64,000 bases of DNA from Rhodoplanes tepidamans. GTDB lineage: Bacteria; Pseudomonadota; Alphaproteobacteria; Rhizobiales; Xanthobacteraceae. Positions 1 through 64,000 of this stretch are shown piece after piece. Made by a program: the position numbers and the translations under genes. The number at the start of each line of letters is the position of its first letter. Position 1 is the first letter of the stretch. The notes beneath the pieces were generated by a model, which was not told the origin of the DNA, searched no databases, and saw only the letters and a list, made by a program, of their open reading frames with translations. The stretch lies in the NCBI RefSeq assembly GCF_030813915.1, contig NZ_JAUSUJ010000006.1, forward strand, positions 186,001 to 250,000, read 5' to 3'.

Positions 1-95
1 TTGGCGACCTTCTCGAGGACGCGGACACCTTCCGGCACCACCTCCTTGCCGATGCCGTCGCCCGGGATCACGGCCACCCGATAGGTTCTGGTCAT
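1..95 (-). CDS. Isopropylmalate/tartrate dehydrogenase family protein (5' end only)
   Basis: The first 31 codons of a minus-strand gene run off the left edge. The peptide begins [20 protein letters not shown], the classic N-terminus of NAD-dependent beta-hydroxyacid oxidative decarboxylases (3-isopropylmalate, isocitrate or tartrate dehydrogenase); the IPGDGIG loop is the cofactor-binding start of the fold. The wording [13 protein letters not shown] is closer to what I remember of tartrate dehydrogenase/decarboxylases than of LeuB, but 31 residues cannot separate them. The ATG at 93-95 is preceded by GAGGA, a good ribosome binding site. The family call is firm; the substrate is open. Confidence 0.8.
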
Positions 96-390
96 TCCTC
101 GCCTCCGGCGGCGGCGCGCCGCTCGTGCCTGTGCTGCTGTGGACGTCGTCCGCGGTCGGGGACATCGCGCGTCGAGAGCCGCGAGGGTGACGGGAGTCCC
201 GAGACCGCGTCAATCCCCGGCCGAGACAGGCCCGGGCCACGCCGGGCGCTTGACTCAAATCAAGGCCCGCGTGGGCCCTGGACATAAGCTTTCCACAGGT
301 TGCAAGCGGTCGGTGCCAGTCGACGAAGCAGACGGAGGGTGAGGGCCGGTTTCGACGTCGGCACGGTCTGGCCGCCAGAGGATGCCAGCC

Positions 391-801
391 ATGATCACCG
401 TTCCTGCCCTGACCATCTCGCCCGAGAAAGTCTGCTACGTCATCATGAAGGCGCGCGAGTTCGAGGTGCAGGACGTCGCCACCGACGGGGACGACACCGC
501 GGACGAGAGCGGCTGGTCGGCCCTCGACGCCCGCCGCGACGACCCGACCTATCGCGAGCTCAAGGCGTTCATCCGCTCCCTCAACCAGGACGAACAGGTG
601 GATCTGGTGGCGCTCACCTGGCTCGGGCGCGGCGACGGCTCGATCGACGACTGGGAGGATCTGCGCGCCGAGGCCGCCCGCGCCCACAACAAGCGGACCG
701 CCGACTACCTGCTCGCCAAGCCGCTGCTGCCCGACCATCTCGAGGACGCCCTCGACCAGTTCGGCTGCTCCTGCGACGACTACGACCTCGGGCATTTCTG
801 A
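391..801 (+). CDS. DUF3775 domain protein
   Basis: 136-residue soluble, acidic protein of unknown function. The core reads ISPEKVCYVIMKAREFEVQD near the N-terminus and then FIRSLNQDEQVDLVALTWLG (about residues 54-73) and GDGSIDDWEDL, which match my memory of the alphaproteobacterial DUF3775 family. I start it at the ATG at 391, because AGAGG (377-381) sits 9 bases upstream; an ATG at 382 would overlap that site. The C-terminus carries a CSCDDYD motif with two cysteines, conceivably metal binding (inference). It stands alone, facing the convergent apaG. Confidence 0.8.
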   Translation: MITVPALTISPEKVCYVIMKAREFEVQDVATDGDDTADESGWSALDARRDDPTYRELKAFIRSLNQDEQVDLVALTWLGRGDGSIDDWEDLRAEAARAHNKRTADYLLAKPLLPDHLEDALDQFGCSCDDYDLGHF

Positions 802-900
802 ACCGGAGGCGCCGGCGACGCGGCGGATCCATCGGTCCAGGGCGCGCGGCGGCGAGAGCCCGGACTCTGCGCGCGTGCGCGGCCCCCGGCGACCAGCCCG

Positions 901-1296
901 TCAATTCACCACCCGGGGCGCCGCCTGCGGCGAGTCGAGCGAGAAGGTCGGAATGGCGATCTCGAAGCGCTCGCCGGTCTCCGAGGCCATTGTGTAAGTG
1001 CCAGTCATGAAACCGGAATCGGTCGTGAGCGGGACCCCGCTGGTGTATTCGAAGCTGGCGCCCGGCACCAGCACGGGCTGCTCGCCGACGACGCCGGCGC
1101 CGCGCACCTCCTGCAGCCGGCCGAGCGCATCGGTGATCCGCCAGTGGCGGCTCTCGAGCTGCACGGTCTCGACGCCGTGGTTGGTGATCTCGATCGTGTA
1201 GGACCAGAAGAAGTACCGCTTGTCGGCGGACGAGCGCTCCGGCAGGAAGCGCGGCGTCACCTTCACCTCGATGTCGCGGGTCCGTGCTGTGAACAT
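901..1296 (-). CDS. apaG: ApaG family protein (Co2+/Mg2+ efflux-associated)
   Basis: 131 residues, the usual ApaG length. ApaG is a small fibronectin-III-like beta-sandwich protein historically linked to cobalt/magnesium efflux and Ap4A levels. Family hallmarks are visible: the YFFWSYTIEITNHG strand, LESRHWRITDA, the glycine-rich GVVGEQPVLVPG turn, and FEYTSGVPLTTDSGFMTGTY. The reading frame stays open upstream to 1440, but that stretch is Arg/Pro-rich and unlike the family, so the ATG at 1296 (MFTARTRDIEV) is taken as the start. A single gene with its 3' end facing the DUF3775 gene. Confidence 0.93.
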   Translation of the reverse strand: MFTARTRDIEVKVTPRFLPERSSADKRYFFWSYTIEITNHGVETVQLESRHWRITDALGRLQEVRGAGVVGEQPVLVPGASFEYTSGVPLTTDSGFMTGTYTMASETGERFEIAIPTFSLDSPQAAPRVVN

Positions 1297-1526
1297 GGGC
1301 TCCTCGGGGACGGGCGCCGGCCCCGACGCGGGGCCGACCCGACTTATACCCGTTCGCGCCGACGGAACGAACCGTCGCGCCGGCGGGGCGCGGCGCGCGG
1401 CACGGCGCCACGGCCGGCGGCCGTCCTCGCTTCGCCTCATTGCGTCGCAATATCCCGGGCGCTCGTGCTATGCGGACGGTCCGGCCGCGCTGCGCCGCCG
1501 GACCGTCGTCGATCCGGGACCGACCC

Positions 1527-2681
1527 ATGACGGCTGCCAGTGGACGCGATCTGCGCCTCGACCTGTTCCGGGGGCTCGCGCTCTGGCTGATCTTCCTCGA
1601 CCACATCCCGTCGAACGTGGTGAGCTGGATCACCATCCGGAACTACGGGTTCAGCGACGCCACCGAGATCTTCGTCTTCATTTCCGGCTACACGGCCGCC
1701 TTCGTCTACGGGGCGACCATGCAGGAGCGCGGCTTCGTCGTCGCCTCGGCCCGCATCCTGCGCCGCGCCTGGCAGGTCTACGTCGCCCACATCTTCCTGT
1801 TCACCATCTACATGGCCGAGATCGCCTATGTCTCGGCGAGCTTCGAGAACCCGCTCTACGCCGAGGAAATGGGCGTGTTCGAGTTCCTGCGGCAGCCGGA
1901 CGTGACCCTCGTCCAGGCCCTGCTGCTGAAGTTCAAGCCGGCCAACATGGACGTGCTGCCGCTCTACATCGCGCTGCTGGCGGTGTTCCCGCCCTATGTC
2001 TGGCTGGTGCTGCGGGCGCCGACCGTCGCCCTGTTCGTGACCGTCGCCGTCTACGCGCTCGCCTGGGAGTTCGGGCTCAACCTGCCCGCCTATCCGAGCG
2101 GCCACTGGGTGTTCAATCCGTTCGCCTGGCAGCTCCTGTTCTGCTTCGGGGCATGGTGCGCGCTCGGCGGCATGGAGCGCATCGGCGGCTTCATCCGCTC
2201 GCCCTGGCTGGTCGCCCTCGCGGTCGTCTATCTGGTCGTCTCCTTCGCCATCGTGCTCACCTGGTACGTGCCGCCGTGGACCCGCTTCGTCCCGAAAGCA
2301 TTGGCCGAGTGGATGTACCCGATCGACAAGACCAACCTGGACGTCCTGCGGGTCGCCCACTTCTTCGCCCTCGCGGTGCTGGCGGTGCGCTTCGTCCCGG
2401 CCGACTGGCCGGCCCTGAAGTCGCGCTGGCTGCAGCCGGCCGTGATCTGCGGCCAGCACTCGCTGGAGATCTTCTGCCTCGGCGTGTTCCTTGCTTTCGC
2501 GGCACACTTCGCCATGGCGGAAATCTCGGACGGCATCCCGATGCAGGTCATTGTCAGTCTTCTCGGCGTTGTGGTTATGATTGCTGCGGCGGCCCTTATG
2601 TCCTGGTACAAGCAGATCGAGGGTCGCCACGCCGGATCGCGCGCCCAACCGAGCGCCGGGCCGGCCGGGAGTTCGCCATGA
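1527..2681 (+). CDS. OpgC-like membrane acyltransferase
   Basis: 384-residue polytopic membrane protein. The N-terminal signature RDLRLDLFRGLALWLIFLDH and the following SNVVSWITIRNYGFSDATEI are typical of OpgC, the integral-membrane acyltransferase that adds succinyl or other acyl groups to osmoregulated periplasmic glucans. About ten hydrophobic segments follow. The start is the ATG at 1527, giving the usual short cytoplasmic N-terminus; the frame is open further upstream but not OpgC-like. Its stop overlaps the next start as ATGA (2678-2681), so it is translationally coupled to a periplasmic SGNH-like protein. That pairing, a membrane acyltransferase plus a periplasmic SGNH protein, is how O-acylation of exported glycans is generally organised. 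The acyl group and acceptor are unknown. Confidence 0.9.
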   Translation: MTAASGRDLRLDLFRGLALWLIFLDHIPSNVVSWITIRNYGFSDATEIFVFISGYTAAFVYGATMQERGFVVASARILRRAWQVYVAHIFLFTIYMAEIAYVSASFENPLYAEEMGVFEFLRQPDVTLVQALLLKFKPANMDVLPLYIALLAVFPPYVWLVLRAPTVALFVTVAVYALAWEFGLNLPAYPSGHWVFNPFAWQLLFCFGAWCALGGMERIGGFIRSPWLVALAVVYLVVSFAIVLTWYVPPWTRFVPKALAEWMYPIDKTNLDVLRVAHFFALAVLAVRFVPADWPALKSRWLQPAVICGQHSLEIFCLGVFLAFAAHFAMAEISDGIPMQVIVSLLGVVVMIAAAALMSWYKQIEGRHAGSRAQPSAGPAGSSP

Positions 2682-3430
2682 CCCGCGCGGTCCTCGCCCT
2701 CGTCGGACTGCTGCTGTTCGCCGCCACCGCGCGCGCCGAGCCGGACGCGGCATGCCAGGTTCCCGAGGGCCTGGTCCAGGCCGACTTCCCGATGCCCCGG
2801 GTGGCCGAGGCGATCGCCGCCAAGACGCTCGAGATCGCCGTGATCGGCAGCGCCTCGTCGGCGCTCGCCGGACCGGGCGGCGCCGGCAAGGCCTATCCGG
2901 GACGGCTCGAGGCCGAGCTCGGGGCCGAGTTGCCGGGCGTCACGGTCCGGGTCAGCACCTTCGCCAAGCCGCGCCAGAGCGCGGCCGAGATGCAGGCCGT
3001 CATTCCCGAGATCCTCGCCACCAAGAAGCCCGCCCTGGTCGTCTGGCAGTCCGGCACCGCCGACGCGATCCGCGGGGTCGATCCCGAGGACTTCAGGTTC
3101 GCGCTCGAGGAGGGGGTCGAGGCACTGCACAAGGGCGGCGCCGACGTCGTGCTGATGAACATGCAGTTCAGCCCGCGGACGGAATCGATGATCGCGCTCA
3201 ACGCCTATGCGGACGCGATGCGATTTGTGGCGCTGCAGCAATCGGTCAATCTGTTCGACCGCTTCTCGGTGATGAAGCACTGGAACGAGGCCGGGGTGTT
3301 CGACCTGACCGTCGCCACCAAGAAGATGGACATGGCCGAGCGCGTGCATGCGTGCTTCGCCAAGCTGCTCGCAAGGCTGATCGTCGATTCCGTCGCCTTG
3401 ACAAGGCAGGAGCAGAAAGCAAACGATTGA
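2678..3430 (+). CDS. Exported SGNH-fold protein lacking all catalytic residues (pseudoenzyme)
   Basis: 250 residues with a clear signal peptide (MTRAVLALVGLLLFAATARA). It aligns along its whole length with the next gene product: shared landmarks are GS.S....G, YP.R, LVVWQSGT, DVVLMNMQFSP, FDRFSVMKHW and HACF. Where the neighbour has the SGNH catalytic set, this copy does not: GSSS is GSAS (Ser to Ala), the block II glycine region NRGVNG is STFAKP, GTN is GTA, and DGLH is KKMD, so nucleophile, oxyanion and Asp-His residues are all gone. The frame is intact and coding-like, so it is a pseudoenzyme rather than a decayed gene. It is coupled to the OpgC-like gene and lies 3 bases before the active paralog. 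A binding or scaffold role in glycan acylation is inference. Confidence 0.85.
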   Translation: MTRAVLALVGLLLFAATARAEPDAACQVPEGLVQADFPMPRVAEAIAAKTLEIAVIGSASSALAGPGGAGKAYPGRLEAELGAELPGVTVRVSTFAKPRQSAAEMQAVIPEILATKKPALVVWQSGTADAIRGVDPEDFRFALEEGVEALHKGGADVVLMNMQFSPRTESMIALNAYADAMRFVALQQSVNLFDRFSVMKHWNEAGVFDLTVATKKMDMAERVHACFAKLLARLIVDSVALTRQEQKAND

Positions 3431-3433
3431 AAT

Positions 3434-4255
3434 ATGACGTTTTCGCTCCTCGGCCGGCTGCGCGGCCCGCTCCTCGCCGCGCTCCTTCTCCCCGCCTTCG
3501 GCATCAGCGTACCGGCCTCCGCCTCCGACACGGCGCCGCCGTGTCGCCCGCAGGCGGACCTGACGCGTTTCGCCGACCGCCTGCCCCGCACGGCGGAACG
3601 GATCGCCAGGCATCAGCCGCTCACCATCGTGGCGCTGGGCTCGTCGTCGACGGCCGGCGCCGGGGCGAGCTCGCCCGACGCGTCCTATCCGAGCCGGATG
3701 GCGGCGCGGCTGCGCGAGACGCTGCCGGGCCAACACGTCACGGTGCTCAACCGCGGCGTCAACGGCGAGGACGCCCAGGACATGCTGGCCCGCCTCGAGG
3801 CCGGCGTGCTGGCCGAGAGGCCCGACCTGGTGCTGTGGCAGATCGGCACCAATGCGCTGCTGCGCGGCCATTCGCTCGACGGCGTGCGCACCATGGTGGC
3901 GGACGGCATCGCCCGGATCCGGCGCCAGGGCATCGACGTGGTGCTGATCGACCCGCAATACGCCCCGTCGGTGCTGGCCAAGCCGCAGGCGGCCGAGATG
4001 CTGGCGCTGCTCGCCCGGATGGCCCGGGAGGGCCATGCCGACCTGTTCCCCCGCTTCGCGGTGATGAAGCGCTGGCACGAGACCGAGCGGATTCCGATCG
4101 AGACGTTCATCGATCCGGACGGGCTCCACATGAACGACTGGAGCTACGCCTGCTTCGGCCGGCTGATGGCCGACGCCATCACCGAGGCGGCGACCCGGCC
4201 CGCCACCGTGGCGGCCGTCCCGCCGGTGCGGCCGGCCTCGCGGCCGCTGCCCTGA
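3434..4255 (+). CDS. Exported SGNH/GDSL hydrolase or acyltransferase
   Basis: 273 residues with a signal peptide ending near ASASDTAP (about residue 31). All SGNH blocks are present: block I ALGSSSTAGAG (Ser nucleophile), block II NRGVNGED (Gly), block III LWQIGTNAL (Asn) and block V DGLHMNDWSYACF (Asp-X-X-His). The protein should act in the periplasm on O-acyl groups of a glycan, either removing them or transferring them from the OpgC-like membrane protein encoded two genes upstream. It lies 3 bases after the inactive paralog, clearly the same transcript. The C-terminal 20 residues are Pro/Ala-rich and probably disordered. Confidence 0.9.
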   Translation: MTFSLLGRLRGPLLAALLLPAFGISVPASASDTAPPCRPQADLTRFADRLPRTAERIARHQPLTIVALGSSSTAGAGASSPDASYPSRMAARLRETLPGQHVTVLNRGVNGEDAQDMLARLEAGVLAERPDLVLWQIGTNALLRGHSLDGVRTMVADGIARIRRQGIDVVLIDPQYAPSVLAKPQAAEMLALLARMAREGHADLFPRFAVMKRWHETERIPIETFIDPDGLHMNDWSYACFGRLMADAITEAATRPATVAAVPPVRPASRPLP

Positions 4256-4404
4256 CCGCGTCGACGGCGGACACGGGCCCGGGCCATCGCGTCCGGGCTT
4301 GGCGGCGCCCGCCATCGGACCTATGTCAACGACGGCACCGCCGGCGCGACGCAGGCTGGCGGCATGGCATCCGTCCGCGGATGCCGCCTCGACAGGAGCG
4401 CCCG

Positions 4405-4584
4405 ATGTCCGATACCAGCACGGCCGGCGTCTCGGGCCGGGCCGGCGCACTGCGCCGCCCGGTGGTCGTGGCGATCGCCGGCGTCGCCGCCGTGCTGATC
4501 GGCGCGACCCTCGCCCTCTGGGCCCTGCTGGGCCCGGCCGTGTTCTACGAGGTCATCCTGGCCGGCATCGCGGCCTGCTTCTGA
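4405..4584 (+). CDS. Small single-span membrane protein
   Basis: 59 residues: a 19-residue polar N-terminus (MSDTSTAGVSGRAGALRRP), then one or two hydrophobic segments (VVVAIAGVAAVLIGATLALW and VFYEVILAGIAACF). The start ATG at 4405 has AGGAG at 4395-4399. It lies 35 bases before the SCO-family copper chaperone and ends AACF. I do not recognise the family. Its position suggests a small accessory of the SCO1 protein or of respiratory-oxidase assembly, which is inference only. Confidence 0.65.
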   Translation: MSDTSTAGVSGRAGALRRPVVVAIAGVAAVLIGATLALWALLGPAVFYEVILAGIAACF

Positions 4585-4619
4585 CCTTCCGCTGTCCTTC
4601 CGCTTTCGAGGAGACGATC

Positions 4620-5222
4620 GTGTCCCAACGCGCCACGCGCCTCGCCCTCCTGGCCGGGGCTTTCGCGATCGGGCTGCTGCTCTGCCTCGGTCTCGTGCTG
4701 GTCGCCACCGGCCGGCTCGGCGGCGGCAGCCAGGTCGCCACCGCCGCGGCGGTCGGCGGCCCGTTCCGGCTGACCGACCAGGACGGCAAGCCGATCGCGG
4801 ACACGGATCTGCGCGGAAAGCCGTTCCTGATGTTCTTCGGCTTCACGCACTGCCCGGATGTCTGCCCGACCGCGCTGTTCGAGGCGTCGGAGCTGCTGCG
4901 GGCGCTGGGGCCGGACGCGGGCCGCACCGCCGTGCTGTTCGTGTCGGTCGACCCCGAGCGCGACAGCCCGGCCGTGCTGAAGGACTATCTTTCCAGCTTC
5001 GATCCCAATCTGCGCGGCGTCACCGGCACGCCGGAGGAGATCGCGGCGGTCGCCAAGAGCTTCCGGGTCTACTACCGCAAGGTCCCGCTGGAGGCCGGCG
5101 ACTACACCATGGACCACACCGCCATCGTCTATCTGATGGACAAGCAGGGCAAGTTCGTCGCCCCCTTCAACATCAAGCGGGCCCCCGAGGACGCCGCGGC
5201 GGACCTGCGGAAATACTTCTAG
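4620..5222 (+). CDS. SCO1/SenC family copper chaperone
   Basis: 200 residues. An N-terminal membrane anchor (LALLAGAFAIGLLLCLGLVLV) is followed by a thioredoxin-fold domain carrying the copper ligands CPDVCP (in FFGFTHCPDVCPT) and the distal histidine in YTMDHTAIVYLMD. SCO proteins deliver copper to the CuA centre of cytochrome c oxidase or act as thiol-disulfide proteins in the periplasm. The start is a GTG at 4620 with GAGGAG ten bases upstream (4608-4613 region); no ATG fits the hydrophobic anchor. The stop overlaps the end of the convergent sulfotransferase gene by 4 bases. Confidence 0.93.
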   Translation: MSQRATRLALLAGAFAIGLLLCLGLVLVATGRLGGGSQVATAAAVGGPFRLTDQDGKPIADTDLRGKPFLMFFGFTHCPDVCPTALFEASELLRALGPDAGRTAVLFVSVDPERDSPAVLKDYLSSFDPNLRGVTGTPEEIAAVAKSFRVYYRKVPLEAGDYTMDHTAIVYLMDKQGKFVAPFNIKRAPEDAAADLRKYF

Positions 5223-6106
5223 GGCGTTCCCCGCACCCGCGAGACCCAGCGTGCGACGCGCCCGGGCTGCGCGGACGATGTCTCCGCGCCACCCCCATCG
5301 CCCGGCGACGGGTGGTCGCCGTGGTCCCCGGCGTCCGCCCGGCCGGGCATCCGCAGGGCCGCGTCGAAGCGGTGCAGCGCTTGGTGGTACAGGGCCCAGT
5401 CGACCTCGATCAGCGGCGCCAGGGCGGCCAGATCCTCGGCCGACAGCGTCAGCGCATCGATCTGCCGCCCGGTCGCGACGTTGAGCGAAGGCGCCCGCTC
5501 CGGCGGGCTCACCTGCAGGACGCCCGCCAGCCGCGCCAGCGAGTCCTCCATCCGCTCGGTGATGCCGACGACGCAGCACCGCGTCAGGTAGTCCTGGGCC
5601 ACCGCCAACGCGGTCCGGTCGTCGAAGCCGAGGTCGGCGGTCTCCAGCGCGCGCTCCAGGTCGTGGACGCCGCGACGGGCCGGAAGCCGCGCGTCGAGCG
5701 CCACCGGATCGACGGCGTTGCACAACGAGCGCACCTGATAGTTCTCGATGACCCGCCGGGTCGTCTCGTCCTCAAGGAAGGCCCGGAAGCTCCCCTGCGC
5801 GACGACGCGGTCGTGGAAATAGTGGTCGGGGCTGCGCCGGATGTGCTCCCAGTGGGAGATCGACCGGTCGATCGGGTTGCGCAGGAACACGAAGGGCGTG
5901 AGCGGCACGTCGAGATAGCGGTGCAAGCCGCGGTAGAAGTGACCGCGGAACAGGTCGTAGTCGGCGAGCTCCGCCCGCGGCCAGGCGAGGAGCCGGCTCC
6001 ACAGATGCTCCGGGAACACCGTGAAGCGGCCGCACTGCTCCAGCCAGGCCGTCACCGAGGTGCCGGCCGTCTTGGGAATATGAAAGAAATAGTAGCGTGT
6101 CGGCAT
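5219..6106 (-). CDS. Sulfotransferase family 2-like protein
   Basis: About 295 residues. The N-terminus YYFFHIPKTAGTSVTAWLEQ holds the PAPS 5'-phosphosulfate loop (PKTAGTS), and FVFLRNPIDRSISHWEH is the 3'-phosphate-binding segment, so a PAPS-dependent carbohydrate or lipid sulfotransferase of the family 2 type is likely. There is no signal peptide or membrane span, so it is cytoplasmic. A GTG lies one codon upstream of the ATG at 6106; the ATG is chosen. It sits at the edge of a surface-sugar gene group, which suggests sulfation of a glycan precursor (inference). Confidence 0.85.
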   Translation of the reverse strand: MPTRYYFFHIPKTAGTSVTAWLEQCGRFTVFPEHLWSRLLAWPRAELADYDLFRGHFYRGLHRYLDVPLTPFVFLRNPIDRSISHWEHIRRSPDHYFHDRVVAQGSFRAFLEDETTRRVIENYQVRSLCNAVDPVALDARLPARRGVHDLERALETADLGFDDRTALAVAQDYLTRCCVVGITERMEDSLARLAGVLQVSPPERAPSLNVATGRQIDALTLSAEDLAALAPLIEVDWALYHQALHRFDAALRMPGRADAGDHGDHPSPGDGGGAETSSAQPGRVARWVSRVRGTP

Positions 6107-6225
6107 CACCGGGGCTCGTGGCGCGCGACGGGGTCGCGCCGCCCCGGCAGTCTATCGCCCGATGCGGCCGGTTGACCACCGGCCGCCCCGCGACCGGCCG
6201 CCCGGCCCGCGCCCGCGGGTCGCGG

Positions 6226-7779
6226 TCACGCCGCCCGGCCGGCCTTGCGCGGCACCGGCCGCTCGCTCGCCAGCGCCGCCCGCACGCCGTCGCGGGAGAG
6301 CTCGCGCCCGGCCTCGTGATACTCGGCGTCTTCGTTGACGTTCCACACGTCCCACCGGCGCTCGCCGGCGAGGATGTTCTCGGCGGTGAGCATCGCCGTC
6401 ATCATCGCGTGGTCCTGGTTGTTGTACTTGTGCATGCCGTTGCGGCCGACGACGTGCAGGTTCGGGCAGCCGAGCTCGAGGTCGCGTCGGATCGTCGCGA
6501 CGTTCTCCCGGTAGGCGTCGTCGTAGACCGGATAGGCCTTGGGCTGGCGCACCACGCAGCCGCCCGTCACGTCCGCCGCCGCGACCAGGCCGATCTGCGC
6601 CACCTCGCGGGTGGCGAGCGCGATCAGCTCCTCGTCCGGCGCGGCCCACAGGCCGTCGCCCTCGAAGCAGAAATACTCGAGCCCGAGGCAGGTCTTGCCG
6701 CTCGGCACCATCTCGGGCGACCAGGAGCGGAAGTTCTGCACCCGGCCGACCTGCACGGACGGATCGTGGATGTAGATCCAGTTGTCCGGGAAGAGGTCGG
6801 GCTTGTCGACCATCAGGGCGACGGTGAGGAAGTCGCGGTAGCGCAGGGAGCGGGCGTGGAAGGTGGAGATCGGCCGCGGCCGGATTTTCTCCACCAGCTC
6901 GGCGAGCGGGGCGGAGCTGATCACGTGCCAGGCCGTGTAGCGCTCGGGCCCGTCGGCGGTCGCGACCTCGATGTCCCACAATTCGCGTCTCTCGTCGTAG
7001 GCGAGCGAGACGAGATCGCGGCCCATCAGCACCCTGGCGCCGCGCTCCTCGATCTTGCGCGCCGCCGCCTCCCACATCATGCCGGGGCCTTTTCGGGGGT
7101 AGCGGAAAGTCTCGATCAGCGTCTTCACCACCGGCTCGCCGGGCACCGGCGGCTTCGGCGTCTTCGTCCCGAAGGAGCGGCGAAGCGCGTTCGTCACGGC
7201 GACCTTGAGGTCGAGCCCCTTGATGCGCTGGGCGGCCCAGTCGGACGAGATCGCGTCGCACGACATGCCCCACACCTTCTCGGTGTAGGTCTTGAAGAAG
7301 ATGGAAAACAGCCGCTCGCCGAACTGGTTGCGCACCCACTCGTGGAACGTGGCTGGGGCGGCGATCGGGGTGGCGCGCGCCTTCAGGTAGGACAGGACGC
7401 AGGCCGCGCTCTCGACCAGCCCGAGATTGCGCAGCGCCTCCATGGCGTCGAGCGGATAGGAGTAGAACTTGCCGCCGTAGAAGATGCGCGACAGGCGCGG
7501 CCGGTCGACGAAGTCGTCGGGCAGGATCTCGTTCCAGAGGTCGACCACCTCCTTCGACTTCGAGAAGAAGCGATGGCCGCCGATGTCGAACAGGAAGCCG
7601 TCATGGGCCACGGTGCGGCTGATGCCGCCGACATGCACCGGGTCCTTCTCGATCACCACGACCGACGGCGTGTGCTTGCTGAGGCAGTAGGCGGCGGTGA
7701 GCCCGGCCGGCCCGGCGCCGATCACGAACACGTCGGTGTGGCCGCCGGCCGTGCGGGACGTCGTGGGTCGAGAGGTCAT
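6226..7779 (-). CDS. FAD-dependent oxidoreductase (UGM/protoporphyrinogen-oxidase-like)
   Basis: 517 residues. The dinucleotide-binding motif VFVIGAGPAGLTAAYCLSKH opens the protein; VVIEKDPVHVGGISRT and the family signature DIGGHRFFSKS follow. This is the NAD(P)/FAD-dependent group related to UDP-galactopyranose mutase and amine oxidases that often accompanies GtrA and glycosyltransferase genes. FKTYTEKVWGM (about residue 170) and the C-terminal GRNGMHKYNNQDHAM, near the flavin, are also typical. Its start overlaps the stop of the GtrA gene as ATGA (7776-7779), so the two are coupled. A role in forming or modifying a lipid-linked or nucleotide sugar is inferred from context; the actual substrate is unknown. 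Confidence 0.85.
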   Translation of the reverse strand: MTSRPTTSRTAGGHTDVFVIGAGPAGLTAAYCLSKHTPSVVVIEKDPVHVGGISRTVAHDGFLFDIGGHRFFSKSKEVVDLWNEILPDDFVDRPRLSRIFYGGKFYSYPLDAMEALRNLGLVESAACVLSYLKARATPIAAPATFHEWVRNQFGERLFSIFFKTYTEKVWGMSCDAISSDWAAQRIKGLDLKVAVTNALRRSFGTKTPKPPVPGEPVVKTLIETFRYPRKGPGMMWEAAARKIEERGARVLMGRDLVSLAYDERRELWDIEVATADGPERYTAWHVISSAPLAELVEKIRPRPISTFHARSLRYRDFLTVALMVDKPDLFPDNWIYIHDPSVQVGRVQNFRSWSPEMVPSGKTCLGLEYFCFEGDGLWAAPDEELIALATREVAQIGLVAAADVTGGCVVRQPKAYPVYDDAYRENVATIRRDLELGCPNLHVVGRNGMHKYNNQDHAMMTAMLTAENILAGERRWDVWNVNEDAEYHEAGRELSRDGVRAALASERPVPRKAGRAA

Positions 7780-8315
7780 GGCTCGATCACTCCGGAGCGA
7801 GTCGCGGCGGTCGGCGCGAAGGCGTAGAGCCGATGCCCGTTGTAGGAGACGATGGCGGCGATCGCCGCCCCGATCACGGTGGCGGCCTGCGGCAGGAAGC
7901 CGAGGACGGTGAGAACCAGCACGGCGAAGACGGCGTAGCTCGTGCCCTGCGCGACGGCCGTGACGACGGCGTAGCGCATCGCCTCCGCATGCACGCGGCG
8001 GCCGCTTCGCGCGAACGTCACGGCACGGTTGAGCTGCCAGGTGACGAGCGTCGCCACCGCCAGGGAGACGAGCCGCACCGCGAGCGGATGGTCGAGATGC
8101 TGCGGGATCGCGGTGAACACCGCGAGATCGGTGGCGAGACCGATGCCGCCGACGCCGAGGAAGCGCAGCGGCCGCGGCAGCCGCTCGACGAGACGCCGGA
8201 CGCGCCCGGGCACGCCGAGCGCACCCGCGTCGAGCTCGTTGCCTGCCGCCGACATCACCACCCCGCCCCCACGCACTGGCGATCCGGCGGCCGCGACGGG
8301 GCGGACCTCCGGCAT
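7776..8315 (-). CDS. GtrA family membrane protein
   Basis: 179 residues with four predicted transmembrane helices beginning at LRFLGVGGIGLATDLAVF, then LVSLAVATLVTWQLNRAVTF, YAVVTAVAQGTSYAVFAVLV and AATVIGAAIAAIVSYNGHRL. TWQLNR..TF is a GtrA hallmark. GtrA proteins are thought to move polyprenyl-phosphate-linked sugars across the membrane. The ATG at 8315 is preceded by GGAGG five bases upstream and is used here; an ATG at 8255 would give 159 residues, closer to the family norm, so the N-terminus is uncertain. Coupled by ATGA to the FAD oxidoreductase. Confidence 0.88.
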   Translation of the reverse strand: MPEVRPVAAAGSPVRGGGVVMSAAGNELDAGALGVPGRVRRLVERLPRPLRFLGVGGIGLATDLAVFTAIPQHLDHPLAVRLVSLAVATLVTWQLNRAVTFARSGRRVHAEAMRYAVVTAVAQGTSYAVFAVLVLTVLGFLPQAATVIGAAIAAIVSYNGHRLYAFAPTAATRSGVIEP

Positions 8316-8397
8316 CGAGGCCTCCAGTTTTCGCCGGCGATCCTTAATGGCCGGAGTCCGGAACCGGCGGAGTTTCCGGCGATTTCGGGGAGGCTTA

Positions 8398-10248
8398 ATG
8401 GATCGTCAACGGCCCCGCGGCAGTACTGACGCCAGCCCCGTCGTCCCTCCGCGAGCCGCCATGCCGGACGCACCGCCCCTCGTCCGACGCGTCGCGGTCC
8501 TGACCGGGCTCGTCTGGCTCGCCGTCGCGGCCCAGCTCCTGGTGCTGTACTGGGCCGGCACGGCCGACGTCCTGTCGGACACCGACGACGCGATGCGGCT
8601 GGTCGAGGTCCGCGCCTTCCTGGCCGGCCAGGGCTGGTTCGACCTGCACGAGCCGCGGATGAATCCGCCGGCCGGCTACGATACCCACTGGTCGCGGCTG
8701 ATCGATGCCGGCCTCGCCGGCCTGTACGGCCTGGTCTCGCTGGCCACGGCGCCGGCCCTGGCCGAGCGGCTGATGCGCACCGTCTGGCCGCTCCTGTGGC
8801 TGATCCCGGCCATGGCGGCGGTCCTGATCACATCGGCGCGGCTCGCCGGGACCGCCGCGCTCGCGCCCGCCGCCCTGCTGCTGGTGCTCGGCCTGCCGGC
8901 CTTCCAGCAGTTCGTGCCGGGCCGCATCGACCACCACAACGTCCAGATCGCCCTCGCCGTCATGGTGCTCGCCGCCGTGGTCGCGTCCGACCGGCGGCGA
9001 TGGGGCCGCGCGGCCGCCGCCGGCGGCCTTACCGCGGTGGCGCTGGCGATCGGCTTCGAGAGCCTCGCCTTCCTGGCCCTGTGCGGGGTCGCGCCGGCGT
9101 TGCGCTTCGCCGCCGACCGCGCCACCGGCCCGGCGCTCGCCGCCTACGGGCTCGCACTGGCGGCCGGCACGGCGGCGGTGTTTCTCGGAACGGTCGTGCC
9201 GGCGCGCTGGCTGTTCACGCAGTGCGACGCCCTCACCGTGAACACGGCCGCGCCCGTGGTGATCGCCGGGCTGGGGCTCGCGGCGCTGGGCCGGCTCGCG
9301 CCGGAGCGCCGGAGCACCCGGCTGCTCGGGCTGGCGCTCCTGGCCGCCGTGGCGGCCGCCCTGTCGCTGGCGATCGAACCGGACTGCCGGCGTGGCCCCT
9401 TCGCCCTGATGGACCCGGCGGTGGGGCCGCTCTGGCTCGACCAAGTGCGGGAGAGCCAGCCGCTCCTGACCGTGGCGCGGGCGAGCCCGGCCGTCGCCGC
9501 GACGGTGGCGGCCTTCCCGCTGATCGCCCTCGCCGCCGCCGGCCTGCTGCTGCGCGATCCGGTCCGCCGGACGGACTTCGCCTGCCTCACGGTCGCGGCA
9601 GCGGTCGCCGCGGCCGGGCTGCTCACCCTCGGCAACGCCAAGTTCTACGCCTATGCGACGTGGTTCGGCCTGCCGGTCGTGGCCGCCGTCCTGGCCCGGC
9701 TCGCCGGCGCCCGCCCGGCGCTCCGGGTGGCCGCCGCCGTGCTGGTCGCCCCGGCGGTCGCCGGCGCCCTCGCCGCCGCCGCGGTCCGGATTCTGGCCGG
9801 GCCCGGACCGGGCGACCTGCCCGCCGCCGATGCCGCGGCGCGCGCCTGCCTGACCGAGGCGAGCCACCGGACGCTCGCCGCCTTGCCGCCCGGGCTGGTG
9901 GTGGCGCCGATCGATCATGGGCCGCCGATCCTGGCGACGACGCCGCACCGGGTGATCGGCGGCCCCTATCACCGGCTGTCGGCCGCGATCCTCGCGACCG
10001 ACCGCGTCTTCCGCTCCGCTCCCGAGGAGGCCCGGCCCCAGCTCGAGCGATGGGCCGCGCTCTCGCCCCACGTCTACGTGGCGGTGTGCCGGGCTGTGCC
10101 GGTTGTTCCCACGGCAGCCCCGGGCGGACTCGCGGCACGCCTCGCCGCCGGCGATCCGCCGGCCTGGCTGACGCCGGTCGCGGCCGTGCCGGACGAGGCG
10201 CTCGCCATCTACCGGTTCACGCCGGACGCGGCCGCGCCGCCGCCGTGA
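8398..10248 (+). CDS. Large polytopic membrane protein, probable GT-C type glycosyltransferase
   Basis: 616 residues with about twelve hydrophobic helices and a C-terminal soluble part of roughly 130 residues. The first extracytoplasmic loop carries DTDDAMRLVEVRAFL, an acidic DxD-type motif placed as in oligosaccharyltransferase/GT-C enzymes that use polyprenyl-phosphate sugars, followed by MNPPAGYDTHWSRLIDAGLA; later FVPGRIDHHNVQ resembles the second conserved loop. The ATG at 8398 has GGGGAGG just upstream (4 bases), which decides the start over the ATG at 8461. It is divergent from the GtrA/FAD pair (gap 82 bases) and converges on the GT87 gene. The fold class is inferred from layout and motifs; the substrate is unknown. 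Confidence 0.7.
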   Translation: MDRQRPRGSTDASPVVPPRAAMPDAPPLVRRVAVLTGLVWLAVAAQLLVLYWAGTADVLSDTDDAMRLVEVRAFLAGQGWFDLHEPRMNPPAGYDTHWSRLIDAGLAGLYGLVSLATAPALAERLMRTVWPLLWLIPAMAAVLITSARLAGTAALAPAALLLVLGLPAFQQFVPGRIDHHNVQIALAVMVLAAVVASDRRRWGRAAAAGGLTAVALAIGFESLAFLALCGVAPALRFAADRATGPALAAYGLALAAGTAAVFLGTVVPARWLFTQCDALTVNTAAPVVIAGLGLAALGRLAPERRSTRLLGLALLAAVAAALSLAIEPDCRRGPFALMDPAVGPLWLDQVRESQPLLTVARASPAVAATVAAFPLIALAAAGLLLRDPVRRTDFACLTVAAAVAAAGLLTLGNAKFYAYATWFGLPVVAAVLARLAGARPALRVAAAVLVAPAVAGALAAAAVRILAGPGPGDLPAADAAARACLTEASHRTLAALPPGLVVAPIDHGPPILATTPHRVIGGPYHRLSAAILATDRVFRSAPEEARPQLERWAALSPHVYVAVCRAVPVVPTAAPGGLAARLAAGDPPAWLTPVAAVPDEALAIYRFTPDAAAPPP

Positions 10249-11539
10249 CGGCGCCCCGGCCGACGATCCGGCACACCAGGCCGAGCAGGACGACCAGGGC
10301 GATCCCGCCGCCGGAGACCGGCATGTCGCCGAAGGGCGGATCCGGCACCGGTCCGAGGCCGAGCGCCACGAGGCTCGACTGGGCGAGCCCGAAAACGCCG
10401 GCGACCAGGCACATGAGATAGACGACGGCGCGCTCCGGCGGGCGCCCGAGCCTGATCAGGTCGGGCAGCAGGAGGGCGATGCCGACCGCCACGATCGTCA
10501 GGTCGTAGTCGTAGGCGTAAGGGCTGACCAGCAGCGCCGCGACCGCGGTGATGCCGAGGGCCGGCCGGATCGGCAGCCGGCGGACCGCCCAGCCGACCGC
10601 GGCGAGCGCCGCGACCGCCACGGCGATCTGCACCGCCATCGCCGCGGACGGACCGGCGCCCATCGTGTGGAGCGCCGCATAGGGCGAGACCATCCGGTAC
10701 AGCGGATACCAGCCCTCGGACAGGAAGACCTTCGCCTCCTGGACGCCGCCCGCGAAGGCGACCCAGACGCCGGGCCCGAGCACCAGCGTGGCGACCGCCG
10801 ACACCGCGGCCGCCGTTCCGACGGCGACCGCTGCGACGCCCCAGCGCCCGCCCAGCACCACGTAGACCGCGAAGGCGGCAGCGAGATGCGGCTTGATCAC
10901 CATCAGGCCGAGCGGGACCCCGGCCCAGGCCTGCGCGAAAGCGGCCTCGGCGACCGCGGCCCCGCCGGGCGTGGCCCGGCCGGTCTCGGCCCGGCTGGTT
11001 TCGGCTCGCCCGGCCAGGAGCCCGGCGCAGGTCCAGGCGATCAGGGCACCGGTCAGCAGCCCGTTCTGACCGCAGCGGATGGTCATCAGGACGGACGGGG
11101 CGAACAGGATCAGGGCCGGCACGGCGCTTTCGGGGGCGAGGCGCCGCAGCGCCGCGAGGTAGGCCACGAGCGTACCGGCCATCGCCGCCGGATAGGCGAG
11201 CCAGACCGGCACCAGGGCCAGCGGCGCGACCAGCAGGTCGAAGGGCGGCGGATAGGTCCAGGGCAGGAACTGCCTGCCGCCGAACTGTGCTCTCAGCAGC
11301 GCACCGAAATCGGCGAACCGGTAGGCGAGGTCGACCCGGCCGTTCAGGACGAGGTCGCCGGCGAGCCGGAAGGCGTCGAAGTCGACCGGGATGCGGGCCG
11401 TCGGGCCCGGCGGCAGCAGGGCGAAGCGCATCGTCGTGAGCGCCAGCACGAGGCCGAACAGCGCGACCAGCGCGCGCAGATACGTGGTCCGGCGGCCGGC
11501 CGACGCCGGCAACGCCTCGACGACCTCGAGCAGTCTCAT
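10217..11539 (-). CDS. GT87-like (DUF2029) polyprenol-dependent mannosyltransferase family membrane protein
   Basis: 440 residues with about ten transmembrane segments. The first periplasmic loop has PVDFDAFRLAGDLVLNGR and, further on, FLPWTYPPPFDLLVAPLALV; that DFDAF...G ... YPPPF pattern is the signature of the DUF2029/GT87 family, which uses polyprenyl-phosphate sugars (for example PimE). The ATG at 11539 (MRLLEVVEALP) is taken as start; the frame continues up to 11632 with an Arg/Gly-rich stretch that is probably untranslated. Its last 32 bases overlap the end of the convergent GT-C gene. It probably belongs with the GtrA, FAD and GT-C genes in a glycan-decoration group. Confidence 0.82.
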   Translation of the reverse strand: MRLLEVVEALPASAGRRTTYLRALVALFGLVLALTTMRFALLPPGPTARIPVDFDAFRLAGDLVLNGRVDLAYRFADFGALLRAQFGGRQFLPWTYPPPFDLLVAPLALVPVWLAYPAAMAGTLVAYLAALRRLAPESAVPALILFAPSVLMTIRCGQNGLLTGALIAWTCAGLLAGRAETSRAETGRATPGGAAVAEAAFAQAWAGVPLGLMVIKPHLAAAFAVYVVLGGRWGVAAVAVGTAAAVSAVATLVLGPGVWVAFAGGVQEAKVFLSEGWYPLYRMVSPYAALHTMGAGPSAAMAVQIAVAVAALAAVGWAVRRLPIRPALGITAVAALLVSPYAYDYDLTIVAVGIALLLPDLIRLGRPPERAVVYLMCLVAGVFGLAQSSLVALGLGPVPDPPFGDMPVSGGGIALVVLLGLVCRIVGRGAVTAAARPRPA

Positions 11540-11767
11540 GTCGGCCCCGCGCTCTGCCACCTCGGCCACGCCCGATCCGCCCGGGACAGCTGCCCCCCGG
11601 CGTGACCGGCCCGCCGCCCATGCTCGCAGCACACGATTGCAGGCGGGTTAATTCACGCCCGGTTGCGGGCCGGCCGGGGCCGGGCCCGCCGGCCGGGGCC
11701 CGGCACCGGCGGGCGGGCGGCCCCGGGTCCAGGCCCGGAACCGAGGCCGGATTTGCAGAACGTCCGC
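11540..11767. other. GC-rich intergenic region upstream of dnaK
   Basis: This gap lies between the divergent GT87 and dnaK starts. Positions 11660-11735 are nearly pure G+C with several nested self-complementary blocks built from GGCCGG and GGGCCC, so the DNA or RNA could fold strongly. I see no reading frame with protein character here. The dnaK promoter lies just to the right. Confidence 0.5.
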
Positions 11768-11796
11768 CTTGCGGCCTATGAGGGCCCTCCTATATG
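11768..11796 (+). promoter_or_regulatory. RpoH (sigma-32) heat-shock promoter of dnaK
   Basis: CTTG at 11768-11771, exactly 17 bases, then CCTATATG at 11789-11796. This fits the alphaproteobacterial heat-shock consensus CTTG-N17/18-CYTATNT. Transcription would start near 11803, leaving a leader of about 137 bases before the dnaK ATG. Position and match make this a strong call. Confidence 0.85.
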
Positions 11797-11939
11797 ACCT
11801 TTCGAACCCGCCCCGCAGGGGCGGATGCCGTTATTTCCAAGGGGCCGGACCCAAGGCATCAGTGCAGGCGCGAGGCCTGCGGACGCTTCCGGGTGCTGTT
11901 CAGGCTCGGCCGGCCTGCTGCGAAGAAAGGACAGAGACA

Positions 11940-13853
<1,914 letters not shown>

Positions 13854-13987
13854 TGCCTCGGGGCGGCGTTCGGGCGCGAGGCGCCCGGACGCCGGGCGGG
13901 AAGTCCATCCTGTTCGTCGAACGTTTCTCGTTTTCTCGATGTCGAGCGCCACCCCTCACCCGCCTCGCTCGCTGACATTGGCTCTGC

Positions 13988-14016
13988 ACCCTCTCCCGGA
14001 CGGGGAGAGGGTTTTT
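13988..14016 (+). terminator. Hairpin of CCCTCTCCC repeat family with T-run, between dnaK and dnaJ
   Basis: Perfect 10-bp arms ACCCTCTCCC (13988-13997) and GGGAGAGGGT (14003-14012) with a 5-base loop, followed by TTTT (14013-14016). It looks like a rho-independent terminator or attenuator that could lower dnaJ relative to dnaK. The same CCCTCTCCC motif, embedded in ctcaccc-type flanks, recurs at 20412-20436, so it is also a dispersed repeat. Confidence 0.6.
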
Positions 14017-14037
14017 CGTGCGTGGGGAACCGGCTGA

Positions 14038-15153
14038 ATGTCCAAGCGCGACTATTACGAGGTGCTCGGAGTCCAGCGCGGCGCCAGCGAGTCCGACCTC
14101 AAGACCGCCTATCGCAAGCTCGCCATGAAGTATCACCCGGACCGCAACCCGGGCGACGGCGAGTGCGAGCACAAGTTCAAGGAGGTCAACGAGGCCTACG
14201 AGGTCCTGAAGGACGCCGACAAGCGGGCCGCCTACGACCGCTTCGGTCACGCCGCCTTCGAGCAGGGCGCCGGCGGGCCCGGCTTCGGGGCCGACTTCGC
14301 CTCGACCTTCGCCGACATCTTCGACGACTTCTTCGGCATGCGCGGGCGGGCCCGCGGCTCCGGCCGCGAGCGCGGCGCCGATCTCCGCTACAACATGGAG
14401 ATCACGCTGGAGGAGGCCTATCACGGCAAGGTCGCGCCGGTCCGCATCCCGACCTCGGTCACCTGCGAGGTCTGCTCCGGCACCGGCGCCAAGGCCGGCA
14501 CCAAGCCGAAGACCTGCACGACCTGCGGCGGCCACGGCAAGATCCGCCACGCCCAGGGCTTCTTCACGCTGGAACGGACCTGCCCGGCCTGCCACGGCCG
14601 CGGCCAGGTGATCGACGACCCCTGCCCGGCCTGCGCCGGCGCCGGTCGCGTCACCCGCGAGCGCACCCTGTCGGTCAACATCCCGCCCGGCGTCGAGGAC
14701 GGCACCCGCATCCGGCTCGCCAGCGAGGGCGAGGCGGGCGTGCGCGGCGGCCCGGCCGGCGACCTCTACATCTTCCTGTCGATCACGCCGCACGCCTTCT
14801 TCCAGCGCGACGGCGCCGACCTGCACTGCCGGGTGCCGATCTCGATGGTGACGGCGGCGCTGGGCGGCGACTTCGAGGTGCCGACCATCGACGGCGGCAA
14901 GACCAAGGTGAAGGTGCCGGACGGCACCCAGTCCGGCCGGCGGTTCCGCCTGTCCGGCAAGGGGATGCCGGTGCTGCGCTCGAAACAGATGGGCGACATG
15001 TACGTCCAGGTGGTGGTCGAGACGCCGCAGAGCCTCACCAAGCGGCAGCGCGAGCTGCTGGTGGAGTTCGAGAAGCTGTCGTCGACCGCGACGCATCCGG
15101 AGTCGGCCGGCTTCTTCGGCAAGGTCAAGGAGTTCTTCGGAAACAAGGGCTAG
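14038..15153 (+). CDS. dnaJ: Chaperone DnaJ (Hsp40 type I)
   Basis: 371 residues. J domain at the N-terminus with [10 protein letters not shown] and the HPD loop in YHPDRNPGD; a short Gly/Phe region with [19 protein letters not shown]; four zinc-binding repeats [24 protein letters not shown] and CPACAGAG; then the C-terminal substrate-binding beta domains. It stimulates DnaK ATPase and delivers substrates. The ATG at 14038 begins [11 protein letters not shown]. Same strand and immediately after dnaK, though a hairpin with a T-run separates them. Confidence 0.98.
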
Positions 15154-15268
15154 GGCCGGCCCGGAGCGCCCCCCGCTCGTGATCGGGGTTGACCCGGAGG
15201 CGTTAGACCTTTACCCGTGACGGTTCCGTGACGGAGCAATTTGCCGCGTCGCAGCCACGTTGTTCACC

Positions 15269-15871
15269 ATGCCGTTTCAGTCCGCTGTGGGCACTGCCAG
15301 GAAGGGCCTTCGCATCGACGACGATGTAAGGTTCATCCGGTCGTGGATCGAGAAGCCTCTGGCGATCGGCGCCGTCATGCCGTCGAGCAAGCCGCTCGCC
15401 CGCGCCATGGCGAGCTATGTCGATCCCAAGGCCGACGGCAAGGTGATCGAGCTCGGCCCCGGCACCGGCGCCATCACGGAGGCGCTGGTCGAGCACGGCG
15501 TCGACGAATCCCGCCTCGTGCTGGTCGAGTTCAACTCCAACTTCTGCCGCCTGCTGCGCGCTCGCTACCCGGCCGCGACCGTCATCCAGGGCGACGCCTA
15601 CCGGCTGCGCGGCCTGTTCGGCGACTTCCTGCGCGGCGAGGTGTCGGCCGTCGTCTCCGGCCTGCCGCTGATGACCAAGCCGCTGCGCGCCCGCCTGCGC
15701 CTGCTCAACGAGGCCTTCGGCCTCCTGCAGCCCGGCGGCCCGTTCATCCAGTTCACCTATTCGGTGGTGTCGCCGATCCCGCGCTCGCTCGCCCGCGTGC
15801 GCACCGAGGCGTCCGAGCGCATCTGGCTCAACCTGCCGCCCGCCCGGGTCTTCGTCTATCGGCGGGGATGA
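15269..15871 (+). CDS. pmtA: Phospholipid N-methyltransferase PmtA-like
   Basis: 200 residues. Class I SAM-dependent methyltransferase: KVIELGPGTGAITEALVEHG is the SAM-binding motif I, LVLVEFNSNFC the acidic loop, and VSGLPLMTKP the post-II motif. RFIRSWIEKPLAIGAVMPSS at the start matches PmtA enzymes of alphaproteobacteria, which turn phosphatidylethanolamine into phosphatidylcholine in three methylations. A TTG nine bases upstream is an alternative start. It follows dnaJ, an order seen in Bradyrhizobium-type genomes as I recall. Function at family level is good; the specific lipid product is inferred. Confidence 0.85.
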   Translation: MPFQSAVGTARKGLRIDDDVRFIRSWIEKPLAIGAVMPSSKPLARAMASYVDPKADGKVIELGPGTGAITEALVEHGVDESRLVLVEFNSNFCRLLRARYPAATVIQGDAYRLRGLFGDFLRGEVSAVVSGLPLMTKPLRARLRLLNEAFGLLQPGGPFIQFTYSVVSPIPRSLARVRTEASERIWLNLPPARVFVYRRG

Positions 15872-15927
15872 GCCTACGGCGCCCGTCGCTCACGACACAG
15901 GCCCGGACGAGCGCGCAGCTGCGGCGG

Positions 15928-16164
15928 TCAAGCCGTCTCCGGCTGGTAATGCAGGGTCAACAGGTCGTTTCGTGAAAACGGCTCCAGCGCATAGGCGCGG
16001 CCCTGGTCGTCACTGAACTCCACCAGCACGGTCCGCGCGTCGAGATGCTCGACGATCGTGCCGACCTGGCCGCGGACAAGCCCCCGCGCGGGACGGTCGG
16101 CGAGAAGCGCGACCACGCCCAGAAGCTCGGGCGTATATTGGTTGCCCTATGCTCGATCTGTCAT
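15928..16164 (-). pseudogene. DUF4926 gene with amber codon at position 6
   Basis: Read from an ATG at 16162-16164, the frame is M-T-D-R-A-TAG-G-N-Q-Y-T-P-E-L-L-G and then continues as a normal DUF4926 protein: VVALLADRPARGLVRGQVGT, IVEHLDARTVLVEFSDDQGR, AYALEPFSRNDLLTL. The TAG at 16147-16149 breaks the reading frame five codons in. The ATG overlaps the stop of the upstream DUF6883 frame as an ATGA, the usual mark of a coupled pair. Restart at a GTG (16114-16116) could still yield a 62-residue product covering the core, so it may be leaky rather than dead. DUF4926 is of unknown function. Confidence 0.75.
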
Positions 16165-16498
16165 CACGGCACCCAGCAGCTGACGAATCTCGGAACGTCC
16201 TCGTCGGCCCGTACGATCCACATGCTTCTTACCACGGCACGCTTTTCGTGTCGCTCGACGACGACGTCGAGGCGCCACTGCGTCCCTCACGCATCGGCGG
16301 CGACCTGCGACGCCGACCCGGAGTGCGCGGTCTCGAGCAGAATATCCGTAACCATTTCGAGTCGTCGCGCTGCAGCCCGAGCCGCACGCGGAACACTCGA
16401 GCCTTGTGGCGCCCCCGTGAATGCGCAGGACTGAGGCAATAGTCCTCGATCTTGCGGAGATCGACGATCGCCCGATCGCCGTGCGGCAAACCTGCCAT
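16164..16498 (-). pseudogene. Degenerate DUF6883 gene (frameshift plus internal stop)
   Basis: The minus strand reads [39 protein letters not shown] and DDSKWLR, then shifts frame by one base near 16346 and continues as DILLETAHSGSASQVAADA. A TGA at 16287-16289 follows, after which the same frame resumes as GTQWRLDVVVERHEKRAVVR, SMWIVRADEDVPRFVSCWVP and a normal stop at 16164-16166. Joined, this is a full DUF6883 protein of about 110 residues. It therefore carries a single-base deletion and one nonsense codon. The partner DUF4926 gene directly downstream is also interrupted. The open frame on the opposite strand (16149-16442) looks like an artefact of this relic. Confidence 0.8.
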
Positions 16499-16607
16499 CG
16501 TCGCACCCCGGCCCGCAAAATTCGCTTCCGTCCAGCCGGCCTTTGGCCAAAATGGCGGCGCGAATCCGGTCCCAGGGTCTCATGACCGGCCGACAAGGGG
16601 AACTGCC

Positions 16608-17315
16608 GTGGAACACCCGCGCGATCGTCTGATCGTCGCCCTCGACCTGCCGAGCGTCGACGCCGCCGAGGCCGTGATCGACCGGCTCGGCGAGGGCGTC
16701 ACCTTCTACAAGATCGGCTACCAGCTCGCCTTCGCGGGCGGGCTCGCGCTCGCCGAGAAGCTGATCTTCACCGGGCGGCGCGTCTTCGTCGACCTCAAGC
16801 TGCACGACATCGGCAACACGGTCGAGAAGGGCGTCGAGAGCATCGCCCGCACGGGCGCGACGTTCCTCACCGTGCACGCCTATCCGCAGACCATGAAGGC
16901 CGCCGTGGTCGGCCGCGGCGACTCCAACCTGCGCATCCTCGCCGTCACGGTGCTGACCTCCTACGACGACGCCGACCTCGCCGCCGCCGGCTACGACTTC
17001 ACGGTGCCGGAGCTGGTCGCCGAGCGCGCCGCGCAGGCGCACGACATCGGCGTCGACGGCCTCGTCTGCTCGGCCGAGGAGGCCGCGATGCTGCGCCCGC
17101 GGATCGGCCACGGCATGGTGCTGGTGACGCCCGGCATCCGCCCGAGCGGCGCGGAGGTCGGCGACCAGAAGCGGGTGAAGACGCCGCGCGACGCGATCCT
17201 GGCCGGTGCCGACTACCTGGTTGTCGGACGGCCGATCGTCGCGGCGCCGAACCCCCGCGCCGCCGCCGACGCGATCGTGGCCGAGATCGAAGCCGCTGCG
17301 AACGAGCAGGTGTAG
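16608..17315 (+). CDS. pyrF: Orotidine 5'-phosphate decarboxylase
   Basis: 235 residues. Converts OMP to UMP, the last step of pyrimidine synthesis. Catalytic motif [15 protein letters not shown] contains the Asp-Lys-X-X-Asp set; [15 protein letters not shown] supplies the first phosphate-side strand; [18 protein letters not shown] and YLVVGRPI bind phosphate. The start is a GTG at 16608 with AAGGGG upstream; the frame upstream contains nothing PyrF-like. Two bases separate its stop from the next gene, so the two form an operon. Confidence 0.97.
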
Positions 17316-17317
17316 CC

Positions 17318-17620
17318 ATGGCCAAGGCATATTGGGTCGCCCGCGTCGACGTCGCCGATCCCGAGGCCTACAAGGCCTATGTGGCCGCCAACGCTGCGGC
17401 GTTCTCCAAGTTCGGCGCGCGATTCCTGGTGCGGGCCGGCCGCTTCGAGGCCCCCGAGGGCACGGCGCGCTCGCGCCAGGTGGTGATCGAGTTCCCCGAC
17501 TACGAGACGGCGCTCGCCTGCTATCGCTCGCCCGAATACCAGGCCGCCAAGGCTCTGCGCACCGCCACCTCGATCGGCGATCTCGTCATCGTCGAAGGCT
17601 ACGACGGCCCGCAGCCGTAG
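17318..17620 (+). CDS. DUF1330 family protein
   Basis: 100 residues, a small ferredoxin-like alpha/beta protein. AYWVARVDVADPEAYKAYVA, FLVRAGRFEAPEG and VVIEFPDYETALACYRSPEY are the family signature. Function unknown; DUF1330 proteins are dimeric dimeric-alpha-beta-barrel relatives. It starts two bases after pyrF, so it is probably cotranscribed, an arrangement I recall from related genomes. Confidence 0.92.
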   Translation: MAKAYWVARVDVADPEAYKAYVAANAAAFSKFGARFLVRAGRFEAPEGTARSRQVVIEFPDYETALACYRSPEYQAAKALRTATSIGDLVIVEGYDGPQP

Positions 17621-17649
17621 CGCTCATCGGTCTGCCCGCACAGCCCGCT

Positions 17650-17722
17650 CGTTCCCGCGCAAGCGGGACTCCGGGGCCGCTCCGCCGTGCCGCCCCTGCG
17701 TCCCCGCCTTCGCGGGGACGAG
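17650..17722. repeat. Dispersed intergenic palindrome (TTCCCGC...GCGGGGAC family)
   Basis: Two small hairpins in one unit: CGTTCCCGCGCAAGCGGGAC (17650-17669) and GTCCCCGCCTTCGCGGGGAC (17700-17719 region), with outer ends CGTTCCC and GGGGACGAG roughly complementary. This GC-rich composite palindrome resembles elements scattered through intergenic regions of many Hyphomicrobiales. It lies between the DUF1330 gene and dapB. Confidence 0.6.
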
Positions 17723-17812
17723 CGGCGGCCGACCGCGTTCGGATGTCGTCTCGACCCTGCTGTACGCCTTCGCACCCCTCCTCTATACCGGCCGGACAGG
17801 CAGGAGGGCGTG

Positions 17813-18628
17813 ATGAGCGATGTTCGACTGATCGTGGCGGGGGCCGGCGGCCGGATGGGCCGCACGCTGGTGAAGGCGATCGCCGAGACGAAAGGCGCCG
17901 TGCTGGCCGGCGCGATCGACGCCCCGGCCTCGCCGCTGGTCGGGCGCGACACCGGCGAGCTGTCCGGGATCGGCGCCAACGGCATTGCGGTGACGGGCGA
18001 CCTCGCCGCGCTCGCCGGCCAGGCGGACGGCGTGATCGACTTCACCATCCCGGCGGCCTCGGTGGCGCTCGCCGGGCAGGCCGCGGCGGCGGGGCTGTTC
18101 CACGTCGTCGGCACCACCGGCTTCTCGGCCGCCGACGAGCAGGCGATCGCCGCGGCCGCGACGTCGATCCCGATCGTGAAGTCCGGCAACATGAGCCTCG
18201 GGGTCAATCTCCTGGCGGCGCTGGCAAAGCGGGTCGCGGCGACGCTCGACGAGGAGTTCGACATCGAGATCCTCGAGATGCACCACAACAAGAAGATCGA
18301 CGCGCCGTCCGGCACCGCGCTGCTGCTCGGCGAGGCGGCGGCGCAGGGCCGCGGCGTCGACCTCGCCGCCCGCTCCGACCGCGGCCGCGACGGCCACACC
18401 GGCGCCCGCAGGCCGGGCGACATCGGCTTCGCGTCGCTGCGCGGCGGCACCGTGGTGGGCGAGCACTGGGCGATCTTCGCCGGGCCGGCCGAGCGCATCG
18501 AGCTCGTCCACAAGGCCGAGGACCGGATGATCTTCGCGCGCGGCGCCGTCAAGGCGGCGCTGTGGGCGAAGGGCCGCGCGCCGGGCCTGTACTCGATGAT
18601 GGACGTGCTCGGGCTGAAGGATTTTTGA
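17813..18628 (+). CDS. dapB: 4-hydroxy-tetrahydrodipicolinate reductase
   Basis: 271 residues. Reduces the dapA product in lysine and diaminopimelate synthesis. Rossmann motif [16 protein letters not shown] at the N-terminus; catalytic [18 protein letters not shown] carries the His-His and Lys residues; [14 protein letters not shown] and [15 protein letters not shown] are C-terminal family motifs. ATG at 17813 with AGGAGG seven bases upstream. A palindromic repeat follows directly after the stop. Confidence 0.98.
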
Positions 18629-18641
18629 GCTTCAATCCGAT

Positions 18642-18740
18642 CATTCCGGGGCGCCGCGCAGCGGCGAACCCGGAATCCAACCAAGCACACCGAGTTCGCG
18701 TCTGGATTCCGGGTTCGCGGCTTCGCCGCGCCCCGGAATG
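18642..18740. repeat. Dispersed ~100-bp palindromic repeat, copy 1
   Basis: Begins CATTCCGGGGCG and ends with its complement CGCCCCGGAATG; nested inside are CGAACCCGGAATCCA and TGGATTCCGGGTTCG, themselves complementary. A closely similar unit lies at 61516-61622 and a degenerate one near 48633-48675. It fills the gap between the convergent dapB and gpmI genes, so it may act as a bidirectional terminator as well. Confidence 0.8.
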
Positions 18741-18753
18741 ACGAGAGCAGAAC

Positions 18754-20271
18754 TCACCGCATCAGCGACTTGCCCGTCATCTCCTTGGGCTGCGGCAGCT
18801 CCATCAGGGCCAGCAGGGTCGGCGCGAGGTCGGCGAGGCGGCCGTCGGCGAGGCTCTTGGCGTCGCTGCCGAAAAGCATCACGGGCACCGGGTTCGTCGT
18901 GTGGGCCGTGTGCGGACCGCCCGTCACCGGATCGCGCATCAGCTCGCAATTGCCGTGGTCGGCGGTGACGAGGAGCGCCCCGCCCATGTCCCCGATCGCC
19001 TCGACGATGCGGCCGAGCCCGGTGTCGGCCGTCTCCACCGCCTTGACGGCGGCCGAGAGAATCCCGGTATGGCCGACCATGTCGGGGTTGGCGAAGTTCA
19101 GCACGATCAGGTCGTACTTGCCGGACCGAATCGCCGCGACCGCCTTGTCGGTCAGCTCCGGCGCCGACATCTCGGGCTGCAGGTCGTAGGTCGCGACCTT
19201 GGGGGACGGGACCATGATGCGATCCTCGCCCGGAAACTGCTTCTCCTCGCCGCCGTTGAGGAAATACGTGACGTGCGGGTACTTCTCGGTCTCGGCCATG
19301 CGCAGCTGGGTGCGGCCGGCGGCGGCCGTCACCTGGCCGAGCCCGTTGGCCAGGCTCTCGGGCGGGAAGATCGTGCCCATCAGGGCGTCGAGCGCCTCGC
19401 TGTACTGGGTCATGCCGGCCGCCACGGCCACCTTGGGCGTGCGCGGCCGCGGGAAGCCGGAGAAGCCCGGGTCGAGCAGCGCGCCGAGGATCTCGCGCAC
19501 CCGGTCGGCCCGGAAGTTGAAGCACAGCACGCCGTCGCCGTCCTTCATGCCGGCATAGTCGCCGATCACGGCCGGGACGATGAACTCGTCGCCGACATTC
19601 GCCGCATAGGAGGCCGCGATGGCGGCGGCAGCGTCCTCGTGCCGGGCGCCCTGCGCCTCGACGATCGCGGCCCAGGCCTTCTCGACCCGGTCCCAGCGCT
19701 TGTCGCGGTCCATGGCGTAGTAGCGGCCGTCGACGGTGGCGATCGGCACGGTCGACGGCAGGTCGGCGACGAGCTTCTCGACATACTCGGCGGCCGAGCG
19801 CGGGGGCGTGTCGCGGCCGTCGGTGAAGACGTGCATGACGGTCGGGATGCCGGCGAGCGCCAGGATGCCCGCCACCGCGGCGCCGTGGTCCTGGTGCGAG
19901 TGGACGCCGCCCGGCGAGACGAGGCCCATCAGGTGGCAGGTGCCGCCGGTCTCGCGCAGCGTGTCGATCAGGCCGACCAGCGCCGGCGCCTTCTCGATCG
20001 CCCCGGTGGCGATGGCGTCGGTGATGCGCGGCAGGTCCTGCATGACCACCCGGCCGGCGCCGATGTTGAGGTGCCCGACCTCGGAATTGCCCATCTGCCC
20101 GTCGGGCAGGCCGACGTCCTTGCCGGAGGTGCGCAGGAAGGCATGCGGGCAGGTCGCCCACAGCCTGTCGAATGTCGGCGTTTTCGCCTGCCGGACGGCG
20201 TTGTCGGCGGCGTCCTCGCGCCACCCCCATCCGTCCAGAATGACCAGCATGACGGGACGACGCGTCTGCAT
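18754..20271 (-). CDS. gpmI: 2,3-bisphosphoglycerate-independent phosphoglycerate mutase
   Basis: 505 residues. Interconverts 3- and 2-phosphoglycerate using two Mn ions. Metal and catalytic motifs: VMLVILDGWGW (first Asp), GQMGNSEVGHLNIGAGR (Ser nucleophile), GGVHSHQDH, VFTDGRDTPP (substrate arginine), and the C-terminal DHGNCELM and GGPHTAHTTNPVP. ATG at 20271 begins MQTRRPVMLVIL. It is convergent with dapB across a palindromic repeat. Confidence 0.97.
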   Translation of the reverse strand: MQTRRPVMLVILDGWGWREDAADNAVRQAKTPTFDRLWATCPHAFLRTSGKDVGLPDGQMGNSEVGHLNIGAGRVVMQDLPRITDAIATGAIEKAPALVGLIDTLRETGGTCHLMGLVSPGGVHSHQDHGAAVAGILALAGIPTVMHVFTDGRDTPPRSAAEYVEKLVADLPSTVPIATVDGRYYAMDRDKRWDRVEKAWAAIVEAQGARHEDAAAAIAASYAANVGDEFIVPAVIGDYAGMKDGDGVLCFNFRADRVREILGALLDPGFSGFPRPRTPKVAVAAGMTQYSEALDALMGTIFPPESLANGLGQVTAAAGRTQLRMAETEKYPHVTYFLNGGEEKQFPGEDRIMVPSPKVATYDLQPEMSAPELTDKAVAAIRSGKYDLIVLNFANPDMVGHTGILSAAVKAVETADTGLGRIVEAIGDMGGALLVTADHGNCELMRDPVTGGPHTAHTTNPVPVMLFGSDAKSLADGRLADLAPTLLALMELPQPKEMTGKSLMR

Positions 20272-20411
20272 GTCGGTGATCTCCCTGCCCGCGCCGAAAT
20301 CGGCCCCAGGGCGCGGTCCCCCGACTAATGGGACGCCCCACCCGCCGCGTCAACGGCCGGTGAGGCGATACCGGAACGGGAATGGGAGGCGCGACGCCGC
20401 CGCGGCCTCGA

Positions 20412-20436
20412 ACCCTCTCCCGCGAGGAAAGAGGGC
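20412..20436. repeat. CCCTCTCCC-family short repeat, second copy
   Basis: ACCCTCTCCCGCGAGGAAAGAGGG, an imperfect hairpin of the type seen at 13988-14012 between dnaK and dnaJ. It lies 16 bases beyond the stop of the Ada-like gene (transcribed leftward) and upstream of gpmI, so it may also end that transcript. Confidence 0.55.
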
Positions 20437-20451
20437 TGAAAGCCGACTGGC

Positions 20452-21363
20452 TCACCCTCCGCGCTGGCCGGTCTCCCAGCCGATCATGGCGCGCTTGCGG
20501 GTCAGCCCCCAGTGGTAGCCGGTGAGATCGCCGCTTTTCCCTACGACGCGATGGCACGGGACGACGAAGCACAACGGATTGCGGCCGACCGCGGCGCCGA
20601 CCGCCCGCGCGGCCTTGGGCGAGTGGAGCGTTCCGGCGACCGTAGAGTAGGTGGTGAGATGCCCGAGCGGGACGCGCAGCAGCGTCTCCCATACCCGCAC
20701 CTCGAAATCCGTGCCGATCAGCACGATGCGCAGCGGCCGGTCGGGCCGCCAGGTGGCGGGATCGAACACCCGGCGGGCGAGCGCCGCCGTGCCGGCCTGA
20801 TCGCGCACGTAAGTCGCGTTCGGCCAGCGCGCCTGCATGTCGGCCAGCGTCGCCGCCTCGCCGCCCTGGTCCGCGAAGGCGATGCCGGCGAGCCCGCGGC
20901 TCGTCCCCATGATCAGGGCGGTGCCGAAGGGCGAGGGATGGAAGCCGTAGTCCAGCACCAGGCCGGCCCCGCCCGCCTTCCATTCGCCCGGCGACATCGC
21001 CTCGTGGGTGACGAACAGGTCGTGCAGCCGCCCCGGGCCGGACAGCCCGACCTCGTAGGCGGCGTCGAGCACGCTCGCCGACTCGCGCAGCAGCTTTCGG
21101 GCGTAATCGAGCGTGAGCGCCTGGAGAAAGGCCTTCGGTGTCAGCCCGGCCCAGCGGCGGAACAGCGCAGTGAGGCCATCGGTCGACAGGCCGGCCGCGT
21201 GCGCCACCGCCTCGATGTCCGGCTGCTGTCTCCAGTTCTCCGACAGGAACGCGATCGCGCGGCGCACGCGGTCGTAATCCTCGGCGGCGCGCGCCAGCGT
21301 GGCGCTCTGGGTGCGAACCGGCGGCCGCACCTCGACGGGATCGGTCAGGATCATGGTGCTCAT
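20452..21363 (-). CDS. Ada-like protein: AraC-type HTH fused to O6-methylguanine-DNA methyltransferase
   Basis: 303 residues. The N-terminal third is an AraC-type DNA-binding domain (YDRVRRAIAFLSENW ... LTPKAFLQALTLDYARKLL); the C-terminal half is the methyltransferase with PLGHLTTYSTVAG and the active-site motif FVVPCHRVVGKSG. It moves methyl groups from O6-methylguanine onto the PCHRV cysteine. The N-terminal zinc domain of full Ada, which repairs phosphotriesters and acts as the methylation switch, is missing. The ATG at 21363 starts MSTMILTDP. Ten bases separate it from the DUF2244 gene upstream on the same strand. Confidence 0.92.
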   Translation of the reverse strand: MSTMILTDPVEVRPPVRTQSATLARAAEDYDRVRRAIAFLSENWRQQPDIEAVAHAAGLSTDGLTALFRRWAGLTPKAFLQALTLDYARKLLRESASVLDAAYEVGLSGPGRLHDLFVTHEAMSPGEWKAGGAGLVLDYGFHPSPFGTALIMGTSRGLAGIAFADQGGEAATLADMQARWPNATYVRDQAGTAALARRVFDPATWRPDRPLRIVLIGTDFEVRVWETLLRVPLGHLTTYSTVAGTLHSPKAARAVGAAVGRNPLCFVVPCHRVVGKSGDLTGYHWGLTRKRAMIGWETGQRGG

Positions 21364-21373
21364 GATGCCGAGC

Positions 21374-21916
21374 CTACGGCCCGGGCGCAGGGGGATCCAC
21401 CCGATTTCCGGGCGATGCGGCGGGCGTGCGGGTCGGCCCCCGCCGCGCCTCGCCCAGCGCCGCGGCCAGCGCCGCGGCGAAGCTCTCGCGCTCGGCCGGG
21501 GACAGCCAGGCGCCGACCACGAGCCGGCGCCCGTGCGACACCAGGGCGATCCGCATCAGGCCGAAGTCCGGATCGACCTCGCGATCGAGCCGCACCCACA
21601 CCGGGTTGAGGGTCCATTCGGCGATCGCACCGGTGTGGTCGACCCGCCGGACCGCCAGCACCGAAGGCGTCACCAGGACGTGCTCGCAGGCGACGGCGCG
21701 GCGGCGGTTGATCCGGAAGGCCCAATAGACGAGCGCGACGTCGAGCCCTAGAAAGCCGGTGACGGGCCACGCGCCCGCCGCCACGAAGACCAGCCCGAGC
21801 GCCCCGCTCGCCGCGGCGAGCAGCAGGATCACGGTCCGTACGCCGGCCCGGTCGAGCGAGCGGTGCGGAGTCACGACGGCCGAGAAGAGGGGCGGCTCGG
21901 ACGAGGAGGAAGCCAT
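21374..21916 (-). CDS. DUF2244 domain membrane protein
   Basis: 180 residues. LFSAVVTPHRSLDRAGVRTV leads into two membrane helices (ILLLAAASGALGLVFVAAG and GFLGLDVALVYWAF), then a cytoplasmic domain with the signature AEWTLNPVWVRLDRE and GRRLVVGAWLSPAERESFA. This matches DUF2244, a conserved alphaproteobacterial family of unknown function. The ATG at 21916 is assumed; a proline-rich EPPVP repeat lies in frame upstream and could be extra N-terminus. Divergent from nth, an association I recall in related genomes. Confidence 0.85.
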   Translation of the reverse strand: MASSSSEPPLFSAVVTPHRSLDRAGVRTVILLLAAASGALGLVFVAAGAWPVTGFLGLDVALVYWAFRINRRRAVACEHVLVTPSVLAVRRVDHTGAIAEWTLNPVWVRLDREVDPDFGLMRIALVSHGRRLVVGAWLSPAERESFAAALAAALGEARRGPTRTPAASPGNRVDPPAPGP

Positions 21917-21920
21917 GGGG

Positions 21921-21980
21921 ACCGGGGGTTCGGGCACCGGGGGTTCGGACGCCGACGGTTCGGCGATCGGGGGTCGGCCG
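21921..21980. repeat. Degenerate 15-bp tandem repeat between DUF2244 and nth
   Basis: Four 15-base units: ACCGGGGGTTCGGGC, ACCGGGGGTTCGGAC, GCCGACGGTTCGGCG and ATCGGGGGTCGGCCG. On the minus strand they encode a five-residue repeat of the EPPVP type in frame with the DUF2244 gene. The unit length is a multiple of three, so it could be coding, or simply replication slippage in the divergent promoter region. Confidence 0.6.
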
Positions 21981-22024
21981 CTCCTGGCCGGACGACCTGT
22001 CGTGACAACACGGGTGACGCGACG

Positions 22025-22813
22025 ATGATCCGCAAGCCGAAGGCCGGCGGCCCCGAAGCAAGCCGCAAGCCGAAGGCCGCGGTCAAGAGGGCTGCGCGGG
22101 TGGCGTCGCCCACGCCGGTGGGCGAGCGGGCGACGCCACCGAAGCGGGCCGCCGCGCCCGGACGCCTGACCGCGGCGGACATCGAGGAGATCTTTCGCCG
22201 CTTCCAGGCAAAAAATCCGCAGCCGAAGGGCGAGCTCGAGCACGTCAACCCGTTCACGCTGCTGGTCGCCGTGGTGCTCTCGGCGCAGGCGACCGACGCC
22301 GGCGTCAACAAGGCGACCCGCGGCCTGTTCGCGGTCGCCGACACGCCGGAGAAGATGGTCGCGCTCGGCGAGGCGAAGGTCCGCGACTTCATCAAGACGA
22401 TCGGCCTGTTCAACACCAAGGCCAAGAACGTCATCGCGCTCTCGCAGCAGCTGATCGCCGAGCACGGCGGCGCCGTGCCGGCGACCCGCGAGGCGCTGGA
22501 GACGCTGCCGGGCGTCGGCCGCAAGACCGCCAACGTGGTGCTCAACATCGCCTACGGGCAGGAGACCATGGCGGTCGACACCCACATCTTCCGGGTCGGC
22601 AACCGCACCGGGCTGGCGCCCGGCAAGACGCCGCTCGAGGTCGAGGCCCGGCTCGAGGCGGTGGTGCCGAAGCCGTACCGGCTGCACGCCCACCACTGGC
22701 TGATCCTGCACGGCCGCTACACCTGCACGGCGCTCAGGCCGCGCTGCCCGCTCTGCCCGATCGCCGACCTGTGCCGCTGGCCCGAGAAGACGGCGTCGGT
22801 ACCGCCGCCGTGA
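22025..22813 (+). CDS. nth: Endonuclease III
   Basis: 262 residues. Base-excision DNA glycosylase/AP lyase. HhH motif LETLPGVGRKTANVVL contains the catalytic lysine; AVDTHIFRVGNRTGL supplies the catalytic aspartate; the [4Fe-4S] ligands C-X6-C-X2-C-X5-C lie in CTALRPRCPLCPIADLC near the C-terminus. A lysine-rich N-terminal extension of about 45 residues (RKPKAGG...KRAARV) precedes the conserved core and is typical of this group. ATG at 22025. Confidence 0.97.
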   Translation: MIRKPKAGGPEASRKPKAAVKRAARVASPTPVGERATPPKRAAAPGRLTAADIEEIFRRFQAKNPQPKGELEHVNPFTLLVAVVLSAQATDAGVNKATRGLFAVADTPEKMVALGEAKVRDFIKTIGLFNTKAKNVIALSQQLIAEHGGAVPATREALETLPGVGRKTANVVLNIAYGQETMAVDTHIFRVGNRTGLAPGKTPLEVEARLEAVVPKPYRLHAHHWLILHGRYTCTALRPRCPLCPIADLCRWPEKTASVPPP

Positions 22814-22911
22814 ACGCACACGCGTCGTTCCCGGCGCGAACCGTCGCGCCGGCGAGCCCGGGACCATACCCCGTTGCCCCGTGCCCGAAGCGGCGCTAGG
22901 GTCGTCGCGAT

Positions 22912-22970
22912 GGGGATGGAGTCCCCCGAAACCGCCCCGGGTCGATCCCGCCGGCTGATGACTCCTGCCG
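22912..22970 (+). promoter_or_regulatory. Fluoride riboswitch (crcB motif)
   Basis: The leader of crcB contains GGGGATGGAGTCCCCC (22912-22927), then GAAACCGCC, and GGCTGATGACTCCT (22953-22966). These are the conserved blocks of the crcB-motif fluoride aptamer (GG.GATGG..TCC.CC ... AAC.GCC ... CTGATGA..CCT). A G+C-rich hairpin follows (CCTGCCGC / GCGGCGGG) about 60-70 bases before the crcB ATG and may be the expression platform. It should turn on crcB when fluoride binds. Confidence 0.92.
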
Positions 22971-23044
22971 CACCGCGCGGCGGGACTCCGTCCGAGCCGC
23001 TCGCGTGCGGATCCGTGAAGGCGAGATTCGGTTCGGGACGACAG

Positions 23045-23440
23045 ATGGCTTATCTCTGGATCGCGATCGGCAGCGCGCTCGGCGGCATGGCGCGCTTCTG
23101 GTGCTCGGGCGTGACGGCACGCCTGATCGGCGAAACCTTCCCCTGGGGCACCCTGACCGTGAACGTGGTCGGCTCCTTCGTGATCGGCTTCGTCGCCGTG
23201 ATCACCGGGCCGGACGGCCGCGTCCTGGTCGGCACGCCGGTGCGCCAGTTCGTCATGCTCGGCGTCTGCGGCGGGTTCACGACGTTCTCGTCGTTCAGCA
23301 TCCAGACGCTCGAGCTGATGCGCGACGGCCAGTGGCTGGAGGCCGGCGGCAACGTCGTCGGCTCGGTGGCGCTGTGCCTGATCGCCGTGTGGGCGGGCGC
23401 CGCCCTCGCCACCGCGTTCAACACGATGCGCTGGGTGTGA
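23045..23440 (+). CDS. crcB: Fluoride efflux channel CrcB/Fluc
   Basis: 131 residues, four membrane helices. Motifs GSALGGMARF, PWGTLTVNVVGSFVIG, GVCGGFTTFSSFS and the C-terminal helix SVALCLIAVWAGAALA are diagnostic of Fluc channels, which form dual-topology dimers and let F- leave the cell. ATG at 23045, directly controlled by the fluoride riboswitch 75 bases upstream. The stop is followed after 11 bases by a DUF190 gene. Confidence 0.96.
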   Translation: MAYLWIAIGSALGGMARFWCSGVTARLIGETFPWGTLTVNVVGSFVIGFVAVITGPDGRVLVGTPVRQFVMLGVCGGFTTFSSFSIQTLELMRDGQWLEAGGNVVGSVALCLIAVWAGAALATAFNTMRWV

Positions 23441-23451
23441 GGAGAATCCTT

Positions 23452-23796
23452 ATGAGAGTCCCGCGCGACGCCGTTCTCCTGAGAATCTTCGTGGGCGAGG
23501 ACGACAAGCTCGACCGCACGCCCCTCTACGAGGCGATCGTGCTGAAGGCGCGCGAGCAGAAGCTCGCCGGCGCCACGGTGCTGCGCGGCCCGCTCGGCTT
23601 CGGCCATTCGTCGACGCTGCACACGACGAAGATCCTGCGGCTCTCGGCGGATCTGCCGATCGTCGTCGAGATCGTCGACGCGCCCGAGAAGATCGAGGCC
23701 TTCCTGCCGCTGCTCGACGCCATGATGCCGTCGGGCCTCGTCACCATCGAGAAGGTCCAGGTGCTGCAATACGGCGAGCAGCGAAACGGGAAATGA
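23452..23796 (+). CDS. DUF190 family protein
   Basis: 114 residues. LLRIFVGEDDKLDRTPLYEA, LAGATVLRGPLGFG and LPIVVEIVDAPEKIEAFLP are family marks; the fold is PII-like. DUF190 genes are the common partners of crcB in fluoride operons. GAGGAG lies eight bases before the ATG. Its biochemical role in fluoride resistance is not established as far as I know. Confidence 0.92.
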   Translation: MRVPRDAVLLRIFVGEDDKLDRTPLYEAIVLKAREQKLAGATVLRGPLGFGHSSTLHTTKILRLSADLPIVVEIVDAPEKIEAFLPLLDAMMPSGLVTIEKVQVLQYGEQRNGK

Positions 23797-23832
23797 GGGG
23801 CCGCGCCTCCGCGCCGCCCTGGACGACATGAC

Positions 23833-24417
23833 ATGCGCGTGCTGGTGATCTACTCCCATCCGGTCGAGACGAGCTTCAACGCCGCGGTCCATGCCCGCGT
23901 GGTCGACACCCTCCGCAAGGCCGGCCACACGGTCGACGACTGCGACCTCCACGCCGAGGGGTTCAGCCCGGTGCTGACCCGCGAGGAGCGGCTGACCTAT
24001 CACGACACCGCGATCAATCAGGGGCCGGTCCAGGGCTACGTCGACCGGCTCCTGGCGGCCGACGCGCTGGTGCTGGTCTTCCCGGTGTGGTGCTTCGGCC
24101 TGCCGGCGATGCTGAAAGGCTGGTTCGACCGCGTGCTGATGCCGGGCGTCGCCTTCGACATCAGCGATCCGGCCAACGTGAAGCCGGCCCTGACCCATCT
24201 TAAGCGGATCGCCGCGGTGACGACCTACGGCCGGCCGCGCTGGACCGCGTTTCTCATGGGCGACCCGCCCCGGAAAGTGATCACGCGCTATCTGCGCGTG
24301 CTGTCCGGCGGGCGCGCCAAGATCACCTACACGGCGCATTATCACATGAACGTCTCGACGAACGCGACCCGGGCGGCGCATCTGGAGAAGGTGGCGAAGG
24401 TGATGAGGGGGTTGTGA
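23833..24417 (+). CDS. NAD(P)H-dependent flavin oxidoreductase (NQO1/KefF-like)
   Basis: 194 residues, flavodoxin-like fold. VLVIYSHPVETSFNAAVHAR is the FMN/FAD phosphate loop; DALVLVFPVWCFGLPAMLKG and WFDRVLMPGVAF are the flavin-binding and dimer motifs of the NQO1 family. It reduces quinones or similar compounds with NAD(P)H. It lies 36 bases after the fluoride operon and may be read through from it, though no functional link is evident. Confidence 0.88.
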   Translation: MRVLVIYSHPVETSFNAAVHARVVDTLRKAGHTVDDCDLHAEGFSPVLTREERLTYHDTAINQGPVQGYVDRLLAADALVLVFPVWCFGLPAMLKGWFDRVLMPGVAFDISDPANVKPALTHLKRIAAVTTYGRPRWTAFLMGDPPRKVITRYLRVLSGGRAKITYTAHYHMNVSTNATRAAHLEKVAKVMRGL

Positions 24418-24442
24418 GCGTCACGCCTCCGGCCGCTATTGA

Positions 24443-24760
24443 TCACTTCCGCTTCGCCGTCATCTGTCCGAGCACGAACGAGACGGAGCCGGCGAACAAC
24501 GCCGAGAGCGTCGTTTGCGCCCACCGCCGGGTGTCGGCGGATGCGGCCGCATCGAACACCGCTTCGTAGGCGCATAGCCCACCGATCAACACCAGAGCCA
24601 GCACGATCAGCCCGAAAACGATCATTCCCTTGACGTGCTCGATGCGGTGCTCGCGGTCGTCCTTCCCCAGCCGGACCGTCCGCTCCTCGGCAGTTTCCTC
24701 GGGCGCTATGGTGATCGAGGCGCGGGCGAACATATCGTTGACGTCGAGCTCCTGGGACAT
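24443..24760 (-). CDS. Small two-helix membrane protein of unknown function
   Basis: 105 residues: a polar, acidic N-terminus of about 42 residues, then two transmembrane helices (MIVFGLIVLALVLIGGLCAY and LSALFAGSVSFVLGQM) and a short basic tail (TAKRK). I do not recognise the family. It is probably cotranscribed with the RHH regulator 49 bases upstream of its ATG on the same strand. The region is less GC-rich than its surroundings, which hints at later acquisition (inference). Confidence 0.6.
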   Translation of the reverse strand: MSQELDVNDMFARASITIAPEETAEERTVRLGKDDREHRIEHVKGMIVFGLIVLALVLIGGLCAYEAVFDAAASADTRRWAQTTLSALFAGSVSFVLGQMTAKRK

Positions 24761-24808
24761 GCCCTCTCTCCCGAGGATCTGCGCCCGGCGAGCCGGGCGC
24801 AGTCCGGC

Positions 24809-25027
24809 TCACAGCAATCCTACGATCTCGGTCTCCAGCTTCTCCGGGTCGGAGACTAGGCCGATGTGCTTGCCGCGGCGCTTGGCATCGTGCGCCACCT
24901 TCATCAAGGCAAGCGCCTGACGGATCACGTCGCTGCGCTGCGTGCCGGTGTCGTCCGCGATGGTTTCGAGCATCTGGTTCAACTCGCTCGACACCTGCAA
25001 ATTGAGCCGGACCTTGTCCTGCGCCAT
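24809..25027 (-). CDS. Ribbon-helix-helix (CopG-like) DNA-binding protein
   Basis: 72 residues. KVRLNLQVSSELNQMLETIA then DTGTQRSDVIRQALALMKVA is the beta-strand/helix/helix pattern of RHH regulators, with a basic patch KRRGKH and a short tail. The ATG at 25027 is favoured over one at 25039 because GGAGG stands five bases ahead of it. RHH proteins often repress their own promoter; alternating GCGT/ACGC half-sites lie upstream (25091-25127). No obvious toxin partner is next to it. Confidence 0.75.
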   Translation of the reverse strand: MAQDKVRLNLQVSSELNQMLETIADDTGTQRSDVIRQALALMKVAHDAKRRGKHIGLVSDPEKLETEIVGLL

Positions 25028-25090
25028 CTCGTCCTCCATGTCGGCCGTTGGCCCTTGCTGCGCACCTAACCACTCCCGCGCGCAAAATCA

Positions 25091-25127
25091 ACGCCGAAAA
25101 TATGCGTATCAGACGCTAATGTGGCGT
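25091..25127. promoter_or_regulatory. Array of ACGC/GCGT half-sites upstream of RHH gene
   Basis: ACGC (25091-25094), GCGT (25104-25107), ACGC (25113-25116) and GCGT (25124-25127) alternate in orientation, giving nested dyads with 5- to 9-base spacers. They sit 64-100 bases upstream of the RHH start, in an A+T-rich patch. RHH dimers typically bind such short repeated half-sites cooperatively, so this is a candidate autoregulatory operator. Confidence 0.4.
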
Positions 25128-25243
25128 AAAAAAATCGTCAAGATTGCGCTTGAACTACGTACTTTCAGACATATATCGGATTTGGCGCGACCCGAACTGT
25201 GAGGGAGGCCGCGTTGCCTTGGAGGTCCCGCGGTATCGAGTTA

Positions 25244-25507
25244 ATGCCGACCGTCCAGCATCGGTTGAGCCGCATGGCCGCCGAAGACAGGGTGGCGTTG
25301 CGGGTTGCGCTGGATGACGCCGTCAGAAATCCACACAAAGTCGGAGATCTCAAGTTACGATTCCTGCGCATTCCCGTCACGGACGAGCACGTCGTCGAGT
25401 ATCGGTTTAGATTTGGATATGCCAACTACGTCATATTCGAGGTACGTGGCACATTTTTTCTTTATGATGCGTGGCTCGATGACGATCTCTACTTTGCTGC
25501 CGAGTGA
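25244..25507 (+). CDS. Hypothetical protein
   Basis: 87 residues from the ATG at 25244 (a GTG at 25199 would add 15). Sequence landmarks: MPTVQHRLSRMAAEDRVALR, then a C-terminal half rich in aromatics (VVEYRFRFGYANYVIFEVRG, FFLYDAWLDDDLYF). No signal peptide or membrane helix. I do not recognise it. The codon use is less GC-biased than neighbouring genes. It is divergent from the RHH gene, so a toxin-antitoxin pairing is unlikely but not excluded. Confidence 0.5.
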   Translation: MPTVQHRLSRMAAEDRVALRVALDDAVRNPHKVGDLKLRFLRIPVTDEHVVEYRFRFGYANYVIFEVRGTFFLYDAWLDDDLYFAAE

Positions 25508-25546
25508 CCCGATCTCCCCTACAGCCAAAACGTCCCGCCAGCACTT

Positions 25547-27244
25547 TCAAAACAGCCCGATAATCCGCCCGTCCGGCGTGACGTCGATGTTGACGGCGGC
25601 GGGGATCCGCGGGAGGCCCGGCATGGTCATGACGTCGCCGCAGATGGCGACCACGAAGCCGGCGCCGGCGGCGAGGCGCACCTCGCGCACATGGACGATG
25701 TGGCCGGTCGGCGCGCCCTTGATCTCGTGATTGGTCGAGAAGCTGTACTGGGTCTTGGCGATGCACACCGGCAGGCTGCCGTAGCCGGCCGCCTGGAAGG
25801 CGGCGAGCTGCTCGGCGACCGGCGCGTCGAGCGCGATGTCCTTGGCCTGGTAGATCTGCTGCGCCACCGTGCGGATCTTTTCCACCAGCGGCATGTCGTC
25901 GGGATATAGCAGATTCAGGCGGCTCTTCCCGCTCTCCGCCGCCCGCACCACCGCGCGGGCGACGTCCACGGCGCCTGCACCGCCCTCCGCCCAGTGGTCG
26001 GCCACGCAGGCCTCGACGCCCAGGGCCGCGCAGGCGTCGCGGACGAGTGCGATCTCGGCCACGGTGTCGGCCGAGAAGCGATTGATCGACACCACCGGCA
26101 CCAGCCCGAATTTTTTCACGTTCTCCACGTGACGGCGCAGATTGGAGAGCCCCTCCTCCAGCGCCTCGAGGTTCTCCGCGAAAAGATCCTCCTTGCGGAC
26201 GCCGCCGTGCATCTTGAGCGCCCGGATGGTGGCGACCAGGACGACGCAGTCGGGCGACAGGCCGGTCTTGCGGCACTTGATGTCGAGGAACTTCTCCGCC
26301 CCGAGATCGGCGCCGAAGCCGGCCTCGGTCACCACCCAGTCGGCGAGCTTCAGGGCCGTGCGGGTGGCGATCACCGAGTTGCAGCCGTGCGCAATGTTGG
26401 CGAACGGCCCGCCATGCACGAAGGCCGGCGTGCCTTCCAGCGTCTGCACCAGGTTCGGGGCCAGCGCCTCCTTGAGGAGCGCCGCCATGGCGCCGTTGGC
26501 GGCGAGGTCGCGCGCCCGGATCGGCGCCTTGTCGCGGGTCTGGGCGACGACGATGTCGCCGAGCCGTTCCTTCAGGTCGGCGAGATTCTCGGCGAGGCAG
26601 AAGATCGCCATCACCTCGGAGGCGACCGTGATGTCGAACCCGGCCTCGCGCGGAAACCCGTTCACGGCACCGCCGAGCGAGCAGACGATCTCGCGCAGCG
26701 CCCGGTCGTTCATGTCGACGACCCGCCGCCACGTCACCCGCCGGGTGTCGATGCCGAGCGCGTTGCCCCAGTAGACGTGGTTGTCGACCATGGCGGCGAG
26801 CAGGTTGTGGGCCGCCCCGATGGCATGGAAGTCGCCGGTGAAATGGAGGTTGATGTCCTCCATCGGCACCACCTGGGCATAGCCGCCGCCGGCCGCCCCG
26901 CCCTTCTGGCCGAAGGAGGGGCCGAGGCTCGGCTCGCGCAGACACAGCATCGCCTTCTTGCCGATGTGGACGAGCGCGTCGGTGAGCCCGACCGTGGTGG
27001 TGGTCTTGCCCTCGCCGGCCGGCGTCGGCGTGATGGCCGAGACCAGGATCAGCCGCCCGGACGGCCGGTCCTTCAGGGTCTCGACGAAGTCGAGCGACAC
27101 CTTGGCCTTGTAGCGCCCGTAGGGCTCGAGCTCGTCCGCCGCGATCCCGAGCTTTTCGCGCGCCAGCTCCACGATGGGCCGCTTGGGCGCGTCCTGCGAG
27201 ATGGCGATGTCGGATTTCGGCGAGACGTGTTGCGAGGCGGGCAT
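25547..27244 (-). CDS. fhs: Formate-tetrahydrofolate ligase
   Basis: 565 residues, usual length for the enzyme that makes 10-formyl-THF from formate, THF and ATP. ATP-binding loop [18 protein letters not shown], then [40 protein letters not shown] and [10 protein letters not shown] are diagnostic. ATG at 27244 begins [15 protein letters not shown]. It lies 93 bases downstream of the GntR gene on the same strand and opposite the hydantoinase operon, so formate released by catabolism may enter C1 metabolism here (inference). Confidence 0.97.
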
Positions 27245-27337
27245 TCGAGGCTCGGCTTCGGGACGGCGGGCCCCGATACGTACAGGAACTCGGAGCGCTC
27301 GTCGAAGCCTGGCGTCGCGACGCCGGTGGACGGCCTC

Positions 27338-28060
27338 TCAGTCGCGGGCGAACACGTCGACCATGTCGAAGGCGACCGGCCGGCGGCGGTCGAGCGCCAG
27401 GGCGTCCTGCAGCTCGGTGATGTGAGCCCGCATCAGCGCCACGGCCTGCTCGACCTCGCCGGCGGCACAGTGGCGGATGAGGTCGTCGTGGTGGTCGTGC
27501 CAGCCGGCGAGGCCGGCCTGGTTGTCGAACAGGTTGACGATCAGGCTGGTGCGGGCGACCAGCAGCCGGACCTGCTCGGCCAGCGTCCGGTTTCCCGAGA
27601 GCTCGGCCATCAGCACGTGGAAGCCGCCCGACAGATGGATGGCCTCGCGCAGATGGCCCTGCCTGCGCAGCGCCCGCTCCTGGTCGAGGTTGTCCTGCAG
27701 CTTGGCGATGGCGGCCGGATCGGCGGCACGCGCCACCGCCTCGGTGGTGCCGGCCTCGATGGCGACCCGGGCCGCGAACACGTCGCGCGCCTCGGCAGCG
27801 TCCGGTGCCGCGACGAAGGCGCCGCGCTTCGGGAAGAACACCACGAGCTTCTCCCAGGTCAGCCGCTGCAGGGCCGTCCCGATCGCCCGCCGCCCCAGGC
27901 CGAAGGCCTCGACCAGGGCCATCTCGGTGAGCTTGGTGCCAGGCAGGAGCCGCTGGTCGACGATCGCGGCGAACAGATGCCGGTAGGCGTCGCCCGCGTC
28001 CTCGACGCGGGGGCGGTTGCGGTCGTTCATGACGCCGACCAGGCGCCGGGGCTGCTTCAT
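27338..28060 (-). CDS. GntR family regulator (FCD subfamily)
   Basis: 240 residues. N-terminal winged helix: AYRHLFAAIVDQRLLPGTKL, TEMALVEAFGLGRRAIGTAL and FFPKRGAFVAAP; then the all-helical FCD ligand domain with ARVAIEAGTTEAVARA and metal-ligand-type histidines in HLSGGFHVLMAEL and WHDHHDDLIRHC. FadR-type FCD proteins often bind carboxylic acids or other catabolites. The ATG at 28060 is taken; another at 28030 is possible. Divergent from the hydantoinase operon, so it is the likely repressor; two strong palindromes lie between them. Confidence 0.9.
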   Translation of the reverse strand: MKQPRRLVGVMNDRNRPRVEDAGDAYRHLFAAIVDQRLLPGTKLTEMALVEAFGLGRRAIGTALQRLTWEKLVVFFPKRGAFVAAPDAAEARDVFAARVAIEAGTTEAVARAADPAAIAKLQDNLDQERALRRQGHLREAIHLSGGFHVLMAELSGNRTLAEQVRLLVARTSLIVNLFDNQAGLAGWHDHHDDLIRHCAAGEVEQAVALMRAHITELQDALALDRRRPVAFDMVDVFARD

Positions 28061-28093
28061 TGTTGTTCGCGACGTCCGGACCGAGCACACAGG

Positions 28094-28105
28094 ATTGCGC
28101 GCAAT
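28094..28105. promoter_or_regulatory. Palindrome ATTGCGCGCAAT between gntR and operon
   Basis: A perfect 12-base palindrome, 34 bases upstream of the GntR start. It shares ATTGC/GCAAT half-sites with the larger inverted repeat at 28137-28156, suggesting one regulator binds both. Candidate GntR operator. Confidence 0.5.
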
Positions 28106-28136
28106 TCATAGCGCAACATTGTTTTTGTTCAAGTTC

Positions 28137-28156
28137 GCAATCGGCACGCCGATTGC
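28137..28156. promoter_or_regulatory. Inverted repeat GCAATCGGC-AC-GCCGATTGC
   Basis: Perfect 9-bp arms with a 2-base spacer, 55 bases before the GTG of the binding-protein gene. Position and symmetry fit an operator of the divergent GntR regulator controlling the transport/hydantoinase operon. Confidence 0.6.
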
Positions 28157-28210
28157 TGAGGTCCCGTCGGGCCTTCTCGCCTCGACTCCGCACCAGGAAA
28201 GGGACACGAC

Positions 28211-29245
28211 GTGGTGACCTCCGCACCTTCCCGACGCACGCTCCTACAAGCGGCCGTGGCCGCGCCATTCGTCCTGGGGGCCCGCCCGGCCCGCGCCGCG
28301 ACGACGGTCCGCTTCTCGCTGGCGGCGCCGTTCGACGGCTCCAACGCGGCGTTCTTCCTGGCGCAGCAGAACGGCTGGTTCAAGGAGGCCGGCCTGGAGT
28401 GCCAGCTCGACGCCGGCGCCGGCTCGGGCGAGGCGGTGTCGCGGGTCGGCTCCGGCGTCTACGACGCCGGCATCGCCGACATCAATTCGATGGCCGAGTT
28501 CAACGTCCGCAACGCGGCCGCGGCGATCCGCTGCGTCTACATGGTCTATTTCCGCAGCCCGCTGTGCGTCGCGGCGCTGACCAGGTCGGGCATCACCAAG
28601 CCGGCCGACCTCGCCGGCAAGACCATCGGAGCCGCGGCGCCTGACGGCGCCTATCGCCTGTTCACCACCTATGCCAAGGCGGCGTCGCTCGATCCGGCCT
28701 CGGTCAAATGGAACATGGTCGGCCTGCAGCTGCGCGAGGCCGTGCTGGCCGGCGGCAACGCCGACGCCATCCTGGGCTTCGACTCGACCATGTATTTCGG
28801 CCTGGTGAAGGCCGGCCTCGCTCCGGCGGACATCCGCTTCCTCTACTATTCCGAGGTCGGGCTCGACCTCTACGGCAACGGCATCATCCTGTCCCAAAAG
28901 TTCCGCACCGAGCAGCCGAACGCCGCCAGGGCGCTGGTCGCCGTGGCGGCACGCGCCTGGCAGGCGGCCGCCGCCGATCCGAAGGCGGCCATCGCGGCCC
29001 TCAAGGCGCACGCGCCGCTGATCAACGCCGCGCTCGAGGAAGAGAAGCTGCGCTGGCTGATCAAGAATCAGATGACGACGCCGGAATCGACCGCGAAGGG
29101 CCTCGGGGCCGTCGATCCGGCGCGACTGACGAAGAGCATGGAGGCGGTCGCGGCTGGCTTCGGGCTCGCCGCCGTGCCGACGCCGGCCGACCTGTTCGAT
29201 CCCGCCTTCCTGCCGGCCGCCGCCGTGCGGAAGCTGCCCGCATGA
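28211..29245 (+). CDS. ABC transporter substrate-binding protein, NMT1/SsuA type
   Basis: 344 residues. A twin-arginine-like leader (SRRTLLQAAVAAPFVLGARP, cleavage near ARAA) precedes a periplasmic type II binding protein: FSLAAPFDGSNAAFFLAQQN, GWFKEAGLECQLDAGAGSGE, GVYDAGIADINSM and KPADLAGKTIGAAAPDGAYR follow the NMT1/THI5-like pattern used for pyrimidine-like, sulfonate and hydantoin-type ligands. The start is GTG at 28211 with AGGAAAGGG upstream. It heads a seven-gene operon; its stop overlaps the amidohydrolase start (ATGA). The ligand is unknown, probably a cyclic amide given the neighbours (inference). Confidence 0.9.
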   Translation: MVTSAPSRRTLLQAAVAAPFVLGARPARAATTVRFSLAAPFDGSNAAFFLAQQNGWFKEAGLECQLDAGAGSGEAVSRVGSGVYDAGIADINSMAEFNVRNAAAAIRCVYMVYFRSPLCVAALTRSGITKPADLAGKTIGAAAPDGAYRLFTTYAKAASLDPASVKWNMVGLQLREAVLAGGNADAILGFDSTMYFGLVKAGLAPADIRFLYYSEVGLDLYGNGIILSQKFRTEQPNAARALVAVAARAWQAAAADPKAAIAALKAHAPLINAALEEEKLRWLIKNQMTTPESTAKGLGAVDPARLTKSMEAVAAGFGLAAVPTPADLFDPAFLPAAAVRKLPA

Positions 29246-30681
29246 GCTTCGACACGGTGATCCGCGGCGGCACCATCGCGACCGCTGCGGACGTCTTCGC
29301 GGCCGATCTCGGGATCCGGGACGGCCGCATCACGGCGATCGCGGAGCGTCTCGGCGACGCCGACACCGTGATCGACGCGACCGGGCGGCTGGTGCTGCCC
29401 GGCGGCATCGACGCGCATTGCCATCTCGACCAGCCGCAGGCGCCCGGGCTCGCCGCCAAGGGCGCCCGGATGGCGGACGGCTTCCGATCCGGCAGCATCA
29501 GCGCCGCCTTCGGCGGGACCACGACGATCGTGCCGTTCTGTGTGCAGCACCGCGGCGAATCGCTCGCCGCCGCGGTCGCCGACTATCACGGCCGCGCCGA
29601 GGGCCACGCCGTCACCGACTACGCCTTCCATCTGATCGTCAGCGACCCGACGCCGGCCGTGCTCGGCCAGGAGCTCCCGGCCCTGATCCGCCGCGGCCAC
29701 ACCAGCCTCAAGGTCTACATGACCTACGAGGCCATGCGGCTCTCCGACCGCCAGATCCTCGACGTGTTCGAGACCGCGCGGCAGGAGAGGGCCGTGGTGC
29801 TGATCCACGCCGAGAATCACGAGATCATCGGCTGGCTCGCCGACCGGCTGGAGCGCGCCGGGCGCACGCGGCCGCACGAGCACGCGACGTCGCGCCCGCT
29901 GCCGGTCGAGCGCGAGGCGACCCACCGGGCCGTCACGCTCGCCGAAATCGCCGGCGTGCCGCTCGTCGTCGTGCACATCACGGGGGGCGAGCCGCTCGAC
30001 GAGATCCGCCGCGCCCGCGCCCGCGGCCATGTCGTGATCGCCGAGACCTGCCCCCAGTATCTGGTGCTGACCGCCGACGATCTCGACATGCCGGATCTGC
30101 TCGGCGCCAAGGCGATGTGCAGCCCACCGCCGCGCGACCGCACGGCTCAGGCCGCCCTCTGGCAGGGCATCGAGGACGGCACCATCGACATCATCAATTC
30201 CGACCACGCGCCGTACCGGTTCGACGCCGAGGGCAAGCTGAAGGCCGGCCCGCGGGCGCCGTTCCGGGCCATCGCCAACGGGATTCCGGGCATCGAGACG
30301 CGGCTGCCGATCCTGTTCAGCGAAAGCGTCGTGAAGGGCCGCATCGACATCCAGCGCTTCGTCGCGCTGACCGCGACCAACAACGCCAGGCTCTACGGCC
30401 TGCATCCGCGCAAGGGCACGATCGCGGTCGGCAGCGACGCCGATCTGGTGCTGTGGGATCCCGAGAGGCGCGTGACCATCACCAACGCGCTGCTGCACCA
30501 CAATGTCGATTACACGCCCTACGAGGGTCTGGAGGTGCAGGGCTGGCCCGAGACCGTGATGAGCCGCGGCGAGATCGTGGTCGAGCGCGGCGAGCTCAAG
30601 GGATCGCCCGGACGTGGCCGGTTTCTGGTGCGCGACGTCTCGTCGGCCTGGAAGACGCGGGAGATCGCGGCATGGATCTGA
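29242..30681 (+). CDS. Hydantoinase/dihydropyrimidinase-like amidohydrolase
   Basis: 479 residues, cyclic amidohydrolase superfamily. Metal site residues are visible: GGIDAHCHLD (His59, His61), the carbamylated lysine in TSLKVYMTYE (Lys157), LIHAENHE, VVHITGGEPLDE and the aspartate in IINSDHAPYRF. TNNARLYGLHPRKGTIAVGS and DADLVLWDP close the barrel and the small beta domain. It hydrolyses a cyclic diamide such as a hydantoin or dihydropyrimidine. It is coupled to the binding protein by an ATGA overlap and overlaps the next gene by 10 bases. Confidence 0.92.
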   Translation: MSFDTVIRGGTIATAADVFAADLGIRDGRITAIAERLGDADTVIDATGRLVLPGGIDAHCHLDQPQAPGLAAKGARMADGFRSGSISAAFGGTTTIVPFCVQHRGESLAAAVADYHGRAEGHAVTDYAFHLIVSDPTPAVLGQELPALIRRGHTSLKVYMTYEAMRLSDRQILDVFETARQERAVVLIHAENHEIIGWLADRLERAGRTRPHEHATSRPLPVEREATHRAVTLAEIAGVPLVVVHITGGEPLDEIRRARARGHVVIAETCPQYLVLTADDLDMPDLLGAKAMCSPPPRDRTAQAALWQGIEDGTIDIINSDHAPYRFDAEGKLKAGPRAPFRAIANGIPGIETRLPILFSESVVKGRIDIQRFVALTATNNARLYGLHPRKGTIAVGSDADLVLWDPERRVTITNALLHHNVDYTPYEGLEVQGWPETVMSRGEIVVERGELKGSPGRGRFLVRDVSSAWKTREIAAWI

Positions 30682-31433
30682 GGATCGCCGGAAAACGCGC
30701 GCTCGTGCTCGGCGGCAATCGCGGCATGGGCCTCGCCGTCGCCACGGCGCTGGCGCGCGAAGGCGCCCGCCTCGTGCTCGCGGCCCGCGACCAGGACGCG
30801 CTCGCCGAGGCGGCCGAGCGGATCGGCGGCGCCGACACCGTCCCGCTCGATCTCGCCGACACGAAGAGCCTCGACGGCTTCGCCCGCGCGGTCGGCGACG
30901 TCGACATCCTGATCGCCAACACGGGCGGGCCGCCCTATGGCGGCGCGCTCCTGCGCGATCCCGCAGACTGGGAGGAGAGCTTTCGCGCCATGACGCTGTC
31001 GGTGATCCGGCTGACCGACCTGTTTCTTCCGGCGATGCGCCGGGCCGGCTGGGGCCGCATCGTGACCATCGTCAGCACCGGCGCCGTGCAGCCGATCCCG
31101 GTGCTCGGCATCTCCAACACGCTGCGGGCCGCGCTGCTCGCCTGGTCGAAGTCGCTGGCACCGGAGATCGCCCGCGACGGCGTCACCATCAACGTGCTGA
31201 TGCCGGGCCGCGTCGGCACCGAGCGGGTGCACATGACCGACGCAGCGACCGCGGCCCGCGAGGGCATCGATGTCGAGACGGTGCGGCAGCGCTCTTGCGC
31301 GCAGATCCCGATGGGTCGCTACGGCGAGCCCGACGAGATCGCCGCCGTGGCCGCCTTCCTGTGCAGCGGACCGGCCTCCTATGTCACGGGCAGCGTCTAC
31401 CGCGCCGACGGCGGGATCGTGCGGCATGTCTAG
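30672..31433 (+). CDS. Short-chain dehydrogenase/reductase family protein with altered active site
   Basis: 253 residues. Cofactor motif ALVLGGNRGMGLAVATAL, an NTGG turn (ILIANTGGPPYGG) in place of the usual NNAG, and YVTGSVYRADGGIVRHV at the C-terminus mark an SDR. The catalytic Ser is there (IVSTGAV), but the canonical Tyr-X-X-X-Lys is replaced: the segment reads GISNTLRAALLAWSKSLA, so Tyr is missing and Lys is Leu/Arg. I recall a subgroup of bacterial SDRs with a similar LSNTLR/LSNALR stretch, so this may be a natural variant. Start overlaps the amidohydrolase gene; end overlaps the DUF1445 gene by 8 bases. Confidence 0.85.
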   Translation: MDLRIAGKRALVLGGNRGMGLAVATALAREGARLVLAARDQDALAEAAERIGGADTVPLDLADTKSLDGFARAVGDVDILIANTGGPPYGGALLRDPADWEESFRAMTLSVIRLTDLFLPAMRRAGWGRIVTIVSTGAVQPIPVLGISNTLRAALLAWSKSLAPEIARDGVTINVLMPGRVGTERVHMTDAATAAREGIDVETVRQRSCAQIPMGRYGEPDEIAAVAAFLCSGPASYVTGSVYRADGGIVRHV

Positions 31434-32232
31434 ACCCGCCACCGTCACGCTGACCGAGATGGCCGAGAGCGAGACCGGCCTCGCGGTGCGCCGGGCGACA
31501 CGCGTCGGCTGGGACGGCCTCACGGTCGGCCGCGCGCCCGGACACGTGCAGGCGAATCTGGTCGTGCTGCCGGAGCGCTTCGCCGACGATTTCGCAGCGT
31601 TCTGCACCGCCAATCCGGCCGCCTGCCCGCTGCTGGCACGCGGCACGCCGGGCGCCGTGGCGCTGCCGACGCTCGCCCAAGACCTCGATCTGCGCAGCGA
31701 CCTGCCGGCCTATCTGGTGCACGAGAACGGCTGCGCACGGCGCGTCGGGGATCTCCGCTCCGTGTGGCGTGGCGACCTTGTCGCCTTCGCGATCGGCTGC
31801 TGGTTCGGCGCCGAGGCGGCGCTGCGGGCGGCCGGCATCCGGCTGAGACACGTGGAACTCGGCATCCAGGGGCCGCTGTTCCGCACCGATCGCCGCACGG
31901 TCGCGTGCGGACCCTTCGCCGGGCCGCTGGTCGTCTCGATGCGGCCGTTCGCCACCGCCGACGTAGAGACCGTCGCCGCGATCACGGCCGCCCTGCCGCG
32001 CAGCCACGGCGCGCCGATCCATGCCGGCGATCCGGCGGCGCTCGGCATCATGCACCCCGATATGCCGGACTGGGGCGAGCCGCTGCGGCCCGAGCCCGGC
32101 GAGACCGCGCTGTTCTGGCCGTGCGGCCTCACCGCGCTGGCCGCGGTCGAGGCGGCACGCGTGCCGTTCTTCATCACCCACGCGCCGGGCGCCATGCTGG
32201 TGACGGATCTGCTCGAAGGAGACATTCGGTGA
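31426..32232 (+). CDS. DUF1445 / putative hydro-lyase (D-glutamate cyclase-like)
   Basis: 268 residues. GLTVGRAPGHVQANLVVLPE, FAAFCTANPAACPLLARGTP, DLRSDLPAYLVHENGC, FAIGCWFGAEAALRAAGI and GPLVVSMRPF are the family signature (UPF0317, B. subtilis YcsI type). Family members include D-glutamate cyclase, which interconverts D-glutamate and 5-oxo-D-proline, so lactam chemistry is plausible. It is embedded in an operon with a cyclic amidase, supporting a role on a ring-opened or lactam intermediate (inference). ATG at 31426 inside the SDR stop region. Confidence 0.88.
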   Translation: MSRPATVTLTEMAESETGLAVRRATRVGWDGLTVGRAPGHVQANLVVLPERFADDFAAFCTANPAACPLLARGTPGAVALPTLAQDLDLRSDLPAYLVHENGCARRVGDLRSVWRGDLVAFAIGCWFGAEAALRAAGIRLRHVELGIQGPLFRTDRRTVACGPFAGPLVVSMRPFATADVETVAAITAALPRSHGAPIHAGDPAALGIMHPDMPDWGEPLRPEPGETALFWPCGLTALAAVEAARVPFFITHAPGAMLVTDLLEGDIR

Positions 32233-32654
32233 CCCTGCTGCGGCCGAGCACGAAGCTCACTCACACGGGCGCCCTCTTGGTTCTCGCCGCCGCCGAGGAG
32301 GCGGCGCGGGCGATGGGCGTGCCGCAATGCATCGCCGTCGTCGACGAGGGCTGCAACCTCCTGGCCTTCCTGCGCATGGACGGCGCCCGCGTGCTGTCGA
32401 TCGAGAGCGCCACCCGGAAGGCGATGACGGCCGCGGTGACCGGCACGCCGACCGGCGGCATCGCGCCCGACAAGGCGCTGCTGCTGGCCGAGGCGACCTC
32501 GGGCCGGATGACCAATCTGCTCGGCGGCGTTCCGCTGGTCGCGGGCGGCCAGGTGGTCGGCGGCATCGGCGTCGGTTCCGGCACGGGCGAGCAGGATCTC
32601 GAGGTCGCGCAGGCCGCCGTCGCCGCCTTCATGCGGGCCCAGGAGCAGCCATGA
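32229..32654 (+). CDS. GlcG/HbpS family protein
   Basis: 141 residues. LTHTGALLVLAAAEEAARAM, CIAVVDEGCNLLAFLRMDGA, IESATRKAMTA and VAGGQVVGGIGVGSGTGEQD are typical of the GlcG (DUF336) family, often found in catabolic operons and in heme-binding HbpS. The GTG start at 32229 overlaps the DUF1445 stop (GTGA). Its role is undefined; proteins of this family sometimes assist degradation of glycolate, propanediol or related compounds. Confidence 0.88.
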   Translation: MTLLRPSTKLTHTGALLVLAAAEEAARAMGVPQCIAVVDEGCNLLAFLRMDGARVLSIESATRKAMTAAVTGTPTGGIAPDKALLLAEATSGRMTNLLGGVPLVAGGQVVGGIGVGSGTGEQDLEVAQAAVAAFMRAQEQP

Positions 32655-33541
32655 CGGACGCCGTGCCGCTGCCCGCCCTGCCCGTCACCGAGACGCCGCC
32701 GCTGCTCGACCGGATCGTCCAGCTCGAGAACGTGCGGGTGCGGTTCGGCACCGGGGACGCTTCCCTCCTGGCGCTCGACCGCACCAGCCTGACGGTGCGT
32801 CCGGGTGACTTCGTCGCCATGGTCGGCCCGTCGGGCTGCGGCAAGTCGACGATCCTCAAGCTGGTCGCCGGACTGCTGCGCCCGACCGAAGGCAACGTGT
32901 TCGTCGCCGGCCGCGAGGTCGGCGCCGAGCGCATCGGGATCGGCATGGCGTTCCAGAACCCGACCCTGCTGCCGTGGCTGAGCATCCGGCAGAACATCAT
33001 GCTGCCGCTCAAGATCGTGAAGCCCTATGCCGACACGTATCGGCGCGACCGGGAGACGGTGTTCCGCGACCGGGCCGAGGCGCTGCTGGCGCGAGTCGGC
33101 CTCGCCGGCTTCGGTGACCGCAAGCCGTGGGAGCTGTCGGGCGGGATGCTGCAGCGGGCCAATCTCTGCCGCGCCCTGATCCACGCGCCGAAGCTCCTGA
33201 TGCTGGACGAGCCGTTCGGCGCGCTCGACCAGTTCACCCGCGAGGAGCTGTGGTCGGTGCTGCAGGACCTGTATCTCGAGACACGGCCGACCGTCTTTCT
33301 CGTGACCCACGACCTGCGCGAGGCGGCCTTCCTGGCGAGCCGCATCCTGGTGATGAGCGCGCGGCCCGGCCGCGTCGTGGAGGACCGCGCCGTCGACTTC
33401 GCCCGGCCGCGGACGCTCGAGACCACCTTCGCGGACGCCTTCGGCGCCCTCACTAACGAGCTGCGGCGGCTGATCTTCCAGGCCCGGCAAGACCAGGCGG
33501 CGATCGCACCGGCGACGGCGACACAGGAGACGGCGGCATGA
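32651..33541 (+). CDS. ABC transporter ATP-binding protein, SsuB/TauB type
   Basis: 296 residues. Walker A GPSGCGKSTILKL, Q-loop MAFQNPTLLPW, signature LSGGMLQRANLCRAL, Walker B LLMLDEPFGALDQ and switch histidine LVTHDLREA are all present. The PFGALD and LLPW..I..N patterns match nitrate/sulfonate/taurine/hydantoin importers. ATG overlaps the preceding stop (ATGA) and its own stop overlaps the permease start. It powers uptake of the ligand bound by the NMT1-type protein. Confidence 0.95.
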   Translation: MTDAVPLPALPVTETPPLLDRIVQLENVRVRFGTGDASLLALDRTSLTVRPGDFVAMVGPSGCGKSTILKLVAGLLRPTEGNVFVAGREVGAERIGIGMAFQNPTLLPWLSIRQNIMLPLKIVKPYADTYRRDRETVFRDRAEALLARVGLAGFGDRKPWELSGGMLQRANLCRALIHAPKLLMLDEPFGALDQFTREELWSVLQDLYLETRPTVFLVTHDLREAAFLASRILVMSARPGRVVEDRAVDFARPRTLETTFADAFGALTNELRRLIFQARQDQAAIAPATATQETAA

Positions 33542-34317
33542 AGCTCACCCGTCGCGCCCGCGACCACATCAAGTCGGCGGCCTGCATCGTGGCGCTGTTC
33601 GTCGCCTGGGAGCTCGCCTGCGTGGCGTTCAGGATCAGCCCGATCGTGCTGCCGCGGCCGACCGCCGTGATCTCGACCCTGATCGTGCAGATGCCGGCGC
33701 TGTGGCCGCACATCCTGCAGACGCTCGCCACCACGATGCTGGGATTCCTGCTCGGCACCTTGATCGGGGTGGCGCTCGGCGCCTTCGTCGGGGTCTCGCG
33801 CTCCGCCTACAACACCGCCTATCCCCTGCTGGTCGGCTTCTCGTCGATCCCGAAGGTGGCCGTGGTGCCGATCTTCGTCCTGTGGTTCGGCTCCGGCACG
33901 GTGCCGGCCGTGCTGACCGCGATGACCACCTGCATCTTCCCGATCGTCGTCAACGTGGCGACCGGGCTCGCCACCACCGAGCCCGAGATGGAGGACGTGC
34001 TCAAGGCGCTCGGCGCCAGCCGACGGCAGGTGCTGTGGAACGTCAGCCTGCCGCGGGCCATGCCCTACTTCTTCGCCTCGCTGAAGGTCGCCGTGACGCT
34101 CGCCTTCGTCGGCACGGTGCTGTCCGAGACGGTGGCGGCGAATCGGGGCATCGGCACCGTGATGATGATGGCGACGGCAAGCTTCGACGTGCCGCTGGTC
34201 TTCGCCGGCCTGTTCGCCCTCGCCCTGCTCGGCATCCTGCTCTACGTCGTCTTCGCCGGCATCGAGCAGCGGGTCTGCGGCTGGGCCACCCGCAAGCAGG
34301 ACCTCGCGGTGGCGTGA
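33538..34317 (+). CDS. ABC transporter permease, SsuC/TauC type
   Basis: 259 residues with six membrane helices. The EAA coupling loop reads EPEMEDVLKALGASRRQVLW and is followed by VSLPRAMPYFFASLKVAV; LATTMLGFLLGTLIGVALGA and VPIFVLWFGSG are standard for the family. ATGA overlap with the ATPase gene. It is the last gene of the operon; the alpha/beta hydrolase gene converges on it 70 bases on. Confidence 0.95.
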   Translation: MKLTRRARDHIKSAACIVALFVAWELACVAFRISPIVLPRPTAVISTLIVQMPALWPHILQTLATTMLGFLLGTLIGVALGAFVGVSRSAYNTAYPLLVGFSSIPKVAVVPIFVLWFGSGTVPAVLTAMTTCIFPIVVNVATGLATTEPEMEDVLKALGASRRQVLWNVSLPRAMPYFFASLKVAVTLAFVGTVLSETVAANRGIGTVMMMATASFDVPLVFAGLFALALLGILLYVVFAGIEQRVCGWATRKQDLAVA

Positions 34318-34387
34318 CGGACCGACCGGCCCCGGACATCGAACGGACCGAGCCTCCCTCCCAGCATCTCGGCCGGGCCCGCATCGC

Positions 34388-35785
34388 TCAGTCGCGGGCG
34401 GGTAGGACCTCTGCCGGCCGCCGGCTCGATGCGGCCGCCGGCGCTCGCAGCCCCTTCGACGGAACGCCGGCTCCGGCACCCGCGAAGGTCTCGTCCAGCC
34501 AGTCGAAGACCTCTTGAGCCATCAGGCTCCGGTTCTCCATGACGACATGGTTGGCGGCGCCTTCGGCCTCCGAGGTGACGACGAGAGACTTGCGGGGATT
34601 GGCGAGACCGTCGAGACAGATTCGATTCTGGCGCTGGATCTCCGCGCTCTTCATCTCGCCGCCGGCGACCAGAACGAGGGCGGGGCTCGTCACCGCGGCC
34701 GGGTCGAAGCGAAAATACCGGTTGGCCGCCACCAGTCCGGGCAGGTCGTTCATGTCGACCCCGAAGCGCCACGCGATCAGCCGGTTGGCGATCTGCTCGA
34801 ACGAGGACCAGCCGGCGACGATGTCGGGGGTCGCGGTCGCCACCGCCATCCTGGCGACGCCGGCGCCGGCGTCGACGACGCAGTTGTTCATGACGATCGC
34901 GGAGATCCGGTGGTCGTGCGCCGCCGCCTGGGGCACGAAGCCGCCGCCGCTGCTGATGCCGTAGACCGCCAGCCGATCGCGGTCGACGTCCCGGCGCGCC
35001 AGTGCATAGTCGACGACAGCCTCGAGCGGCACCTCGATGTCGGCGCGGAAGACGCGGCCCTCGCGCGGCAGCAGCCCCTGGCCGGGCAGATCGACGGTGA
35101 GAAAGTTGTAGCCGCGATCGAACGCCTGCGGCGCGACATAGAAGTACTGGTCCTCGGCGAAGGTTTCCGCGCCACCGATCACGATCAGCGTCTTCGCCGG
35201 CCGGTCGCCCGCTGCGGCCTTGCGGAAATAGCCGGGCAGCACCGTGCCGTCGAAGGGGATCTCCACGTATTCGAGCTTCGGTTCGAGCAGCTCGCCGGCC
35301 CGTCTCATCAACGTTCGGCTCTTGCGGGCGGTCTCGAGAAAGAGCGGATCGTCAGGCGTCATCGCCACCAGGGCGATCCGGTAGGCATAGCCGGCACGCA
35401 TGAACTGGTCGCGGGCGCTGACGCGATGGTGTCCGGCGAGCGAGCGCTCGCCGCGGGCTTCGAGGAGAGGGGCGGTGCGCAGCCAGGCCGCCCGCCAGTT
35501 CGCCGCATCGCCGTCGACGATGGCCCGTGCCGTGGCGAACGCCTCGCCGATCTCGCTGCCGTGGTTCACCGCAGCGCCGAGCACCAGCGAGCCGAAGACG
35601 AAATCCATCGTCCGGTCGCGAAACCGGAATCCGAGATGGGCGGCATGCGGGTCGAGCGGCGCCTCGACAGCCGGCCGATCCGGCGGCCCGGCCACGACGA
35701 CACTGCCGCCGACGATTACGGCCGCGAACAGGCCCGAGAGCGACGCGACGGACCGCAGCAGAGCCGACCTGTTCGACGTGGTCAC
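34388..35785 (-). CDS. Alpha/beta hydrolase with N-terminal helical domain (paralog A)
   Basis: 465 residues. A hydrophobic N-terminus (SLSGLFAAVIVGGSVVVAG) suggests export or anchoring. The fold is the FrsA-like alpha/beta hydrolase: KTLIVIGGAETFAEDQYFYV, LTVDLPGQGLLPREGRV, nucleophile elbow VYGISSGGGFVPQAA (about residue 277) and the late histidine in EGAANHVVMENRSLMAQEVF. It is a full-length paralog of the protein at 37484-38791, sharing almost every motif. The GTG at 35785 has GGAGG two to six bases ahead. 43 bases downstream of the carboxylesterase gene in a three-gene operon. The C-terminus carries an extra Ala/Pro-rich tail of about 25 residues. Confidence 0.85.
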   Translation of the reverse strand: MTTSNRSALLRSVASLSGLFAAVIVGGSVVVAGPPDRPAVEAPLDPHAAHLGFRFRDRTMDFVFGSLVLGAAVNHGSEIGEAFATARAIVDGDAANWRAAWLRTAPLLEARGERSLAGHHRVSARDQFMRAGYAYRIALVAMTPDDPLFLETARKSRTLMRRAGELLEPKLEYVEIPFDGTVLPGYFRKAAAGDRPAKTLIVIGGAETFAEDQYFYVAPQAFDRGYNFLTVDLPGQGLLPREGRVFRADIEVPLEAVVDYALARRDVDRDRLAVYGISSGGGFVPQAAAHDHRISAIVMNNCVVDAGAGVARMAVATATPDIVAGWSSFEQIANRLIAWRFGVDMNDLPGLVAANRYFRFDPAAVTSPALVLVAGGEMKSAEIQRQNRICLDGLANPRKSLVVTSEAEGAANHVVMENRSLMAQEVFDWLDETFAGAGAGVPSKGLRAPAAASSRRPAEVLPARD

Positions 35786-35828
35786 GGCCTCCGGTCTCCT
35801 CGATCTTGCCCGTCCCCGGCGAGACGAC

Positions 35829-37487
35829 TCATCGCGTCAGTCCGAACCGTGACGCCCGGTCGATGAAGTCGCTCTCCGCCCGGAACAGGCCGCTCTCGCG
35901 GCGAACCGTGTCGGCGAAGTCCAGGTTCTCGTCGGTGACGGCGCGATAGACGGGCCATTCCGGCAGCCCCGGCCCGTTCGGATTTCCGGTCGTGGCGAAG
36001 TTCACCCAATAGGCCATCACCTGTCGCGAGAGGGCGCGATCGAGCTCCGTGTAGCCGTCGGCGTCCGTCGTGTTGCCGAACACGTAGGCGAGGTCGACGC
36101 CGTGAAAGGCGCCGAGATCGCGCGCCCGCGCCGTGTTGGGCCGGCGGGTGAAGCGGTAGAGATAGGCCTTGCTGCCGGCCCGTTCCGACGACCTGGCCAT
36201 GAACCGCGCCGGCTGGGCATTGACCGCCACGGTGATGAACCGGTCGATGGCGCGCGGCACGTCGGCGTCGCTGGCGGCCGGAAAGATCGCCAACGCCTGA
36301 TCCTTCGCTGCACCGAATCGGGCGGCCATGAAGGCGTCGTACGTCCGAAGCGTCAGGCCGCCGACCCCGCGCAGATAGGTGGTGCCTTCGTTGCCGGTGC
36401 TGCCGACGATCATCGGCACCCGAGCCCGCGTACCGTTCAGCGCGGCCGCGACCGGATCGCGCGGCAGCACGGTGCCGTCGAGGACCGGCGCGAAGAACAG
36501 GCCGTCCTCGAACAGGCCGGTCCTGCAGTCGGCCGCCTTCACCACCTCCATCGCCGTCTTGGCACGCAGACAGGAAATCTCGTCGGCGACACCAGCGCAG
36601 CCGAGCCTGACCGCGAGCCGATCGCTCATCGTCGCGACGGCCGTGCCGTCCCCGTCGAAGGCGGGCGTGAGGTATTCCGAGCCGACGACAGGCCCGCCGC
36701 TTTCGGCGATGGCGCGATGGAAGAGTCCCTCGCCGAGTGGACTGAGGGTGAGGAGCGACACCGAGCGGGATCCGGCCGACTGGCCGAAGAGAGTGACGTT
36801 GCCGGGATCGCCGCCGAACACCGCGACGTTGCGCCGGACCCATGTCAGGGCCGCGATCTGATCGAGCAGGCCGAAGTTGCCGGACGCCGCCGGCCCGGGC
36901 TCGCCGGCGAGCCGCCGATGCGGGAAGAACCCCAGCGGGCCGAGGCGATAGTTGAGCGTCACCACCACCACGCCCTGCCGAGCGAGCGTGGCGCCGTCGT
37001 ATTCCGGTTGCGAGGAGGCGCCGAAATTGAATCCGCCGCCGTGGATCCACACCATCACGGGCCGCTTGTCCGCACTCGCGGCGGCGGGTGCCCAGACGTT
37101 CAGGGTGAGACAGTCCTCGCTGGCGGTCGCCTCCAGCAGCCCCGTCTGCGGGCAGGCCGGGCCGTAGGCGGTCGCATCGCGGATCCCAGTCCATCCGGCG
37201 GGCTCCCGCGGTGGCGCCCAGCGCAGCTCTCCGGTGGGCGGGGCCGCATAGGGGATACCGAGAAACACACCGATGCCGTCCGCGATCCGGCCGGACACGC
37301 TGCCGCTGTCGAGCGCAACGACCCTGGCCGGCTCCGACGCCGCGGCTGCCGGCCCGGCGGGGGCGAACCCGGCGACGGTGAGCCCGACGACGAGGCAGGC
37401 CGCCATGAGGCAGCGCCGCGCCGTCGCCGCGCGGTCCGCCATCCGCCCTTGCATTGTCACGGCGCGCACCGGTCGGTCCGCGGTCAT
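35829..37487 (-). CDS. Type-B carboxylesterase/lipase family protein
   Basis: 552 residues with a signal peptide (CLMAACLVVGLTVAGFAPAG) and the para-nitrobenzyl-esterase/cholinesterase-like fold. GRIADGIGVFLGIPYAAPPT, SEDCLTLNVWAP, VMVWIHGGGFNFGASS (oxyanion hole), nucleophile in FGQSAGSRSV (GQSAG where most have GESAG), the acid in GSTGNEGTTYL and histidine in FHGVDLAYVF complete the triad. It hydrolyses carboxylic esters outside the cytoplasm. Start ATG at 37487 overlaps the stop of the upstream hydrolase gene as ATGA, so the two are coupled. Confidence 0.92.
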   Translation of the reverse strand: MTADRPVRAVTMQGRMADRAATARRCLMAACLVVGLTVAGFAPAGPAAAASEPARVVALDSGSVSGRIADGIGVFLGIPYAAPPTGELRWAPPREPAGWTGIRDATAYGPACPQTGLLEATASEDCLTLNVWAPAAASADKRPVMVWIHGGGFNFGASSQPEYDGATLARQGVVVVTLNYRLGPLGFFPHRRLAGEPGPAASGNFGLLDQIAALTWVRRNVAVFGGDPGNVTLFGQSAGSRSVSLLTLSPLGEGLFHRAIAESGGPVVGSEYLTPAFDGDGTAVATMSDRLAVRLGCAGVADEISCLRAKTAMEVVKAADCRTGLFEDGLFFAPVLDGTVLPRDPVAAALNGTRARVPMIVGSTGNEGTTYLRGVGGLTLRTYDAFMAARFGAAKDQALAIFPAASDADVPRAIDRFITVAVNAQPARFMARSSERAGSKAYLYRFTRRPNTARARDLGAFHGVDLAYVFGNTTDADGYTELDRALSRQVMAYWVNFATTGNPNGPGLPEWPVYRAVTDENLDFADTVRRESGLFRAESDFIDRASRFGLTR

Positions 37488-38791
37488 TTCTTGAAGATGT
37501 CGTCGAGCCAATCGAACACCACCTGGGCCATCAGGGCGCGGTTTTCCATGATGACGTGGTTGGAGGCGCCTTCGTCGAGCGGCGTGACCACCAGCTTCTT
37601 GTTGGGATGAGCCAGCTTCTCGAGGCACACCGCCTGTTGCCGCTTCGTCTCGGCGTTCTGGTACTCGCCCTCCCCCACCAGCGACAGGGCCGGCACCGTC
37701 ACCTTGGCGGGATCGAAGGTGAACCCCTTGTTGGCCGCCACCAGGCCCGGCACGTTGTCCATCGGCACGCCCCAGCGCCAGGCGACGAGCTTGGCCGTGT
37801 TGCCGTGGAAGGACGAGAAGGTCGCGATCTTCTCCGGAGTCGCGGTGACCACCGGGGTCATGCTGGCGAAGAGCGGCTCGGCGTCGACGACGCACGAGCT
37901 CATCACCACCGCCTTGATGCGCCGATCGTGCTCCGCCGCCTGGGGAGCGAAGCCGCCGCCGCCGGAGATGCCGAACACCGCGAGCTTCGCCTTGTCGACG
38001 TCCTCGCGGGCCGCGAGGAAATCGACCGCCTTGCGGATCGAATGCTGCATCTGCGGCCGGAACACCTTGCCTTCCAGCGGCAACAAGCCCTGGCCAGGCA
38101 GGTCGAGCGTCATGAAGTTGTAACCGCGCGCGATCGCCTGCGGCATGATGTAGAAGACGAGATCCTCGGCGAAGGTCTCGCCGCCGCCCAGCATCAGCAG
38201 CGTCTTGCGCGGCTCGCCGTCCGCTGCCGCCTTGCGGAAATAGCCGGGCAGCATCGTGCCTTCGAAGGGAAGCTCGACGTATTCGAGCGGTGGATCGAAG
38301 AGCTTGCCGGCGTCCTTCATGGCGTCGCGCGATTTCGCCGCGGTGGGACGCAGCCGCGGATCGTCCGTCATCATCGCCAGCAGACCGAACCGATAATAGT
38401 TGGAGGCCCGCAGAAGCTGCTGGCGGGCGCTGACGGCATGGCCCTCGGCCAGCGACTTGCGGCCTCGCGCCTCGGCCCGCTCCGCCGTCCGAATCCACTG
38501 CTCCTGCCAGCTGGCGGCGCAGCCGTCCTTGATCTTGGAGACCGTGTAGAAGACTTCGCCGGTCTCGGCGCCTCCGTTGCCGATCGCGCCGAGGACCATC
38601 GACCCGAGTGTGAAATCCATGTCGGTGTCGTCGAAGTGATAACGCACATAGGGCGCGTGCATGTCGAACTCTTCGGCGACGCTCTGCGCCGGGGGCCTCG
38701 CGTCCTCGGCCAGAGCCGCGCCGGCGAGACAGGAGGCGAGCGCGCAGACCGACAGGACAGCGCGCCCTGCCGACGAGCCACGGATTTTCAT
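37484..38791 (-). CDS. Exported alpha/beta hydrolase (paralog B)
   Basis: 435 residues. Signal peptide RAVLSVCALASCLAGAALAE, then a helical domain (PYVRYHFDDTDMDFTLGSMV) and the catalytic domain: ETFAEDLVFYIMPQAIARGY, DLPGQGLLPLEGKVFRPQ, nucleophile elbow FGISGGGGFAPQAA and LDEGASNHVIMENRALMAQV. Same architecture as the gene at 34388-35785, evidently a duplication with a carboxylesterase gene between. ATG at 38791 with AAGGA upstream. First gene of the operon; the substrate is unknown, perhaps a polyester or plant-derived ester (inference). Confidence 0.87.
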   Translation of the reverse strand: MKIRGSSAGRAVLSVCALASCLAGAALAEDARPPAQSVAEEFDMHAPYVRYHFDDTDMDFTLGSMVLGAIGNGGAETGEVFYTVSKIKDGCAASWQEQWIRTAERAEARGRKSLAEGHAVSARQQLLRASNYYRFGLLAMMTDDPRLRPTAAKSRDAMKDAGKLFDPPLEYVELPFEGTMLPGYFRKAAADGEPRKTLLMLGGGETFAEDLVFYIMPQAIARGYNFMTLDLPGQGLLPLEGKVFRPQMQHSIRKAVDFLAAREDVDKAKLAVFGISGGGGFAPQAAEHDRRIKAVVMSSCVVDAEPLFASMTPVVTATPEKIATFSSFHGNTAKLVAWRWGVPMDNVPGLVAANKGFTFDPAKVTVPALSLVGEGEYQNAETKRQQAVCLEKLAHPNKKLVVTPLDEGASNHVIMENRALMAQVVFDWLDDIFKK

Positions 38792-39445
38792 GATGTCGAT
38801 CCTTCGGGAGGGGCGGAGTGGATCGAAGCTCCGAGGACGGACGTGATTCGAGCCCGCAATCGGAACGGTGGGTGATGTCTCATGCTCAAATGCTTCGTAT
38901 CTGAAATATCGATACACGGCCGAAGGATGTCGCACGGAAGTTCTAATCTTTCGTGTCGGCGTGGCATGGCGATATCGGCGACATAAAGGAAAAGGCCCAG
39001 GATCCGGGATCCGATCGTGTCCCGTTAAGTACTGTTTCCGATCCGATCGACAGCAGAAACAATGAATGGCGTGACGTGACCTGCTCCGGATCCTTCCCCG
39101 CGCACGATCGGCCAGCAACAACCTGTCACATGCGTCGTCATGAGCGGTCGTTCGGTCACTCCGGGAGCTCGGGTCGGCGGCGGGACGCAGGGGCACGATC
39201 CGCCGGTCGGCCGATCGGGGAGAGGAGCGTGCCGGATCGACCGGAATTCGGGGCTCGCCGGCTTCCCGTTCGTGCACGGTCCATTACGGCAAGTCGAAAT
39301 GGCGCGGGCCGTCACCGGCCGGCGGCCCCCGGTCGCTCGCGCCCCGGAAAACTGTCGCAAAACCCGATTAGGCTGCAACCGTCGGCGCCGCCGGCCGCGC
39401 GCCGCAGGCTTGGCATGGCGCCGCAGGCCGTGCATGGCGCGGCCA
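38792..39445. other. 654-base gene-free region upstream of the hydrolase operon
   Basis: No frame here has protein character. The left part (38870-39060) is less GC-rich than its surroundings and should contain the hydrolase-operon promoter on the minus strand; GTATC-N9-GATAC at 38897-38915 is a weak operator candidate. The right part (39070-39440) is GC-rich and shows nothing I recognise. Confidence 0.5.
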
Positions 39446-39480
39446 ATAAAAAAACCCGCCGACTCTCGCGAGGGGCGGGG
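39446..39480 (-). terminator. Rho-independent terminator of the initiator tRNA gene
   Basis: Read on the minus strand: CCGCCCCTCGCGAGAGTCGG folds through CCCGCC...GGCGGG and is followed by TTTTTTTATTGG. It lies 20 bases after the tRNA 3' end and fits intrinsic termination. Confidence 0.8.
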
Positions 39481-39499
39481 GTAAGATCGATTCGGTGAT

Positions 39500-39576
<77 letters not shown>

Positions 39577-39687
39577 CCAATCTCTGTCCGGCGGGCGACT
39601 AGTCGGTCGCTGCCGGCGCGCGGCTTATGTAGCACAGCTTCGGCGAATGGGAAGCCCATCGTGGGACAGAATTTGACGGTTTCGGGC

Positions 39688-40620
39688 ATGGCTCGGCTGC
39701 CGGCCGGAACCGACGGAAAAGTAAAGGAAAATCCGGGCGTTCATGTTCCGGATGTGTTGCGTGAGGTGGCCCGCGCGGCGTTGACCGAGGCGCGCGGCGC
39801 GATCACGTCGCCGGATATCGCCGAAGCCGAGGCGATCCACGACTTCCGCAAGGGGATGAAGCGCTGGCGGGCGCATCTGCGCCTGGTCGAGCCGTTCCTG
39901 GGCGACGAGGGCCGGCGGCTGCGAATCGAGGCGCGCGATCTCGCCCGCCTGCTCGCCGGCGCCCGCGACGCCCGCACGGCCCGCGACGCCCTCGAGGACC
40001 TCGGCAAGCTCGACGAGGAGGTCGACGGCGGGCCGCCGCTCTCGGCGCGCAGCATCGCCACCGTGACGGCGCGGCTCGACGCGATCCGGGCGGAGGCTGA
40101 GGGCGTCTCGCTGACCCCGGAGACCCGCCAGCAGATCGACGAGACCCTCCTGGCCGCCACCGAAGGCGTGAAGTACTGGCCGATCGGCCACGTCTCGTTC
40201 CGCGACATGGCGAGCGAGCTCGCCCGCCACTACGCGCGGGCCCGCCGGGCGATCCCGGAGGACTGGCACACCGCCGATCCCGAGACCCTGCACGGGCTCC
40301 GCCAGCGGGTGGTGATTCATCGCTACCAGATGGAGATCGTCGCGCCGCTGTGGCCGCGCTTCGGCGAGTTCTGGGTGGGCGAGGCGCAGCGCCTGCGCGA
40401 CCGGCTGGGCCATCACCAGGACCTGATCATCCTGGCCGGCTTCACCGACCCGCACGGGCCGCTGGCGCCGTGGCGCTCGCGCCTGGCGCCGCTGATCGCG
40501 GCGCGCCGGGCCGAGCACGTCACGGTCGCGGCCCGGCTGGCCGGCCGGCTGTTCGCCGATTCGCCGAAGAGCTTCCGGCGCCGCCTGCTCGCCCTGTGGG
40601 AGCACCGGGTGCCGAACTGA
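39688..40620 (+). CDS. CHAD domain protein
   Basis: 310 residues from the ATG at 39688 (a GTG at 39661 would add nine). CHAD (conserved histidine alpha-helical domain) landmarks: AIHDFRKGMKRWRAHLRLVE near the N-terminus, ETLHGLRQRVVIHRYQME in the second helical repeat, and RDRLGHHQDLIILAGF. CHAD proteins bind inorganic polyphosphate through basic and His residues. No CYTH domain is attached and no polyphosphate enzyme is adjacent. Divergent from the initiator tRNA. Confidence 0.88.
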   Translation: MARLPAGTDGKVKENPGVHVPDVLREVARAALTEARGAITSPDIAEAEAIHDFRKGMKRWRAHLRLVEPFLGDEGRRLRIEARDLARLLAGARDARTARDALEDLGKLDEEVDGGPPLSARSIATVTARLDAIRAEAEGVSLTPETRQQIDETLLAATEGVKYWPIGHVSFRDMASELARHYARARRAIPEDWHTADPETLHGLRQRVVIHRYQMEIVAPLWPRFGEFWVGEAQRLRDRLGHHQDLIILAGFTDPHGPLAPWRSRLAPLIAARRAEHVTVAARLAGRLFADSPKSFRRRLLALWEHRVPN

Positions 40621-40679
40621 GGCGGGCCGGGCCGGCGGAACGGCCGCCCGGCGCCCTCGTTACCTCCGAAAGAGCCGCC

Positions 40680-41204
40680 GTGACCGCGGCCGCACCGGAG
40701 GACCGTTCCCTGCACGACATGCTCGACATCGCCGAGGTGCTGCTGCGGCTCGGCGCCGCCACGCTGGCCGGGCTGGTGCTCGGGCTCAACCGCGGCATCC
40801 GCAACAAGCCGGTGGGCATGCGGACCCTGGCGCTGGTCTCGCTCGGAGCCGCGACGGTCGCGGTCGGCGCCATGCAGGTCGAGGGCATGACGGGCCACCC
40901 GGACGCGACCAGCCGTGTCGTCCAGGGGGTGATCCAGGGCATCATGACCGGCATCAGCTTCATCGGGGCCGGCGTCATCCTGCACGACTCCGACGCCGGC
41001 AAGGTGCAGGGCCTCACCACCGCCGCCACGGTGTGGATGAGCGCGGCGCTCGGCATCGCCTGCGGCCTCGGCGGCTGGCAGACCGCCGTCGTGGCCATCG
41101 CCATCGCCCTGTTCGTCCTGGTGGTGATCCACTGGATCGAGCGGCTGACCGGTCGCGAGGAGGCCGATCCCGACGCCCGCGTCGACGCGCCGGACGGCGG
41201 CTGA
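40680..41204 (+). CDS. MgtC/SapB family membrane protein
   Basis: 174 residues. MLDIAEVLLRLGAATLAGLV then GLNRGIRNKPVGMRTLALVS, VVQGVIQGIMTGISFIGAGV, DAGKVQGLTTAATVWMSAAL and a last hydrophobic helix are the full MgtC/SapB pattern (about five helices). MgtC proteins support growth at low Mg2+ and affect membrane ATPase activity. GTG at 40680 has GAAAGAG upstream; an ATG at 40719 is a second option. 59 bases after the CHAD gene, same strand. Confidence 0.88.
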   Translation: MTAAAPEDRSLHDMLDIAEVLLRLGAATLAGLVLGLNRGIRNKPVGMRTLALVSLGAATVAVGAMQVEGMTGHPDATSRVVQGVIQGIMTGISFIGAGVILHDSDAGKVQGLTTAATVWMSAALGIACGLGGWQTAVVAIAIALFVLVVIHWIERLTGREEADPDARVDAPDGG

Positions 41205-41292
41205 ACCGCCGGGCGCTTCCGCCACACCTTACCGTCGGGATACACTGGGCCGGCCGGGACCCCTCCGGCGGCGCAGAGCCTGGGCTGTCCGC

Positions 41293-42900
41293 ATGCACGA
41301 CCCACATCGCCGGCGTCTTGCCGCCATCAGGGCGGCCGCGATCGCGGCCGCCGCCCTCGCGCCGGCGGTCGCCGCCGCGCAGCCGGTGCCGCCGCCCGAT
41401 CCGCCCGACACCGTCTACGCCACCGGCGACGCGCCGATCGACGAGGCGACGAAGCGCAGCCTCGCGAGCACCGAGGCGTTCCGCGCCTTCCTGCCGGTCT
41501 CGGTCGACCTCTCCGCCGGCATGCCGCCGCCCGGCCGCCAGGGCAAGCTGCCGTCCTGCACGGCCTGGGCCGTCGCCTATGCGGCGCGCAGCTACTACGT
41601 CGCCACCGGAGAAGGCCGCGACGTGCGCCAGGCGACCAACATCGCGAGCCCGGCCTATGTCTACCATCTGGCCCGCGCCACCCCGGACTGCGGCGGCACC
41701 AACTTCGTCCGCAACATCGAGGTGCTGAAGCGCGGCGCCCCGTCCATGGCGTCCTACCCTTACGCCGACCAGTGCACGCCGCCGCCGGGCCCCGACGTGG
41801 CGGCCCGGGCCGGCGACTTCCGGGTGCGCGGCTATCGCCGCATCGACCTCGCCCGGCTCGACGACATCAAGGGCCAGCTCGCCCTGTCGAACCCGGTGCT
41901 GATCTCGTTCGCCGACAGCCTGGCGTTCCAGAAGCACCGCGGCGACGGCGTGTTCACCGAGCCGGGCTTCGCCGGCCCGCGCGGCTGGCACGCCATGACG
42001 CTGACCGGCTACGACGACCGCCGCCAGGCGTTCCGGCTGATCAACTCCTGGGGCCAGGGCTGGGGCGACCGCGGCTATGCCTGGGTGAGCTACGACACCA
42101 TCCGCCAGCGGGTGCGCGAGGCCGGCATCCTGGACGTGCTGCGGACCCAGCGCCCGCCGCCTCCGCCGCCGGTCGGGCCGGCATCGATCCCGGCGCCGCC
42201 GGTCGAGCCGCGGCCGCCCTCGCCCCTCGTCGCCGGCGTCGACCTGCCCGAGCTGAAGCGGCTGCCCTGCGCCAAGGTGACGGCGCGGGCCGAGGCCGGC
42301 CGGTCCGTGCTGAGCGGCTTCGTCGCATCGGCCGAGGATCTCGACGCCGTGCGGCGCGCCGCCGCGGCGCGCCCCGGCACCGTGGTCGGCGACGTGCTGG
42401 TGGCACCGTGGCCGCAATGCGAGGCGATGCAGACGCTCGACGACGCCCTGGCGGCCGGCGACCGGCCGACCGTGGCGATCGGCGGCAGCGGCGTGCTGCG
42501 GGACGGCGACCCTGTGCGCATCGCCGTGCGCACGCCGAGACGGCCGCGTTATCTCTACGTGTCCTATGTGCAGGTGGACGGCTCGCTGGTGCACCTCGTG
42601 CAGCCGCGCGGCGACAGTCCGGAGCCGGCCGCGGCGGGCCGCACGCTGGTCTTCGGCGACGGCTCGGACGGCCGCCCCCGGGCGACGGTGAGCGCTCCGT
42701 TCGGCCGCGAGATGATCATCGCGATCGCGTCGACGACGCCGCTGTTTCCGCGCGCGCTGCCGACCCGGCAGACCGAGCGCGAGTATCTGTCGGCGCTGCG
42801 CCGCGCGCTGCTGTCGCAGCCCTCCGCCTCAGCGGCAGGCGCCACGCCCGGCCGCGACGTCGCCGCCACGGTGCTGAGCCTGGAGACGCGCGGCCGCTGA
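41293..42900 (+). CDS. Secreted papain-like (C1) cysteine peptidase with DUF4384-type C-terminal domain
   Basis: 535 residues. Signal peptide (AIRAAAIAAAALAPAVAAAQ) then a papain-like domain: Gln83 and Cys89 in RQGKLPSCTAWAVAYAAR, His233 in RGWHAMTLTGYDD and Asn251 in LINSWGQGWGDRGYAWVSYD. A proline-rich linker (residues about 288-315) is followed by a domain with RYLYVSYVQVDGSLVHLVQP, resembling the DUF4384 beta domain found in signalling and secreted proteins. It should act in the periplasm or outside. It lies 111 bases before the autotransporter gene, same strand, so joint action on surface proteins is possible (inference). Confidence 0.85.
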   Translation: MHDPHRRRLAAIRAAAIAAAALAPAVAAAQPVPPPDPPDTVYATGDAPIDEATKRSLASTEAFRAFLPVSVDLSAGMPPPGRQGKLPSCTAWAVAYAARSYYVATGEGRDVRQATNIASPAYVYHLARATPDCGGTNFVRNIEVLKRGAPSMASYPYADQCTPPPGPDVAARAGDFRVRGYRRIDLARLDDIKGQLALSNPVLISFADSLAFQKHRGDGVFTEPGFAGPRGWHAMTLTGYDDRRQAFRLINSWGQGWGDRGYAWVSYDTIRQRVREAGILDVLRTQRPPPPPPVGPASIPAPPVEPRPPSPLVAGVDLPELKRLPCAKVTARAEAGRSVLSGFVASAEDLDAVRRAAAARPGTVVGDVLVAPWPQCEAMQTLDDALAAGDRPTVAIGGSGVLRDGDPVRIAVRTPRRPRYLYVSYVQVDGSLVHLVQPRGDSPEPAAAGRTLVFGDGSDGRPRATVSAPFGREMIIAIASTTPLFPRALPTRQTEREYLSALRRALLSQPSASAAGATPGRDVAATVLSLETRGR

Positions 42901-42977
42901 CGACTTCCGCGCGAACACGGCGCGCGGCTCGCGCGAGCGCGCCATGTCATCTCTCTGTCATTTCCCCGACGCTACTT

Positions 42978-42996
42978 GATTAACCAGGGGTTAATC
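42978..42996. promoter_or_regulatory. CtrA-type site TTAA-N7-TTAA upstream of autotransporter
   Basis: GATTAACC-AGG-GGTTAATC: perfect 8-bp arms. Inside it, TTAA at 42980-42983 and TTAA at 42991-42994 are exactly 7 bases apart, the full consensus of the cell-cycle regulator CtrA in alphaproteobacteria. TTAA is rare in this GC-rich DNA. It ends 15 bases before the autotransporter ATG, so it would act close to or over the promoter or start. Confidence 0.65.
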
Positions 42997-43011
42997 GGAA
43001 CGGGGGTTGTG

Positions 43012-45954
43012 ATGGCGCGTCTTCTCGCCGGGGTGAGTCGTCTGTCGTTGATGGCCGCGATCGCGGCCCTGGCGACTCCCGCACCGGCCCTCGCCGCCGA
43101 CGTCGTCGTCCCGGCCGGCACCACCGACACCACGGCCAAGACACTGGCGGACGGGACCCGCCTGATCGTCGAGGAGACCGGTGCTCTGTCGGTGAGCGGC
43201 AGCACCGCGGTGACGTGGACGGTCGCCACCCCGACCGGCATCACCATCGAGAACGCCGGCACGATCGAGTCGACCAACAGCAGCGGCCGCGCCATCCGGT
43301 TCAATGCCGCCAGCGGCAGCCTGCTGATCGTGTCCATCACCAACACCACGACCGGCATCATCAGGTCGACGAGCGACGCCATCCAGGCCAACAGAGACGT
43401 GGCGAGCGGGAGCGTCATCACGATCGACAATGCCGGCCTGATCACGTCGACGAGCAGCGGCCAGGCGATCGACCTCGACGCGGTCTCCGCGGCGACCGTC
43501 ACAATCGTCAACCAGTCGACCGGCACCATCTACGCCGCCGACAACGACGCCATCCGCCCGGGCAACAACTTCGTCATCACCAATTACGGCCAGATCATCG
43601 CCGAAGCGGTGGCGGTGCCAACCGACCGGCCGAGCGCCGACGGCATCGACCTGCAGGACGACCACACCGGCACGATCTACAATTACGGCCTGATCTCCGG
43701 CGCGAAGAGCGGCGTCAACGCCGGCGAGAACAGCAGCCCCACCGTTTACAACTATGCGGGCGGGGTCATCGTCGGCCAGGACGGCTCCGGCATCGGCTCC
43801 GACTACACCGCGACCGTGTACAACTGGGGCACGATCACCGGAACCATCGACACCACCTCGGCCCGGGGCGACGGCGACGGCATCGACGTCGACTACACGG
43901 CGACGATCGTCAATTACGGCCTGATCCAGGGCCTCGGCGCGAAAGGCTACGACGAGGACGGCCGCCTCAACCGCAGCGAGGGCATCACGATCGGCGGCGG
44001 CACGATCGACAACTACGGCACCATCTCGGGCGCCGACTACGGCATCACGGTCGGCAACGACCACAACACCGACGGTTCCCGCAGCGGCTACACCTCGACC
44101 ACGATCGTCAACTACGCCGGCGCCACCATCGTCGGGCTGAGCGGCTACGCGATCCGCCTCGAGAACAAGACCGGCACCACGGCCGACAACGACTCCATCG
44201 TCAACTACGGCACCATCATCGGCAACGGCACCATCCCGGACGCCAGCGGGACCGTCTATCTCCAGGACGGCTCGGTCGACACCAGCTCGGTCGGGACGCT
44301 CGACGGCGTCACCTATACGGGCACGGGCTCGGCGCGCTTCATCCTCGGCGACGGCTCGGCGATCCAGATGGGCGAGGGCGCCGACGTGCTGGCCAATTAC
44401 GGGACCATCATCGGCAACACCGGGCGCGCCATCAACATGGAGGGCGGCGCCGACACGGTGACGATCGGGGCGGGCTCGAAGATCGTCGGCCTGGTGAACG
44501 GCGGCGCCGGCACCGACACGCTCGACTACCTGAAGGTCGGCCTCAGCGACGCCAAGAAGGCCGCGCTGCTGGCCGGCGAGACCGTCAATATCGGCGGCAC
44601 GCTGTACACGAGCTTCGAGGCGTTCACCGGGATCTCGCGATCCTTCTCGTCCTACGCGACCAGCGGCCTGACGAGCGGCATCGCCTGGGCGCTCGACAAC
44701 GGCTCCACCACGACGGGCGCGAGTCTCGCCACGCAGACCGTCGTCGACCGGGTGGCGAGCGCGACCGACGTCGCCGGGGCGATGGCGCAGCTGACGCCGC
44801 GCGCCTTCCAGACTTTCACGACGATCGGCATCGACACCGCGCTGCAGACCACCGAGACGATCGGCCGGCGCCTCACCCAGGCGCGGCAGGGCGGGGCGGC
44901 GTTCGAGATGCGTGGCGTCGACGCGATCGCCGCGCTGGTCGATCGCCACCGCACCGTCGCCGGCATCGCCGGCGGGCCGGACGACGGGCTCGATCCGCGC
45001 CTCGCCGCCGTCTCGACGGCGTTCGCCTCGGCCGCGCCGGCGACGCGGTCCCATCCGGCCTTCGGAGCGCTCGATCCCGCCGCGGCCGCGGCGGCCGGCA
45101 TGCCCCTGAAGGCCGCCCCGATCGTCCCTGACTCGCCCTGGGGCGGCTTCCTGCAGGGCAGCGCCTCCACGGCACGGCAGAGCGCCGGCGCCACCAGCCC
45201 GGCCATGCGCTACCGGACCGCGGGCGTGACGGCCGGCCTGGACTACCGTCTCGCTCCCGATCTGCTGCTCGGTGTCTTCGGCGGCTACGGCCGCACCGAC
45301 ACGGATCTCGACGACGTCGGGAGCACCGGCACGGTGACGACGTGGCTCGGCGGCCTCTACGGCGGCTGGCGCGCCGGCAGCTGGTTCGTCCAGGGCGCGG
45401 CCCTGTACGGCCGCAGCGACTACGACAGCGTCCGGGCGGTCCTAGGGACGGCGAACACCGGCAGCACGACCGGCGACCAGGTCGCCGTCCAGGGCGCGGT
45501 CGGCACCGATCTGCGCTTCGGGCGGGTGATGCTCACCCCCGAGCTCGGGCTGCAATACACGAAGGTGACGATCGACGCCTTCACGGAGACCGGCGATGCC
45601 GCCCTGGCGGTGGGCGACAACACGGCGGATTCGCTGCGCAGCAATCTGGGCGTCCGCGGCCGGACCGAGTGGCGGACCGGCTTCGGGCTGGTGACGCCGG
45701 AGTGGCGAGCGTTCTGGCAGCACGAGTACCTGGACCAGGAGCGGGCCCTGACGGCGACGTTCGTCGACCAGGCGTTCCCGCTGCCCTTCGCCACCACGGT
45801 CGGTGGCACCGGACGCGACTTCGGCGTCCTCGGCATCGGCCTGACCGCCTTCGCGGCCGACCGCATCCAGGCCTCGATCGGCTACGACTTCAAGTTCGGC
45901 GCCGACGACTACCAGGCGCATGTCGTCGGCGGCCGGCTGCGGGCGGCGTTCTGA
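43012..45954 (+). CDS. Autotransporter (type V secretion) with beta-helix passenger
   Basis: 980 residues. Signal peptide LSLMAAIAALATPAPALAAD; a passenger of about 550 residues made of repeated strand-turn units containing NYG.I (IVNYGLI, IYNYGLISG, IDNYGTISG, IVNYGTIIGN), typical of a right-handed beta-helix adhesin; then an autochaperone-like region and a C-terminal beta-barrel of about 270 residues from SPWGGFLQGSAS to the terminal Phe of VVGGRLRAAF. GG.YG, GVTAGLDYRLAPDLLLGVFG and LRSNLGVRGRTEW are barrel motifs. ATG at 43012 follows CGGGGGTTGTG. A CtrA-type palindrome lies immediately upstream. Confidence 0.93.
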   Translation: MARLLAGVSRLSLMAAIAALATPAPALAADVVVPAGTTDTTAKTLADGTRLIVEETGALSVSGSTAVTWTVATPTGITIENAGTIESTNSSGRAIRFNAASGSLLIVSITNTTTGIIRSTSDAIQANRDVASGSVITIDNAGLITSTSSGQAIDLDAVSAATVTIVNQSTGTIYAADNDAIRPGNNFVITNYGQIIAEAVAVPTDRPSADGIDLQDDHTGTIYNYGLISGAKSGVNAGENSSPTVYNYAGGVIVGQDGSGIGSDYTATVYNWGTITGTIDTTSARGDGDGIDVDYTATIVNYGLIQGLGAKGYDEDGRLNRSEGITIGGGTIDNYGTISGADYGITVGNDHNTDGSRSGYTSTTIVNYAGATIVGLSGYAIRLENKTGTTADNDSIVNYGTIIGNGTIPDASGTVYLQDGSVDTSSVGTLDGVTYTGTGSARFILGDGSAIQMGEGADVLANYGTIIGNTGRAINMEGGADTVTIGAGSKIVGLVNGGAGTDTLDYLKVGLSDAKKAALLAGETVNIGGTLYTSFEAFTGISRSFSSYATSGLTSGIAWALDNGSTTTGASLATQTVVDRVASATDVAGAMAQLTPRAFQTFTTIGIDTALQTTETIGRRLTQARQGGAAFEMRGVDAIAALVDRHRTVAGIAGGPDDGLDPRLAAVSTAFASAAPATRSHPAFGALDPAAAAAAGMPLKAAPIVPDSPWGGFLQGSASTARQSAGATSPAMRYRTAGVTAGLDYRLAPDLLLGVFGGYGRTDTDLDDVGSTGTVTTWLGGLYGGWRAGSWFVQGAALYGRSDYDSVRAVLGTANTGSTTGDQVAVQGAVGTDLRFGRVMLTPELGLQYTKVTIDAFTETGDAALAVGDNTADSLRSNLGVRGRTEWRTGFGLVTPEWRAFWQHEYLDQERALTATFVDQAFPLPFATTVGGTGRDFGVLGIGLTAFAADRIQASIGYDFKFGADDYQAHVVGGRLRAAF

Positions 45955-45996
45955 GCGGGCGCCCACCGCGCGGCGGGGCCCACTTCATCCGGTCGA

Positions 45997-46413
45997 TCAG
46001 GACTCGCGCATCCACAGGCGGGAGCGTTCCGCCTCGCTGACCCGCACCGGACGCGCCGGACGCGGCCGAGGCGCGCGCGGGGCACCGGCCTCGTCCCCGT
46101 CGGCCGGGAGCGGCCGGCCGTCGGGGACGGCCCGCGGGCTCATCTGCGACGCCCAGGTGTCGGCGAGATAGCGGGCGCCGGCGACCACGATCGCGGCGCC
46201 GACCAGCGCCGTGGCGACGACCGCGAAGGTCGAGGCGTCGGGGCCGACGCCCAGCTTCGGCGCGGCGAAGGCCCCTGCGAAGGCGCCGACCAGCCCGGCG
46301 ACGATGTCGCCGATCAGGCCGAAGCCCTCCTCCTGCGAGACGAACCGGGCGCACCATCCGGTCGCGGCGCCGACCAGGGCCACCAGCACCAGGGTTTCGA
46401 AGGGCAACTCCAT
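45997..46413 (-). CDS. GlsB/YeaQ/YmgE-like stress membrane protein with C-terminal extension
   Basis: 138 residues. The first 80 hold three short hydrophobic segments with the glycine pattern of the YeaQ/YmgE family (VLVALVGAATGWCARFVSQE, GFGLIGDIVAGLVGAFAG, VVATALVGAAIVVAGARYL). The remaining 55 residues are a basic, proline-rich cytoplasmic tail not usual for the family. The ATG at 46413 has GGAG seven bases upstream. Such proteins are induced by envelope stress in enterics; function is unknown. Confidence 0.7.
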   Translation of the reverse strand: MELPFETLVLVALVGAATGWCARFVSQEEGFGLIGDIVAGLVGAFAGAFAAPKLGVGPDASTFAVVATALVGAAIVVAGARYLADTWASQMSPRAVPDGRPLPADGDEAGAPRAPRPRPARPVRVSEAERSRLWMRES

Positions 46414-46540
46414 CGGGGGTCTCCGTGACTTGCGACTGAACCGACTGCGACCGAGCGGCCGTGACTGTCCCACACGGGCGGCGCGGCCGCCACGGCCGTG
46501 GCCGGGAGAAGCGGCGGCGGCTCGCGCGGGGCGACGACCG

Positions 46541-46588
46541 GGCTCCGGGGCACCCCGGCTCCGGGGCACCCCGGCTCCGGGGCACCAA
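46541..46588. repeat. Three tandem copies of a 16-bp unit
   Basis: GGCTCCGGGGCACCCC repeated at 46541, 46557 and 46573 (last copy ends ACCAA). Intergenic, between the GlsB-like and antiporter genes, which are both on the minus strand. Too few and too short for a CRISPR; most likely slippage in GC-rich DNA. Confidence 0.75.
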
Positions 46589-46663
46589 CGTCGCGGCGAA
46601 ACCGCCGTTCCGCAACATGCCGCCCGGTCCCGCGACGGCATGACGCGCCGCGCGCAGCCTGCG

Positions 46664-48460
46664 TCAGGCCTCCAGAAACGCCCGGACCAACCCGCGGACG
46701 CGGGCCACCAGTCGAACGAGCTTCCGGTTGCGGTCGCGCGGCTCCGGGTCGGGATCGGCGAGGCGCAGACCCACCCGGGTGACGCGCCCGCCCGTCTCGG
46801 CGCTGACGACCAGCGCGATGGCGCCGAGCGGCACGACGTCGCCCGGATGCGGCGGATGGCCGAGCCGGCTGGCGAAATGATCGGCGAGCGTGATGTCGCG
46901 ATCGTCCGGCGCGATCTCCAGGCCGTAGATCTCGGCCAGTGCCCCGAGCGGCACGTCGGCGCCGACGAAGAAATCGCCGAGCAGGCGCGGATCCGGCGCC
47001 GGCGGCGGCGGCATGTCGACGAAGAAGCGGTCGAGCGCCTGCGCCTTTTCGGGCGGCGCCAGGAGATAGACATGGTCGCCGGGCCGGATGGCGCCGGCCT
47101 CTGCGGCCGACAGGACGCGCTGCTCGCGCACCACCAGCACGGGCTTGGCCCAGGACGGCACGATCCGGCGCCGCAGATAGGGATTGCTGGCACCGACGTG
47201 ATAGCCGACCAGCTCCTGCTCGAGCTGGCCCGGGAGATCGAGCTCGACCCGGCGCGGCGCCGGCTCGGCGCGCGGCAGCGCGATGCGCAGCAGCTTCGCG
47301 GCGGGGGCGAGCGTCCAGCCCTGCACCAGCAGCGAGACCAGCACCACCACGAAGCCGATGTTGAAGTAGAGCTCGGCCCGCGGCAGCCCGACCAGCAGCG
47401 GGATCGACGCGAGGAAGATGCCGACCGCGCCGCGCAGCCCGACCCAGGAGATGAAGGCGCGCTCGCGCCACGAGAAGCGGAACGGCGCGAGGCACAGGAA
47501 CACGGCGACGGGCCGCGCCACGAACATCAGCGTGGCGGCGATCGCCAGGGCCTGCAGGCCGTGGGACATCAGCCGTTCCGGCCAGGCGAGCAGGCCGAGC
47601 AGGACGAACATGGCGATCTGGGCGAGCCACGTCGCCGCGTCCAGGAAGGCGATGACGGTGTTGTGGGCGCGGGTCGGCCGGTTGCCGACGATCAGGCCGG
47701 CCAGATAGACGGCGAGGAAGCCGGAGGCGTGCACGGACTGGGCGACGCCGAACACCGTGAGGGCCGCCGTCGCCACGAAGGGCGCGTGCAGGCCCTGCGG
47801 CAGGGCGAGGCGGTTGAGCGCCAGCACGGTGGCGCGTCCGCCGATCAGGCCGATCGCGGTGCCGCCGATCCCCTGGGCCAGCAGGCTCCCGACCACGGCA
47901 GGCCACGGCCGGTCGCCCATCACCAGGAGCTCGACCAGCAGCACGGTGAGGAAGATCGCCAGCGGATCGTTGGTGCCCGACTCGATCTCGATGGTGGCGG
48001 CGACGCGCGGGCGCAGGCGAAGCCCGCGTCCGTGCAGCAGGAAGAACACGGCGGCCGCGTCCGTCGAGGCGACCACCGCGCCGACCAGCAGCGCCTCCAG
48101 CCAGTTCAGCCCGAGCACCCAGACCACCACGGGCGCGGTCAGCGCGGCGGTGAGGAACACGCCGATCGAGGCGAGCGTGATCGACGGCGCCAGCACGCTG
48201 CGGAAGGTGGAGAAGCGGGTACGCAGGCCGCCGTCGAACAGGATCAGGGCGAGCGCCACCGAGCCGACCGTGTAGGCGAGCTGCACGTCGTCGAAGCGCA
48301 TGCCGCCCGGGCCGGCCTCGCCGGCCAGCATGCCGACCACGAGGAACACGAGCAGCAGCGGCGCGCCGAAACGGAGGGCGACGAGGCTCGACAGGATGCC
48401 GGCGAGAACCAGGAGCGCGCCGAGCAGGATGGAGAGACTGACCGTGTCGAGCGAATCCAT
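46664..48460 (-). CDS. Potassium/proton antiporter, CPA1 family (NhaP2/CvrA-like)
   Basis: 598 residues. About twelve membrane helices from ILLGALLVLAGILSSLVALR, with the core motifs GGLRTRFSTFRSVLAPSITL, LVGAVVASTDAAAVFFLLHG, IEIESGTNDPLAIFL and SWVGLRGAVGIFLASIPLL; then a RCK-C/TrkA-C type cytoplasmic domain (ALPRAEPAPRRVELDLPGQL, AIRPGDHVYLLAPPE). The C-terminal half with PGDVVPLGAIALVV is like CvrA/NhaP2 regulators. ATG at 48460. It exchanges K+ (or Na+) for protons at the inner membrane. Confidence 0.9.
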   Translation of the reverse strand: MDSLDTVSLSILLGALLVLAGILSSLVALRFGAPLLLVFLVVGMLAGEAGPGGMRFDDVQLAYTVGSVALALILFDGGLRTRFSTFRSVLAPSITLASIGVFLTAALTAPVVVWVLGLNWLEALLVGAVVASTDAAAVFFLLHGRGLRLRPRVAATIEIESGTNDPLAIFLTVLLVELLVMGDRPWPAVVGSLLAQGIGGTAIGLIGGRATVLALNRLALPQGLHAPFVATAALTVFGVAQSVHASGFLAVYLAGLIVGNRPTRAHNTVIAFLDAATWLAQIAMFVLLGLLAWPERLMSHGLQALAIAATLMFVARPVAVFLCLAPFRFSWRERAFISWVGLRGAVGIFLASIPLLVGLPRAELYFNIGFVVVLVSLLVQGWTLAPAAKLLRIALPRAEPAPRRVELDLPGQLEQELVGYHVGASNPYLRRRIVPSWAKPVLVVREQRVLSAAEAGAIRPGDHVYLLAPPEKAQALDRFFVDMPPPPAPDPRLLGDFFVGADVPLGALAEIYGLEIAPDDRDITLADHFASRLGHPPHPGDVVPLGAIALVVSAETGGRVTRVGLRLADPDPEPRDRNRKLVRLVARVRGLVRAFLEA

Positions 48461-48632
48461 CTTGCGTGCGGGCACGTCCTGGGTGGTGGGAGACCTGCGC
48501 ACGATACGGGGGATCCCGCCGGGGGGCCAGCGGGAGATGGCCGCGCTCCGGTCGTCCCGCCCGGTCATTCGGGGGCGGCGCACTCGGGTCGGCGCTTCGC
48601 ACCACCGCCCGAGCACAGGCTCCGCGCCTAAC

Positions 48633-48675
48633 CCGGACTCCAACCGCGCGCTCCGAACCCATCGCTGGAGTCCGG
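48633..48675. repeat. Degenerate copy 3 of the 100-bp palindromic repeat
   Basis: CCGGACTCCA (48633-48642) and TGGAGTCCGG (48666-48675) are complementary and match the inner arms CCGGAATCCA/TGGATTCCGG of the repeats at 18642-18740 and 61516-61622, with one base changed in each arm so pairing is kept. The outer arms (near CATTCGGGGGC at 48566 and GGCGCACCGCCC) are decayed. Confidence 0.6.
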
Positions 48676-48721
48676 ATTCGAGCGCCTTTCGGCGCACCGC
48701 CCGCGGACCGACCAGGGGCTG

Positions 48722-49708
48722 TCAGAACCCGACCTTGTCGGCCCCCTTGAGCGCGAGAATCTGCCGCGCCTCGTCCGGCGTCGCGACCGCGAGGCCGAGG
48801 CCCTCGATGATCTGGCGCACCTTGGTCACCTGCTGGGCGTTGCTCTCGGCGAGCTGCCCGGGACCGATCCACAGCGAGTCCTCGAGCCCGACCCGGACAT
48901 TTCCGCCGATCGCCGCGGCCGTCGCGGCGATCGGCATCTGGGCGCGGCCGGCCCCCAGAACGGACCACCGGTAGGTGTCGGGGCCGAGCAGCCGGTCGGC
49001 GGTCCGCCGCATCATCATGACGTCCTCGGGATGGGTGCCGATGCCGCCCAGGATGCCGAACACCGACTGCACGAACAGCGGCGGCTCGACAAGGCCGCGG
49101 TCGAGGCAGTGGGCCAGATTGTAGAGATGGCCGATGTCGTAGCACTCGAACTCGAACCGTGTGCCGGCGTCGCGGCAGGTCGCCAGCACGAACTCGATGT
49201 CCTTGAAGGTGTTGCGGAAGATCAGGTCGCGCGTGCCCTCCAGATAGGCCGCCTCCCAGTCGTGCCTGAAGGTCTTGAAGCGGTTCAGCATGGGGAACAG
49301 CGCGAAGTTGATCGAGCCCATGTTGAGGCTGGCGAGCTCCGGCTTGTGCACGGCCGCCGGCCGCACCCGCTCGGCCACCAGCATGGTGGGCGAGCCGCCC
49401 GTGGTGATGTTCACGATCGCGCCGCAGCCCGCCTTGATGGCGGGGAGGAACCGGGCGAACGCCTCCGGCGACTGATCCGGCCGGCCGGTCTCGGGATTGC
49501 GCGCGTGGAGATGGACGATGGCGGCGCCTGCCTGCGCCGCGCCGATCGCCGACTGCGCGATCTCCTCCGGCGTCACCGGCAGGTGGGGCGACATCGACGG
49601 CGTGTGGATGGCGCCCGTGATGGCGCAGGAGATGATGACCTTGCCCTTCGGTGCGGAGGTCTTCGGTGCGGTCCTGGTCGTGTCGCTGGCCGCGGTGCTG
49701 GCCGACAT
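48722..49708 (-). CDS. BKACE family protein (3-keto-5-aminohexanoate cleavage enzyme-like, DUF849)
   Basis: 328 residues. TIM-barrel beta-keto acid cleavage enzyme: KVIISCAITGAIHTPSMSPH, AGAAIVHLHARNPETGRP (metal-binding His-X-His), IVNITTGGSPTM and FVQSVFGILGGIGTHPEDV are hallmarks, with a late glutamate in VRVGLEDSLWIGPG. BKACE enzymes condense a beta-keto acid with acetyl-CoA; substrates vary widely. The ATG at 49708 is used; the frame is open upstream without family character. A CRP-like palindrome lies between it and the divergent small secreted protein. Confidence 0.9.
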   Translation of the reverse strand: MSASTAASDTTRTAPKTSAPKGKVIISCAITGAIHTPSMSPHLPVTPEEIAQSAIGAAQAGAAIVHLHARNPETGRPDQSPEAFARFLPAIKAGCGAIVNITTGGSPTMLVAERVRPAAVHKPELASLNMGSINFALFPMLNRFKTFRHDWEAAYLEGTRDLIFRNTFKDIEFVLATCRDAGTRFEFECYDIGHLYNLAHCLDRGLVEPPLFVQSVFGILGGIGTHPEDVMMMRRTADRLLGPDTYRWSVLGAGRAQMPIAATAAAIGGNVRVGLEDSLWIGPGQLAESNAQQVTKVRQIIEGLGLAVATPDEARQILALKGADKVGF

Positions 49709-49855
49709 GCTGCGTGCCCCGTTTCCTTGGTTGCCGATGCGGGACCTCGAGATCCCGCCTCCCCGGTGTCGCGCGGCATCGTGCTGGTGGTCTTGTCGTG
49801 TGGGCCGCACGTCCAGGCTGCGAGCTTACATGGTTCGGCCGACCTGACCAGAGGC

Positions 49856-49875
49856 TGTGTGAGACGCGTCACACA
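49856..49875. promoter_or_regulatory. CRP/FNR-type palindrome TGTGTGA-N6-TCACACA
   Basis: TGTGTGA (49856-49862), six bases GACGCG, TCACACA (49869-49875). The inner TGTGA-N6-TCACA is an exact match to the classic CRP half-site arrangement. It lies 148 bases before the BKACE start and 90 before the small secreted protein. Whether a CRP homolog or a GntR-type protein uses it cannot be told from here. Confidence 0.55.
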
Positions 49876-49965
49876 AGCCCTCCCGCGACCTGAACCCGGC
49901 TTTTCGGGGTCGCGACACATGGACAATCGCGGCGGCCGCCGCGCCACCTCCGAAGGAGAGACACC

Positions 49966-50247
49966 ATGTCGATCAAGACCAAGCTCGCCGCCGTCGCGCT
50001 CGCCGCCGTCACCGTCGCGGGCGGCATCGCCGCCGGCACCGGCGAAGCCGCCGCCAAGCCGAAGTTCGGCCCGGCGGTCGGGTTCGGCCTCGTCGCCGGC
50101 ACCGCCATCGGCCTCGCCGCCGCCTCGTCCGCCTACGGCCATCCCTACGGCTACTACGGCTACGGCCCCGGCCCGGGCTGCCGCTGGGTGCCCGTCCACA
50201 ACGCCTTCGGCCAGTACATCGGCTCCAAGAAGTATTGCGGCTGGTGA
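49966..50247 (+). CDS. Small secreted glycine-rich protein of unknown function
   Basis: 93 residues. Signal peptide LAAVALAAVTVAGGIAAGTG, then FGPAVGFGLVAGTAIGLAAA and a tyrosine/glycine-rich stretch (YGHPYGYYGYGPGPG) ending GCRWVPVHNAFGQYIGSKKY. The CRWV...G and similar endings recur in small alphaproteobacterial exported proteins of unknown role. GGAGAG lies ahead of the ATG. Confidence 0.75.
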   Translation: MSIKTKLAAVALAAVTVAGGIAAGTGEAAAKPKFGPAVGFGLVAGTAIGLAAASSAYGHPYGYYGYGPGPGCRWVPVHNAFGQYIGSKKYCGW

Positions 50248-50319
50248 TCCGCCGCGCCGCCTAGTGGGATCGGTCCGGCCGCTTCCCCATGGCCCCCTGA
50301 CGCCGGCCCGATCCCCGAG

Positions 50320-50346
50320 GCCCGCCCGGCTCCCCGCCGGGCGGGC
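50320..50346. terminator. Strong GC hairpin between convergent genes
   Basis: GCCCGCCCGGC (50320-50330), loop TCCCC, GCCGGGCGGGC (50336-50346): 11 perfect base pairs, all G-C. No U-run follows, so it is a weak intrinsic terminator at best; it lies between the ends of two convergent genes and could serve both. Confidence 0.5.
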
Positions 50347-50402
50347 CGTTCGGGAGGCCGCATCCGGACGCACGGCCGCCGCGCGGAGAGGTGGGACGAC
50401 GA

Positions 50403-50726
50403 TCAGGCGGAGACGACCAGGCGACGCTGCGGCGGGGTGGCGCCGGCGGTCCGCTGGGTGGCGCCGTAGGCGGCCTGCGCCTCGTCGGGCGCGGCGCGGC
50501 GGAGCTCGCGGGTCTGCGGCAGGCCGCGATTGGTGGCGATGAGCTGGGCGACGAAGCCGGCGATGCCGCGGCCGGCCGGCCGCGGCGGCTCGGTGCGGGT
50601 CACCGGGACGAGGGCGCGCCCCGGCAGATCGGGCGCCGTCGCCGGACGGTCGGCCTCGACGTCGCCGCGGTCGCGGGCGTCCCGCAGCGCGGACTGGAAA
50701 CGGGAGACGCTGTCGATCGGCCTCAT
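50403..50726 (-). CDS. Conserved small hypothetical protein
   Basis: 107 residues, mostly disordered-looking and Arg/Ala/Pro-rich, with one ordered block GIAGFVAQLIATNRGLPQTR followed by RRAAPDEAQAAYGATQ. Proteins with this FxAQLIAT...PQTR...A..AY block are widespread in Hyphomicrobiales as I recall; the function is unknown. Start ATG at 50726 is arbitrary within the frame. Confidence 0.6.
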   Translation of the reverse strand: MRPIDSVSRFQSALRDARDRGDVEADRPATAPDLPGRALVPVTRTEPPRPAGRGIAGFVAQLIATNRGLPQTRELRRAAPDEAQAAYGATQRTAGATPPQRRLVVSA

Positions 50727-50860
50727 CGTCGTGGTCCTGTTCCGAAACGAGACAGGGGTCTGTCACTCCCTTCGCCACGGCAACGCGCGTGCCGCCGCCC
50801 CGTGTCCTCGTCCCGGCGGCGGTCCGGCCAGGACGCCCGATCCGCCGCTCGCCGCGCATG

Positions 50861-50875
50861 TTAGCACTTGTTTAA
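50861..50875. promoter_or_regulatory. CtrA-like site TTAG-N7-TTAACCA upstream of c-di-GMP phosphodiesterase
   Basis: TTAG (50861-50864), seven bases, TTAA (50872-50875) followed by CC. One mismatch from the CtrA consensus, and the TTAACC half is the strong half of the site. It lies 65 bases upstream of the likely start of the GGDEF-EAL gene. Confidence 0.4.
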
Positions 50876-50939
50876 CCATTTCCCGATAGGCTGTCGCCCC
50901 ACGCCGATCGTCCGTCCATCACCGAGAATCGATCCCGAC

Positions 50940-52712
50940 GTGACCCGAATCGAGACGAACGCCTGCCCGCCGTCGGGATCCCGGGGTGCGGCCGCCGGTC
51001 CGGCGGCGTCCGAAATCTGTCCGCGCGCCCTCAACGCCTGCGACATCCTGATGTCGATCGGCGACGTCCCCTATGTGTGGGACATCGGCTCCGACCGGCT
51101 GAGCTGGGGCGCCAACGCCGCGGACGTGCTGGGCGTGACCAACCTCGCGGCGATCGCCACCGGTCGCGGCTTCGCCGGCCTGCTCGCTCCCGACAACGCC
51201 GAGACGCGGTTCGACGCGGTGATGCGGTCGGGCGCCAGCGACGGCGGCGCCGGCGTGCCGTTCTCGGTGCAGTACGCGCTCGCGACGCCCGGCCGGCCCG
51301 ACGAGCCCCTGTGGATCGAGGACGTCGGCCGCTGGTTCGCCGGCAGCCGCGGCGAGCCGTCGCGGGTGCACGGCATCGTCCGCGTCATCACCGAGCGGCG
51401 CGCCCGCGAGGAGCGGCTCGCCTATCTGTCCCGCTTCGACGACCTCACCGGCGAGATGAACCGCTGGCACATGACCGAGGTGCTCGCCACGACCGTCGAG
51501 GAGACGGTGCGGTACCGCAGCTCCTGCGGCTTCCTGCTGCTCGCCATCGACAATGTCGGCCGCATCAACGAGGCCTACGGCTACGAGGTCGCCGACGACG
51601 TGATCGCGGCGGTGGCGCGGCGCATCCGCGCCCGCCTGCGGGCCGGCGACCACCTGGGCCGCTTCTCCGGCAACAAGTTCGGCATCATCCTCAAGCAGTG
51701 CACGCCCGACGACATCAAGGTGGCGGCCGAGCGGCTGCTCGCCGGCGTGCGCGACGGCGTGGTGGAGACCAACGCCGGCCCGGTCGCCGTGACGGCGTCG
51801 GTCGGCGGCGTCACGGTGCCGCGTCACGCCCGCTCGGTGCACGACGTTCTGGCGCGCTCCAAGGAGGCGCTGGACATCGCCCAGTCGAAGCGCAGCGGCT
51901 CGTTCCACGGCTACCAGCCGAACGTCGAGCGCGACGCGCTGCGCCGCGCCAGCGTGCGCACCTCGGACGAGATCATCACGGCGCTCAACGACCGCCGCAT
52001 CCGCATCGCCTTCGAGCCGGTGGTGCGAACCGGCACGCGCGCGCCCGCCTTTCACGAGTGCCTGATGCGCATCCACCGGGCCGACGGCGGCACTGTCGCG
52101 GCCGGCGAGGTGGTGCCGATCGCCGAGCGGCTCGGCCTGATCCGGCTCCTCGACCATCGCATGCTCGAGCTGGTGCTCGACGCGCTGCGGCGAACCCCGC
52201 AGCTCGTCGCCAGCGTCAACGTTTCGCCCGCCTCGACCAGCGATCCGGACTGGTGGGAGGCGCTCGCCGCCGGCCTGCGCGGCCGGCCGGAGCTCGCCCG
52301 GCGCCTCGTCGTCGAAATCACCGAGACGGCGGCGATCCAGGACATCGACGAGACGCGCGGCTTCGTGGCCCGCGCCAAGGATCTCGGCTGCCGCGTCGCC
52401 ATCGACGACTTCGGCGCCGGCTACACGTCGTTCCGCAACCTGCGCAAGCTCGGCGTCGACATCGTCAAGATCGACGGCGCCTTCGTGCAGAACATCACCC
52501 GCTCGGAGGACGACCGCGCCTTCGTGCAGACCTTCCTGGATCTGGCGCACCGCCTGCGTCTGGAGACGGTCGCCGAATGGGTGCAGGACGAGGAGGGCGC
52601 GGCGCTGCTCGCCGCCTGGGGCTGCGACTACCTGCAGGGCCGCCTGATCGGCCTCGCCCGCCCCGAGCCGCCGTGGCCGCAGACGGCGCCGTGCGGCGCG
52701 GCGGCGGGGTGA
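50940..52712 (+). CDS. PAS-GGDEF-EAL protein, probable c-di-GMP phosphodiesterase
   Basis: 590 residues. PAS-like sensor (PYVWDIGSDRLSWGANAADV) at about residues 40-160, a GGDEF domain at about 180-340 and an EAL domain to the end. The GGDEF signature is degenerate: GRFSGNKFGIIL has SGNKF in place of GGDEF, so no cyclase activity is expected. The EAL domain looks functional: ECLMRI for EALxR, NVSP, LVVEITETAAI, AIDDFGAGYTSFRNL, IVKIDGAF, LETVAEWV and CDYLQGRLIG. It hydrolyses c-di-GMP, perhaps tuned by the dead GGDEF domain. The GTG at 50940 is chosen; a TTG at 50868 and an ATG at 51051 are alternatives. A CtrA-like site lies upstream. Confidence 0.88.
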   Translation: MTRIETNACPPSGSRGAAAGPAASEICPRALNACDILMSIGDVPYVWDIGSDRLSWGANAADVLGVTNLAAIATGRGFAGLLAPDNAETRFDAVMRSGASDGGAGVPFSVQYALATPGRPDEPLWIEDVGRWFAGSRGEPSRVHGIVRVITERRAREERLAYLSRFDDLTGEMNRWHMTEVLATTVEETVRYRSSCGFLLLAIDNVGRINEAYGYEVADDVIAAVARRIRARLRAGDHLGRFSGNKFGIILKQCTPDDIKVAAERLLAGVRDGVVETNAGPVAVTASVGGVTVPRHARSVHDVLARSKEALDIAQSKRSGSFHGYQPNVERDALRRASVRTSDEIITALNDRRIRIAFEPVVRTGTRAPAFHECLMRIHRADGGTVAAGEVVPIAERLGLIRLLDHRMLELVLDALRRTPQLVASVNVSPASTSDPDWWEALAAGLRGRPELARRLVVEITETAAIQDIDETRGFVARAKDLGCRVAIDDFGAGYTSFRNLRKLGVDIVKIDGAFVQNITRSEDDRAFVQTFLDLAHRLRLETVAEWVQDEEGAALLAAWGCDYLQGRLIGLARPEPPWPQTAPCGAAAG

Positions 52713-52814
52713 CGCGGCGACGGTTCAGTCACCACGTCTCTGATCGGGAGTTCCGCAGACGCGTTCGGTGGCGCGGAGCGGCGTGACAGCGCCGCTCACG
52801 GACCACGGTCGGGA

Positions 52815-53426
52815 TCAGCTCCCGCTGCCGCCGGCGGCCTTGTCCTTGTCGGCCTCGCTGAGCCGCTCGAGGCGCTTCTGCATGTCTTCGAGCTGACGCC
52901 GCAGCGCGTCGATCTCGCCCGGCTGCGCCTCGGTCTTCTCGGCGGGCTTCTCGCCCTCGCCGTTCTCGTCGCGACGGGCGAACGGCGTGAACATGGTGAA
53001 GGCGCGCTGGAACATCTCCATGTTCCGTCGCACCTGATCCTCCATGGTGCCGAAGCCGCCGACGCCCCACGCCTGGGTCATCTGCTCGCGGAACTTCGAC
53101 TGCTCGCGCGAGAACAGGTCGAGCGAGCTCTCCAGATAACGCGGCACCAGCATCTGCATGCTGTCGCCGTAGAACCGGATGAGCTGACGCAGGAACGTGA
53201 TCGGCAGGAGGTTCTGGCCCTGCTTGCCTTCCTGCTCGAAGATGATCTGGGTGAGCACCGAGCGCGTGATGTCCTCGCCCGTCTTGGCGTCGTAGACGAC
53301 GAAGTCTTCGCCGGACTTGAGCATGCCGGCGAGGTCCTCGAGCGTGACGTACGTGCTCGTACCGGTGTTGTAGAGGCGCCGATTGGCGTATTTTTTGATG
53401 ATAACCGGGGCTTCGGGCTTTGCCAT
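52815..53426 (-). CDS. phaR: Polyhydroxyalkanoate synthesis repressor PhaR
   Basis: 203 residues. The N-terminal DNA-binding domain reads VIIKKYANRRLYNTGTSTYV and TLEDLAGMLKSGEDFVVYDA; the accumulation domain has ITRSVLTQIIFEQEGKQGQN, LLPITFLRQLIRFYGDSMQM and LVPRYLESSLDLFSREQ; a coiled-coil-like tail ends at KDKAAGGSGS. PhaR binds PHA granules and represses phasin and PHA genes. ATG at 53426. It is divergent from phaA, its usual neighbour. Confidence 0.95.
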   Translation of the reverse strand: MAKPEAPVIIKKYANRRLYNTGTSTYVTLEDLAGMLKSGEDFVVYDAKTGEDITRSVLTQIIFEQEGKQGQNLLPITFLRQLIRFYGDSMQMLVPRYLESSLDLFSREQSKFREQMTQAWGVGGFGTMEDQVRRNMEMFQRAFTMFTPFARRDENGEGEKPAEKTEAQPGEIDALRRQLEDMQKRLERLSEADKDKAAGGSGS

Positions 53427-53937
53427 GACGCTTTCGCTCTGCAACTGGGATGTCCGATGAGGATCTCGGTGCGAACGTGTTCGTGCGCGGACGCTGTTTG
53501 CGCTTGCCCCAAAATGAACTCGGGGTCCAAAAAATAGGCGAAATCTTCGGCGTCGGCTACCGTTTTGTGTGAGCACCCGCAAAATCGGCGGAGGCCGGCT
53601 TCGCCCGTCTGCACGGCGTGCGCCGTCTGGTCGGGTCGGCGGCCGAGGCCGGCTGCCGGCAACGGGCGCCGCGGGATCACGCCGCGGAACCATGCCGGGC
53701 CGGTGCCGCGGGCTCCTGCGTCCGGATCGACCCGAGGCGGTCGGTCGTCTTGAACGATTGTCGAGGTGAGAGCCGCTGTGCCAAGCTCGTCGCCGACCGG
53801 TCGCCGGAGTGGTCCGGAGACCGTCGCAGATAACCGATAATCGAGGTCACGAGAGAACGGGGCCCGCGACACCACGCGGCGCGCAGGGCGAGGTCGTCCC
53901 CGCGGCCGTCCAAACGGAAACCAGGGAGCTTTCGAAC
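53427..53937. other. 511-base intergenic region between phaR and phaA
   Basis: Divergent promoter region. I see no repeat or known operator with confidence; short TGC/GCA words near 53490-53510 (TGTTTGCGCTTGCCCC) resemble PhaR-type half-sites only weakly. No open frame with protein character. Confidence 0.4.
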
Positions 53938-55113
<1,176 letters not shown>

Positions 55114-55210
55114 GGCGCGACGCCCGACCTCTGCGCGGGGGCGGCGAACCCGCCCCCGCCCACCCGACACCGGCCGCCCGGGGACGACACCGGCCGGCCC
55201 GGCAAAGAAC

Positions 55211-55293
55211 GACCGGGCGGGCCCGAACGCGACCGGGCGGGCCCGAACGCAAATCGTCACCGTCCGGGTGATCTCGATTTGCGTTCGGGCCCG
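55211..55293. repeat. 20-bp tandem repeat and long perfect hairpin after phaA
   Basis: GACCGGGCGGGCCCGAACGC occurs twice in tandem (55211-55230, 55231-55250). CGGGCCCGAACGCAAATCG (55238-55256) pairs perfectly over 19 bases with CGATTTGCGTTCGGGCCCG (55275-55293); the 18-base loop contains its own TCACC/GGTGA stem. No poly-T follows. It may end or protect the phaA transcript. Confidence 0.8.
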
Positions 55294-55461
55294 CTCTGAC
55301 GTTTGATCGCCGCGTCGCCTCGGCGGCCGGCGACCGGCCGGACGCCGGACGGCGTCCGCGGACGGGGCGCGCGCCGTCGCCCCGACGGCCGACCCGCCGG
55401 CCTGCCGGTCCGCACGCCTCGGCCGGGTCGCCCGATGCACGAAGTCCAAGTCGCCAAGTCC

Positions 55462-56220
55462 ATGTCGCTCGACGTCGTCGATCTGCGCAATTTCTACGGC
55501 CAGCACCTCGGGACGGTGGCGCGACGCTTCATCAGCCGGGGCATCCGGGTCCGCTGGGCCGACACCCACGGGCAGCGGGTGCTCGGCATCGGCTATCCGA
55601 CCCCGTATCTCGGCCTGTTCCGCGAGCACGCGGAACGCTGCCTCGCCTTCATGCCGGCCCAGCAGGGCGTGATCCGCTGGCCGACCGCCCGGCCCACGCT
55701 CGCCGCGCTGGTGGACGAGTACGACCTGCCGCTCACCGACGCCGCCGTCGACCGCGTGCTGCTCGTCCACGCCCTGGAGATGGCCGAGGACGGGCTGTCG
55801 CTGCTGCGCGAGGTGTGGCGCGTGCTGGCGCCGAGCGGCCGCATCCTGGTCGTGATCCCCAACCGGCGCGGCCTGTGGGCCCGCATGGACACGACGCCGT
55901 TCGGCTACGGCCGGCCCTACTCGCGCTCCCAGATCGTCCATTTGTTGCGTGAATCCTCGTTCACCCCGACCTCCTGGGGCGAGGCGCTGTACATGCCGCC
56001 GATCGGCCGGCGCTGGTTCATGCGCTCGGCGGTCGCCTGGGAGCGCACCGGCGCGACGCTCTCGGCGCCGTTCGCCGGCGTCCACATCGTCGAGGCGACC
56101 AAGCAGGTCTACCGGGCCGCCCCGGCGCGGCGCGAGAAGCGCCGCCTGGTGCCGAGCCTCGAGCCGGCGCTCGAGCCGGTCCCGGGCGCGGTGGCGCGCT
56201 GGGCCGTAGGACGCCGGTGA
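55462..56220 (+). CDS. Class I SAM-dependent methyltransferase-like protein
   Basis: 252 residues. MSLDVVDLRNFYGQHLGTVA begins it; GQRVLGIGYPTPYLGLF replaces the usual glycine-rich SAM motif, and VDRVLLVHALEMAEDGLSLL plus WRVLAPSGRILVVIPNRRGL are the later methyltransferase motifs. FVLGIGYPTPYL-type versions form an alphaproteobacterial family that I recall lying next to glyoxalase II. An ATG at 55435 would add nine residues; 55462 matches the family start. Activity is uncertain because motif I is altered. Confidence 0.8.
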   Translation: MSLDVVDLRNFYGQHLGTVARRFISRGIRVRWADTHGQRVLGIGYPTPYLGLFREHAERCLAFMPAQQGVIRWPTARPTLAALVDEYDLPLTDAAVDRVLLVHALEMAEDGLSLLREVWRVLAPSGRILVVIPNRRGLWARMDTTPFGYGRPYSRSQIVHLLRESSFTPTSWGEALYMPPIGRRWFMRSAVAWERTGATLSAPFAGVHIVEATKQVYRAAPARREKRRLVPSLEPALEPVPGAVARWAVGRR

Positions 56221-56283
56221 ACGCCGCGAATTGCGCCGCTCCGACCGTGAGATGGCGGCGCAATTCGTTTCACCCGTTGCGCC

Positions 56284-57003
56284 CTAAGGGTCGAGCTCCG
56301 GGTAGCGCCGGAAGATGCCCATCTGGTTGAACGGGATCCGACGCTCCGAGGCGAGATAGGCCGCGATCGCGGGGCGGTCGGCGACGCGGTCCCGCAGGGC
56401 GACGACGCGCGGCACCTTGCGCTCCAGCCGCTTCGTCGCCTTCGGGAAGGCGAAGCGCAGGCCTTCCAGCACCTGGAACAGCGACAGGTCCGCATAGGTG
56501 AGGCTGCGGCCGGCGAGCCACGGCCCGCCGCCGCGCTCCAGGATCGTCTCGAACCAGCCCAGATACTTCTGCATCCGTTCGGCGCGGAAGCTCTCGGCGC
56601 GGCGCGCCGCCGCCTCCCTCTGGTCCTCGTAATAGAGGCTCGACGCGATCGGGTGATGGGTGTCGTGCGCCTCGGTCACCAGATCCGCGATGGTGAGCTG
56701 GATCTGATGCACCCACAGGCGGCCCGACTCGGTCTTCGGCGACAGGCCGTGGCGCTCCCCCAGGAAGACCAGGATCGCCGCCGTCTGGCCGATCAGCAGC
56801 CGGCCGCTCTTCAGGAAGGGCGGGGCGAAGGGCGGGTGCGGCACGCTGTCGCCGTCGAGGAGCGCCATCATGGCCGGCACTCCGCCGTCCGGCTCCGGAG
56901 CGCGGGCGACGTCGACATAGGGCACGCCCGCCTCCTCGAGCGCCAGGCGGACGAACTCGCCGCGCCCCTGGATCGTCGGCCAGTAATACAGCTCGTAGCT
57001 CAT
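56284..57003 (-). CDS. Glutathione S-transferase family protein
   Basis: 239 residues. Thioredoxin-like N-terminal domain (LYYWPTIQGRGEFVRLALEE, then FLKSGRLLIGQTAAILVFLG with the cis-proline/Gln-Thr region) and an all-helical C-terminal domain with LAGRSLTYADLSLFQVLEGL. Sigma/pi-like GSTs conjugate glutathione to electrophiles. The ATG at 57003 has GGGAGG four to six bases upstream. Convergent with the methyltransferase gene. Confidence 0.92.
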   Translation of the reverse strand: MSYELYYWPTIQGRGEFVRLALEEAGVPYVDVARAPEPDGGVPAMMALLDGDSVPHPPFAPPFLKSGRLLIGQTAAILVFLGERHGLSPKTESGRLWVHQIQLTIADLVTEAHDTHHPIASSLYYEDQREAAARRAESFRAERMQKYLGWFETILERGGGPWLAGRSLTYADLSLFQVLEGLRFAFPKATKRLERKVPRVVALRDRVADRPAIAAYLASERRIPFNQMGIFRRYPELDP

Positions 57004-57337
57004 CGATCCTCCCGCGGCCCGAACAGGGCTGCCGCTCCGCGTCAACGCCGCCGCGACGCGAGCGTTCGGCGGCGGCCGCCGGCCCCGAACCGGCCGGGCA
57101 GCGCCGTTCAGGATGTCGCCGAAAAGTCGACCATCCGCCGGTCACGATGTTGCGCTACTGCGGTTGCGGCCGTATCTCAGGGCCATCAGGGCCAATCGTC
57201 CCGATCGGACAGGTCCGGCGCCGCGTTCCGGCCGTATCCCGACGACGAGACGCCAGACGACGAAACGCGAGACTTGCAGGGTGGCGCGAGACGCGACGTC
57301 ATCCGCGGCGCGCATGCCGCGGGTCGCGGAGCGAACG
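57004..57337. other. 334-base intergenic region between GST and adaptor genes
   Basis: Divergent promoter region. The frame of the downstream adaptor stays open back to 57113, but that stretch is Arg-rich and lacks adaptor features. No repeat or operator recognised. Confidence 0.4.
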
Positions 57338-58438
57338 ATGGACGACCGGAGGATGGACGACCGCACGAAGCTGCTGCATTCGCTGGCGATCGACCGGAGC
57401 GCGGCTCCGGCCGTGCCGCGCCGGCGCGTGTGGCCCGTGCTGGTCGGCGGCGTCGTGGTCGGACTCGCGGCCGCGGCCGCCGTGTACGCCGTCCTGCCGC
57501 GCGACACCGGCACGCCGCGCCCGCCGGAGGCCGTGGCCGACGCGACGGTGCCGAGCCCCCCTGCCCCGGCGACGGTCGGCCAGTCTGCGGCGCCGGCCCC
57601 GGCCGCCCGCCCGGCCTCCGGCCTCGCCGCCTCCGGTTACGTGGTGGCGCGCCGCAAGGCGACGGTCGCGGCCGAGATCACCGGCAAGGTGACCGAGGTT
57701 CTGGTCGAGGAGGGCATGGTGGTCGAGGCCGGCCAGCCGGTCGCCAAGATCGACTCGACGCTCGCCGAAACCGACCTCGCGCTCGCCCGCTCCAGGGTCG
57801 AGGCCGCCGAGGCCGCGGTCGGCGCGGTCAGCGCCGACCTGCGCGACGCCGAGCGCATCTTCGGCCGCGTCCAGAGCCTGTCGAAGCGCGACTTCGCCAC
57901 CGAGGCCGACCTCACCCGCACCGAGGCGCGCGTCAACGTGCTGCGCGCCCAACTCACCCAGTCCAAGGCGCAGCTCGACGCGGCGCGGCTGGAGGCGCGG
58001 CGCTACGGCGAGGTGCTCGACAAGCACAGCGTCAAGGCGCCATTCGGCGGCGTCGTCGTCGACCGCAGCGCCCAGCCGGGCGAGATGATCTCGCCGATGT
58101 CGGCGGGCGGCAGCTTCACCCGCACCGGCATCTGCACCATCGTCGACATGGATTCGATCGAGGTGGAGGTCGACGTCAACGAGGCCTTCATCGGCCGCGT
58201 CCAGAAGGGTGGCGCCGTGCGGGCCGTGCTCGACGCCTATCCGGACTGGACGATTCCGGCCTATGTGATCGCCATCGTGCCGACCGCCAACCGCGAGAAG
58301 GCGACCGTCAAGGTGCGCATCGGGCTCGCCGGCAAGGATCCGCGCGTCCTGCCCGACATGGCCGTCAAGGTGACGTTCGTCGAGGCCGAGACGGCGGCCG
58401 CCGCCACGCCCGAGCGCGCCTCGGCCGCGGCCCGATAA
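57338..58438 (+). CDS. HlyD-type periplasmic adaptor protein
   Basis: 366 residues. One N-terminal membrane helix (WPVLVGGVVVGLAAAAAVYA), a Pro/Ala-rich linker, then lipoyl and coiled-coil parts: SGYVVARRKATVAAEITGKV, VEEGMVVEAGQPVAKIDSTL, a helical hairpin (LALARSRVEAAEAAVGAV to QLDAARLEARRYGEVL) and APFGGVVVDRSAQPGEMI. It links an inner-membrane exporter to the outside. The ATG at 57338 has GGAG six bases upstream. First gene of a four-gene exporter operon. Confidence 0.92.
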   Translation: MDDRRMDDRTKLLHSLAIDRSAAPAVPRRRVWPVLVGGVVVGLAAAAAVYAVLPRDTGTPRPPEAVADATVPSPPAPATVGQSAAPAPAARPASGLAASGYVVARRKATVAAEITGKVTEVLVEEGMVVEAGQPVAKIDSTLAETDLALARSRVEAAEAAVGAVSADLRDAERIFGRVQSLSKRDFATEADLTRTEARVNVLRAQLTQSKAQLDAARLEARRYGEVLDKHSVKAPFGGVVVDRSAQPGEMISPMSAGGSFTRTGICTIVDMDSIEVEVDVNEAFIGRVQKGGAVRAVLDAYPDWTIPAYVIAIVPTANREKATVKVRIGLAGKDPRVLPDMAVKVTFVEAETAAAATPERASAAAR

Positions 58439-58472
58439 GAACCGTCCGAAGCACAGCGGAGCGAATTCGTCG

Positions 58473-59168
58473 ATGTCCGACATGCCCCTCGTCCGTCTCG
58501 CCGGCGTCAGCAAAGGCTTCGTCAAGGGCAGGGACGCCATCGCCATCTTCGAGCGGCTCGACCTCGCGATTCCGGAGGGCGACTTCGTCGCCGTGATGGG
58601 GCCGTCGGGGTCCGGCAAGTCGACGCTCCTGAACCTGCTCGGCGGCATCGACCGGCCCGACGCCGGCGAGGTGCACGTCGCCGGCTCGCGCATCGACACG
58701 CTGTCGGAAGGCCAGCTGTCGCAGTGGCGCGCCGCCAACATCGGCTTCGTGTTCCAGTTCTACAATCTGATGCCAATGCTCAGCGCCGCCCAGAACGTCG
58801 AGCTGCCGCTGCTGCTGACCCGGCTCGGCAAGGCCGAGCGCCGCAGGCACGTCGAGACGGCGCTGGCGATCGTCAACCTGGCCGACCGGGCCAAGCACTA
58901 TCCGCGCGAGATGTCGGGCGGCCAGCAGCAGCGCGTCGCCATCGCCCGCGCCATCGTCTCGGATCCAAAGCTGCTGCTCTGCGACGAGCCGACCGGCGAC
59001 CTCGACCGCACCTCGGCCGACGAGATCCTCGGCATGCTGAAGGTCCTCAACCGCGACCTCGGCAAGACCATCGTGATGGTGACGCACGATCCGGCCGCCG
59101 CGCGCTTCGCCAGGCGCACCCTCCACCTCGACAAAGGACATTTCGAGGAGAAGGAGCTGGCGGCGTGA
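58473..59168 (+). CDS. ABC exporter ATPase, MacB/LolD type
   Basis: 231 residues. Walker A MGPSGSGKSTLLNLLGGIDR, Q-loop FVFQFYNLMPMLSAAQNVEL, signature MSGGQQQRVAIARAIV, Walker B LLLCDEPTGDLDR and histidine switch VMVTHDPAAARFA. The LNLLGGIDRPD and NLMPMLSAAQNVELPL patterns are those of MacB/LolD/DevA ATPases. Its stop overlaps the permease start as GTGA. Confidence 0.95.
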   Translation: MSDMPLVRLAGVSKGFVKGRDAIAIFERLDLAIPEGDFVAVMGPSGSGKSTLLNLLGGIDRPDAGEVHVAGSRIDTLSEGQLSQWRAANIGFVFQFYNLMPMLSAAQNVELPLLLTRLGKAERRRHVETALAIVNLADRAKHYPREMSGGQQQRVAIARAIVSDPKLLLCDEPTGDLDRTSADEILGMLKVLNRDLGKTIVMVTHDPAAARFARRTLHLDKGHFEEKELAA

Positions 59169-60325
59169 ACGATTTCCTGCTGATCCGCAAGAACCTGTTC
59201 CGCAAGAAGCTGCGGGCGATCCTGATGATCGTCTCGATCCTGATCGCCTTCGCGATCTTCGGCGTGCTGGCGGCGTTCGAGCGGGCCTTCAACGCCGGCG
59301 AGGACGTCTCCGAGGCCGATCGTCTTGTGGTCGTCAACAAGATCAACTTCACCCAGCCGCTGCCGATCGCCTACTTCAACCGCATCGCCGCCGTGGAGGG
59401 CGTCAGGCAGGTCACCTTCGCCAACTGGTTCGGCGGCTACTATCAGGATCCGAAGAACTTCGTGATCGTGATGGCGGTCGAGCCCGAGACCTATCTGAAG
59501 ATCAGCTCGACCGACTTCGCCTTCACGCCCGAGATGTCGCAGGCCTTCGTGCGCAACCGCACCGGTGCGCTGGTCGGCCGGGCGCTGGCCGAGCGGTGGG
59601 GCTGGAAGCTCGGCGACCGCGTCCCGATCTCGTCGAGCATCTTCTCGCAGAAGAACGGCTCGCACACCTGGGACGTCACCGTGGTCGGCATCTTCGACAA
59701 GGCGAAGCCGCAGGGCGACACCAACCTGATGTTCATCCAGTACCCGTATTTCGACGAGACCCGCTCGTTCGGCAAGGACACGATCGGCTGGCTGCTGCTG
59801 AAGACCGAATCGCCGGCCGTCAACGACCGCGTCATCAAGACCATCGACGCGATGTTCGCCAACTCGTCCTGGGAGACCGCGACCGACACCGAGAAGGCCT
59901 TCAACAAGGCGTTCGTGGCGCAGCTCGGCAACGTGGCGCTGATCGTCACCCTGGTGGTCGGCGCCGCCTTCGTCACCATCCTGATGATCGTCGGCAACAC
60001 CATGGTGATGGCGGTGCGCGAGCGCACCCGCGAGATCGCCGTGCTCAAGACGCTCGGCTTCTCGGGAGGGCGGGTGCTGCGGATGGTGCTCGGCGAGACG
60101 CTGCTGCTCGCCGTGATCGGCGGCACGCTGGGCCTCGCCCTGGCGACGCTGTTCACCTTCGCGATGCGCAACACGCTCGCCATGTTCGTGCCGGGCCTGC
60201 AGATGAGCCCCGGCATCGTGCTGACGGCGTTCGGCTTCATGATCCTGCTCGGGCTGGCGACCGGCCTCGTTCCGGCCCTGAACGCCTTCCGGCTGCGGAT
60301 CGCCGAGGCGATGGGGCGCGGCTGA
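59165..60325 (+). CDS. ABC exporter permease, FtsX/MacB type (first)
   Basis: 386 residues. FRKKLRAILMIVSILIAFAI forms the first helix; a large periplasmic domain (SEADRLVVVNKINFTQPLPI, KFVIVMAVEPETYLKISSTD) is followed by three helices of the FtsX domain with MVMAVRERTREIAVLKTLGF. GTG start at 59165 inside the ATPase stop. One of two permeases of this exporter, the DevBCA-like arrangement. Confidence 0.93.
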   Translation: MNDFLLIRKNLFRKKLRAILMIVSILIAFAIFGVLAAFERAFNAGEDVSEADRLVVVNKINFTQPLPIAYFNRIAAVEGVRQVTFANWFGGYYQDPKNFVIVMAVEPETYLKISSTDFAFTPEMSQAFVRNRTGALVGRALAERWGWKLGDRVPISSSIFSQKNGSHTWDVTVVGIFDKAKPQGDTNLMFIQYPYFDETRSFGKDTIGWLLLKTESPAVNDRVIKTIDAMFANSSWETATDTEKAFNKAFVAQLGNVALIVTLVVGAAFVTILMIVGNTMVMAVRERTREIAVLKTLGFSGGRVLRMVLGETLLLAVIGGTLGLALATLFTFAMRNTLAMFVPGLQMSPGIVLTAFGFMILLGLATGLVPALNAFRLRIAEAMGRG

Positions 60326-60326
60326 C

Positions 60327-61505
60327 ATGCTCAAGCAGATCACCGCCGTCACGCTCATCAACCTGAAGAGCATCCCGCAGCGCTTCTGGCTGTCGCTGTC
60401 GACCGTGGTCGCCGTCGCGCTGGTCGTGATGGTGCTGCTGTCGTTCCTCGCCATGTCGGCCGGCTTCCGCCGGACGCTGGCGAGCTCGGGGGCCGACGAC
60501 GTCGCCATCGCGCTGCGCGCCGGCGCCCGGGCCGAGCTCAACAGCGTCATCGCGCGCGACCAGGTGCGCCTGCTGGAGGACGCGCCGGGCGTCGCCCGCG
60601 ACGCCCAGGGCAGGCCGCTCGCCTCGGCCGAGCTCTACCTGGTGGTCGACGGCATCAAGCGCACCACCGGCACCAAGGCGAACCTGCCGCTGCGCGGCAT
60701 CGGCGAGGCCGGCGCCGCGATCCGCAAGGGCATCCGGCTGGTCGAGGGCCGCATGTTCGCGCCGGGCAGCAACGAGGTGGTGGTCGGCAAGAGCCTGCTG
60801 CGCGAGTTCCAGGGCTTCGAGCTCGGCCAGACGGTGAAGTTCGGCACCGGCCGGTGGACCGTGGTCGGCGTCTTCGAGGCGGACGGCAGCGTGTTCGAGT
60901 CGGAGATCTGGGCCGATCTTCCGGTCGTGCAGAGCCTGTTCAACCGCCCCAACACGTTCCAGATTCTGCGCGCCCGGCTCACCGGGCCGGAGGCGCTGGC
61001 GCAGCTGAAGGCCTACAACGATGGCGATCCGCGGCTGAAGCTCGACGTCAAGTCGGAGCAGGAATACTTCTCCGAGCAGTCGTCGCAGACCTCCGACCTG
61101 ATCCAGAAGCTCGGCTGGCCGCTCGCCATCGCGATGGCGTTCGGGGCGCTCGCCGGCGCGCTCAACACCATGTACTCGTCGGTGGCCTCCCGCTCGGTCG
61201 AGATCGCCACGCTGCGCGCCATCGGCTTCGGCGGCTTTCCGGCCTTCGTCGGCACGCTGGTCGAGTCGCTGCTGCTCGCCGGCGTCGGCGGCGTCATCGG
61301 TGCGGTCGCGACCTGGCTGATCTTCGACGGCTTCTCGGCGGCGACGCTGGGCGCGAGCTTCACCCAGATCGTGTTCAGCTTCCGGCTCACCCCGGCCCTG
61401 ATCGGCCAGGGCGTCGCGCTGGCCCTGATCGTCGGCCTGATCGGCGGCCTCCTGCCGGCGATCCGGGCCGCCCGCATGCCGATCGTCCAGGGGCTGCAGG
61501 GCTAA
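60327..61505 (+). CDS. ABC exporter permease, FtsX/MacB type (second)
   Basis: 392 residues. N-terminal helix (LSLSTVVAVALVVMVLLSFL), periplasmic MacB-like domain (GKSLLREFQGFELGQTVKFG, WTVVGVFEADGSVFESEIWA) and C-terminal FtsX helices with MYSSVASRSVEIATLRAIGF and IGGLLPAIRAARMPIVQGLQ. The ATG at 60327 follows the first permease after one base. It pairs with the first permease as a heterodimer; the cargo is unknown. Confidence 0.93.
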   Translation: MLKQITAVTLINLKSIPQRFWLSLSTVVAVALVVMVLLSFLAMSAGFRRTLASSGADDVAIALRAGARAELNSVIARDQVRLLEDAPGVARDAQGRPLASAELYLVVDGIKRTTGTKANLPLRGIGEAGAAIRKGIRLVEGRMFAPGSNEVVVGKSLLREFQGFELGQTVKFGTGRWTVVGVFEADGSVFESEIWADLPVVQSLFNRPNTFQILRARLTGPEALAQLKAYNDGDPRLKLDVKSEQEYFSEQSSQTSDLIQKLGWPLAIAMAFGALAGALNTMYSSVASRSVEIATLRAIGFGGFPAFVGTLVESLLLAGVGGVIGAVATWLIFDGFSAATLGASFTQIVFSFRLTPALIGQGVALALIVGLIGGLLPAIRAARMPIVQGLQG

Positions 61506-61515
61506 TTCTCTCCGT

Positions 61516-61622
61516 CGTTCCGGGGCGCGGGCTGCAAGCCCGGGAACCCGGAATCCAACCCCGCCCGCGGAGTTCGCCGCTGGATTCCGGGTTCGAGTGC
61601 CTTCGGCACTCGCCCCGGAATG
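61516..61622. repeat. Dispersed ~100-bp palindromic repeat, copy 2
   Basis: CGTTCCGGGGCG at the left pairs with CGCCCCGGAATG at the right; AACCCGGAATCCA and TGGATTCCGGGTT pair inside. Matches the unit at 18642-18740 in all four arms with a different central part. It sits between the convergent exporter and homospermidine synthase genes. Confidence 0.8.
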
Positions 61623-61633
61623 ACCAGCTTCGC

Positions 61634-63064
61634 TCACCCCACCAGCACGTTCCTGAACTGCCAGGGATCGGTCTCGTCGATGTCCTCGGGGAAGAAGCCC
61701 GGGCGGCCGGTGAGCGGGGTCCAGTCCGTGTAGGTGCCGATCACCGGGCCGAGATAGGGGCGCTGCACCTCGAGACAGCGGCGGAAGTCCATGTCGTCGG
61801 CCTCGACGATGCCGGCCTCCGGATTCTCCAGCGCCCACACCATGCCGGCCAGCACCGCCGAGGTGACCTGCAGGCCGGTGGCGTTCTGGTACGGCGCCAG
61901 CTCGCGGGTCTCGTCGATGGAGAGCTGCGAGCCGTACCAATAGGCGTTCCTGGCGTGCCCGTAGAGCAGCACGCCGAGCTCGTCGATGCCGTCGACGATC
62001 TCGTTCTCGTCGAGAATGTGGATCTTGTCCTGCCGCTTGCCGGCGGCGCCGAACATCTCGTGCAGCGACAGCACGGCGTCGTTGGCCGGGTGATAGGCGT
62101 AGTGGCAGGTCGGCCGGTAGACGACCTCGGCGCCGTCCCGCACCGTCAGATAGTCGGCGATCGAGATCGACTCGTTGTGCGTCACCAGGAAGCCGTACTG
62201 GGCCTGCGCGGTCGGCGTCCACGAGCGCACCCGCGTGTTGGCGCCCGGCTGCAGCAGATAGATGGCGGCGCCGCAGCCGGTGTCGTGGGTGCGGCCGTTC
62301 TGCGGCATCCAGGTCTCGTGCGTGCCCCAGCCGAGCTCGGCCGGCTGCATGCCCTCCGACACGAAGCCTTCGACCGACCAGGTGTTGACGAAGACGTTCT
62401 GCGGCTTGGGGTGCTTGGCCCGCTGGGTGTCGCGCTCGGCGATGTGGATGCCCTTCACGCCCAGCCGCTGGGCCAGGCGGCCCCAGCCGTCGCGGGTGGT
62501 CGGCACCATCGTCTCGACGCCGGTGTCGCGGGCGATGTCGAGCAGCGCCTGCTTGACGAACCACGACACCATGCCGGGATTGGCGCCGCAGCACGACACC
62601 GCCGTGATGCCACCGGGACTGCGACGGCGCGCCTCCAGCACGCGCTCGCGCAGCATGTAGTTCGAACGCGCGGCCGGGCTCGCCGACTTGTCGAAATAGA
62701 GGCCCGGCCACGGCTCGGCGACGGTGTCGATGTAGAAGCAGCCGAGCTCGCGGCAGAGCTCCATGATGGCGACCGACGAGGTGTCGACCGAGAGGTTCAC
62801 GCAGAAGCCGCGGCCGCCGCCCTTGGTCAGCAGCGGCGGCAGCAGCTCACGATAGTTGTCGCGCGTCACCGCCTCGTGGACGAAGCGGATGCCGCGCTCG
62901 TCGAGCAGGCGGCGGTCGGCGTCGCTCGGGTCGATCACGACCATGCGCGACTTGTCGAACTGAAAATGCCGCTCGATCAGCGGCAGGGTTCCCTTCCCGA
63001 TCGAGCCGAACCCGATCATGACGATCGGTCCGTCGATTCGGGCGTGCACGGGCCAGGTGGTCAT
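61634..63064 (-). CDS. hss: Homospermidine synthase
   Basis: 476 residues. NAD-binding motif VMIGFGSIGKGTLPLIERHF, VVIDPSDADRRLLDERGIRF, GFCVNLSVDTSSVAIMELC, YIDTVAEPWPGLYFD, and SCCGANPGMVSWFVKQALL are diagnostic of bacterial homospermidine synthase, which joins two putrescines (or putrescine and spermidine). ATG at 63064. It is followed upstream on the same strand by a GNAT gene and the end of an ornithine-type decarboxylase, so a polyamine gene group is clear. Confidence 0.97.
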   Translation of the reverse strand: MTTWPVHARIDGPIVMIGFGSIGKGTLPLIERHFQFDKSRMVVIDPSDADRRLLDERGIRFVHEAVTRDNYRELLPPLLTKGGGRGFCVNLSVDTSSVAIMELCRELGCFYIDTVAEPWPGLYFDKSASPAARSNYMLRERVLEARRRSPGGITAVSCCGANPGMVSWFVKQALLDIARDTGVETMVPTTRDGWGRLAQRLGVKGIHIAERDTQRAKHPKPQNVFVNTWSVEGFVSEGMQPAELGWGTHETWMPQNGRTHDTGCGAAIYLLQPGANTRVRSWTPTAQAQYGFLVTHNESISIADYLTVRDGAEVVYRPTCHYAYHPANDAVLSLHEMFGAAGKRQDKIHILDENEIVDGIDELGVLLYGHARNAYWYGSQLSIDETRELAPYQNATGLQVTSAVLAGMVWALENPEAGIVEADDMDFRRCLEVQRPYLGPVIGTYTDWTPLTGRPGFFPEDIDETDPWQFRNVLVG

Positions 63065-63192
63065 CGCGGGTGCTCCGAAACAGAAGTGGATGGAAGACGG
63101 GACGGCGCGGCGTGCTCACCGGCCCCTGGAAGCAAGGCGAGGAGCACGCCGCAAAATGGCGCGCCCCCGTGAACGACAAACGACGGCAAAGA

Positions 63193-63765
63193 TCAAGCCG
63201 CCCGCGGCAGCGGCAGACCGGTCACGCCGGCGGGGCGGCGAACCGCCCTCCTCGCGGCCCCGGCCGGGAGCCGCTGCGTCACCGTCCCGGCGGCGCCGGC
63301 CAGGGCGCCCGGCACGAGCTCGCGGGCGAGCAGCCGCGGCTCGGGACCGTTCGGCATCCCCAGGCCCGCCGTGACCGCGGCCGAAAAACCGAAGCGCGCG
63401 TAGTAGGGCGCGTCGCCGACCAGCAGCACGGCGGCGTGGCCGCGCCGCGTGGCCTCGGCGAGCGCATGCCGCATCAGCGCGGCGCCGATGCCTTCGCCCT
63501 GGCGGTCCGGGTCGACGGCGAGCGGCCCGAGCAGCAGCCCGTCGCGGCCGCCGGCGGACACCGGCCACAGCCGCACCGTGCCGACGAGACGCTCGCGTCC
63601 GTCCGGACCGGACGCGACCGCGACCAGCGCCAGGCCGGCCGCCGGCAGGTTGCCGGCACGCAGGCGCTCGGAGCCCTTGGTGAAGCGGCACGGACCCATG
63701 GCCCGGTCGAGCAGAGCCTCGCGGGCCGGCACGTCGGCCGGCCGCTCGGGACGAATCGTGATCAT
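63193..63765 (-). CDS. GNAT family N-acetyltransferase
   Basis: 190 residues. ITIRPERPADVPAREALLDR is a YhbS-like GNAT start; LLLGPLAVDPDRQGEGIGAA holds the acetyl-CoA pyrophosphate loop (QGEGIG), and GDAPYYARFGFSAA is the late signature. The ATG at 63765 is used; the frame upstream runs into a dispersed repeat (DGRDKPGHDG) and is not part of the protein. Its position between hss and the decarboxylase hints at polyamine acetylation, which is inference. Confidence 0.9.
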   Translation of the reverse strand: MITIRPERPADVPAREALLDRAMGPCRFTKGSERLRAGNLPAAGLALVAVASGPDGRERLVGTVRLWPVSAGGRDGLLLGPLAVDPDRQGEGIGAALMRHALAEATRRGHAAVLLVGDAPYYARFGFSAAVTAGLGMPNGPEPRLLARELVPGALAGAAGTVTQRLPAGAARRAVRRPAGVTGLPLPRAA

Positions 63766-63836
63766 GGCAGCATCCCCCGCCACTGAAAGCGTGCCCGGCC
63801 AAGGTTCCGGGCAGGGACCGGCAAAACGCAGGCCGT

Positions 63837-63918
63837 CATGGCCGGGCTTGTCCCGGCCATCCACGTTTTCGGGTGAGACGGACGTTGCGCGTGGGTGCCC
63901 GGGACCAGCCCGGGCATG
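63837..63918. repeat. Dispersed palindromic repeat (CATGGCCGGGCTTGTCCCGG family)
   Basis: CATGGCCGGGCTTGTCCCGG at the left and CCCGGGACCAGCCCGGGCAT at the right form partly complementary ends around a 35-base centre with CCACG/CGTGG. When translated it gives the DGRDKPGHDG string, familiar from false proteins in Hyphomicrobiales genomes. It lies between the GNAT gene and the decarboxylase end. Confidence 0.75.
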
Positions 63919-63937
63919 ACGAGTCAGAGACGCTGAC

Positions 63938-64000
63938 TCAGATGTGGTACGTCTTCAGCGGCGCGAAGCCGTTGAACGCCACGGCCGAGTAGGTCGACGT
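63938..64000 (-). CDS. Ornithine/lysine-type PLP decarboxylase (3' end only)
   Basis: Only the last 20 codons are inside the window. Read on the minus strand they end STYSAVAFNGFAPLKTYHI followed by TGA at 63938-63940, which matches the C-terminal YS.VGFNGF.PLK.Y.I of eukaryotic-type (alanine-racemase-fold) ornithine decarboxylases found in alphaproteobacteria. It would supply putrescine for homospermidine synthase encoded downstream on the same strand. Confidence 0.8.
   Translation of the reverse strand, partial: TSTYSAVAFNGFAPLKTYHI

Follow-up and report, generated by a model that had tools for sequence, protein, structure and literature searches.

A full-length SGNH-fold protein without catalytic residues is a candidate partner of OpgC in Rhodoplanes tepidamans

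Whether stand-alone members of the AT3/TmAT acyltransferases need a partner, SGNH or other, is called an open question in passages of two papers (PMC9558356; PMC9833829). A locus of Rhodoplanes tepidamans raises this question in a specific form, as the gene directly after its opgC encodes an SGNH-fold protein that has lost its catalytic residues (here SG1) and is itself followed by an intact paralog (SG2). Why would a dead copy be kept in this place? The window analyzed here comprises 64,000 nt of assembly GCF_030813915.1 (contig NZ_JAUSUJ010000006.1, positions 186,001 to 250,000), and positions below refer to it.

The opgC gene (1527..2681) encodes an OpgC_C-type (TmAT/AT3) membrane acyltransferase of 384 aa. 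In a Pfam profile search its product scored 466.5 bits against PF10129 (OpgC_C), above the cut-off, with OpgC_C and Acyl_transf_3 as its only matches at E<=1, and it is the sole OpgC match of its genome at E<=0.001. OpgC_C has been assigned to the TmAT superfamily (PMC12423673), and the R-X10-H motif described for AT3 in a section of PMC9833829 is found near the N-terminus, as in 171 of 171 OpgC loci examined (duplicates counted). SG1 (2678..3430, 250 aa) overlaps opgC through an ATGA stop/start (2678..2681), which would couple the translation of the two genes; 28 of the 42 distinct loci share a 4-base overlap when start codons are chosen heuristically. Residues 1-20 of SG1 (2678..2737, ending in ATARA) resemble a signal peptide when read by eye and are likely to be one. 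After a gap of 3 bases follows SG2 (3434..4255, 273 aa), which has a signal-like N-terminus. All three genes, and the features within them, lie on the + strand. Both SG1 (272.7 bits) and SG2 (187.1 bits) pass the curated 80-bit cut-off of PF25182 ('NonGDSL'), which all 51 members of alignment A1 match at 1e-5, while PF13472 matches SG1 weakly (36.7 bits, cut-off 32.9) and SG2 with 70.9 bits. The first-pass annotation had proposed that opgC is overlapped through ATGA by a gene for an exported SGNH-fold protein, with an intact paralog three bases on; the coordinates and the PF10129 and PF25182 scores agree with this, and SG2 carries all five catalytic residues.

The BLASTP alignment of SG1 and SG2 covers 206 columns at 32% identity and places S71, G108, N140, D229 and H232 of SG2 opposite A59, A96, A128, K215 and D218 of SG1. 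The block I nucleophile Ser is replaced by Ala59 (GSAS, 2852..2854), the block III Asn by Ala128 (GTAD, 3059..3061) and the block V DGLH by KKMD (residues 215-218, 3320..3331), as seen in both BLASTP and the ortholog alignment, and alignment places Ala96 at the block II Gly (2963..2965). The earlier claim that every catalytic residue is replaced holds for Ser, Gly, Asn, Asp and His but needs a small correction, as SG1 still has Gly57 and also Ser60, which follows the lost nucleophile, and so retains a GSxS frame with the nucleophile missing. Ser, Asn and His are absent from the catalytic columns in all 42 distinct SG1 orthologs, and the SG2 partners of these orthologs retain these three residues wherever the column falls inside the contig (one SG2, of L022, ends at the contig edge before block V). 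That the residues had merely moved to shifted positions, an objection raised with the first-pass annotation, is ruled out by the alignment of the 42 orthologs and a wider set, where they are missing at every ortholog position. With A/A/A/K/D in the S/G/N/D/H columns, SG1 does not belong to the SGNH hydrolases as an enzyme. It is nevertheless modelled with an SGNH fold: the AlphaFold2 single-chain model (pLDDT 92.0) has TesA as its best Foldseek match (4jgg, E 7.2e-09, TM to target 0.72).

SG2 has all five residues expected of an SGNH hydrolase, in the block order S-G-N-D-H, and they are invariant in the 33 sequences of alignment A2. Its AlphaFold2 single-chain model (pLDDT 90.2) is best matched in Foldseek by 6hfz/6hh9, the two-domain acetylmannan esterase CEX. 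According to a part of PMC12148441, the block II position of PatB holds Ser or Asn and not Gly, and this Gly is likewise replaced in OatA of S. pneumoniae. SG2 differs from these transferases in that Gly108 is invariant in the 33 sequences. It is closer to hydrolases than to known transferases, and with its block II Gly retained and hydrolases as its closest matches among solved structures it may be an esterase.

The loss of all five catalytic residues is what would be expected if SG1 were a pseudogene decaying after duplication. However, the SG1 frame is open in 42 of 42 orthologs and dN/dS is 0.127-0.422 over 21 pairs, i.e., SG1 is under purifying selection, which refutes pseudogene decay for this lineage. 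The fold residues are invariant among the dead orthologs, and lineage-specific invariants have newly arisen. The open frame and conserved fold motifs noted in the first-pass annotation extend to the orthologs, and the dN/dS check and the question of random decay that it raised are both answered in favor of retention. With the high-confidence fold and an old class-wide clade of dead copies (see below) also speaking against it, the probability of decay is negligible.

The new invariants could mean that SG1 has built another active site, e.g., from S60 or S165, D209 and H224. Among 49 dead copies of its own family, residues not conserved in 70 live ones include R167, D209 and H224 (1.00), S165 and R182 (0.98) and D194 (0.96), and S60 is conserved at 0.96. 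However, the equivalents of S165, D209 and H224 reach just 0.31-0.38 in 16 class-wide dead copies, which makes a new active site improbable. F139 and Y177 are conserved in both sets (0.92 and 0.88 in the own family, 0.94 and 0.88 class-wide), and live copies have other residues there.

The first-pass annotation had also suggested a search for the triple of opgC, dead SGNH and live SGNH in other genomes, and the layout does recur, in tandem or rearranged versions elsewhere in Alphaproteobacteria. A second SGNH copy was found in a locus of the same place for 54 of 57 distinct first copies (exceptions L011, L042 and L048; the second copies of L055, L094 and L097 are listed under L068, L058 and L067, which are the same places). 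Among 224 distinct relatives in Alphaproteobacteria, 111 lie directly after opgC, meaning on the same strand and within 1.5 kb (order set) or 0.4 kb (class-wide set), although one of them, L027, has no opgC in its locus and borrows its adjacency from its relative L028; the other 113 lie elsewhere. At least one catalytic residue is missing in 92 of the 111 opgC-adjacent copies (19 are intact) compared with 1 of the 113 others, which lacks Asp only. Degenerate does not always mean dead, as 26 of the 92 retain Ser and 5 of these 26 also retain Gly and His. The count of 224 leaves out exact duplicates, domain matches covering fewer than 150 profile positions, three duplicate rows, three rows duplicated or cut at locus ends, the live copy of L022 (contig end) and two pieces of the broken copy L235; an over-cut-off match in G851 lies outside the fetched loci. 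Degenerate copies were seen in 93 genomes or records. Of these, 82 also have an intact copy, adjoining or elsewhere, and none was seen in the other 11, some of which are incomplete and two of which (G012 and G021) have further matches elsewhere. No SGNH lies within roughly 1.5 kb in 12 of the 30 OpgC loci from the OpgC search. Near solo live copies, no shared acyltransferase link appeared in 10 flanking ORFs at 9 loci (7 of 40 solo loci plus L222 and L232), some of which may not be genes: SURF1, AcrB-type, histidine kinase, solute-binding protein, DUF938, RecA and four without a family.

Trees built without the motif columns (114 and 99 representatives) contain at least six changes between the intact and degenerate states, five of them forced by the starred branches alone, where the count is blind to loss versus regain and loss is assumed. 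Thirteen family codes are represented in one clade of 25 dead, opgC-adjacent rows (support 100/99). The dead copies of the triples do not form one clade (p-AU 0.0013), so a common origin for all of them was rejected. An independent-pairs sign test of adjacency against loss had at most five supported pairs, none discordant, and was not significant (p at least 0.25).

SG1 is much closer to OpgC in its history than the live copy is. Distances in 58 triples correlate at 0.92 for OpgC and the dead copy and 0.43 for OpgC and the live copy (partial 0.90 and -0.08), given as values without a significance test and for adjoining genes, which can be co-inherited. Family f28 on its own (6 triples) shows little difference (0.63 versus 0.54), but both its OpgC and its dead copy group with their counterparts in L176/L178, and its live copy instead remains with the own-family live copy. 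In family f118 (L224, L225 and L227) the OpgC nests among dead-carrying OpgCs in a quick tree, yet only the live copy adjoins it, so the dead copy is dispensable there. These data bear on a rival view, in which SG1 and SG2 are the two subunits of a heterodimer, the dead one supporting or regulating its live partner, and OpgC is no more than a genomic neighbor. C26/C226, Q163, R195, M199 and W202, invariant in dead and live paralogs (51 sequences of A1), could form a common interface, and a second copy lies inside the fetched locus in 39 of 42 distinct own-family-type loci. However, the dead copy tracks OpgC and not the live copy, and in several class-wide loci (L213, L215, L221, L217/L223, L218/L232 and L220/L222) the live copy lies upstream of the opgC-dead pair, is divergent to it or sits at a distance. 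We therefore consider a heterodimer unlikely.

That SG1 is kept for a job such as glycan binding or partner activation, as first proposed, is the favored class of explanation, and adjacency, distances and OpgC grouping tie this job to OpgC, although its exact nature remains a proposal. The link between SG1 and OpgC is well supported; the mechanism we infer. A non-catalytic helper of OpgC is suggested because the dead copy is kept in many bacteria, mostly with a live sister. Our main reading, to which we give a probability of roughly 55%, is that SG1, a non-catalytic SGNH pseudoenzyme, has been retained to serve OpgC as its dedicated periplasmic partner, with the serine chemistry left to a live SGNH. 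OpgC would carry a succinyl or acetyl group through the inner membrane, and SG1 would bind OpgC at its periplasmic face, the glycan acceptor, or both, taking the place that the active SGNH domain has in AT3-SGNH fusions. SG2, or an unlinked live copy, would form the acyl-serine and complete or edit the transfer. Counting against this reading are family f118 with its live copy alone, the 19 intact opgC-adjacent copies, the 11 genomes or records in which no intact copy was seen, the opgC genes that lack an adjoining SGNH, and the closer likeness of SG2 to hydrolases. The genome has one OpgC, OpgG (649.8 bits) and a GH94 match (379.7 bits) within a 2874-aa frame. OPG synthesis genes are thus present, with succinylation of periplasmic glucans as the candidate activity of OpgC, and OpgG together with the GH94-containing frame makes a periplasmic glucan the likeliest acceptor.

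SG1 might instead be a lectin-like glycan or acyl binder that presents the acceptor while OpgC does the whole transfer, SG2 being unrelated or an editing esterase that removes acyl groups. This would fit the newly invariant polar residues of SG1, the hydrolase-type block II Gly of SG2, its best structural matches to acetyl-polysaccharide esterases, and the stand-alone OpgC/MdoC described without SGNH partners in part of PMC9558356. One dead copy is repeatedly paired with one live copy, which suggests a single task divided between them, and we regard such a binder as rather unlikely, if somewhat less so than the heterodimer.

SG1 is a genetically tight candidate for the partner of a stand-alone OpgC, and a pseudoenzyme, making the partner question testable with non-pathogenic alphaproteobacteria; the locus is also a case of catalytic-set loss recurring at one genomic position. 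More tentatively, and at somewhat below even odds, stand-alone TmATs of the OpgC kind may have an overlooked dead-SGNH docking subunit that evolved repeatedly, with the chemistry on a second, exchangeable live SGNH. If true, docking and catalysis would be split within a three-protein machine for envelope O-acylation, present across Alphaproteobacteria.

The first-pass annotation considered the three-part layout undescribed. In the literature searched we found no paper on an opgC/dead SGNH/live SGNH system and none naming PF25182, but Pfam already calls PF25182 the 'Non-GDSL lipase-like family', a name which suggests that the missing GDSL motif had been noticed. SG1 and SG2 are both far above its cut-off, and the model differs from a dead-only group in covering dead and live paralogs alike. 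Stand-alone OpgC/MdoC succinyltransferases are of the same kind by name and likely share the substrate kind; unlike for the OpgC of the window, no SGNH partner is mentioned in the relevant parts of PMC4726272 and PMC9558356, the latter describing OpgC/MdoC of enterics and Rhodobacter as stand-alone. In PatA-PatB and DltB-DltX-DltD, too, an SGNH protein encoded separately receives the acyl group from a membrane protein, but in the portion of PMC12148441 concerned with them they combine an MBOAT partner with a single active SGNH. In alginate acetylation, AlgI-AlgJ-AlgX also pair a single membrane acyltransferase with two periplasmic proteins that are SGNH-like; as outlined in part of PMC9487903, AlgI is an MBOAT, and AlgJ and AlgX both have the triad and are circularly permuted (H-S-G-N), whereas the system in the window has PF10129, the canonical block order and one dead copy. 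The AT3-SGNH fusions OatA and OafB, as covered in sections of PMC9833829 and PMC9558356 (see also PMC7448272), similarly join a TmAT-type acyltransferase to a periplasmic SGNH domain, but their SGNH domain is catalytic and fused to the acyltransferase, whereas the window encodes separate proteins, of which the OpgC-coupled one lacks an active site.

The opgC gene of the window (1527-2681, + strand) lies in a 6.86-Mb genome and encodes a membrane acyltransferase with an OpgC_C domain (Pfam, 466.5 bits). It shares an ATGA overlap with SG1 (2678-3430, +; NonGDSL PF25182, 272.7 bits), and SG2 follows at 3434-4255 (+), matching PF25182 at 187.1 bits and also Lipase_GDSL_2 at 70.9 bits. The two SGNH-fold proteins align with 32% identity over 206 columns (E 5e-28), and the catalytic Ser71, Gly108, Asn140, Asp229 and His232 of SG2 correspond to Ala59, Ala96, Ala128, Lys215 and Asp218 in SG1. 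This bears out the first-pass annotation, which described a dead copy with every catalytic residue replaced, directly followed by an intact paralog. Upstream of opgC are genes for a DUF3775 protein (382-801, +; PF12616) and an ApaG-domain protein (901-1308, -; PF04379). The genome has one OpgC, an OpgG and a GH94-containing frame of 2874 aa.

Orthologs of SG1 were sampled by a protein scan of the genome collection (22 loci) and a search of 60 genomes, own included (matches in 41), giving 42 distinct proteins after removal of 8 duplicates. The nearest among named records, where very near relatives of the own genome were possibly left out, is from Rhodoplanes elegans DSM 11907 (87% identity, best segment). 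Ser, Asn and His are absent from the catalytic columns of all 42, and their SG2 partners retain the catalytic residues wherever the column falls inside the contig; a second copy was not seen in the fetched stretch of three of the loci (L011, L042, L048). With starts chosen heuristically, opgC shares 4 bases with SG1 at 28/42 loci. Ten pairs around Rhodoplanes gave SG1 a Nei-Gojobori dN/dS of 0.160-0.422, ten around Nitrobacter gave 0.165-0.217 and a single additional pair gave 0.127; the ranges were 0.061-0.475 for SG2 and 0.043-0.301 for OpgC. Since the orthologs uniformly lack Ser, Asn and His, and dN/dS stays at 0.127-0.422 over all 21 pairs, SG1 is maintained by selection, and the earlier view of a copy that is kept and not decaying holds.

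The predicted models of SG1 and SG2 (pLDDT 92.0 and 90.2) both match SGNH structures, the best matches being TesA and the acetylmannan esterase CEX, respectively. Cys26 and Cys226 are invariant in an alignment of 51 sequences (41 SG1, 10 SG2), fitting a putative terminal disulfide like that noted for PC-esterases (PMC2824669). Among 49 dead copies of the own family, Arg, Ala, Gly, Thr, Phe or Leu stands in the Ser column, whereas all share R167, D209 and H224 and nearly all share S165, R182 and D194; neither 70 live copies nor 16 class-wide dead copies conserve these six. Both sets of dead copies do conserve F139 and Y177, where live copies have different residues. Selection on SG1 therefore targets other surfaces or pockets and not the old chemistry.

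Searches with PF25182 gave matches over the cut-off in 70 of 297 genomes of the order, 30 of 289 of the class and 25 of 299 of the phylum; among the matches listed in the phylum search, every place over the cut-off belonged to the own class. From the 109 regions fetched, 224 distinct proteins were counted, 111 directly after opgC (seen for 110, assigned from a relative for one) and 113 not. At least one of the five catalytic residues is missing in 92/111 adjacent copies as opposed to 1/113 non-adjacent copies, these being non-independent samples. All five are missing in 54 of the 111, Ser in 66, Asn in 89 and His in 87. The sole non-adjacent full-length copy with an altered catalytic column (L174:3544-4258, -) has Asp changed to Leu and keeps Ser and His. 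An intact copy is also present in 82/93 genomes or records carrying a degenerate one. The opgC/dead/live layout claimed for the window thus recurs in other genomes, with the live copy next in line at L207-L212, L216, L219 and L226; it is upstream of opgC at L213, divergent at L215 and L221, and elsewhere in the genome for L217/L223, L218/L232 and L220/L222.

Intermediate states occur directly after opgC in families f20 (L120, L137, L140, L144, L145, L147, L149, L150 and others) and f42 (L129-L131, L135, L142). These copies retain Ser and Gly but have lost Asn in block III, Asp or His in block V, or both, and look like stages of catalytic loss. One degenerate copy after opgC, in an incomplete genome, is broken into two open frames that overlap (L235:3193-3843), by either a frameshift or an assembly error.

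In a tree of 114 proteins with motif columns excluded, own-family dead copies form one clade (support 100/100), and those of family f28 are placed apart, grouped with L176 and L178 (100/99). A single group for all first copies of the triples (opgC, dead copy, live copy) was rejected (p-AU 0.0013). In the class-wide tree of 99 proteins, one clade (100/99) unites 25 dead copies, drawn from 13 family codes. Degeneracy requires at least 6 state changes in both trees, with L174 scored intact; we read them as losses, such counts being the same for loss and regain. An independent-pair test of loss against adjacency gave at most 5 supported pairs, 0 discordant, and was not significant.

Across 58 triples, the correlation of OpgC pairwise distances with those of the dead copy is 0.92, and with those of the live copy 0.43 (partial correlations 0.90 and -0.08). 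Restricted to the 40 triples of the own family, the values are 0.87 and 0.76 (partial 0.71 and 0.30); restricted to the 6 of f28, they are 0.63 and 0.54. Mean distances between the own family and f28 are 1.81 for OpgC, 2.50 for the dead copy and 1.02 for the live copy, and in a quick OpgC tree (48 rows) the f28 OpgC groups with L176 and L178, as in the dead-copy tree. The data fit joint movement or divergence of OpgC and the dead copy as a pair, next to a live copy with a different history. Family f118 (L224, L225, L227) is a counter-example, its OpgC being nested among dead-carrying OpgCs with only a live copy adjoining; here the dead partner has apparently been lost. No SGNH gene was found within about 1.5 kb at 12/30 loci from the OpgC search. 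Six genomes of genus g24 (G176, G145, G204, G227, G249, G285) have five or six OpgC matches each, one of which is accompanied by a dead and live SGNH pair.

The layout had been proposed as undescribed. A literature search, mostly outside subscription journals, gave no description of an OpgC-SGNH system or a dead SGNH partner in the text available, so this part stands within that scope; the family itself is already in Pfam (PF25182), and as it is named Non-GDSL, the missing motif has probably been noticed before. AT3 proteins are described as carrying acyl groups through the membrane; where AT3 is fused to SGNH, the transfer is completed by an active SGNH domain (PMC9558356, PMC9833829). The TmAT superfamily includes both AT3 and OpgC_C (PMC12423673), and in a number of species OpgC adds succinyl groups to periplasmic glucans (PMC4726272, PMC9558356). 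With MBOAT partners, the acyl group passes by way of a tyrosine to an SGNH protein that is separate (PMC12148441). SG1 may take the place of the SGNH domain at OpgC, as a subunit for docking or acceptor binding that has no catalytic role, and a live SGNH protein would perform or edit the acyl transfer. PatB and one OatA have the block II Gly replaced, whereas SG2 retains it, and the structural neighbours of SG2 are hydrolases; SG2 is a candidate for either a transferase or an esterase. We regard the opgC/SG1/SG2 arrangement as a variation on the known acyltransferase-plus-SGNH kind.
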